This document shows, piece by piece, positions 1-29,261 of a stretch of DNA of 29,261 nucleotides; within the stretch, counting starts at the first letter, position 1, and the number at the start of each line of letters is the position of its first letter. The DNA lies in the IMG/VR virus record IMGVR_UViG_3300025131_000286, positions 1 to 29,261 of that record; one strand, 5' to 3'. The DNA is from a virus. The notes under the pieces were generated by a model. The model was not told where the DNA came from. It did not search any database and saw nothing but the letters and a program-made list of their open reading frames with translations. The translations under genes were made by a program, and so were the position numbers.

Positions 1-115
1 TCTCATAATACTCTCTTTTTCGTACCTCTTGTAGAATACCTGAGTTATCGACTTTCCTTCTAAAAATTCTAAGTGCGCGATCAAAGGGAATGTTTTTAGA
101 GTAAACTTTAGGCAT
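1..115 (-). CDS. rpsU: Ribosomal protein bS21 (partial, runs off the left edge)
   Basis: The minus strand opens with ATG at 115-113 and encodes 38 visible residues before the window ends. The core PFDRALRIFRR followed by GILQEVRKREYYE matches the most conserved part of bacterial bS21 (E. coli has PFDVALRRFKR and GVLAEVRRREFYE). bS21 is a small 30S subunit protein near the anti-Shine-Dalgarno end of 16S rRNA that helps translation initiation. Some marine phages are known to encode it, and replacement of the host protein on ribosomes is the usual proposal. The start overlaps the last codons of the upstream Myb-like gene by 8 nt, so both probably share the minus-strand promoter at 309-337. No Shine-Dalgarno is evident before this start, so translation may depend on coupling. 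The identification is strong; only the C-terminal length is unknown. Confidence 0.9.
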   Translation of the reverse strand, partial: MPKVYSKNIPFDRALRIFRRKVDNSGILQEVRKREYYE

Positions 116-302
116 TATTTGCCCAGTTCTTTTCTCTAATATCCCTTTTACGATCAAAGGCAATACCTTTCTTACGCATAATGTGAACTTTAGATCGAAT
201 ACTTTGTTCTGAGCGCAGAAGTACCAACGCAATCTTTGCGATTGGTTCGTTGTTATACGCTTTCTGTAAGAAGCGGATTTCTTTGTCAGTCCAAGTTTTC
301 AT
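108..302 (-). CDS. Small Myb/SANT-like DNA-binding protein
   Basis: This 64-residue basic protein starts at ATG 302-300. It has one Myb/SANT- or GcrA-like pattern: WTDKEIRFLQKAY, then a short linker, then an amphipathic stretch with SEQSIRSKVHIMRKKG. That is the usual W-T-x-x-E opening followed by a recognition-helix-like segment ending in K/R-K-G. A longer upstream reading frame to 368 exists, but it would run through the promoter. The chosen ATG lies exactly 7 nt after a perfect TATAAT on the minus strand, so the message is probably leaderless. The same domain type recurs in the proteins at 10688-11044 and 16968-17690. It is likely a transcription or chromatin-like regulator co-transcribed with bS21. 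Function is inferred from the fold pattern only. Confidence 0.72.
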   Translation of the reverse strand: MKTWTDKEIRFLQKAYNNEPIAKIALVLLRSEQSIRSKVHIMRKKGIAFDRKRDIREKNWANNA

Positions 303-308
303 ATTATT

Positions 309-337
309 ATTATACAAGAATTTTGAAATGAAGTCAA
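309..337 (-). promoter_or_regulatory. Sigma70-like promoter for the Myb-like/bS21 unit
   Basis: On the minus strand TTGACT (337-332) and TATAAT (314-309) are separated by 17 bp. The -35 box is preceded by AAAATAGTTC, the extended block shared with five other promoters here. The gene's ATG begins at 302, 7 nt past the -10, so transcription should start at or next to the initiation codon. Confidence 0.85.
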
Positions 338-368
338 GAACTATTTTTAGGGGAGTTGCAAAAAACAC

Positions 369-397
369 TTGACCTCGCGCTTAAATCCATGTATAAT
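369..397 (+). promoter_or_regulatory. Promoter of the tRNA array
   Basis: TTGACC at 369-374 and TATAAT at 392-397 have a 17-bp spacer, with the first tRNA 22 bp downstream. It lacks the AATAGTTC block seen at most other promoters in the window, so it may belong to a different regulatory class. It is back to back with the minus-strand promoter at 309-337. Confidence 0.8.
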
Positions 398-419
398 ATA
401 TCTATAAATAGAAAAAGTT

Positions 420-494
420 GGGGGTGTAGCTCAATGGGAGAGCATCTGCCTTGCACGTAGAAGGTTGTAAGTTCGAATCTTATCACCTCCACCA
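420..494 (+). tRNA. tRNA-Ala (anticodon TGC)
   Basis: The cloverleaf is complete. Acceptor 420-426 pairs with 484-490 with one G-T. The anticodon stem TCTGC/GTAGA closes the 7-nt loop CTTGCAC with TGC at 452-454, and the T-loop TTCGAAT is present. The discriminator A491 is followed by an encoded CCA (492-494). It is first in a five-tRNA array. Confidence 0.95.
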
Positions 495-501
495 AAGACA
501 T

Positions 502-577
502 GGTGAGTATAGCTCAATGGTAGAGCCCCTGCTTGTGAAGCAGGTGGTTGTGGGTTCGACCCCCATTGCTCACCCCA
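502..577 (+). tRNA. tRNA-His (anticodon GTG), with encoded G-1
   Basis: The anticodon stem CCTGC/GCAGG closes a loop with GTG at 535-537. The best register puts acceptor 503-509 against 567-573, leaving G502 as the extra 5' nucleotide (G-1) opposite discriminator C574, followed by CCA at 575-577. G-1:C73 is the standard identity pair for bacterial HisRS, so this tRNA should be charged by an ordinary bacterial enzyme. Confidence 0.95.
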
Positions 578-582
578 ATTTT

Positions 583-657
583 GCGGGATTAGTATAATGG
601 CAATTACTACTGGCTTCCAACCAGTAGATATCAGTTCGATTCTGATATCCCGCTCCA
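583..657 (+). tRNA. tRNA-Gly (anticodon TCC)
   Basis: Acceptor GCGGGAT (583-589) pairs with ATCCCGC (647-653). The anticodon stem ACTGG/CCAGT holds the loop CTTCCAA with TCC at 616-618. Discriminator T654 is followed by encoded CCA. It reads GGA and GGG glycine codons, and GGA is common in this phage's genes. Confidence 0.95.
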
Positions 658-663
658 GAACAT

Positions 664-738
664 GGTCTGGTAGTTAAACGGCTATAATAATGCCCTGTCA
701 CGGCATAGTTCGGAGTTCGATTCTCCGTCAGACCGCCA
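664..738 (+). tRNA. tRNA-Asp (anticodon GTC)
   Basis: Acceptor GGTCTGG (664-670) pairs with TCAGACC (728-734). The anticodon stem ATGCC/GGCAT encloses CTGTCAC with GTC at 697-699. Discriminator G735, the normal Asp determinant, is followed by encoded CCA at 736-738. Confidence 0.95.
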
Positions 739-746
739 ATAAATCA

Positions 747-836
747 GGAGAGATGGCTGAGTGGTTTAAAGCGCTCGCTTGCTAAGTGAGAAAGGGTTAA
801 CGCCCTTCGTAGGTTCGAATCCTACTCTCTCCGCCA
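747..836 (+). tRNA. tRNA-Ser (anticodon GCT)
   Basis: This 90-nt type II tRNA has the long variable arm typical of serine tRNAs. Acceptor GGAGAGA (747-753) pairs with TCTCTCC (826-832). The anticodon stem CTCGC/GTGAG encloses TTGCTAA with GCT at 781-783. Discriminator G833 is followed by CCA at 834-836. It is the last member of the array. Confidence 0.95.
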
Positions 837-859
837 AGTAAAAAACAAAGGAGAAAAGA

Positions 860-1006
860 ATGCTAGGTTTAGGTTTCAACGAACTACAGTGGCTAACTTT
901 AGTTATATGTAGTGGAGGACTTTTCTATTCTATTGGGAGACATAATGGGATTTCAGATACCCTTGATTGGGCGAGACATAAAGGGTATATTGAATATGAT
1001 GACTGA
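860..1006 (+). CDS. Small hypothetical protein, 48 aa, possible membrane segment
   Basis: A 48-codon frame starts at ATG 860 behind a good AAGGAG Shine-Dalgarno (848-853), directly after the tRNA array. Residues 10-25 are hydrophobic (WLTLVICSGGLFYSIG) and could form one membrane segment. The C-terminal half is charged and ends YIEYDD. Its position suggests that it is read from the tRNA transcript. The next promoter begins just after its stop. I do not recognise a family. Confidence 0.55.
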   Translation: MLGLGFNELQWLTLVICSGGLFYSIGRHNGISDTLDWARHKGYIEYDD

Positions 1007-1044
1007 AAATAGTTCTTGACAACAAGGTCTATTTTTGGTATAAT
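1006..1044 (+). promoter_or_regulatory. Promoter of hsp20 with extended -35 block
   Basis: TTGACA at 1016-1021 and TATAAT at 1039-1044 have a 17-bp spacer. The -35 is preceded by AAAATAGTTC and the spacer ends ATTTTTGG, both shared with other promoters in the window. The predicted start of transcription near 1051 is the first base of a perfect hairpin. Confidence 0.88.
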
Positions 1045-1050
1045 ATCTAT

Positions 1051-1136
1051 GAAAGTGAAAAAATCACTTTCTTTTAGGCGTCGATACCGTAAGGGTCGGC
1101 AAAGTTTAACCGAAAAGGTAAATTTAGGAGGAAATT
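1051..1136 (+). promoter_or_regulatory. Structured 5' leader of hsp20 (three tandem hairpins)
   Basis: Three hairpins fill the leader. H1 is GAAAGTGA (1051-1058) with TCACTTTC (1064-1071). H2 is 1080-1088 with 1093-1100, with a GTAA tetraloop and a bulged A at 1086. H3 is 1102-1111 with 1117-1125, loop GAAAA, with a bulged A at 1108. H3 abuts the AGGAGG ribosome binding site (1126-1131). The TTTCTTTT at 1068-1075 could alternatively pair, with G-U pairs, with GGAGGAAA at 1127-1134 and hide the binding site. Bacterial small heat-shock genes are often controlled by RNA thermometers, so that role is possible here but is inference. Confidence 0.55.
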
Positions 1137-1526
1137 ATGGTAGCAAATCAAATAAGCAGAGAGCTATTCAGAAACTTCTGGCTAGGACATAATCCAGCGT
1201 GGTTCGACCACATGGAGACACCGTCCTATCCAAGATATAATATAGTAGAAGGTAAACAGGGATTTCGATTAGAGATTGCTGTGCCGGGTTGGAGTAAACA
1301 AGACCTTGAAGTCAAGTTGCATAACAATGAACTTAGAATCAGGGGAAACAGACAAGACAAAGGAGGTGATCCTTATCTACATCAGGGACTCAGCACTAAG
1401 TCATTCGACAAAGTCTTTGTTCTTAACTCAGACCTACAAGTAGAAGATGTCGCATTAAAAGACGGACTACTCACAATTACTATTGGTAAGGACACAAGTT
1501 CAGACCAAGTCTTTGACATTAAGTAG
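1137..1526 (+). CDS. Hsp20/alpha-crystallin small heat-shock protein
   Basis: This 129-residue protein is nearly all one alpha-crystallin domain. After a short aromatic N-terminus (FRNFWLGHNPAWFDHM) come YPRYNIVE, FRLEIAVPGWSKQDLEVKL, NNELRIRG and, near the end, DGLLTITI, the usual A-x-PG and G-x-L signatures. Small heat-shock proteins hold unfolding proteins for refolding without ATP. Homologues are widespread in marine myophages and cyanophages, where a role in virion assembly or host stress has been proposed. The strong AGGAGG site at 1126-1131 fixes the start. It has its own promoter and an elaborate leader. A hairpin with a nearby T-run follows the stop, so it may be a monocistronic unit with partial read-through into the lysis genes. 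The C-terminal I-x-I tail motif is not obvious. Confidence 0.92.
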   Translation: MVANQISRELFRNFWLGHNPAWFDHMETPSYPRYNIVEGKQGFRLEIAVPGWSKQDLEVKLHNNELRIRGNRQDKGGDPYLHQGLSTKSFDKVFVLNSDLQVEDVALKDGLLTITIGKDTSSDQVFDIK

Positions 1527-1543
1527 TAATTAAACGACAATAG

Positions 1544-1583
1544 TGAGTGCGTCTTTCGAGGCGTACTCATGCCTTCTGTTTTT
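1544..1583 (+). terminator. Hairpin after hsp20, possible terminator or attenuator
   Basis: TGAGTGCGTC (1544-1553) pairs with GGCGTACTCA (1560-1569) around a TTTCGA loop. A T-run (1579-1583) lies about 10 nt downstream, farther than in a classic terminator, so termination may be partial. Confidence 0.45.
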
Positions 1584-1598
1584 AAATAGGAGACGAAT

Positions 1599-2105
1599 AT
1601 GAATAACCGACTACAATGGTTAGCTATTATCCTTCTCGCAACAGGACTCATATGGAGTATTTATATGCAATTAAGTAATAAAGGACATGACATCTTAAAG
1701 TATTTTGAGGGTTGTAAGTTAACAGCTTACCAAGACTCAGTAGGTGTATGGACTATAGGTTATGGACACACAAAAGGTGTCTATGATGGCATGACAATAA
1801 CTCAAGAAGAAGCAGAACACATGCTCCTTGAGGAATTGGTAGAGTACGAGGGATATGTCGAAAGATATGTGGAAGTACCACTCAATCAGGAGCAATTCGA
1901 TGCACTGGTAGTGTGGGTTTACAACCTCGGACCAACTAACTTCAAAAGAAGTACACTTTTGAAACGATTGAACGAAAGTAACTTTGAAGACGTGCCAAAC
2001 CAGATAAAAAGATGGGACAAAGCAGGCGGACAACAGTTAGCAGGATTAACTAAAAGACGCGAAGCAGAAGCTCGACATTTTGAAGGCGAGGAATGGAACG
2101 GATAA
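1599..2105 (+). CDS. SAR-type endolysin, GH24 muramidase
   Basis: This 168-residue lysozyme cleaves peptidoglycan for host lysis. The GH24 catalytic triad is visible with T4/P22-lysozyme spacing: E37, D46 and T52 in the order E-x8-D-x5-T (FEGCKLTAYQDSVGVWTIGY). Residues 7-25 (WLAIILLATGLIWSIYMQL) form a hydrophobic N-terminal segment rich in weakly hydrophobic residues, typical of a signal-arrest-release anchor that is exported by the host Sec system and later freed from the membrane. The start is set by AGGAGA at 1588-1593. It heads the lysis cassette and overlaps the next gene by 13 nt. Length and motifs are complete. The SAR interpretation is inferred; the enzyme family is secure. Confidence 0.93.
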   Translation: MNNRLQWLAIILLATGLIWSIYMQLSNKGHDILKYFEGCKLTAYQDSVGVWTIGYGHTKGVYDGMTITQEEAEHMLLEELVEYEGYVERYVEVPLNQEQFDALVVWVYNLGPTNFKRSTLLKRLNESNFEDVPNQIKRWDKAGGQQLAGLTKRREAEARHFEGEEWNG

Positions 2106-2365
2106 AAGCAAAAGTGGGAAGATTCTTTAGAGCAGTCTGGAGTCTAATTAAAAGGGTTTATAATTGGATATATTATAAGCTCTTTCCACGCTACTCCCTA
2201 GTGGTAAGTTATAATCAGATATGGGGAGACGCTGATGACAGAGATTATATAGTAAAGAAATTTATCACAAAGAAAGAGAAATTTATTAAGTTCGTAAACG
2301 ATGATGGTGATGTAGTAGAGATATCGGGCTCGGACGGGTTGAATTACAGGATAGAACAATTATGA
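2093..2365 (+). CDS. Hypothetical protein, 90 aa, basic N-terminus
   Basis: This gene overlaps the endolysin stop by 13 nt and its own stop overlaps the next start in ATGA. The N-terminal 35 residues are basic and aromatic (RFFRAVWSLIKRVYNWIYYK) and may bind the membrane as an amphipathic helix. The rest is a small, probably beta-rich domain (YIVKKFITKKEKFIKF, VVEISG). I do not recognise a characterised family. Its place between endolysin and spanin-like genes hints at a lysis or envelope role, but nothing in the protein itself shows this. Confidence 0.65.
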   Translation: MERIKAKVGRFFRAVWSLIKRVYNWIYYKLFPRYSLVVSYNQIWGDADDRDYIVKKFITKKEKFIKFVNDDGDVVEISGSDGLNYRIEQL

Positions 2366-2514
2366 AACTACATTATTATTCAACAATGTTGAAAACAATG
2401 GCTGTACTTTTAGTTGTAGGACTACTAACAATAAGTGGTTGTGCGATGATAAAAGAAAAGCACGAAAGTATTGATGTTGAGACACCAGAGAGTGTCGAAG
2501 AAATCAGAGGGTAA
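2362..2514 (+). CDS. Small lipoprotein, 50 aa
   Basis: A 50-codon gene starts in an ATGA overlap with the gene before and stops 2 nt before the next ATG. It has a basic N-terminus, a hydrophobic core (MAVLLVVGLLTI) and a lipobox ending in SGC, with the lipidated cysteine at residue 27. The mature part would be only about 24 acidic residues. Such mini-lipoproteins in lysis cassettes resemble short outer-membrane spanins of the Rz1 type, but a larger lipoprotein with better spanin context follows at 2851, so its role is uncertain. Confidence 0.7.
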   Translation: MKLHYYSTMLKTMAVLLVVGLLTISGCAMIKEKHESIDVETPESVEEIRG

Positions 2515-2516
2515 AC

Positions 2517-2912
2517 ATGAATCAATTAACTATGGGAATTGCAGTCGTACTAGGAGTACTGGCTTTCTTTTTATATAATGAGAACATGACATTAAAAGAA
2601 AACAATGCTAAATTAGAAATTGCCATAGCCCAGCAAGAAGAAGCAATAAAAGTCATCAAAGAAAGCTATGAGAAACAGGGCGCAGCCTTGAATCAAATGG
2701 CAAGTAAAAATGCTCAAATAGAGCAAGAGATGAATGGTTATCTGGATATATTTAGGAGACACAACCTAAATAAACTTGCGATTGCAAAGCCAGGTATGAT
2801 AGAAACAAGGGCTAACGAACAAACGAAAGCCGTATTTGAGAGTATAGAAAATGATAGTAAAGAACTCGATTCGCTGGACGATCCCAGTACTGATATTAAC
2901 CCTAGTAACTAG
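2517..2912 (+). CDS. Inner-membrane spanin-like protein (Rz-like)
   Basis: The 131-residue protein has one N-terminal membrane segment (residues 5-20, TMGIAVVLGVLAFFLY), then a long charged coiled coil (about 23-75, NNAKLEIAIAQQEEAIKVI), then a flexible acidic tail. This is the architecture of i-spanins, which span the periplasm and fuse inner and outer membranes with a lipoprotein partner at the end of lysis. The 3' end overlaps by 62 nt the start of a lipoprotein gene in another frame, the classic Rz/Rz1 arrangement. Spanins are too divergent to confirm by residues; the call rests on topology and context. Confidence 0.72.
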   Translation: MNQLTMGIAVVLGVLAFFLYNENMTLKENNAKLEIAIAQQEEAIKVIKESYEKQGAALNQMASKNAQIEQEMNGYLDIFRRHNLNKLAIAKPGMIETRANEQTKAVFESIENDSKELDSLDDPSTDINPSN

Positions 2913-3378
2913 CGGTTGCTCCTTATTGGGAAGTAAGAAGATAGAAGTATCTTCCAAGCCGATTGAGATTGATATTATACAACCAACAATGCCAAGAAAC
3001 ATTGATCTAAAAGATCCTAAGTGGCATGTGGTATCATCAGCAAAAATAGCAAACCCCTGCGTTAAAGATGAAGTAGGTAAAAGACCGAGACAAAAGATTG
3101 ACGGCAAGTGGGTATGTGATCTAGGAAAAGAAAATGCGTGGCCTGAAGGGTACACTTATTTAGATAAGTTCCTAGACGATATAAAGAAAAAGAACAACGG
3201 AGATATAGTATTTTTTGCTATATCTACTGAAGACTACGAACTGATGACTTATAATATGCAGGAACTGCGTAGATATATCAGAGAAGTACAAGAGGTAGTA
3301 GTGTATTATAGAAATGTAACTATAAAAACACCTCAAGGAGACCAAGAAGCTATTGGTCTTAAAGTTGAGAAACAATGA
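2851..3378 (+). CDS. Lipoprotein, outer-membrane spanin candidate
   Basis: This 175-residue protein begins inside the Rz-like gene in a different frame. It has a lipoprotein signal (IPVLILTLVTSGC) with the lipidation cysteine at residue 23. The mature part begins SLLGSKKIEVSSKPIEI and continues into a soluble domain with NPCVKDEVGKRP and an amphipathic region (FAISTEDYELMTYNMQELRR). At about 150 mature residues it is longer than a typical Rz1, so the C-terminal domain may have its own role. The nested start and lipidation support o-spanin function with the preceding gene. The stop overlaps the next ATG. Confidence 0.68.
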   Translation: MIVKNSIRWTIPVLILTLVTSGCSLLGSKKIEVSSKPIEIDIIQPTMPRNIDLKDPKWHVVSSAKIANPCVKDEVGKRPRQKIDGKWVCDLGKENAWPEGYTYLDKFLDDIKKKNNGDIVFFAISTEDYELMTYNMQELRRYIREVQEVVVYYRNVTIKTPQGDQEAIGLKVEKQ

Positions 3379-4019
3379 AACAAATTCCAATTAAAAATAT
3401 AGCGTTACTTAAGAGATTAGATTATCTAGCACAAAGCTTGTATAGATATCCGCATACTTGGGAGGGGTTGCCAAAGCAAGACCTTTCGTATAGTACCTTA
3501 AGAAGCTATCAAACAGACGATGACTTTGTAGGTTATCCTAAAGAACACAACTATAGAGACTATAGTGGGTTGAACAGAGAGAGATTAGCAACAGTAAATG
3601 GAGCTGATTTTAATAGTATGAAAACTTGGTTTATGCAACTTTTCCGTGGCGGAATAGATGGAGCTAAATCACCAGAGTGGTATTACGATACTCTTACAGT
3701 TATGGCTCCAGACAAGGGGTTTACTGGCTGGCACAATAGTAAAAATAAGCCACGTCACTCTTTAAGATTTATTCATAACAATGGTCGCGGATACTCAGTT
3801 GCAGTACGAAATAAAGTAGTAACTAAAGTACCTGATCAATGGGGAATAAGACGAGGAGCAGGCGACTGGACTTGTGTAAGAAATGATTTTGATGGTGAGA
3901 CATGGTTTGCAGATAAAAATCAAGGCAGTAAGCCTAGATTTGTAGTAGATGTATCTATCCCAAGACACTTAGGAGAGAAAGCAGACGCGGTTGAAGAAAT
4001 AATCAAACAGTTTGCTTAA
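3375..4019 (+). CDS. Possible cupin/2OG-oxygenase-like protein, 214 aa
   Basis: The function is not established. The middle of the protein has KGFTGWHNSKNKPRHSLRFI then NNGRGYSVAV, and the end has SKPRFVVDVSIPRHL. This resembles a family in marine phages with a GWH-TN motif, a following beta-sheet and a late Arg, which I associate with a double-stranded beta-helix (cupin/2OG) fold. H120 after GW and R188 could correspond to the metal-binding and 2OG-binding positions, but I see no clear distal histidine, so it may not be catalytic. It starts in an ATGA overlap with the lipoprotein gene and ends in a TAATG overlap with the ParB-like gene, and so leads the enzyme operon at 3375-7346. Confidence 0.4.
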   Translation: MKQIPIKNIALLKRLDYLAQSLYRYPHTWEGLPKQDLSYSTLRSYQTDDDFVGYPKEHNYRDYSGLNRERLATVNGADFNSMKTWFMQLFRGGIDGAKSPEWYYDTLTVMAPDKGFTGWHNSKNKPRHSLRFIHNNGRGYSVAVRNKVVTKVPDQWGIRRGAGDWTCVRNDFDGETWFADKNQGSKPRFVVDVSIPRHLGEKADAVEEIIKQFA

Positions 4020-4447
4020 TGTACCTAGAAAGTAAAGTTAGAGATTTACAGGTCGCGTACTTTGATCACGACTTACATATAAAAACAAAGATTGTTAGGA
4101 AGACAGCGCTAATAGATATAGCAAGTGCAGTACTACCTTCAGTAGATTATAAAACTTTATGGAAAGACATCTCTTATAATGGAATGAGAGATCCAATTAT
4201 AATTATAACTAATACAGTGCCGAATTATTATTTAGCTATGAGAAACATAACACCAGACTTAATATTACCCTTCGATCCTAACCGCCAATACTTGGCATAT
4301 ACAGGAAACCAGAGAATCGCATTGGCAGAGTGGAAAAACTTTGAACATATAAGTACGATAGAAATGCCAGATGTGCATTGGGCACACGCGGCACATTTAA
4401 AATTACAAGACGGAGCAGTAGATTGTCGTGATACACGAAATATCTAA
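4019..4447 (+). CDS. ParB/sulfiredoxin-fold protein
   Basis: The 142-residue protein has the order typical of ParB N-terminal domains: a segment with SYNGMRDPIIIITN (compare the 'x-x-G-x-x-x-P-I-x-V' strand), then YLAYTGNQRIALAEWKNFEH, matching the G-N/H-R-R/I-x-A box, then a short strand (ISTIEM). In ParB and related enzymes this box binds nucleotides; in phages the domain occurs in nucleases and modification proteins. No helix-turn-helix is present, so it is not a partition protein. A second family member lies at 20550-21122. The start overlaps the previous stop by one base. Confidence 0.6.
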   Translation: MYLESKVRDLQVAYFDHDLHIKTKIVRKTALIDIASAVLPSVDYKTLWKDISYNGMRDPIIIITNTVPNYYLAMRNITPDLILPFDPNRQYLAYTGNQRIALAEWKNFEHISTIEMPDVHWAHAAHLKLQDGAVDCRDTRNI

Positions 4448-4973
4448 CATAAAACCTTTTCTAGATTTGTGCGACAAAGCAACTAAATTTATGTCGCCAC
4501 AAAGAGCATGGCTATATCCTAGAGCAGACTCTTATCTGTTCTATTCTTTAGCACAGGCTCCGCCCTACATATGTTCCGCTCCGTTCTGGAAGGAACTACG
4601 AGAGGATATTTTTACTGAATTAAGAACAGTATTAAATAAACCTACTATCTATTATCTATCTTTAGTAGTACATAATGAAAGAAGTTTTCATATGCCTACA
4701 GGAATGTCTTGCCCAAGTAACCATCTTTATCTACCTTTAACAAAAGGCGGAAGTGTAATTAAAACTGAAAACGACAGAGATTTATCTTTCTTTTCTGCCT
4801 GTAAAGATATAGGTATGCATGCCCCAGAGCTAGTACCAAACTGGCAAGAGCGTGGAAAAATGTGGAGAAAGTTAGAGCAGTATCAAGCCATACTAGTAGG
4901 AAATACAAGTTTAATAACGATACTTCCAGAGCCTGATACTATTTATTTCCATGCGGAGTATAGAGATGATTAA
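4428..4973 (+). CDS. Hypothetical protein, 181 aa
   Basis: This gene starts with GTG at 4428, overlaps the ParB-like gene by 20 nt and overlaps the glycosyltransferase start by 8 nt. The sequence is aromatic-rich with no membrane segment (AWLYPRADSYLFYSLAQAPP, YYLSLVVHNERSFHMPTGM). The gene's placement inside a tightly coupled operon suggests it works with the glycosyltransferase or the ParB-like protein. I see no motif that fixes a family. Confidence 0.7.
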   Translation: MIHEISNIKPFLDLCDKATKFMSPQRAWLYPRADSYLFYSLAQAPPYICSAPFWKELREDIFTELRTVLNKPTIYYLSLVVHNERSFHMPTGMSCPSNHLYLPLTKGGSVIKTENDRDLSFFSACKDIGMHAPELVPNWQERGKMWRKLEQYQAILVGNTSLITILPEPDTIYFHAEYRDD

Positions 4974-5760
4974 GATATTCATTGGCGCAGGAGATGGAGA
5001 AGATAAATGGATAGAGCAGATTCTACTCTATACACTATTTAAAAATACAAAAGAAAAATTAGATATTACATTTCTAAGACCCAGTAAATTTCCAGATTGG
5101 AGAAGAAATGGGTGGGGAACTCCCTTTACTTGTTTTAGATATGCAATACCTGAATTATGTAATTTTAAAGGTAAAGCAATATATCTTGATGTTGACCAAA
5201 TGAACTTTAAAGATATAGCAGAACTATATGAAACAGATTTAAATTATAATGCATTTGGTATGGTATGGGACGGATTACACGACAATGGAACTTCTTGGGC
5301 GCAAACAGAATATGCTAAAGGTTGGTTTTGTGATAGTGTATTGTTGATTGATTGTGAAAGAGCAAAAGAACACATACTACCTATTGACAGAATTAAAGCC
5401 TTTGCAAATAATTATAAACATACCTTTATAAATGGTATGGGGTGTCCACACAAAGAGAAAGTAGAAGGTATAATTAAAGAATTAAATCCTAGATGGAACT
5501 CTTTTGATGGTAGAGATACTTCATGGTTTCACCCGAGTATTATGCCGTATGATGGTACTGGAAATATAGACCATGACGGAATACCACAGTTTGAAATTGA
5601 TGAAATTTGTCATTTACATTTTACAAGTTTAAGTAGTCAACCTTGGCACCCCATATACACGCCTTGGGGTAAGGTTAGTTATCCTAGAGATGATATAGCA
5701 GAACTTTTATGGGACGCTGCAATAAAATGTAAGATGATATCCAATCCTGAGGAGCTCTAG
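4966..5760 (+). CDS. GT8-like glycosyltransferase
   Basis: The 264-residue protein (start at ATG 4966, with GGAG about 9 nt upstream) has a GT-A fold pattern. It opens with IKIFIGAGDGED, continues with PFTCFRYAIPEL, and has the metal/nucleotide-sugar DxD motif in AIYLDVDQMN (D75 and D77). Near the C-terminus HLHFTSLSSQPWHP resembles the H-F-x-G-x-x-K-P-W signature of family GT8. It should transfer a sugar from a nucleotide-sugar; acceptors could be lipopolysaccharide, protein or modified DNA. It lies directly before two oxygenase genes. A longer frame from ATG 4951 adds five residues without a better ribosome binding site. Confidence 0.75.
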   Translation: MIKIFIGAGDGEDKWIEQILLYTLFKNTKEKLDITFLRPSKFPDWRRNGWGTPFTCFRYAIPELCNFKGKAIYLDVDQMNFKDIAELYETDLNYNAFGMVWDGLHDNGTSWAQTEYAKGWFCDSVLLIDCERAKEHILPIDRIKAFANNYKHTFINGMGCPHKEKVEGIIKELNPRWNSFDGRDTSWFHPSIMPYDGTGNIDHDGIPQFEIDEICHLHFTSLSSQPWHPIYTPWGKVSYPRDDIAELLWDAAIKCKMISNPEEL

Positions 5761-6254
5761 TGAAGGTAGCAGTCTATGAAAATGCTTTAGACTTAGAGGT
5801 ATATCGTGCCTGTATAAAGTCATTGAAAACCCATGTACCAACACCTGGCGTAGTAGGTAAGTCATTAAATGAAGCTAGAGTAGATGATGCTAGAATTGCA
5901 GATGTTAGATATTTAAAAGATACTATGACTACCGAACTATTGTCTGATTTTATGAAAGAACCCTATGGAGACTTAACAGCAGAACCCCTACAAGTTATAA
6001 CATATGGCGTAGGTGGTAACTACAAGTGGCATGTAGACGGAAGCGGAGAAGGATATAGAAAGTATACTTTTGTTTCAGTATTATCTCCCAAAGATCAGTA
6101 TAAAGGTGGTGAGTTAGAAATTGATGGGATTACATTACCAGAGTGTGCATTTGATCCTTTTTCTATTATTATTTTTAACCCAGCATTAAGACACAGGGTA
6201 AAGCCTGTAACAGAAGGAGTAAGACATTCCTTAGTAACTTGGTTTCATAAATGA
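5760..6254 (+). CDS. 2OG-Fe(II) oxygenase, prolyl-4-hydroxylase-like
   Basis: The 164-residue protein has the full facial triad: H91 and D93 in YKWHVDG, H145 in PALRHRVKPV, and the 2OG-binding R155 in GVRHSLVTW, with the usual KGGELEIDG strand between. These enzymes hydroxylate protein, small-molecule or nucleic-acid substrates using oxygen and 2-oxoglutarate. The C-terminal order and spacing are those of P4Hc/PKHD-type enzymes. The gene starts with GTG at 5760, overlapping the glycosyltransferase stop by one base, and ends in ATGA with the next gene. The substrate cannot be told from sequence. Confidence 0.88.
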   Translation: MKVAVYENALDLEVYRACIKSLKTHVPTPGVVGKSLNEARVDDARIADVRYLKDTMTTELLSDFMKEPYGDLTAEPLQVITYGVGGNYKWHVDGSGEGYRKYTFVSVLSPKDQYKGGELEIDGITLPECAFDPFSIIIFNPALRHRVKPVTEGVRHSLVTWFHK

Positions 6255-6985
6255 GTATACCATTTGAACAATTATTACCTTTTCCTATAGAGAGATTTGA
6301 AAAAGAATTTAGAGATAAGAAATACTTTATAGTAAAAAGTGATAAACCAATCTTCCAAGACCACTTTAGTTGGAAAGAATTCGACATGTATTTAAACAGT
6401 CATAAATTAAGTGGTTGGGATAGAATGCCGCAGTTACAAATAGTAACTAGCAATGGCAAGTATTGTCATAGAAAAAAGCAGTTTCAACAAGGCTCTAAGA
6501 TGATAAAAAATAAAGTATTAACCAGAGAAGAAATATTTGACCTCTGGAATCAGGGAAACAGTTTTGTTCTTTCTCTTTGCGAGTTCCTAAATAAAACAAT
6601 GTGGAATCAATGCAAAGAGTTTGAAAAATATTGGGGCATTGGACAAGCAAATTTATACTGTTCAGGTCGTAAAGACGCACAGTGCTTTCCAGTCCATGCA
6701 GATAGTACGGATAACTTTCTTTTCCATGTAAGAGGAAGCGTACGTTGGTACATATATAATGAGTTCTCATATGAGTGTAGAAAAGAAGATATCACCCTTA
6801 ATGAGGTGGTTGATTTAGACGAAGGAGACTTATTATACTTACCAAAAAAACTTTATCATAAGGTAGAAACCTTAAGCCCAAGAATATCAATTTCGTATCA
6901 TTTTAGGGAGCCAGCAGGCAAACCCTATAAGAGAGCAGAATGGTATGATTGGATCGGAGAGATAAGTAATGGCACAACCGAGTGA
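6251..6985 (+). CDS. JmjC/cupin-type oxygenase
   Basis: The 244-residue protein shows a JmjC (YcfD/Cupin_4 or Cupin_8-like) core. GQANLYCSGR is followed by FPVHADSTDNFLFHVRGSVR, giving H149 and D151 of the iron site, then DLDEGDLLYLPKKLYHKVE with the distal H203. The 'phVRGSxRW' and 'GDxLYxPxxxxH' phrases are characteristic of ribosomal oxygenases of the YcfD/MINA group and small-molecule JmjC enzymes. It follows a glycosyltransferase and another oxygenase in one overlapping operon. As YcfD hydroxylates a ribosomal protein, a ribosome or translation target is conceivable, but this is inference. Confidence 0.82.
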   Translation: MSIPFEQLLPFPIERFEKEFRDKKYFIVKSDKPIFQDHFSWKEFDMYLNSHKLSGWDRMPQLQIVTSNGKYCHRKKQFQQGSKMIKNKVLTREEIFDLWNQGNSFVLSLCEFLNKTMWNQCKEFEKYWGIGQANLYCSGRKDAQCFPVHADSTDNFLFHVRGSVRWYIYNEFSYECRKEDITLNEVVDLDEGDLLYLPKKLYHKVETLSPRISISYHFREPAGKPYKRAEWYDWIGEISNGTTE

Positions 6986-7346
6986 ACAGTTCTCAGGCGA
7001 TATGTCTAGGAACGAGGTAGAGATTGATCTTAATAAATTTATGGCTATGGTAGCTGAAATCGGCGAACTAAAGCAGAAAATTATGGAGATGGAAAATGAA
7101 AGGGAACCAGATAATCCTTGGCAAAAATGGATTTGGTTATCTCAGATGATAGACGCGTGGAGAATATTCCCTCGTTTATTCCTATCAGTTTACATCTACC
7201 TATTATACTTCTGTACAATGTGGTTTATGGATCTTGATACTCCAACACTAGAGCAATCTGGATTGATTTCGATAGTAGTAGGAGCAGGAGCTGCATGGTT
7301 TGGCTTATACGCTGGTACAGCGAAAGATAAGATCAACAGTAAGTAA
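6969..7346 (+). CDS. Putative holin (two membrane segments)
   Basis: The 125-residue protein has an acidic coiled-coil N-terminus (about 20-46), a tryptophan-rich interface (WQKWIWLSQMIDAWRIFP) and two hydrophobic segments: residues 69-87 (RLFLSVYIYLLYFCTMWFM) and 97-116 (SGLISIVVGAGAAWFGLYAG). The short C-terminus is charged. The pattern resembles GTA/phage holins and similar small membrane proteins of marine phages, often annotated as holins. It is 3.6 kb from the endolysin, which is unusual but not rare. It overlaps the JmjC gene by 17 nt and ends the operon. Confidence 0.5.
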   Translation: MAQPSEQFSGDMSRNEVEIDLNKFMAMVAEIGELKQKIMEMENEREPDNPWQKWIWLSQMIDAWRIFPRLFLSVYIYLLYFCTMWFMDLDTPTLEQSGLISIVVGAGAAWFGLYAGTAKDKINSK

Positions 7347-7361
7347 TTATTATATGCAATC

Positions 7362-7402
7362 GAAAAATAGTTCTTGACTTGATTTCAAATTTTTGATATA
7401 AT
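7362..7402 (+). promoter_or_regulatory. Promoter with extended -35 block before a leaderless start
   Basis: TTGACT at 7374-7379 and TATAAT at 7397-7402 have a 17-bp spacer. The -35 is preceded by AAAAATAGTTC. The ATG at 7409 is 7 nt past the -10, as at 302 (minus) and 11779. Confidence 0.85.
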
Positions 7403-7408
7403 AACTAT

Positions 7409-7561
7409 ATGAAATCAAAGAAGAAACTTGAACATAGTAACAGCGCGTGGGATAGTGCCCTTGCTCGAATGAGAGTCAGGACAAAATCCTCGCGATGTTT
7501 ATGTGGACAAAGAATAGATAAATGTAATGAGGCTTACGCTCACATTACACAAGGCTATTAG
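7409..7561 (+). CDS. Small basic Cys-containing protein, 50 aa, leaderless
   Basis: A 50-codon frame begins exactly at the predicted transcription start and has no ribosome binding site. The N-terminal half is basic (MKSKKKLEHSNSAWDSALAR) and is followed by RCLCGQRIDKCNEAYAH, with three cysteines in C-x-C-x6-C spacing that could bind a metal or nucleic acid. The final codons form a hairpin (7523-7529 with 7543-7549). I do not recognise a family. Evidence for translation is the promoter-ATG spacing seen at other genes here and the protein-like composition; the region might instead be a non-coding RNA. Confidence 0.5.
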   Translation: MKSKKKLEHSNSAWDSALARMRVRTKSSRCLCGQRIDKCNEAYAHITQGY

Positions 7562-7740
7562 GGAGTCCCTCAGAAGTCGTTCGCGAAGTGAACTTAATGA
7601 TTGGATACGCAACACAAAATTGATACAGCGTGTGAACGCTACTTAAGTAATTAACACAGCATAAAAAAGTAAGTGGAGCTACCTTTCAAGCGGTACCTGC
7701 CTGATATACGGGAGAGGGACTAACCCTTTTAGAGAAAAAG
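7562..7740 (+). promoter_or_regulatory. Structured non-coding leader between small gene and 7741 operon
   Basis: This 179-nt stretch, part of the 394-nt gap between the holin candidate and the gene at 7741, has no convincing frame. It contains hairpins: AGCGT/ACGCT with a GTGA tetraloop (7627-7640), GTTC/GAAC around 7579-7593, and a stem near 7714-7734 (GAGAGGG with CCCTTTT) just before the GAGAAAAAG that precedes ATG 7741. The last could block or pace translation of the downstream gene. Only the pairing is seen; function is inferred. Confidence 0.35.
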
Positions 7741-7974
7741 ATGGAAAAAGAAAACATAATAAAAGATCCAAAAACTGGTGTTCGTGCATACGAAATAGAC
7801 GGCATGCGCTGTACATTTCCACCTGACTGGACAGACGAGCAAAAAGAAGCATGGTTTGACAGAGCAAGAAATGATATGGCTAATCGTAGACAATTAAGAA
7901 TGATTAAAAAGAATGGTGTTAGTACAGTTTTGAGAGCTTTTAGATTTCACGGAGACAGGCATGGAGAAACCTGA
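7741..7974 (+). CDS. Hypothetical protein, 77 aa
   Basis: The small charged protein begins MEKENIIKDPKTGVRAYEID and contains CTFPPDWTDEQKEAWFDRAR, an Asp/Trp-rich stretch, then a basic tail (MANRRQLRMIKKNG). There are no membrane segments and no family I recognise. It opens an operon whose members overlap one another: its stop overlaps the next start by 14 nt. A weak hairpin lies just upstream of the start. Confidence 0.65.
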   Translation: MEKENIIKDPKTGVRAYEIDGMRCTFPPDWTDEQKEAWFDRARNDMANRRQLRMIKKNGVSTVLRAFRFHGDRHGET

Positions 7975-8167
7975 ACTAATTGGTATACTAGACGATCAGA
8001 ATATGCAAACTATGACACAAAGAACTATGCTACGGATAAACCTTCAGAAGCAACAGAAAGAAGCTGAAGAGCAAATAACTGTACTCGAAGGAAAACTAGC
8101 AAGGACAAAAGAATATTTAGCAAAAATCGAGGGTGGAATAGATGTACTCGATGAGCTAGATAAGTGA
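7961..8167 (+). CDS. Small coiled-coil protein, 68 aa
   Basis: Nearly the whole protein after residue 20 is a heptad-rich helix (INLQKQQKEAEEQITVLEGK, LARTKEYLAKIEGG). It probably dimerises or serves as an accessory subunit. It overlaps its upstream neighbour by 14 nt and ends 1-4 nt into the GTG start of the oxygenase at 8164, so translation is coupled. No specific function can be assigned. Confidence 0.65.
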   Translation: MEKPELIGILDDQNMQTMTQRTMLRINLQKQQKEAEEQITVLEGKLARTKEYLAKIEGGIDVLDELDK

Positions 8168-8778
8168 TCCATATAGTTGATGACTTTTATAGTAACCCAG
8201 ACGCAGTCCGACAGGAAGCTCTTGGGTTAAACTTTATTGAAGGCATAAATATTAAGAAGAAGCGAGCACATACAGGTGTTCGAGCCAAAAACCCTAACTA
8301 TGCTAATATGGTTTATCTTCGGAATAGATTACAGTCTATAGTAGGAAAAATAGTAGACTTTAATCACCATACGAGTAATGGATCTTTTAACTTAGGTTAT
8401 AAGAAATCACATTACTTTAATTGGATTCACGGAGACCATACTAAAGATAGAGGAACCATAGACGGATTCTGGGCAGCAGTTATATATCTCACTCCTAATC
8501 CCCCATCAAATTCTGGAACAATTTTAGTAGAACAAACGAGAACACAAACTACTAAACAGTACCAAAATGATTCAGCAATAATAGGCCCCGCCTTTAGAGA
8601 GAATTTTTTCGAGGCAGGATTAGACGAGTGGAAGCCACATACTATAGTAGAAAATAGATACAATAGATGCCTTATTTTTAAAGGTACATATTTTCACGCC
8701 CCTACAGTTTCTAGCTTTGGTCATAACAAGGAGACAGGAAGATTAACCCAAGTAGCATTTTTTGAGACAGAAACATGA
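8164..8778 (+). CDS. 2OG-Fe(II) oxygenase-like protein, DUF6445 type
   Basis: The 204-residue protein starts with GTG at 8164: MIHIVDDFYSNPDAVRQEAL is the typical opening of DUF6445-like phage and bacterial oxygenases. The iron ligands are visible as H89 and D91 in NWIHGDHT and H178 in GTYFHAPT, with R193 in GRLTQVAFF at the 2OG-binding position. The strand IYLTPNPP lies between. The family is linked to hydroxylation of protein or small-molecule substrates, though specific reactions are mostly unknown. The stop overlaps the next ATG. Confidence 0.75.
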   Translation: MIHIVDDFYSNPDAVRQEALGLNFIEGINIKKKRAHTGVRAKNPNYANMVYLRNRLQSIVGKIVDFNHHTSNGSFNLGYKKSHYFNWIHGDHTKDRGTIDGFWAAVIYLTPNPPSNSGTILVEQTRTQTTKQYQNDSAIIGPAFRENFFEAGLDEWKPHTIVENRYNRCLIFKGTYFHAPTVSSFGHNKETGRLTQVAFFETET

Positions 8779-9086
8779 AGGAAAAAATAGAGTATAAATT
8801 TAATGAAGAAGATGTATTGCAGTACCTAAAGCAGTACATAGACAAAACTTACGAACAACACTACGCCAACGGAAACATTCAGGCAACTGAAATAATTTTT
8901 GACGCAGAACATGGAATAGGATTTTGTATCGGAAACATTATAAAATACGCCCAGAGATACGGGAAGAAGGACGGACACAACCCTGCTGATCTGTTGAAAA
9001 TAATTCACTACGCCATAATGCTTTATGGAAAAAAGCATATGGTCGTTTTAGATGGAGAGGACTATGGCACTCACCAGAGGGATTAA
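8775..9086 (+). CDS. DUF3310-like protein
   Basis: The 103-residue protein has HYANGNIQATEIIFDAEHGI followed by GNIIKYAQRYGKK and DLLKIIHYAIMLYG. This is the pattern of DUF3310, a family common in phages and sometimes annotated as nucleotide kinase-like, with the G-N-x-x-K-Y-x-x-R-x-G-K-K core. Its biochemical role is not established. It overlaps the oxygenase stop (ATGA) and itself overlaps the HTH gene by 23 nt. Confidence 0.75.
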   Translation: MKEKIEYKFNEEDVLQYLKQYIDKTYEQHYANGNIQATEIIFDAEHGIGFCIGNIIKYAQRYGKKDGHNPADLLKIIHYAIMLYGKKHMVVLDGEDYGTHQRD

Positions 9087-9807
9087 AAAGAAAGACCATG
9101 AAAAATTAACAGATGCAAACATTAGCAATGTAATTAAGTTGCTAAGTGATGAAAAACCTATTACGAAAAAGGAAGCATGTGAGATTCTGAACATAAGGTA
9201 TAACACGACCCGACTTCAGAGGATTATAGACGAATTTCAAGATGTATATGAATACAGAGAAAATCGTAAAGCAAAACTTCGAGGTACGGGCGCGACAAGA
9301 GAGGAAATAAAATCAGTCATTGAGGAATACCTCGAAGGCAGTAATATTTCTACAATAGCAACGCGTATGTACAGGTCAAATGCTTTCGTAAAAGCAATTA
9401 TCGAAAGAGTTGGAGTACCACAAAAACTTGCAGATACGGACTATGAAGGACAACGAAACTCTCTGCTACCAGAAGAATGTATAGCAGAAGAATTCGAAGT
9501 CGGTGAAAAAGTCTGGTACCCTAGAAAAAACAAGTTTGCAATCATTAAGCGAGAGATTACACCAGAGTATCAGGCATCAATGCCAGGATACATGTGTTAT
9601 GGAAACATAGACGAGTGTGTAAACTACGAAGATAAATACGGGGCAAAAGGTTATGCACTCAAAGTGCTAGATCCGATACCCCAACACGAAATGGATAAGA
9701 CTCTGTTTCCGTGGCTTGATGGTAGTAAAGTGGGTTTCCATTCATTTGCCCTAGCGTATGATATAGGCAGTTTAAGGCATCTGGAAAAATATGGAGTTCA
9801 TTTATAA
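9064..9807 (+). CDS. HTH-containing DNA-binding protein, 247 aa
   Basis: I place the start at ATG 9064 because GGAGAGG lies just before it; the earlier ATG at 9052 has no such site. The N-terminal half shows two helix-turn-helix-like regions: about residues 12-58 (NVIKLLSDEKPITKKEACEI followed by RLQRIIDEF) and about 75-115 (YLEGSNISTIATRMYRSNAF). The C-terminal half contains FEVGEKVWYPRKNKFAIIKR, an SH3-like or KOW-like strand pattern. It is likely a transcriptional regulator or replication accessory factor. No named family is claimed. Confidence 0.65.
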   Translation: MALTRGIKKKDHEKLTDANISNVIKLLSDEKPITKKEACEILNIRYNTTRLQRIIDEFQDVYEYRENRKAKLRGTGATREEIKSVIEEYLEGSNISTIATRMYRSNAFVKAIIERVGVPQKLADTDYEGQRNSLLPEECIAEEFEVGEKVWYPRKNKFAIIKREITPEYQASMPGYMCYGNIDECVNYEDKYGAKGYALKVLDPIPQHEMDKTLFPWLDGSKVGFHSFALAYDIGSLRHLEKYGVHL

Positions 9808-10057
9808 TTGGGTACTACCCTTATGGATAGCAAGTTGGATAATGATTATCTGGCAGATATTCTTACCCTCAATCAGAATTATTGGGAATATTGATAGCGA
9901 GCATGTAATATATCGTTGGCGATATATGACTTTCCTGTTATTTGGAATCATGGCGTTCGTCTGTGTGCCTATCATGTTGATACCAGCATTGATAGAGTCT
10001 TACAGACAACAATTTATTTATAATTATGTTAGGAATTTAGTTGAAGAAGATGTATGA
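9791..10057 (+). CDS. Two-span membrane protein, 88 aa
   Basis: Two hydrophobic segments flank a short polar loop: about residues 6-30 (WVLPLWIASWIMIIWQIFL) and 46-68 (MTFLLFGIMAFVCVPIMLI). The C-terminus is charged. Size and topology would suit a second holin or antiholin, or a membrane anchor for a neighbour; there is no residue-level signature. It overlaps the HTH gene by 17 nt and the next gene by 4 nt. Confidence 0.65.
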   Translation: MEFIYNWVLPLWIASWIMIIWQIFLPSIRIIGNIDSEHVIYRWRYMTFLLFGIMAFVCVPIMLIPALIESYRQQFIYNYVRNLVEEDV

Positions 10058-10254
10058 GACTACAGAAAACCTTATTTGGTAAAATGGCAGATATACACAC
10101 AATCGCGGAATGCAGCAAGAAGCTTGCCGTATTGCTAGATAAACTCGAAACGATAAATGAAGAAGACCCAATGCTAAAGTATAAAGTCTCTGACTGTAAA
10201 CAATTAGCAAAGGAGTTAAAAAATGAATCAGAGTTTATTTCTGGAATACGATGA
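10054..10254 (+). CDS. Small helical protein, 66 aa
   Basis: The protein is mostly charged helix (AECSKKLAVLLDKLETIN, QLAKELKNESEF). The ATGA overlap with the membrane protein supports the start at 10054; a second ATG at 10084 is possible and would give MADIHTIAECS. Its last 32 nt overlap the next gene in another frame. No family is recognised. Confidence 0.55.
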   Translation: MRLQKTLFGKMADIHTIAECSKKLAVLLDKLETINEEDPMLKYKVSDCKQLAKELKNESEFISGIR

Positions 10255-10579
10255 AGCAAAGATACCTGTAATCCGTAACCCATATGAGAGACTAGTCTCT
10301 TTGTATAGAGACAGTTGGGATTGGTACGGCTTTGATAAGTGGGTTCTGAACAATGAGATAAGGTCTCAAGCAGACCTCTACTCCCATTATGAGAAAGTAA
10401 TAACCTTAGAATATTGGGAACAGGACTGTATAGCTTTAGACATAGAACCCATAGATAGTTCTATTTTGATGAAGCAAACGATTTCTAACGACTACAAAAG
10501 GTGGTATACAAATAAGTCTTTAATAATAGTATCGAAGATAATTAAGCCAGACATTGATACCTACGGGTATAGCTATTAA
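10223..10579 (+). CDS. Minimal sulfotransferase-like protein lacking the 5' PAPS site
   Basis: The 118-residue protein has a well-placed AGGAG site (10211-10215). VIRNPYERLVSLYRDSW matches the 3'-phosphate-binding 'R-x-P-x-x-R-x-x-S-x-Y' box of Sulfotransfer_2 enzymes (R18, P20, R23, S26). The C-terminus NDYKRWYTNKSLIIVSKI then KPDIDTYGYSY matches the usual 'Y-x-x-W/Y-Y-t ... D-i-x-x-f-G-Y' ending. The N-terminal P-loop-like 5' PAPS-binding segment is absent, and the upstream gene does not supply it. It may be a degenerate or regulatory form, or act with the full-length sulfotransferase-like protein at 25800-26420. Confidence 0.65.
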   Translation: MNQSLFLEYDEAKIPVIRNPYERLVSLYRDSWDWYGFDKWVLNNEIRSQADLYSHYEKVITLEYWEQDCIALDIEPIDSSILMKQTISNDYKRWYTNKSLIIVSKIIKPDIDTYGYSY

Positions 10580-10580
10580 A

Positions 10581-10618
10581 ATATAGTTCTTGACATCGCT
10601 CTCCATTTTTAGTATAAT
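10581..10618 (+). promoter_or_regulatory. Promoter upstream of the 10688 gene
   Basis: TTGACA at 10590-10595 and TATAAT at 10613-10618 have a 17-bp spacer ending ATTTTTAG, with ATATAGTTC before the -35. The predicted start near 10625 gives a leader of about 63 nt to the GTG at 10688. Confidence 0.87.
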
Positions 10619-10687
10619 ATATCTATAAATGGAAAAATCATGGGCGATAGATTTTACTTTCAACAACAACAAAAACGGAGACGAAAA

Positions 10688-11044
10688 GTGGCTTGGGAAC
10701 AAGAAAAGAAAGAACAGGCGATTAACATGTATGTTAGTGCCGAACCAACTCCAGAAGATAGTATAGAAATCGTTAAAGACATTGCTTCCGACTTAGGCGA
10801 GAGCCCAAACGGTGTAAGAATGATCTTAACACGAGCTGGTGTATATGTTAAAAAATCTCCTGCAACTCGTTCATCTAGTGGTGGATCAACTGGTGGAGGT
10901 CGTGTATCTGTAGCAGACGCACAGGCAACCTTAACCAATGCAATTCGCGACACAGGCAGAGAGCCAGATGAAACAATAATTAGTAAGCTAACAGGGAAGG
11001 CTGCCAATTATTTTGCAGAGATTATTAGCTCAGTAAACGAATAA
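10688..11044 (+). CDS. Myb/HTH-like DNA-binding protein with Gly/Ser linker
   Basis: I choose GTG 10688 (118 residues) because GGAG lies 7 nt upstream; an ATG at 10640 in the same frame would add an unlikely QQQQKRRRK stretch and has no binding site. Residues 2-55 (MAWEQEKKEQAINMYV through VKDIASDLGESPNGVRMILT and RAGVYVKK) match the Myb-like repeat of the proteins at 108-302 (minus) and 16968-17690. A linker (SSSGGSTGGG) joins a second helical region (DAQATLTNAI, GKAANYFAEIISSV). It is likely a DNA-binding regulator. A terminator-like hairpin follows the stop. Confidence 0.68.
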   Translation: MAWEQEKKEQAINMYVSAEPTPEDSIEIVKDIASDLGESPNGVRMILTRAGVYVKKSPATRSSSGGSTGGGRVSVADAQATLTNAIRDTGREPDETIISKLTGKAANYFAEIISSVNE

Positions 11045-11058
11045 CTACCCCTGATCGT

Positions 11059-11087
11059 GGGGGACAGCAATGTCCCCTGCGTATTTT
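11059..11087 (+). terminator. GCAA-capped hairpin with T-run
   Basis: GGGGACA (11060-11066) pairs perfectly with TGTCCCC (11071-11077) around a GCAA tetraloop, and ATTTTT follows at 11082-11087. It looks like a terminator after the Myb-like gene. Upstream CCCC (11048-11051) could instead pair with GGGG (11059-11062), so two exclusive folds are possible. The ATG of a tiny frame lies in the loop/stem. Confidence 0.6.
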
Positions 11088-11147
11088 TACACCTATCAAA
11101 AAGACCTCGGTTTTAAGGATACCATTGTTTGGGACGGTAAGAAATAA
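11070..11147 (+). CDS. Possible 25-aa mini-protein
   Basis: A 25-codon frame begins inside the hairpin at 11060-11077, behind a G-rich stretch, and ends 22 nt before the next gene. The peptide is MSPAYFYTYQKDLGFKDTIV plus WDGKK. The composition is protein-like and the hairpin would hide the start codon, which would suit translational control. It might equally be chance sequence after a terminator. Confidence 0.25.
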   Translation: MSPAYFYTYQKDLGFKDTIVWDGKK

Positions 11148-11169
11148 GTACTAACCCACAAGGAACCTA

Positions 11170-11442
11170 ATGAAGAAAGAGGAGTTTATCGCACAGGTTG
11201 ATAGATGCGGTGACGCTATAATAACTTATCGAAGTCAAAACAGTCGTAGACTAAAGTATAACGTCTGTACTCTGAATTTCGATAACAAATATATTCAGTC
11301 AAAAAGAAATAGAGCAAGACCTAACAACCGACAGGTCTTACTATTCTGCTGGGATACAGACTCCTACAGATTACTCATGCCTGAGAATGTTACTTCTATT
11401 GTTCCTTTACAAGCGATCTTGAAAAATGATAGAAATACATGA
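11170..11442 (+). CDS. Hypothetical protein, 90 aa
   Basis: An AAGGA site before ATG 11170 supports the start. The sequence is basic and probably beta-rich: RRLKYNVCTLNFDNKYI, NNRQVLLFCWDTDSYRLL, then ENVTSIVPLQAIL. The D-T-D-S-Y-R/K plus V-T-S-I-V-P-L ending is one I associate with small conserved proteins of marine phages with no known function. It overlaps the PC4-like gene by 17 nt. Confidence 0.7.
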   Translation: MKKEEFIAQVDRCGDAIITYRSQNSRRLKYNVCTLNFDNKYIQSKRNRARPNNRQVLLFCWDTDSYRLLMPENVTSIVPLQAILKNDRNT

Positions 11443-11731
11443 AGCCCCCGCCGTATTTGAAAAACTAATACATCACAATGAAGGTAAGCACGAGCGTGTT
11501 TATCTGACCATCAACACCTTTAGAGACGTCGAGTATTTATCCATAAGAAAATATTACCAAGATTTTGACGAAGAATGGAAGCCTAGTAGGGAAGGAGTAT
11601 CCATACCATTAGATTTCGACAATAGCAGAAACTTCTTCGATGGGTTAGTTGAGATTCTTTCGCTTACTGAAGTGAAGGATATACTTGAAGAACATTTCAA
11701 AGACAAACTCGATCAAATATATTTAGATTAG
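11426..11731 (+). CDS. PC4-like single-stranded DNA-binding protein
   Basis: The 101-residue protein contains VYLTINTFRDVEYLSIRKYY then EEWKPSREGVSIPLDFDNS and FFDGLVEIL. This matches the PC4/Sub1 domain, where strands carrying 'I-S-I-R-x-Y/F-Y' and 'W-x-P-x-x-x-G-I-S-L' form an ssDNA-binding beta-sheet. PC4-fold proteins are known in bacteria and phages (for example T5 and lactococcal phages) as ssDNA-binding or transcription cofactors. Its place just upstream of the ligase and near other replication genes fits a replication or late-transcription role. Confidence 0.65.
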   Translation: MIEIHEAPAVFEKLIHHNEGKHERVYLTINTFRDVEYLSIRKYYQDFDEEWKPSREGVSIPLDFDNSRNFFDGLVEILSLTEVKDILEEHFKDKLDQIYLD

Positions 11732-11733
11732 CA

Positions 11734-11772
11734 AAAATAGTTCTTGACATCGCCCCCAAATTTTAGTATAAT
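11734..11772 (+). promoter_or_regulatory. Promoter of ligase N-terminal gene, leaderless
   Basis: TTGACA at 11744-11749 and TATAAT at 11767-11772 have a 17-bp spacer ending TTTTAG and the upstream block AAAATAGTTC. The ligase ATG at 11779 is exactly 7 nt past the -10. Confidence 0.88.
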
Positions 11773-11778
11773 ATATAC

Positions 11779-12729
11779 ATGAATAGAGATTTGGAAGCAT
11801 ATTTAAGCAAATGTCGCGATCAATACTATCGCGGTACACCCATCATTCCTGATGAGGTGTATGACAGGATAGTAGAAAATACGGCTGGCGAATTTAAAGT
11901 GGGACACGAAGCAGACACACGTTTTGCTCACCCATTCCAAATGTATTCACTTCAAAAAGTCTTTTCAAACGAAGACACACCCCCTGATTATCAAAATAAA
12001 GCAGTAGTTGCCACTCCTAAACTGGACGGCGCAGCTGTGTCTATTTGTTATGTAGATGGTATTTACCATGACGCATTAACTAGGGGAGATGGTAAGTACG
12101 GAATTGATATAAGTAATAAAATGAAGCATATTGCTCCGAGAGCTCTTAGTATGGGTAAAACATTATTCTCTGGTCTTAGACAGATTACAGGTGAAATTGT
12201 TGCTCCCAAGACTATTAAAAATGCTAGAAATTACGCCTCAGGCGCACTTAACCTTAAAGATGTAGAGGAGTTTAAAAGACGAGATTTGACCCTAGTGGTG
12301 TATGGGATTCACCCCCATGTCGGAGAATACTGGGCTCAGGATATGAAAATGTTAGACAACTGGTTTAATGTTATTACAATGGGCGACTACAATGAGTTTC
12401 CACAAGACGGAACGGTGTTCCGCGTAGATAAATACTCATTTTTCAATGACTTCGGGCATACTTCCCACCACCCTAGAGGAGCATATGCTCTGAAAACAAG
12501 AGAGAAAGGAATAGTTACAAAACTACTTGATGTAGTATGGAACACAGGAAAGAGTGGAGTAGTAGCTCCAACAGCTATTCTTGAACCTATTGAAATTGGA
12601 GGAGCTAATATCTCAAGAGCTACCTTACACAATATTGGATTTATAAATCAAATGGAATTAGAAATTGGGTGTAATGTAGAAGTTATTAGAAGTGGGGAAA
12701 TTATCCCTAGAATTGTGAGGAGAGTATAA
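11779..12729 (+). CDS. ligA: NAD-dependent DNA ligase, N-terminal part (adenylation and OB)
   Basis: The 316-residue protein covers the nucleotidyltransferase and OB-fold parts of a bacterial LigA. The N-terminal helical Ia-like region (PIIPDEVYDRIVEN) comes first, then TPKLDGAAVSICY with the AMP-accepting lysine K81, then LTRGDGKYGIDIS, GEIVAPK, GVVAPTAILEPIEIGGANIS, RATLHN and IRSGEIIPRIV. It stops where a full-length ligase would continue into its zinc finger. Those missing domains are encoded 3.5 kb away at 16193-16966. Ligase seals nicks in replicating DNA. The message is probably leaderless, and the last base of the stop is the first base of the next ATG. Confidence 0.93.
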   Translation: MNRDLEAYLSKCRDQYYRGTPIIPDEVYDRIVENTAGEFKVGHEADTRFAHPFQMYSLQKVFSNEDTPPDYQNKAVVATPKLDGAAVSICYVDGIYHDALTRGDGKYGIDISNKMKHIAPRALSMGKTLFSGLRQITGEIVAPKTIKNARNYASGALNLKDVEEFKRRDLTLVVYGIHPHVGEYWAQDMKMLDNWFNVITMGDYNEFPQDGTVFRVDKYSFFNDFGHTSHHPRGAYALKTREKGIVTKLLDVVWNTGKSGVVAPTAILEPIEIGGANISRATLHNIGFINQMELEIGCNVEVIRSGEIIPRIVRRV

Positions 12730-12911
12730 TGTTATTGTATTTAGAATCCCAGCTTCATGCAGCGTATAAAGTGTATTGTGATAAAATACCTGAAGGCAAT
12801 GAAGTAATGGACATAGATGCCTTTAGAGACACCATAGAACTAGACGAAGAATGGTTCGAAGGGTTACTCGAAGAGTACGAAGACAACAGTACAAAATTCA
12901 CGGTTCACTAA
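12729..12911 (+). CDS. Small acidic protein, 60 aa
   Basis: The protein is MLLYLESQLHAAYKVYCDKI followed by an acidic helical tail (MDIDAFRDTIELDEEWFEGL). It is bracketed by one-base overlaps with the ligase gene and the GIY-YIG-like gene, so it is translated as part of the operon. The 'QL-x-AAYK-x-Y' opening is similar to small proteins seen in other marine phages without known function. Confidence 0.65.
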   Translation: MLLYLESQLHAAYKVYCDKIPEGNEVMDIDAFRDTIELDEEWFEGLLEEYEDNSTKFTVH

Positions 12912-13291
12912 TGGCTGGCGGAATATATAATGAAACATACTTCAAAAACTACCCCGAAGAAAAAGAGGTAGACGGAGTATTATACGGAGTTATTCTAGTC
13001 AATAAAAAGACTTTTGAAAGAGAGTGCATTAAAGTTGGAATCGCTAAAGGTAAGGACTGGCGTCATGTAGTTAAAAGGAGCGGAGGGTTCAAGGGGTATG
13101 ACCTTAGGATTCAGCGTACCTATGCTAGTACACTTTATGAGGTGTATCAGTATGAGCAAAGACTACATAAAGCATTTGAAAAAGATAGTTATAAACCGAA
13201 ACAAAAGTTCGGAGGACACACCGAGTGTTTTACTATTGATAGTGATATTTTGAAAGCGTTTCCAGATAGAGAAGGGTTAATTTGGGTATGA
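12911..13291 (+). CDS. GIY-YIG/T5orf172-like nuclease candidate
   Basis: I start at ATG 12911, sharing a base with the preceding stop, not at the upstream in-frame codon at 12851, which would overlap fully coding sequence. The 126-residue protein has VLYGVILVNKKTF, CIKVGIAKGKDWR, a helix with YEVYQYEQRLHKAFEKD and a closing FGGHTECFTID. This is the layout of the T5orf172/GIY-YIG-type fold: G-V/Y strand, K-V/I-G strand with following Arg, E in EQ-x-LH-x-xF, and a terminal T-E-C/W-F. It probably cuts DNA; catalytic residues are less clear than in classical GIY-YIG enzymes. Confidence 0.65.
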   Translation: MAGGIYNETYFKNYPEEKEVDGVLYGVILVNKKTFERECIKVGIAKGKDWRHVVKRSGGFKGYDLRIQRTYASTLYEVYQYEQRLHKAFEKDSYKPKQKFGGHTECFTIDSDILKAFPDREGLIWV

Positions 13292-13854
13292 TTATAGAAC
13301 ACGGAATAAGATTTAATATAATAGGCATTGAGAAAGGCTTTTGGTCAGTTGACCAATGCAATGATATGATTAGAGAACATCAAGATAAGTTTGTACCCTT
13401 TTCTTCTACAAAAATGCAGAATCATGGGGCTGCAGAACAACCCCGTAATTATCCTATTGAGTCTAATAGGGCTAAAGTTAAGTCCGTACCTGATGATATT
13501 CACCAATTAGTTAGAGAATACAATAGAAATAGTTATAATTTTGCACTATCTGATGAGACCACTCAGTATATAAATAGGCTTACTCCTAGTGAGGATTTAA
13601 ATTGGCACAAAGACAATTTAGAAGAAATAGAAACTTTATATACTAAAAGAGCCCCTTATCGTATTAGTTGTGTAGTATATCTTAATAACAAATTTGAAGG
13701 CGGAGCAACAGAAATATACAGGTATAAACCTTTTAATCTAAATACAGGAGATGCCCTGTTATTTTGTTGTGATATGTGGCATAGGAGTACCCCTGTAACA
13801 AAAGGAGTAAAGTTCTCATTCAATATGTGGACACGAGGAGTACCTTTTCGATGA
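13288..13854 (+). CDS. 2OG-Fe(II) oxygenase, prolyl-hydroxylase-like
   Basis: Start at ATG 13288, in an ATGA overlap. The 188-residue protein carries H107 and D109 in LNWHKDNLE, the strand YRISCVVYLN and GGATEIY, and H165 in CDMWHRSTPV. At the usual 2OG-binding arginine the sequence reads GVKFSFNMW with Lys175, a conservative but uncommon substitution. It immediately precedes the carbamoyltransferase and may supply a hydroxyl group for carbamoylation. That link is inferred from gene order. Confidence 0.85.
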   Translation: MIIEHGIRFNIIGIEKGFWSVDQCNDMIREHQDKFVPFSSTKMQNHGAAEQPRNYPIESNRAKVKSVPDDIHQLVREYNRNSYNFALSDETTQYINRLTPSEDLNWHKDNLEEIETLYTKRAPYRISCVVYLNNKFEGGATEIYRYKPFNLNTGDALLFCCDMWHRSTPVTKGVKFSFNMWTRGVPFR

Positions 13855-15224
13855 AAATAGTTGGAATTAGTGAGGGATTTCATGACGCTTCCGCTTCTTT
13901 AGTGGAAGTTTCTCCCTATACAGATGAAGTAAGTATTCTCGAAGCACACCACGCAGAAAGGTTTACTGGAAAGAAGAACGATCCAGTCCTCCCAGAATTT
14001 TTACGATATCCACACGCAGATGTCTCCGTTTTTTACGAAGATACTGAACTTAAGAACCAACGTAGAGCAGATCAAAACATGTCTCTCACAAAATATGAGA
14101 ATAGGTGTTCATACCATTTAAGACATCATGAAAGTCATGCAGCAGCAGCGTATTATACTGCGCCTTTTGATGATGATATTGTTATAGTTGTAATTGATGC
14201 TATTGGAGAGTGGGACTGTTCAAGTATTTGGGTTCCGAGAAACGGAAAATTAGAATGTGTCAGCAACTGGAAATACCCACATAGTATCGGACTATTCTAC
14301 AGTGCTATAACGAAGCGTATTGGATTGAAACCAAACGAAGATGAATACATTACTATGGGTATGGCGGCTTATGGAGAACCAAAGCTAAACATGAGATGGA
14401 TGTTTGACCTACCAGATAAAAATTGGCACAGGGGAATACCTCTAGTATACTTTCAAGGACAGGCTCCTGAAGATATAGCGGCAAGTGCACAGCTAGAGAT
14501 AGAGAGACAGATTACACAAGTAATGAATGTAGCACAAAACTACGGAAAGAATCTTTGTTATGGAGGCGGAGTAGCTTTAAACTGTGTGGCTAATAGTAAG
14601 ATATTACCTAGCAGATTTAACAAGACATGGATATTTCCTAATCCAGGCGATGCAGGAAGTAGTTTAGGAGCGGCACTAGGTTATCTAGGACGCAAAGTTG
14701 AATATAAACATTGTTTTTGGGGTAATGAAATAGTAGGTTCACCTAACCCAAGAAGAATAGTAGATTATCTACTTTTAAATAAAGTAGTAGGAGTAGCAAA
14801 TGGAAAAACAGAATTTGGACCTAGAGCTTTGGGCAATCGTTCTCTGCTCGGTGATGTGCGGTATGATATTAAACGCACAGTTAATCGTATTAAAAGACGA
14901 CAGAAGTTCCGCCCTTTTGCCCCCGCAATCTTGGAGGAGTATTTTGATGACTACTTTGAAGGAGAGAAAAACGAATTTATGCAATACACCTGTAAAGCCA
15001 AGCATGACTACAAATCAGTCACGCATGTTGATGGTAGCGCAAGAGTTCAGGTCGTAACTAAAGACAACCCTTCAATCCTAAGAAAGATACTAGAAAATTA
15101 TTATGAAAGAACTGGAATACCAATGTTATTAAATACAAGTCTAAATGTGAAAGGAAAGCCTATGGTTAATGATGGCGTGCAGGCAGATGAGTTTAGAAAA
15201 TTAACAGGAGTACATGTATTTTGA
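13851..15224 (+). CDS. NodU/TobZ-family O-carbamoyltransferase
   Basis: Start at ATG 13851, overlapping the oxygenase stop; 457 residues, shorter than the ~570 of TobZ. The Kae1-like N-terminal domain has ISEGFHDASASLVE, the metal-binding HHESHAAAAYY (H92-H96 region) and YGGGVALNCVANSK (about 237-250) with NPGDAGSSLGAALGY. The C-terminal carbamoyl-transfer domain has EFGPRALGNRSLL (321-333) and KFRPFAPAILEE, ending with LLNTSLNVKGKPM. It should move a carbamoyl group from carbamoyl phosphate, through an adenylate, to a hydroxyl. Related enzymes act on antibiotics and Nod factors, and phage versions have been linked to DNA hypermodification. Confidence 0.93.
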   Translation: MKIVGISEGFHDASASLVEVSPYTDEVSILEAHHAERFTGKKNDPVLPEFLRYPHADVSVFYEDTELKNQRRADQNMSLTKYENRCSYHLRHHESHAAAAYYTAPFDDDIVIVVIDAIGEWDCSSIWVPRNGKLECVSNWKYPHSIGLFYSAITKRIGLKPNEDEYITMGMAAYGEPKLNMRWMFDLPDKNWHRGIPLVYFQGQAPEDIAASAQLEIERQITQVMNVAQNYGKNLCYGGGVALNCVANSKILPSRFNKTWIFPNPGDAGSSLGAALGYLGRKVEYKHCFWGNEIVGSPNPRRIVDYLLLNKVVGVANGKTEFGPRALGNRSLLGDVRYDIKRTVNRIKRRQKFRPFAPAILEEYFDDYFEGEKNEFMQYTCKAKHDYKSVTHVDGSARVQVVTKDNPSILRKILENYYERTGIPMLLNTSLNVKGKPMVNDGVQADEFRKLTGVHVF

Positions 15225-16009
15225 TTTACTTTAATGGTTGCAGTTTTGTTAATGGTTTTGAACTTAAAGATAAGTACAGGACTCGTTTTTCTGCTATTGT
15301 TGCTAAAGAATTAGGGCAAGAGGAAGATAATGACGCTAAAGTAGGAGGCTCTAATGATAGGATTTGGAGAACTACTATGAATCATTGTTTAACTAATAAA
15401 TACGATTTAGTAGTTATAATGTGGACAGGTATAAATAGACTAGAATACTTAGAGACTACAGAAAATACCTCGGGCAACAAATATAAACCTACCCACCAAT
15501 TACAAAACCCTAGATGGAGATGTACTAATTGGGAAGATTTTGCACTATCTCATAGAACCTTAGAGATTGATAGAGAAACCACAAACTTATTTCATCACCC
15601 TGATTTATCTGATCATCATTATTACTATTTAAATGGTTATATGAAGGAAATAAGAAACATAAAACATAACCTAAAGTATACAATACAGTATATGCTTTCA
15701 ACAAAATACTTTTTAGAACAATTAGATATTCCTTATCTATTTTATACATTTTCTAGTGGACAGTACAAGCCTTTCTTGTATTTGCTAGATGAGGACTATT
15801 TAGAAGCCACCAACAACTACTGGGATTCTGTAGAATTAAGTAAAAAACAGATCGTAAAAGAACTTCCTTGCCTAGAGGAGGACGGGTTTTATGACATAAC
15901 CACAAAACACAAGTTACCTTTAGGCAAGAAAGACCACCCATTAGAAGAAGCACATAGCTTAATGGCGGCAAAGATATTACAGGACATAAAACACAATGAA
16001 ATATATTAA
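15221..16009 (+). CDS. SGNH/GDSL-like hydrolase
   Basis: The gene uses a TTG start overlapping the carbamoyltransferase stop, with AGGAG 11 nt upstream. The 262-residue protein begins MIYFNGCSFVNGFEL, matching block I with the nucleophile serine (G-C-S). KVGGSNDRIWRT matches the block II/III 'G-x-N' region, VVIMWTGINRLEY the central strand, and KDHPLEEAHSLMA block V with the D-x-x-H-like His. Such proteins deacetylate or hydrolyse esters on sugars; phage ones are common and mostly uncharacterised. It continues the insert between the two ligase genes. Confidence 0.75.
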   Translation: MIYFNGCSFVNGFELKDKYRTRFSAIVAKELGQEEDNDAKVGGSNDRIWRTTMNHCLTNKYDLVVIMWTGINRLEYLETTENTSGNKYKPTHQLQNPRWRCTNWEDFALSHRTLEIDRETTNLFHHPDLSDHHYYYLNGYMKEIRNIKHNLKYTIQYMLSTKYFLEQLDIPYLFYTFSSGQYKPFLYLLDEDYLEATNNYWDSVELSKKQIVKELPCLEEDGFYDITTKHKLPLGKKDHPLEEAHSLMAAKILQDIKHNEIY

Positions 16010-16121
16010 AAAAATTATCAAGCGAATCAAAATTTTGTACTTCGAGTATAAGCTACGCAAAACTTACAAGGAAGATACCTATGTCTATGAAGACGAAGAA
16101 AATTTTAATCTCAAAAAATAA
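15996..16121 (+). CDS. Small lysine-rich protein, 41 aa
   Basis: The frame overlaps the SGNH gene's 3' end by 14 nt. MKYIKKIIKRIKILYFEYKL is a basic amphipathic helix followed by an acidic tail (YKEDTYVYEDEENF). A charge-segregated mini-protein of this kind could bind membrane or nucleic acid. The overlap style matches the window's other genes. No family is recognised. Confidence 0.55.
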   Translation: MKYIKKIIKRIKILYFEYKLRKTYKEDTYVYEDEENFNLKK

Positions 16122-16142
16122 GTGATAAACTGAAAAAATCTC

Positions 16143-16171
16143 TTGACACACGGTGAAATTTTTAGTATAAT
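16143..16171 (+). promoter_or_regulatory. Promoter of ligase C-terminal gene
   Basis: TTGACA at 16143-16148 and TATAAT at 16166-16171 have a 17-bp spacer ending ATTTTTAG. The upstream block here is AAAAAATC in place of AATAGTTC. A 6-codon upstream frame (16183-16203, MKKNEN) overlaps the ATG at 16193 and stops 4 nt before the alternative ATG at 16208, so initiation may be coupled. Confidence 0.82.
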
Positions 16172-16192
16172 ATACAATATAAATGAAAAAGA

Positions 16193-16966
16193 ATGAGAAT
16201 TGAGCGAATGGAACAAATTTTAGCCCCAACGAACTGCCCCTCTTGCGATAGCGATTTAGAGTTTATTAACGAACTACTTTACTGCTTTAACAAGATGTGT
16301 CCAGCTCAATGGGACAAAAAATTACAACACTTCGCCTCATCTTTGAAAATAAAGGGGCTAGGCCCTTCAACTATTAAAAAGTTGGATCTCCTAGATTATC
16401 CAGAACTTTATGAGCTATCTGTCGGGGAGATTACCGTCAGACTGGGCTCTGAAAAATTGGCAACCAAGTTGGTAAACGAGATAGAAAAATCTAAAACAAC
16501 TGATCTTCAAACCTTATTACCAAGTTTTGCTATACCGCTTTTTGGTCGGTCAGCTTCTCAGAAATTATGCGAAAAAATAACTTCTATCGAAGAGGTTTCC
16601 GAAGCAAGCTGTACTGAAGCAGGTATCGGTCCGAAAGCAACATCTAATCTATTGAATTGGTTAGATACCGAGTTTTATGCAAATGAGTACGACAAACTAT
16701 TACCTTTTACTTTCAAATCTAAGAAAGTTGTAAAACGAGATATAATAGGAACTGTCTGTATTTCGGGCAGACTCAAGAGTTTCCCTAGCAAAGCTCATGC
16801 ACAAAAAGTTCTAGAAAACCACGGCTATGCCGTAAAAACCAGTCTGACAAAGGACTGCACTTATTTAATAAATGAGAGTGGAATAGAGTCAGCCAAAACG
16901 CAGACTGCTCGGGAACGAGGAGTCATTATTATTAACAACTTAAACCAATTTATAGAGGAAAAATAA
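16193..16966 (+). CDS. NAD-dependent DNA ligase, C-terminal part (zinc finger, HhH, BRCT)
   Basis: This 257-residue protein supplies the domains missing from the ligase gene at 11779. The Cys4 zinc finger is ILAPTNCPSC then LLYCFNKMCPAQW with C15, C18, C31 and C36, the LigA arrangement. The helix-hairpin-helix repeats (about 45-165) include LKIKGLGPSTIKKLD and IPLFGRSASQKL. The C-terminus (about 182-257) is a BRCT domain (GTVCISGRLKSFPSKAHAQK through a short linker to LTKDCTYLI). It should bind DNA and complete the ligase in trans. It has its own promoter. ATG 16208 is an alternative start that would still retain the finger. Confidence 0.92.
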   Translation: MRIERMEQILAPTNCPSCDSDLEFINELLYCFNKMCPAQWDKKLQHFASSLKIKGLGPSTIKKLDLLDYPELYELSVGEITVRLGSEKLATKLVNEIEKSKTTDLQTLLPSFAIPLFGRSASQKLCEKITSIEEVSEASCTEAGIGPKATSNLLNWLDTEFYANEYDKLLPFTFKSKKVVKRDIIGTVCISGRLKSFPSKAHAQKVLENHGYAVKTSLTKDCTYLINESGIESAKTQTARERGVIIINNLNQFIEEK

Positions 16967-16967
16967 A

Positions 16968-17690
16968 ATGGCATTACCTAAATGGACAGACGAAAGAACA
17001 GCATCATTAGAATCTTTCGTTGGTGACGAAACCCCCGTTTCTCAAGCTACAGTAGCAGCAGCTGCTGAGGATCTTGAAACTTCAGTAAGAAGTGTAAGCT
17101 CCAAGCTAAGAAAAATGGGATATGATGTAGAGCTCGCTTCTAGTAGCAATACTAAGTCTTTTACAGACGATCAAGAAGCAACTTTAAGAGCTTTTGTAAC
17201 TGACAATTCTGGCGGTTACACTTACGCTGAGATCGCTTCAAACTTTGAAAGCGGATCTTTCAGTGCAAAATCAATACAAGGTAAGATCCTTTCTATGCAA
17301 CTTACAGAGCATGTGAAACCAGCCCCTAAAGTAGAAAGTGTTAAAACTTATACTGAAGCTGAAGAAGCAACTTTTGTAGGAATGGTTAATGACGGCGCAT
17401 TTATCGAAGGAATTGCAGAGTCTCTAGGAAAGAGTGTAAACTCTATCAGAGGGAAAGCACTTTCTTTACTTAGAGCTGGCGAAATAAACGCTATCCCTAA
17501 GCAAGAGCACACTAAAGGTTCTGGAAAAGCAGATCCACTAGCTGAGCTTACAATCGACGACATGACTGTTGAAGAAATTGCTGATGAAATCGGTAAAACT
17601 GTAAGAGGTGTAAAGACTATGTTGACAAGACGTGGACTTATATGCGCTGACTACGACGGTTCAGCAAGAAAAGAAAGAGTTCAATCTTAA
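16968..17690 (+). CDS. Protein with four tandem Myb/HTH-like repeats
   Basis: The 240-residue protein starts 2 nt after the ligase C-terminal gene. I see four related units: residues 4-58 (KWTDERTASLESFV ... TSVRSVSSKLRKMGYDVE), 62-118 (SFTDDQEATLRAFV ... SAKSIQGKILSMQL), 125-178 (TYTEAEEATFVGMV ... SVNSIRGKALSLLRAG) and 188-232 (LTIDDMTVEEIADEI ... TVRGVKTMLTRRGL). Each has the pattern of a hydrophobic helix and a 'S/T-V/x-x-x-V/I-R/x-x-K/M' helix. The same unit occurs singly at 108-302 (minus) and 10688-11044. It probably binds DNA over a long stretch, possibly as a nucleoid-like or transcription factor. Confidence 0.72.
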   Translation: MALPKWTDERTASLESFVGDETPVSQATVAAAAEDLETSVRSVSSKLRKMGYDVELASSSNTKSFTDDQEATLRAFVTDNSGGYTYAEIASNFESGSFSAKSIQGKILSMQLTEHVKPAPKVESVKTYTEAEEATFVGMVNDGAFIEGIAESLGKSVNSIRGKALSLLRAGEINAIPKQEHTKGSGKADPLAELTIDDMTVEEIADEIGKTVRGVKTMLTRRGLICADYDGSARKERVQS

Positions 17691-17710
17691 CTTTTTATTG
17701 TCAGGAACAA

Positions 17711-17742
17711 CTAGGGGAGATTTAATCTTCCCTAGTTAATCT
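17711..17742 (+). terminator. Hairpin before the helicase gene
   Basis: CTAGGGGAGA (17711-17720) pairs with TCTTCCCTAG (17726-17735), ten base pairs with one G-T, around TTTAA. Only a short TTAATCTT follows, so termination may be weak; attenuation of the downstream replication genes is possible. Confidence 0.5.
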
Positions 17743-17754
17743 TGGGAGAGATAA

Positions 17755-19119
17755 ATGACAGTAGAGAGTGCATTACTTAAGCAAATTCTTGCGGAAGGAG
17801 ATTTCGATTCATGGAATCGCCTGAAGCAACATTACCTACCCGAAGGCGAATATCAAAAGTTATGGAAGGTAGTGGACAAGCACGTCCACAAATTTCATGC
17901 TCTCCCAACATTTGATGCTTTAAAAGCAGAGATTAGGTCTCGGGAACTACAGGAAAAAGTATATGCAATCGAAGCTGTCGAAACTGATGTACCTGCATAC
18001 GAGTTACTAGAGTATCTCAAGGATCAATTTACCCAAACGGAAATATTGAATAAACTTGAGTACTATATTGATGAAACAATTAGTATCGCAGATGCAAAAG
18101 AAAACATAGACCACCTACAAGAAATTGTAGTACAGGTTCAAGATAGAGTTGATACAATGGCAGATAGTGACGAAATGGATACTATTGAGTTGTTTGACTC
18201 TGAAGAAGATTTAGCTAATTATCTACCTCTTGGGTTAAACCAAGATTACGATATTAACTTTCAGTTCTCTCCCAAAGACTTGGTCGTTGTGGGAGCACAA
18301 AGAGGACACGGAAAATCTTTCACTTGTTGTAATGTAGCAGTACACGCACAACAAGCTGGCCGAAGTGTTCTTTATTTTACAATAGAAATGGATTCTAGAC
18401 CAATCCTCCAAAGAATGTGTAGCATGGCTACAGGCATTCCTCTTGGTAGACTTATAAAGAGAAATCTTTTTGAGAAAGAATGGAATAGAATAGGAGAATG
18501 GTGGGCAGATCGTTTCATCGGAGGAGATGAAGTACTTAAACAGTATGACATCTACAATGATTTCGATAAGTTCCATTATGCTCTATCCAGAAATTGTGAG
18601 ATAAAGAAAGAAGGACAGATAGATGTGTTCTACGATCCTGGCTTAACTATGGCTAAAGTTATTAGCACAGTTAGACAGAAGAAAGTAGAGTACCCTGACC
18701 TCGGTTTAATAGTCATTGATTATTTAAACCAAGTGCGTCGCCACAACGTTCCGAGTCGCTCTGGGCAGTACGAATGGACAGAACAAATTGAGATAAGTAA
18801 AGCAATGAAAACGCTTGCTCAAGATCAAAATTGCATGGTTCTGTCTGCCTACCAAACAAATCCCAAAGGTGAAGCACGATTCTCAAGAGGTATTCTTGAC
18901 GCGGTCGATGCTGCATTCACCCTAGAACATTGGGGCAAAGAAGAAAATTGTATTAAGTTCAAATGCGATAAAATGAGAAACGGTGAAATGAAATCTTTTG
19001 TTAGTGAGCTCGATTGGGAGACACTAAAGATTGGTCCAATGACTGCATTGGATCCCGATCAAAAAGAAGATTTAAAAGAACAAATGGGAGGTACTGGTGA
19101 AACGTACAGTGATTTATGA
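17755..19119 (+). CDS. DnaB-like replicative DNA helicase
   Basis: The 454-residue protein has a GGGAGAG site before ATG 17755. Residues 1-130 form the helical primase-interaction domain. The RecA-like core carries Walker A GAQRGHGKS (180-188, K187), the following TIEMDSR with catalytic Glu211, Walker B LIVIDYLNQV (D322), the glutamine switch SAYQTN (Q367) and an arginine-finger-like KCDKMRNG (R408). These are the DnaB/T4 gp41-type motifs. It unwinds the fork as a hexamer and loads the primase at 21179. The last 23 nt overlap the next gene. Confidence 0.93.
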   Translation: MTVESALLKQILAEGDFDSWNRLKQHYLPEGEYQKLWKVVDKHVHKFHALPTFDALKAEIRSRELQEKVYAIEAVETDVPAYELLEYLKDQFTQTEILNKLEYYIDETISIADAKENIDHLQEIVVQVQDRVDTMADSDEMDTIELFDSEEDLANYLPLGLNQDYDINFQFSPKDLVVVGAQRGHGKSFTCCNVAVHAQQAGRSVLYFTIEMDSRPILQRMCSMATGIPLGRLIKRNLFEKEWNRIGEWWADRFIGGDEVLKQYDIYNDFDKFHYALSRNCEIKKEGQIDVFYDPGLTMAKVISTVRQKKVEYPDLGLIVIDYLNQVRRHNVPSRSGQYEWTEQIEISKAMKTLAQDQNCMVLSAYQTNPKGEARFSRGILDAVDAAFTLEHWGKEENCIKFKCDKMRNGEMKSFVSELDWETLKIGPMTALDPDQKEDLKEQMGGTGETYSDL

Positions 19120-19837
19120 CGTAACAAGTATTCCCTTTCAAGCTGCCGTATTTGAAGTTAGTATGAAAAACTTTCCTACAGCTAATTTTAAGGAACTAAA
19201 CTCAGGCGAGTTTGTTCCTATTTGGCTAGAAAGACAAAAGGAAAGAATACATTTACGTTTATTTACTTTTATAGAATCAGTATTAAATCAAGGCTTTAGA
19301 GAGCCAGTTGTAATATGGAGTGATATTAAAAGTGGAAAAATGAGAATACACCCTGGCGTAAATCAGTTTATTTTATTTAACTTAATTAAAGATCAAAAGA
19401 TTACAATTCATAAGAAGTATTATGATTTAAGAGGTTGGGTAGTAGATTTTAACTGCCAACATAGAAACGAATACTTAGGAATATTTGAAGATATTAAACC
19501 CATAGAAAGAGATAGATATGGGAATCTTAACTTAGAGTGGAAATTAGATCATAGAACAACACCAGATGGAGAAGATCAGTATGAGTTCTCTCCAAAAAGA
19601 GCCTTCTATCTAGGCGATGTATATTACAAAGGTACAGAAGAAAGGTGGAAGTACAAACAAGAAGCACACAGAGGTTTCGGGTGTTGGTATAAAGGGAAAA
19701 AGTATTACGATATTGGCGGGAATGATCCCGTACAGTATGAAATTAAAACAGTTTCAGGAATCTATCAGTTGTTTTTACAACACTTTTTTGATTGGAGTAC
19801 TGAAATTTGGACAGAGAAACATTATGAAAGCAGGTAA
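19097..19837 (+). CDS. Hypothetical protein, 246 aa, possibly ParB-like
   Basis: The gene starts at GTG 19097 behind GGGAGG and overlaps the helicase by 23 nt. The section GFREPVVIWSDIKSG then MRIHPGVNQFILFNLI resembles the strand-turn box of ParB/sulfiredoxin-like domains ('I-x-P-V ... x-x-H-P-G-x-x-R'), where Gln takes the Arg place. The C-terminal half is aromatic and charged (HRGFGCWYKGKKYYDIGG) without a known signature. Translation is coupled to the helicase and the following cupin. The family call is tentative. Confidence 0.45.
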   Translation: MKRTVIYDVTSIPFQAAVFEVSMKNFPTANFKELNSGEFVPIWLERQKERIHLRLFTFIESVLNQGFREPVVIWSDIKSGKMRIHPGVNQFILFNLIKDQKITIHKKYYDLRGWVVDFNCQHRNEYLGIFEDIKPIERDRYGNLNLEWKLDHRTTPDGEDQYEFSPKRAFYLGDVYYKGTEERWKYKQEAHRGFGCWYKGKKYYDIGGNDPVQYEIKTVSGIYQLFLQHFFDWSTEIWTEKHYESR

Positions 19838-20297
19838 AATATGGGGACAAACAGAACTAATCCACGCCAACGGAGTTCTGGAGTTCCATAGAATAGAGTA
19901 TAAAGCTGGCTACAAATGTTCAGAACATGAACACGAGTTCAAATGGAATGGATTTTTTGTAGAATCAGGCAAAATGCTCATTAGAGTTTGGCAAACCGAT
20001 TACGACTTAGTAGACAAAACAGTATTAAATCCGGGCGACTTTACACAAGTTAAGCCAGGTTGTATCCATCAATTCGAAGGATTAGAAGATGGAGTTGCAT
20101 TTGAACTGTATTGGGCTGAGTTTAATCACAATGATATTAAAAGACGTACAGTAGGTAATCTAGTTACGACCTATCCACCAGAAGATAATCCTTCTGATAT
20201 AGAAAGAGACTATGATGATCCTATCCAAAAAGTATTTGAACAGATAGAAAGACGCAAGGATCACTCCATCTTAGGGAAGGGTTCAGTTCTAAAATGA
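19824..20297 (+). CDS. Cupin-fold protein, 157 aa
   Basis: I start at ATG 19824, which overlaps the previous stop by 14 nt; the long upstream frame to 19617 lies inside coding sequence. The protein has EYKAGYKCSEHEHEFKWNGF with H35 and H37 of the first cupin motif, VESGKMLIRVW, then GDFTQVKPGCIHQFEG with H82 of the second motif. It is a single double-stranded beta-helix with a metal-binding site, as in sugar isomerases and dioxygenases. The acidic tail (DNPSDIERDYDDPIQKVFEQ) follows. Confidence 0.75.
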   Translation: MKAGKIWGQTELIHANGVLEFHRIEYKAGYKCSEHEHEFKWNGFFVESGKMLIRVWQTDYDLVDKTVLNPGDFTQVKPGCIHQFEGLEDGVAFELYWAEFNHNDIKRRTVGNLVTTYPPEDNPSDIERDYDDPIQKVFEQIERRKDHSILGKGSVLK

Positions 20298-20332
20298 TTG
20301 ATCCCGGTGAACTATTTATGTTAGGAGCATTT

Positions 20333-20557
20333 ATGAAAATTAAAAAGATAAGTAAAGTTAATCCTGTTGCAAAGGCATCAAGGAATAAGTCTGGCGCGGG
20401 CGCACATAAGTCTAAAAAAGACTATGATAGGAAAGTAGGAAAAGAAGAACTAATAGACTTATTAAGACAACAACAAGAGATAACCAAAGGTATGGAATGG
20501 TTTCGTCTAGAAAAAGAAATTCGAGAGTTGTTAGATGAGGACGAAGATGGCAAATGA
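20333..20557 (+). CDS. Small basic protein, 74 aa
   Basis: A clear AGGAG (20323-20327) precedes ATG 20333; an in-frame ATG at 20294 overlapping the cupin stop is an alternative that would give 87 residues. The N-terminal half is basic and Ser/Ala/Gly-rich (ASRNKSGAGAHKSKKDYD), as in many small nucleic-acid-binding phage proteins, and the C-terminal half is an acidic helix (ELIDLLRQQQEITKG). Function is unknown. Confidence 0.55.
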   Translation: MKIKKISKVNPVAKASRNKSGAGAHKSKKDYDRKVGKEELIDLLRQQQEITKGMEWFRLEKEIRELLDEDEDGK

Positions 20558-21122
20558 TAGAATAAGCAGAGCAACAGCAGAGCTAGTACCATTACCACCA
20601 CACACTTGGTATGTTAAAAAGATTTCTTGGCTTTTAGAACAACCTAAAGTTAAAGAAAATATAAAAGGTGTACCATTGAATAAAAATTTAATGGAGAGCT
20701 TATCAGAACATGGAATGTTAAGTCCTATTTTGACTATGCCTAACTGGTACCCAATAGCGGGTAGTCAGAGAATGAGGTGTATGGCAGAGTTAGTTCCAGA
20801 TAATCCATGGCTTGGAGATCAGGAAATAAGAGTTTGCAATATAGATAAAGAATATTGGCTAGTATGGTATCTATGGGGAGAAAAAGATTTTAGAGACAAG
20901 GCAGTCGCAATCTATTTTCAAATGGTTGAATTGGTTTGGAAGAGCATGTACTATGAAGAAGCTCAAGATCCAAGTGGTAAATTGATGACAGATTTTGAAA
21001 AGGAAGGGGACGAACTTGAATGGAACCATAAATCAGAATTGGGGCAGGCAAGAATTAAAGCAAAAAGATTGAAGGATCTAATAAAGAGACCATTAGAACC
21101 TGATCCCGATAAGTACGAATAG
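20550..21122 (+). CDS. ParB/sulfiredoxin-fold protein
   Basis: Start at ATG 20550, after GAGGA; the ATG at 20535 is in frame but earlier. The 190-residue protein has LSEHGMLSPILTMPNWY followed by IAGSQRMRCMAELV, the 'L-x-x-x-G-x-x-x-P-I' and 'G-S/N-Q/H-R' signature of ParB-like nucleotide-binding domains. KDFRDKAVAIYFQMVELVWK forms a helical arm and the C-terminus is charged. Like the protein at 4019 it lacks a clear HTH. It lies just upstream of the primase promoter. Confidence 0.65.
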   Translation, partial: ANDRISRATAELVPLPPHTWYVKKISWLLEQPKVKENIKGVPLNKNLMESLSEHGMLSPILTMPNWYPIAGSQRMRCMAELVPDNPWLGDQEIRVCNIDKEYWLVWYLWGEKDFRDKAVAIYFQMVELVWKSMYYEEAQDPSGKLMTDFEKEGDELEWNHKSELGQARIKAKRLKDLIKRPLEPDPDKYE

Positions 21123-21130
21123 TCCTCAGG

Positions 21131-21169
21131 AAAATAGTTCTTGACAAAAGGTTAAAAATTTAGTATAAT
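21131..21169 (+). promoter_or_regulatory. Promoter of the primase-polymerase unit
   Basis: TTGACA at 21141-21146 and TATAAT at 21164-21169 have a 17-bp spacer ending ATTTAG, preceded by AAAATAGTTC. The primase ATG at 21179 is 10 nt past the -10, so the leader should be about 3 nt at most. Confidence 0.88.
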
Positions 21170-21178
21170 ATATAAATA

Positions 21179-22021
21179 ATGATAGCAATAGATTTACTAA
21201 GCGAGCGCAACATAGATTTTTCCGTCAAAGGACAAGATGCTATCATCTCATGTTTAAATCCTGAACATGATGACAGCAACCCTAGCTTAAGGGTTGACAA
21301 GGTAACAGGCATAATGCATTGTTTTTCCTGTGGTTTCTCAGGAAACCTATTCACACACTTTGGGGCTCCAGAGAGTCCGTTAGAAGTAAGAATACACAGA
21401 TTGAAAGACAAAATTGCGAAGTCAAAAGCGCAAACTGTAGGTATCCAACTCCCAGAGGATAGAATAGAATGGAAGGGTGGTTCCTTTAGGAACATCTCAG
21501 AGGAAACTCTGAAGATATGGCAGGCTTTCACTTGGAATGTTCCAAAGTTTGAAGGTCGCATCATCTTTCCCATTCGAGACATTACAGGAAAGACAGTAGC
21601 ATTGTTAGGCAGAAAGATTAGTGGAATGACAGATAAGTATTATATCTATCCACAAGGAGTAGAAATGCCCTTCTGCCCAGCGAAGGTTAAACCTATGAAT
21701 AATAGAGTAATCCTAGTAGAAGGAATATTTGATGCTCTAAATTTATGGGATCACGGATTAAGAAATACAGTATGTTGTTTCGGAACCCAACAAATGAATT
21801 GGGTAAAGCTCTCACTTTTAAAATTACAGGGAGTACAGGGAATAGACATAATGTATGATGGGGACGAAGCTGGTCAAACAGCAGCAGAGACTCTAAAAGG
21901 AGTCGCAGAGAAGATGGAAATGGGAGTACAAATAATAAAACTCCCGCCTGGACAAGACCCAGGCGACTTCAATGCAGACATGGTTAAAAGATTAAAGAAA
22001 CAATTATACGGAAAAGAATGA
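21179..22021 (+). CDS. DNA primase, CHC2 zinc finger and TOPRIM
   Basis: The 280-residue protein starts 10 nt after a -10 box with no ribosome binding site. A CHC2 zinc finger is visible: CLNPEHDDSNPS (C25, H30) and HCFSCGFSGN (C48, C51). The TOPRIM catalytic segment is VILVEGIFDALNL (E181, D185) and IMYDGDEAGQ (D227, D229). It lays down RNA primers at the fork, working with the helicase at 17755. It is shorter than bacterial DnaG, as in other phages with stand-alone primases. The stop overlaps the next ATG. Confidence 0.92.
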   Translation: MIAIDLLSERNIDFSVKGQDAIISCLNPEHDDSNPSLRVDKVTGIMHCFSCGFSGNLFTHFGAPESPLEVRIHRLKDKIAKSKAQTVGIQLPEDRIEWKGGSFRNISEETLKIWQAFTWNVPKFEGRIIFPIRDITGKTVALLGRKISGMTDKYYIYPQGVEMPFCPAKVKPMNNRVILVEGIFDALNLWDHGLRNTVCCFGTQQMNWVKLSLLKLQGVQGIDIMYDGDEAGQTAAETLKGVAEKMEMGVQIIKLPPGQDPGDFNADMVKRLKKQLYGKE

Positions 22022-22227
22022 GACGATGGTATCAAATACTGTGGGGAAGCAGAAAAGAAGAAGAACTTGAGGAAAAGGTCTATGCAGACGCTGATCCTGA
22101 CGATTTAACAATAGAGAACGCATATAAGACTAGATGGATATGGTATCATACTATCCTAGCAGGACTTATGTTTTTTGCTAATATGATTATGTTAGCTATA
22201 TTTTTATTACTGGCGATTAAATTATGA
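22018..22227 (+). CDS. Single-span membrane protein, 69 aa
   Basis: It begins with an aromatic basic N-terminus (MRRWYQILWGSRKEEELEEK), then an acidic stretch, then a C-terminal hydrophobic segment (YHTILAGLMFFANMIMLAIF). ATGA overlaps on both sides place it between the primase and a nuclease candidate. It might tether replication proteins to the membrane; that is inference only. Confidence 0.65.
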   Translation: MRRWYQILWGSRKEEELEEKVYADADPDDLTIENAYKTRWIWYHTILAGLMFFANMIMLAIFLLLAIKL

Positions 22228-22766
22228 ACTTAGATTACGAAATAGAATTAAGAGATGCTATCTTCGGATTGCATACTCGTAGATTCGGCACAGTTGCCGA
22301 GATTATGGTTAAAAAGATAATTAACGGAGCTATGAGCAAACAGTTAAATTATGATCTTTTTGACAAAATTAACAATGTCAGAGTAGAGTGTAAGTTTTCA
22401 CGAGTACAAAGATCACATACTGTGAAAATAACGGAACAGAATGTTCTAAAGGCTTTACAGTTTGAAAGTGATAGGCATATCTTGTTCGCAGAACGAGAAG
22501 ATTATGATTGGGACAGTAATATTCAGCAAGTGAAGAAGTCTGAATTTGACCAATTATTTTACGGAGTATTCTTCTCTGATCTTATAGTGATATTTAAAAT
22601 AGACGCTGATGAGATAGGAGAAAATGTTAATTACTCCGACAAACAACACAGGGGAAATACTGGAGAAGGACAGTTCCATTTGAACAACAAGAATATCCAG
22701 TATCATTTAAAAAACCACTTATATAAGTATATAAGTTATAACGAGTTACAAGAATGGCTACAATAG
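22224..22766 (+). CDS. PD-(D/E)XK nuclease candidate, restriction-enzyme-like
   Basis: The 180-residue protein has an N-terminal helical region (TRRFGTVAEIMVKKII), then YDLFDKINNVRVECKFSRVQ, in which the D of DLFD and the E-C-K of VECKFS fit the D...E-x-K active site. The C-terminal HRGNTGEGQFHLNNKNI region resembles type II restriction endonuclease-like sequences. It lies between primase and polymerase, so a role in host DNA breakdown or recombination is plausible. I cannot name a specific family. Confidence 0.55.
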   Translation: MNLDYEIELRDAIFGLHTRRFGTVAEIMVKKIINGAMSKQLNYDLFDKINNVRVECKFSRVQRSHTVKITEQNVLKALQFESDRHILFAEREDYDWDSNIQQVKKSEFDQLFYGVFFSDLIVIFKIDADEIGENVNYSDKQHRGNTGEGQFHLNNKNIQYHLKNHLYKYISYNELQEWLQ

Positions 22767-25015
22767 CACTAATAGAAACAAAACCAACTGCTCAGAATTA
22801 CGATAAGTATTTTGAGTTTGAATTTGACAGATTTGCCTTATGTTCAGATAGTTCTAAACAGAAGGTATTAAAGAAAGATGTGGATTTAGAAATAAATTCA
22901 GATGATTATGACTGGCTCATTCTAGTTGGCGCTGAAGCATTCAAATACTTTACTAGGAAAACCTCAGTAACAGAGTATAATGGTAAGATTATTGATGAGA
23001 AATTTTTAGCACTTATCAATCCTTCTATCATTAGATTTAAACCTGAAGCAAAGAAAGCATTTGAAGAAGCAGTACAAAGTATTAGTGGTTATGTTAGTGG
23101 CGAATTAAAATTAGAGAAATTAGATGAAGATAAATGTTACGGAATCCAAGACAAACAAACAGCACTTAAATTCTTACAGGACGCAATTGATGCTCCAAGA
23201 CCATACATTGCCCTTGACTCGGAGACCAGCGCTCTTTATGCTAGAGATGGTTATATGCTTGGTTTCAGTATGTCTTATGAGCCTAATCACGGTATATATT
23301 GCGACGCTGATATTATAGATGTAGATATAGAAAGTAAAATGCAAGAACTGTTTAGATTAAAAACAGTAGTCTTTCATAATGCTAAATTTGATTTACAATG
23401 GTTTGAATATCATTTTGGATTTGTCTTTCCAAAATTTGAAGATACAATGCTTATGCATTATATGTTTGATGAAAACCCAGGCACTCACGGTCTTAAACAA
23501 CTTGCAATGAAGCATACTCCATACGGAGATTATGAAAAACCATTAGATGACTGGAGTGCTAACTATAGGAAACAGCACGGCATACTTAAAGCCGCCTTCA
23601 GTTATGATTTGATACCTTTTGATATAATGAAGAACTACGCAGCTATGGACGCTGTAGTAACCTTTTTATTATATGAGAAGATGTCGGCAGCTATAGTTAA
23701 GAATAAAAAACTTAAGTGGGTATATGATAATATATTACTTGAGGGTTGTAACTTCTTAAAGCAAGTAGAAAGTAATGGAGTACCTTTTGATAGGGAAAGA
23801 TTAGAATTTGCACAAGAAGTTATGAGCAAGGACATTGAAGCTGCAATAGAAAAGCTATATGAGTTTCCAGAAGTTAGACAGTTTGAGAAAGCTAAAGGAT
23901 CTAATTTTAACCCAAATAGTACAGTCCAATTACGATCACTTTTATATGATTATATTGGTCTAACCCCAACGGGTAAAAAGACGGGTACTGGGGCTGATTC
24001 CACTGATGCCGAGGTTTTAGGGCAGTTGGCGGCAAGTCATGCAGTTCCGAAACTTATCCTTGAGATACGGCAGAAAGTAAAAATTAAATCTACATATTTG
24101 GATAAAATTATACCAAATTTAGATAGAGACAAAAGATTAAGAACAGGATTCAATTTACATGGAACTACTAGCGGTAGACTATCTAGTAGTGGAAAATTGA
24201 ATATGCAGCAATTGCCTAGAGATAATCCGACTGTTAAAGGTTGCATAAAAGCAAACGAAGGACACAAGATTGTTTCAATGGATTTGACTACGGCGGAAGT
24301 GTATGTTGCCGCGGTTTTGTCAAAAGACAAAGGTTTGCAAGATGTATTTAAGAGTGGAGGAAATTTCCATTCTACTATTGCAAAACAAGTCTTTAAACTA
24401 CCTTGTGAGGTCGGTCAAGTAGATGAACTCTACGGAGATAGGCGTCAACAAGCAAAAGCTGTTACATTTGGAATAATGTATGGAGCTGGCCCAGCTAAGA
24501 TTAGTTGGCAGGTAACAAAGGACTCTGGGAAAGAGTTTAACATACGAGAAGCAAGTAGAGTTATTGCGGGATACTTTGAGTCATTCCCCAATCTTAAGAA
24601 GTGGCTAGATGATTGTAATGCTTTTATTAGGGCAAATGCATTTATTTATAGTCAGTTTGGGCGGAAGCGTAGACTTCCCAATGCCCAGAGTAAGGATAAA
24701 GGTATCTCATCTCACGAGATTCGTAGTGGCATTAACTTCTTGGTTCAATCTGTTGCGTCAGACATCAACCTATTGGGCGCAGTAGATATGCAAAAATATA
24801 TCAATAGGACGGGAATGAAATCCAAGATATTCGGGCTAGTGCATGACTCAATTCTAGCAGAAGTGCCTGAAGATGAAATGGAAATCTATTGTGAAAAACT
24901 GAAATTCTTCGTTCAAAGAGATCGAGGATTTTCAATACCAGGCTGCCCTGTGGGTTGTGACTTTGAAATAGGGGACGACTACAGTTTTGGTAAGTGGGAA
25001 AATTATTATAAGTAA
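22754..25015 (+). CDS. polA: DNA polymerase I-like (family A) with 3'-5' exonuclease
   Basis: The 753-residue enzyme copies the phage genome. Exonuclease motifs are ALDSETS (D155, E157), HNAKFD (N209, D213) and YAAMD (Y295, D299). Polymerase motif A is VSMDLTTAEVY with D510 and E515; motif B is RQQAKAVTFGIMYGAG with R564, K568, F572 and Y576; motif C is LVHDSILAEV, with Ser699 in place of the usual HDE glutamate. F572 matches E. coli Phe762. Residues 1-125 (ILVGAEAFKYF then LINPSIIRFKPE) look like a degenerate uracil-DNA-glycosylase fold, as noted in other phage polymerases. The start overlaps the nuclease gene. Confidence 0.95.
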   Translation: MATIALIETKPTAQNYDKYFEFEFDRFALCSDSSKQKVLKKDVDLEINSDDYDWLILVGAEAFKYFTRKTSVTEYNGKIIDEKFLALINPSIIRFKPEAKKAFEEAVQSISGYVSGELKLEKLDEDKCYGIQDKQTALKFLQDAIDAPRPYIALDSETSALYARDGYMLGFSMSYEPNHGIYCDADIIDVDIESKMQELFRLKTVVFHNAKFDLQWFEYHFGFVFPKFEDTMLMHYMFDENPGTHGLKQLAMKHTPYGDYEKPLDDWSANYRKQHGILKAAFSYDLIPFDIMKNYAAMDAVVTFLLYEKMSAAIVKNKKLKWVYDNILLEGCNFLKQVESNGVPFDRERLEFAQEVMSKDIEAAIEKLYEFPEVRQFEKAKGSNFNPNSTVQLRSLLYDYIGLTPTGKKTGTGADSTDAEVLGQLAASHAVPKLILEIRQKVKIKSTYLDKIIPNLDRDKRLRTGFNLHGTTSGRLSSSGKLNMQQLPRDNPTVKGCIKANEGHKIVSMDLTTAEVYVAAVLSKDKGLQDVFKSGGNFHSTIAKQVFKLPCEVGQVDELYGDRRQQAKAVTFGIMYGAGPAKISWQVTKDSGKEFNIREASRVIAGYFESFPNLKKWLDDCNAFIRANAFIYSQFGRKRRLPNAQSKDKGISSHEIRSGINFLVQSVASDINLLGAVDMQKYINRTGMKSKIFGLVHDSILAEVPEDEMEIYCEKLKFFVQRDRGFSIPGCPVGCDFEIGDDYSFGKWENYYK

Positions 25016-25162
25016 ATGAACTTAAAAGAAAAAAGGAGGGCACGCGTCGGCCCTAATGATTACAGACGCAATAAAAAAGCGAGACAAGATGAAGATACCG
25101 CATTAGTTATGATGGTTATGATGATCTTCGCCTCGATTGGTTACATGTTATGTTCCTTATAG
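25016..25162 (+). CDS. Small membrane protein, 48 aa
   Basis: The ATG follows the polymerase stop with no gap. The N-terminal half is highly basic (RRARVGPNDYRRNKKARQ) and the C-terminus is a Met-rich hydrophobic segment (ALVMMVMMIFASIGYMLCSL), so it is probably a single-span protein with the basic part in the cytoplasm. Its stop overlaps the AGGAGAGG site of the SDR gene. No family is recognised. Confidence 0.55.
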   Translation: MNLKEKRRARVGPNDYRRNKKARQDEDTALVMMVMMIFASIGYMLCSL

Positions 25163-25171
25163 GAGAGGTAG

Positions 25172-25813
25172 ATGAGAAAAATAGGTATTACAGGTCATAC
25201 AAGCGGAATAGGTAAAGAAATCTATGACCATTGTATGTTCAAAGGATATGAAGTTTATGGGTATAGTAGAGCTACAGGCTTTAATATGGCGAACGACGAA
25301 GCAAATGATATTATCAATGATATTTTGAGAAAAGATTTAGATTATGTCTTTAATAATGCATGGTTTCCTAGACTTCAAAGTAAGATTTTAAAAGTATTAC
25401 ACACTCAATGGAGAGACAGAGAAGGTAAGTATATAATCAATACTGGATCTGGAAGTATATATCAACCTGGCTTAACAGGGGAGATATACGAACATGATAA
25501 AAAAGAATTAAGAGACTATTGTCTTGAGGCTGGTAGTAAGTGGCCTTACGATAATAAATGCAGAATCTTTAATGTTAGTCTCGGTTGGGTAAACACAGCA
25601 TTAGTAGATAAGAATGAGAACTTTCTCGATCCGTACGAAGCGGCACTAATAATGACGAACTTAATGGAAGAACAGAATTATATAATTCCTGAAATTGTAG
25701 TATCTAATAAACAGATTCCTAGAAAGGACATTGATAAAGTAGTTGAGCAAGCAGCAGATAGAATGGTTGAATCAATTACACAAAGTAACCGATCTGCAAA
25801 TGCTAGTAAATGA
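25172..25813 (+). CDS. Short-chain dehydrogenase/reductase-like protein
   Basis: An AGGAGAGG site (25161-25168) supports ATG 25172. The 213-residue protein opens with KIGITGHTSGIGKEIYDH, the T-G-x3-G-x-G cofactor motif (7-14). YVFNNAW corresponds to the NNAG motif, TGSGSIY to the catalytic Ser strand, and YEHDK (Y106, K110) to the Y-x3-K pair. These are the hallmark SDR features for NAD(P)-dependent oxidation or reduction. It is slightly shorter than classical SDRs (~250). Its location among auxiliary enzymes suggests sugar or small-molecule metabolism, with the substrate unknown. Confidence 0.82.
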   Translation: MRKIGITGHTSGIGKEIYDHCMFKGYEVYGYSRATGFNMANDEANDIINDILRKDLDYVFNNAWFPRLQSKILKVLHTQWRDREGKYIINTGSGSIYQPGLTGEIYEHDKKELRDYCLEAGSKWPYDNKCRIFNVSLGWVNTALVDKNENFLDPYEAALIMTNLMEEQNYIIPEIVVSNKQIPRKDIDKVVEQAADRMVESITQSNRSANASK

Positions 25814-26420
25814 AGCTAGATTAGGGTTTGTTCACATACCTCGAACAGGTGGAACAAGTGTTGAACGAGCTCTTGCAGTAAAGTATAGAAGTGCTACGGC
25901 AATGGTCAATCCGCAGCCAATGAAACAAGCTATACAAAAGACGACTACAGTCACTCATGGTACTAAAGAACTTCAGAAGAAGCACGCTACGTACCATGAG
26001 ATGATTCAGTTTTATCCTGACTATAAGTATTATACTGTAGTAAGACACCCTCAAGCAAGGTTTGAGAGTATCTACCGCTTCTTTGTATGGACTAACTTAG
26101 TACATACACCTTTTGAGGAGTGGGTTTACCGTATGATATATGGGTTAATGTATGATGTACCTAATACAGTAGTAGATAATGAACCGTATTTAGTGGATAT
26201 GAATTTTCCACATTTACAAGTAGACTTTATAGGTAAAGCAGAAGTACATAAGCTAGAAGAACAAACGATTTGGGAAGCATTAAATATTCAGCCTCGGCAT
26301 GACTTTAGTGTTCCCAATAATACTTACAGACCAATAAAATGGAGCAAAGATAGTATAAAACTGATGGAAAAATTCTATCAGAAAGACTATGAGATATTAA
26401 ATTATGATAGAAACAGTTAA
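25800..26420 (+). CDS. Sulfotransferase-like P-loop protein
   Basis: I start at ATG 25800 (206 residues), in a 14-nt overlap with the SDR stop; a longer TTG frame to 25743 lies inside SDR coding sequence. LGFVHIPRTGGTSVERAL (P-loop-like 5' PAPS site at 13-20) and YYTVVRHPQARFESIYRFF (3' phosphate site, R82, S90) are the two Sulfotransfer_2 signatures. The C-terminus FYQKDYEILNYD matches the usual ending. It should transfer sulfate from PAPS to a glycan or small molecule. A truncated relative lies at 10223-10579. Confidence 0.8.
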   Translation: MLVNEARLGFVHIPRTGGTSVERALAVKYRSATAMVNPQPMKQAIQKTTTVTHGTKELQKKHATYHEMIQFYPDYKYYTVVRHPQARFESIYRFFVWTNLVHTPFEEWVYRMIYGLMYDVPNTVVDNEPYLVDMNFPHLQVDFIGKAEVHKLEEQTIWEALNIQPRHDFSVPNNTYRPIKWSKDSIKLMEKFYQKDYEILNYDRNS

Positions 26421-26586
26421 AAAACATATAAACAAAATCATGGTATTATTTTGTATAATAGGCATGATATTAGCCCCCGACAATCCTTCATTCGCAGTAA
26501 TGTGCTTATGCCTTATTGCAGTAATGCTTAAGATAGGCGGGAAACATTTAAATGATGCAGTATTAAAATGGTGGATTAGCAGATGA
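26404..26586 (+). CDS. Small membrane protein, 60 aa
   Basis: The frame overlaps the sulfotransferase by 17 nt and ends in an ATGA overlap. It has two hydrophobic stretches (IMVLFCIIGMILA and FAVMCLCLIAVMLKIGG) with a short PDNPS turn, so it is probably a helical hairpin in the membrane. No function can be assigned. Confidence 0.55.
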   Translation: MIETVKKHINKIMVLFCIIGMILAPDNPSFAVMCLCLIAVMLKIGGKHLNDAVLKWWISR

Positions 26587-27374
26587 TTATGACATCTGAG
26601 GAAATTGCGGAGCAAGTAGCAAGTGCAGATCCTAGAACTAATGCTTATATGCCTCTTAGTGCTGGTGTAGAAAGCACAGCTACACTATTATACGCAGTAA
26701 AAGACCCAGAGATATTTCCGTGGTGTGTACATTGGTACGAACCACGCTATAGAGGGTTTGCTGATGCAATGGCTTTTTATAGTAGAAAACAAGCTGAGTA
26801 CTTTGGTTTACCGTATGGAAACGATACCAGTATGCTTTCTACTATAGGACACACTAGAGAAGTTCCAATTATTATAAATGGATTGAGTGCTTTTATGCAA
26901 TGTGTAATTGGTAGTCCAGGTAAGTTTAAATTCAAGTGGTTTATGATGGGCGGTAATGCTGAAGATGATATGCGTATGCGTTTACAATTCAGAGAATACC
27001 GTAAAATTATGATAAACTATCTAAGTGATTGTTTAGACACATCTGGAGTGCATTTACCTGCAATCCAAGAAGTACCAGAGATAAGAAATCCATTAGATTT
27101 TATGTCTAAAGCAGAGATGCTTTCTTTGATAATGAGAGTTGATCCAAAGTTATATGAAATGATTTGGTATTGTATCTTTCCTCAAGGAACATTACATGGA
27201 AAAGATAATGAGATTACTGGTTATATTCCATGTGGAAAATGCTATAAGTGTGGAGAATTTCAAAACGCTAATAAACTAGCAAAAGACGCTGTATTTAGAT
27301 ACCAAGAAGGAAAAGAATATTATACTAGATTTTTTGATATAGAGCAAAAGATAGGGAAAGATTCAGTTGGATAG
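26583..27374 (+). CDS. queC: QueC-like PP-loop ATPase
   Basis: The 263-residue protein carries a PP-loop at MPLSAGVESTATLLYA, where the usual SGGxDS reads SAGVES. FMMGGNAEDDMRMRLQFREY resembles the 'G-x-N-x-x-D' segment and NPLDFMSKAEML the 'P-L-x-x-x-x-K-x-x-I/L' region. The C-terminal zinc site is IWYCIFPQG (C197) with PCGKCYKCGEF (C217, C220, C223), the QueC arrangement. QueC makes preQ0, the precursor of queuosine and of 7-deazaguanine DNA modification in some phages. No QueD, QueE or transglycosylase is visible nearby. The changed PP-loop leaves room for another adenylating reaction. Confidence 0.65.
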   Translation: MIMTSEEIAEQVASADPRTNAYMPLSAGVESTATLLYAVKDPEIFPWCVHWYEPRYRGFADAMAFYSRKQAEYFGLPYGNDTSMLSTIGHTREVPIIINGLSAFMQCVIGSPGKFKFKWFMMGGNAEDDMRMRLQFREYRKIMINYLSDCLDTSGVHLPAIQEVPEIRNPLDFMSKAEMLSLIMRVDPKLYEMIWYCIFPQGTLHGKDNEITGYIPCGKCYKCGEFQNANKLAKDAVFRYQEGKEYYTRFFDIEQKIGKDSVG

Positions 27375-27987
27375 TAATATAACTTGGGAAATACATCAAG
27401 GCTTCCTAGAGAAAGAAACTTGCGATCTTCTAGAACAACATTTTGAATTTCAGAAAGAAAATGGAAGATGTCATTATGGAGACATTAACGGAGTTAGACA
27501 AGGAAAATCCTTTGATCTATACGGAGATAGCTTTTGTGAAGCTATAGGAGTATATAAAGCTCCTATTATAAGTAAACAAATGGGGATAGATTTAAGTCTT
27601 ACTTATGGAATTATGAGAGAGTATCAAAGGGGCGCAGTCCTTAAATACCATAGAGATCGTTGGCAATGTGAGTATTCCGCGACTATACAAATAAGTGAAG
27701 GGGTATGGCCTATACATTTTGCAGAACCATACCTTGGAGGTAAATGGGAACCATCTGCCTCAGTAATTTTACAAAGAGGAGATGCTCTATTCTTTAAAGG
27801 ACATGAGACTTTTCATGGCAGAGATGCCTTAAAACATGAAACATCTAGGCATCTATTTTTACATTATGTTGAAAAGAATAGTCCCTTAGATATGAAAGAT
27901 AACAGACCAGGTTATGGAATGTTAAACACACAAGATAAACAGACTAGGCTACGGGCTGTTTATAGAAATGCAGGCGAAGCAAAATAA
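27367..27987 (+). CDS. 2OG-Fe(II) oxygenase-like protein
   Basis: The gene starts with TTG at 27367, overlapping the QueC-like gene. The 206-residue protein has MREYQRGAVLKYHRDRWQ with H95 and D97, YSATIQISEGVWPIHFAEP, GDALFFKGHETFHGRDAL with H150, and SRHLFLHYV with R161, the full iron and 2OG set. The G-D-A-L-x-F and G-R elements are standard for phytanoyl- and P4H-type families. It follows the QueC-like enzyme closely and may act on its product or on an associated substrate; this is inferred from position only. Confidence 0.82.
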   Translation: MDSNITWEIHQGFLEKETCDLLEQHFEFQKENGRCHYGDINGVRQGKSFDLYGDSFCEAIGVYKAPIISKQMGIDLSLTYGIMREYQRGAVLKYHRDRWQCEYSATIQISEGVWPIHFAEPYLGGKWEPSASVILQRGDALFFKGHETFHGRDALKHETSRHLFLHYVEKNSPLDMKDNRPGYGMLNTQDKQTRLRAVYRNAGEAK

Positions 27988-28003
27988 TTAAGAGGATACA
28001 AAA

Positions 28004-28672
28004 ATGAAACAGCAGCACATTATAAAGATACCTAGAGGCAAAGAGCGACAAGCTATAAAGATTAAAGAAGAGCATAGTGATAGTATCATTAAAGAGATTA
28101 GACACTTTTGCGATTTAACAAAAGCAGAGTGGCATGCAATAGTTGAACAACGAATAAATCAATTCGTAGTATGGAATAAACGTATTATGAACCCAGTAGA
28201 TGAGCATGATGAAGATGCTCATTTTATAATGATTTGGGAAAATGAAGGTGGCATGGGGTATAAAAAATTACTAGGTTGTACTAGAGTTTGTCTTCCCTTT
28301 AGTCATAACTATGTAAATGTAGAAACAGGTGAGCAGTACGGTTATCCAGTATGGGATAAATGTACAATAGTAGATATGCGAATATCTATGTTCCCTACAC
28401 CAAAATCTAAAGCAGTATGTCATATGTGGGCTCCTGAATGGGGATTAAAGATTACAGGTACACAAAATGGCATGATGGATATGTATGCAGACGGACACCC
28501 AATACTCCTAGCACATGCAAAACACGAACCAAACTTACACTTTATTGGGGAGCATATTGATAACTGGGGATATAAAGGTTACAGATGGGTTTACGAACCT
28601 GAAAATAGAAAAGAATCGGAGAAAATTTTATCACATTGGCTAATGGATTATGACCAATATGACTGGACATAG
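28004..28672 (+). CDS. Hypothetical protein, 222 aa
   Basis: An AGAGGA site precedes ATG 28004. The N-terminus is basic and helical. The middle (EDAHFIMIWENEGGMGY, KLLGCTRVCLPFSH) resembles the strand-turn region of acyltransferase-like folds such as GNAT or LuxI, but no conserved residues confirm it. The C-terminal half is rich in W, H and Y (KAVCHMWAPEWGLKITG, GYKGYRWVYEPENRK). Family unknown; the GNAT/LuxI resemblance is weak. Confidence 0.65.
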   Translation: MKQQHIIKIPRGKERQAIKIKEEHSDSIIKEIRHFCDLTKAEWHAIVEQRINQFVVWNKRIMNPVDEHDEDAHFIMIWENEGGMGYKKLLGCTRVCLPFSHNYVNVETGEQYGYPVWDKCTIVDMRISMFPTPKSKAVCHMWAPEWGLKITGTQNGMMDMYADGHPILLAHAKHEPNLHFIGEHIDNWGYKGYRWVYEPENRKESEKILSHWLMDYDQYDWT

Positions 28673-29228
28673 AAGACGATTCCAGAGTAAAATAAGAAGA
28701 AGGCAGCAATCGCAGAGAAGATGTATGAGACTACGAAAAAGCAGAGCGTATACTATAGAGGACTTAACTTTCCCCTTATTTGTTATACATACAGATAGTG
28801 CTGAAGTAATAGATGGTATTCTGTGGATTGAAGATCAAGTTTTAGATGACTTGAATATGCCAGGCGAAACTTTAGGGGCAAGAAGATTACAGAGTCCAAT
28901 GAAAAGTATTTATCCCTTAAAGTATATGATCGAAGATGAAATAGGACTAATGAAGCACAGGGGAAGCACATTTATTGATAATGACGGAAAAGTCATAAAC
29001 TATGAAAAGACGAGAAATCTTAAGTTAAAATATCATAAAATTGCAAAAAGAGAAAAGAAAGGAATAGCTACAGTCTTGTGGCTTAAAGATGTACCCTTCC
29101 CATTCGCAGAAAAAAGCCCGCCCGATATAGAAATTACTTGGGCAGGAGTCTTATACGACCACGGAATCCCTTGGAAGATATATGAGTTTTCTGAAGAAAA
29201 AAGAAAGGATACTTGGAGAAAGATTTGA
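28650..29228 (+). CDS. Hypothetical protein, 192 aa, basic N-terminus
   Basis: The ATG at 28650 overlaps the previous gene by 23 nt; an internal ATG at 28725 gives a 167-residue protein starting just before the conserved-looking YTIEDLTFPLFVIH. That segment, with EVIDGILWIEDQVLDD and GETLGARRLQ, is the type of pattern seen in conserved uncharacterised proteins of large marine phages. The earliest 25 codons encode an Arg/Gln-rich stretch (RRRFQSKIRRRQQSQRR), perhaps not translated. Function unknown. Confidence 0.65.
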   Translation: MTNMTGHRRRFQSKIRRRQQSQRRCMRLRKSRAYTIEDLTFPLFVIHTDSAEVIDGILWIEDQVLDDLNMPGETLGARRLQSPMKSIYPLKYMIEDEIGLMKHRGSTFIDNDGKVINYEKTRNLKLKYHKIAKREKKGIATVLWLKDVPFPFAEKSPPDIEITWAGVLYDHGIPWKIYEFSEEKRKDTWRKI

Positions 29229-29261
29229 AAAATAAAACACGCAAGTGGATAGCACTTATGA
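29225..29261 (+). CDS. Possible start of a further gene (partial)
   Basis: A TTG at 29225 overlaps the stop of the previous gene (TTGA) and opens a frame MKNKTRKWIALM that runs off the window. The overlap style is the same as at 15221. The visible part is too short to identify. Confidence 0.35.
   Translation, partial: MKNKTRKWIALM

Follow-up and report, generated by a model that had tools for sequence, protein, structure and literature searches.

An O-carbamoyltransferase gene coupled to an SGNH-type hydrolase gene in marine T5-like phages and in bacteria

What does an O-carbamoyltransferase (CT) act on when its gene lies among the replication genes of a phage? The window analyzed here, a linear IMG/VR virus fragment of 29,261 bases, raises this question. 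It holds a T5-like phage replication region in which ligase A, ligase B, a D5-type regulator, a DnaB-type helicase, primase and DNA polymerase A follow one another in the same order as in cultured Demerecviridae, and a 3.4-kb cassette separates the two ligase genes. An initial annotation considered DNA the candidate target of the cassette, with the phage modifying its own DNA and a nuclease cutting DNA that is unmodified.

All features of the locus lie on the + strand. The gene ligN (ligA; 11779-12729) encodes subunit A of an NAD-dependent DNA ligase, with the adenylation and OB domains (DNA_ligase_aden, 8e-26; OB, 3e-22; phrog_3359, 3e-93), and ligC (ligB; 16193-16966) encodes subunit B, with the zinc finger and BRCT domain (phrog_3498, 2e-57; BRCT and ZBD matches). 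Between them are six open reading frames with 1- to 14-base overlaps, both ORFs and overlaps being read directly from the sequence: (i) a 60-aa ORF (12729-12911), which overlaps ligN by 1 base (TAATG) and has tblastn matches of 53-61% in relatives but does not convincingly match the small ORF that cultured T5-like phages have at the same site; (ii) a predicted nuclease of the GIY-YIG/T5orf172 type (126 aa; 12911-13291), with a 1-base overlap with the 60-aa ORF; (iii) a 2OG-Fe(II) oxygenase (188 aa; 13288-13854), with a 4-base ATGA overlap with the GIY-YIG gene; (iv) a short-form O-carbamoyltransferase of the NodU/TobZ family (457 aa; 13851-15224), again with a 4-base ATGA overlap; (v) an SGNH/GDSL-type hydrolase with DUF6071 (262 aa; 15221-16009), which has a TTG start and a 4-base overlap with the CT gene; and (vi) a 41-aa ORF (15996-16121) that overlaps the end of the SGNH gene. 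The tight gene overlap described in the initial annotation was thus borne out, and profile searches confirmed the listed nuclease-type, oxygenase, carbamoyltransferase and SGNH genes as real, the GIY-YIG call being weak for the window protein alone. The "ligase halves" of that annotation, on the other hand, do not come from a single gene that the cassette interrupts: T5-like phages normally have a two-subunit ligase.

Perfect (12/12) matches to the sigma-70 consensus occur only before ligN and before ligC. The first of these candidate promoters (11744-11772; TTGACA-17-TATAAT), identified by consensus match only, lies upstream of ligN and the cassette, and the second (16143-16171) lies upstream of ligC. 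With perfect sites at these two positions only, the cassette would be co-transcribed with ligN; it is likely one operon, probably expressed together with ligase subunit A. In two cultured T5-like phages, the ligase subunit genes are separated by one small ORF instead of a cassette of 3.4 kb, and the cassette therefore looks like an insertion characteristic of an uncultured marine clade.

Relatives of the window were found with peptides of its own ligB, an approach by which more distant relatives may be missed. A CT gene lies upstream of ligC in 61/61 relative loci with at least 2.6 kb of upstream sequence; this count does not include the window's own copy, which had been omitted from the protein scan. 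The GIY-YIG, CT and SGNH genes occur in that order in the IMG/VR relatives in which the ligA-ligB interval is covered, and tblastn shows the GIY-YIG gene in L010-L018 and L022. Most relatives have an oxygenase between GIY-YIG and CT; several are without one, and L079 has another oxygenase-like gene in that slot. CT and SGNH have dN/dS values of 0.10-0.22, and the oxygenase has values of 0.18-0.36. The conserved gene order and these dN/dS values argue that the cassette is not a chance arrangement. When the window is compared with its closest relative (L087/L008), CT is 95% and ligC 93% identical, while SGNH (window 15221-16009) is only 72% identical, with a dS of 0.92 vs. 0.20-0.34; this suggests an allele replacement at the SGNH gene.

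The GIY-YIG protein offers one explanation of how such a block could have arisen, namely that it is a free-standing nuclease of the homing type through which the block entered the space between the ligase genes, with the enzymes as passengers of unrelated function. The window protein alone matches T5orf172 with an E-value of 0.0019, which is below the cut-off, and the endonuclease family phrog_681 at 8e-10. Within its ortholog group, T5orf172 is matched by 13 of 16 sequences (best 2.4e-6), and the LY, KVG, R and E positions are invariant. Its structural model (pLDDT 82) has a beta-beta-alpha-beta-alpha order; a Foldseek search with this model returned nothing significant, with a 5hmC-specific nuclease at an E-value of 4. 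Homing would be consistent with the single small ORF at this site in the two cultured phages, as well as with the variable genes that relatives carry between ligN and GIY-YIG, including a QueC-like/GNAT/radical-SAM module that has its counterpart after polA in the window. Moreover, just before CT, L030 has a different GIY-YIG-like ORF (3577-4401, read by eye) that L048 lacks at the corresponding position, the pattern expected of a homing nuclease. However, the GIY-YIG gene is fixed in the clade, not sporadic, its core residues are invariant, and CT-SGNH pairs recur without any such gene; we regard the homing explanation as rather unlikely. The profile of the clade's GIY-YIG protein was found only within the clade and never with a CT outside of it, and the gene probably encodes a separate, clade-specific predicted nuclease that accompanies the locus.

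As for the QueC-like module, the window has a QueC-like PP-loop gene (26583-27374; phrog_1550, a weak match) and a GNAT-like gene (28004-28672) after polA. Together with a radical SAM gene, the module lies after polA in the L079 contig (19605-22472) and inside the ligase interval in L021 (3351-5339), L022 and L085. Between primase and polA, positions 22224-22766 of the window match a PADLOC model of a type II restriction enzyme (5e-10).

The CT of the window is complete; it could be aligned over the solved NovN and GdmN and matched to TobZ. It contains both domains of its family, Carbam_trans N (PF02543; 1.6e-39) and C (PF16861; 6e-46), and matches phrog_1601 (1.6e-79). Its HHxSH, DAxGE, PGDAG, EFGPRALGNR and HVDGSARVQ motifs align with NovN and GdmN and are conserved in relatives, and we take them to be the His-rich metal site and the carbamoyl-adenylate motifs. 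Both domains, these motifs and the canonical HxDGxxRxQ are common to NodU, TobZ, NovN and GdmN. Unlike those enzymes, the window CT is of a short type (about 450-490 aa), which is phage-borne and coupled to a DUF6071 SGNH gene. The Nol-like carbamoyltransferases of T4-like cyanophages and pelagiphages share phrog_1601 with it, but their identity to it is about 25-37% across the aligned portion, and they have another gene neighborhood. A cyanophage homolog has been stated to serve pyrimidine nucleotide synthesis (PMC9146016). Despite this published annotation, such a role is extremely improbable for the window CT, whose domains are Carbam_trans_N/C (NodU/TobZ) and not those of aspartate carbamoyltransferase, and it would leave the SGNH pairing unexplained.

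Is the acceptor, then, DNA? According to the DNA hypermodification and exclusion model, a hydroxylated base of the phage DNA receives an O-carbamoyl group, while unmodified DNA falls to the GIY-YIG nuclease. This model draws on the nuclease-type gene within the same operon, on the position of all cassette genes among replication genes, and on a precedent: a phage-type CT that acts on DNA, converting 5-hydroxymethylcytosine to 5-carbamoyloxymethylcytosine (Yang et al., 2021; PMC8670742). That enzyme and the window CT are both phage-encoded and have their domain family in common. In that study, CTs of modified and unmodified contigs were best told apart by the residues that correspond to W408, G421 and R423 of TobZ (PMC8670742). 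Five DNA-type CTs were aligned (the characterized enzyme, Xp15, two from Acinetobacter phages and one from a Bacteroides phage), and the TobZ numbers were mapped to alignment columns in this analysis by the spacing in EFGPRALGNR. In 5/5 DNA-type CTs, position 423 is threonine and the Arg/Gln motif HxDGxxRxQ is altered, with C or G at position 421. In contrast, Gly421 and Arg423 occur together with the canonical motif (HVDGSARVQ in the window) in the window CT and all of its relatives. G421, R423 and a motif of the type HxD(G/N)(S/T)xRxQ are retained in every phage relative that was compared and does not belong to the DNA-type group. In the tree, a long branch sets the DNA-type CTs apart from the window CT.

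The gene neighborhoods differ as well. A thymidylate-synthase-type or hydroxymethyltransferase gene lies near the annotated DNA-type CTs (thymidylate-synthase-type near CT in Xp15 and in the Bacteroides phage), whereas no such partner was found in the window clade. Hydroxymethylase-type genes (PF00303) are absent from 10/10 clade contigs, of which the largest has 104 kb and spans the replication and structural regions, and the window's own genome is incomplete. A ThyX-type thymidylate synthase (PF02511; 1e-42) is present in one of nine clade contigs (the L070 contig, G008, at 33779-34393). A Tet_JBP search had no match in clade contigs, which carries no weight because it had none in control genomes either, a pattern scan of viral contigs with the 5hmC CT found only one relative, and PADLOC matched the four cassette proteins only through a generic 2OG model. 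That the clade's GIY-YIG gene was not found with a CT outside the clade also argues against the model. None of these sequence-based tests supported DNA as the acceptor, which is not proof against it, and a modification/restriction pair is not supported, as there is no support for a DNA-acting modifier. The initial annotation's scheme of modifying its own DNA and cutting the rest is therefore very unlikely to apply here. Its pairing logic, in which hydroxylation precedes O-carbamoylation, is upheld by the gene families (2OG oxygenase and NodU/TobZ-type CT).

The remaining partner, the SGNH protein, matches DUF6071 (2e-7). Ser8 (block I) and His239 (block V) are invariant in 34 sequences, and the usual triad Asp is not conserved. 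Its AlphaFold model (pLDDT 93) has GDSL acylhydrolases and acetylxylan esterases as its best PDB matches, with E-values of 4e-4 to 2e-3 and TM-scores of about 0.3-0.45. These fold matches and the invariant Ser8 and His239 bear out the earlier proposal of an esterase-type partner. The oxygenase matches 2OG-FeII_Oxy_3 (PF13640; 3e-12, 47.7 bits vs. a cut-off of 27) and phrog_61 (1e-21), and an iron site of HKD and a distal H (HxD...H) can be read from its sequence. PDB sequence searches with SGNH and with the oxygenase returned no matches. Since 2OG genes are very common in these phages, adjacency of the oxygenase alone is weak evidence. Oxygenase or oxygenase-like genes (2OG-FeII_Oxy_3, JmjC_2, DUF6445, phrog_2954) lie in the window at 5760-6254, 6251-6985, 8164-8778, 13288-13854 and 27367-27987.

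For the SGNH gene, adjacency could be counted. A profile seeded from CT neighbors was scanned against the ORFs around 144 CT clusters, and the background was measured in those loci with that very profile. SGNH is the immediate neighbor of CT in 20 of 21 clade clusters. Around other viral CTs, it occupies 33/128 immediate-neighbor slots vs. 11/448 distant slots (p = 7e-15), with an adjacent SGNH missing in about half of these clusters. In cells, it is found in 12/104 CT-neighbor slots vs. 1/287 distant ones (p = 8e-7), and this pairing is confined to the CT subfamily of the window (13/24 vs. 1/27 loci). Phage O-carbamoyltransferases are thus systematically coupled to an SGNH enzyme, and the CT-SGNH gene pair is a recurring one that is common to phages and bacteria. 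The papers searched contained no description of DUF6071, nor of CT-SGNH pairing in phages.

The cellular loci are of more than one kind. Two actinobacterial loci, in which CT and SGNH genes lie together with a 2OG or Asp/Asn hydroxylase gene, are of the NRPS type, one (L120) with AMP-binding, PCP, thioesterase, Asp_Arg_Hydrox and DUF6071, the other (L138) with PCP, aminotransferase, radical SAM and 2OG_3, and the CT of S. parvus adjoins long NRPS-like ORFs (read by eye). Three others (L106, L115, L121) have a glycan-related look, with apparent sugar-nucleotide and glycosyltransferase genes, also read by eye. Among the other neighbors of phage CTs (n = 150), radical SAM is the commonest (18), and GT8, UDP-glucose dehydrogenases and 2OG oxygenases are present too; the 25 families listed do not include thymidylate synthase. 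Looked for as a mobile unit, as the initial annotation had proposed, the whole block was not found elsewhere, but the CT-SGNH pair reappears in phage, NRPS and glycan contexts, in some cases together with a 2OG oxygenase. Amidinotransferase-like ORFs, identified by eye, lie near CT and SGNH in three distant phage contigs (L002, 2585-3904; L026, 3687-4706; L047, 3664-4128), and in L229 (1263-5693, six genes) and L244 (2335-6001) five to six SGNH genes stand in tandem upstream of CT.

Our preferred reading, which we hold with moderate confidence, is that the oxygenase, CT and SGNH constitute a portable O-carbamoylation tailoring module that acts on something other than DNA. Its acceptor would most likely be a sugar or glycan, either attached to the virion or on the host surface, and failing that an amino-acid-derived small molecule. 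We infer the enzyme activities, the reaction order and the acceptor. As an optional first step, suggested by its family, the 2OG-Fe(II) oxygenase would make or expose a hydroxyl. Following the chemistry of its family, CT would then use carbamoyl phosphate and ATP to form a carbamoyl-adenylate, from which the carbamoyl would be passed to the hydroxyl. Finally, SGNH, with its observed fold and Ser/His pair, might either strip off the carbamoyl (or a different ester group) or act as an acyl transferase.

A glycan or sugar acceptor is favored in the phage because the window carries a GT8 glycosyltransferase gene (4951-5760) and a galactose-3-O-sulfotransferase-like gene (25743-26420). No glycosyltransferase or NRPS gene adjoins the three module genes in the window, the GT8 gene being about 7 kb away, and a small-molecule acceptor is almost as plausible. 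The NRPS and glycan contexts, several of which were assigned by eye, do not agree on the kind of acceptor, and the function of SGNH may have nothing to do with carbamoyl chemistry. A comparable set of genes is found in the cyanobacterial sxt cluster, which encodes an O-carbamoyltransferase (sxtI), a hydroxylase (sxtH) and a GDSL protein (sxtL) that has been proposed as a decarbamoylase (PMC2679770; PMC2684587). The paralytic-shellfish-toxin clusters, elsewhere with a sulfotransferase gene, are likened to the phage module by architecture alone, and nothing indicates that the phages make such a toxin.

A more specific form of the tailoring module is possible, though we offer it tentatively: short-form CT and DUF6071 SGNH may be a dedicated O-carbamoyl writer/eraser (or writer/trimmer) pair that serves marine phages as well as bacterial NRPS and glycan pathways. 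Phages would then decorate a glycan or metabolite during infection, and tandem SGNH genes, such as the six in L229, would diversify the decoration.

Marine phages commonly carry CTs, and the roles assigned to these so far are nucleotide synthesis or, in newer work, DNA modification. The residue test separates the DNA-acting phage CTs from the others, and for much of the non-DNA group the SGNH pairing provides a concrete partner and a testable chemistry, as well as a likely role for DUF6071.
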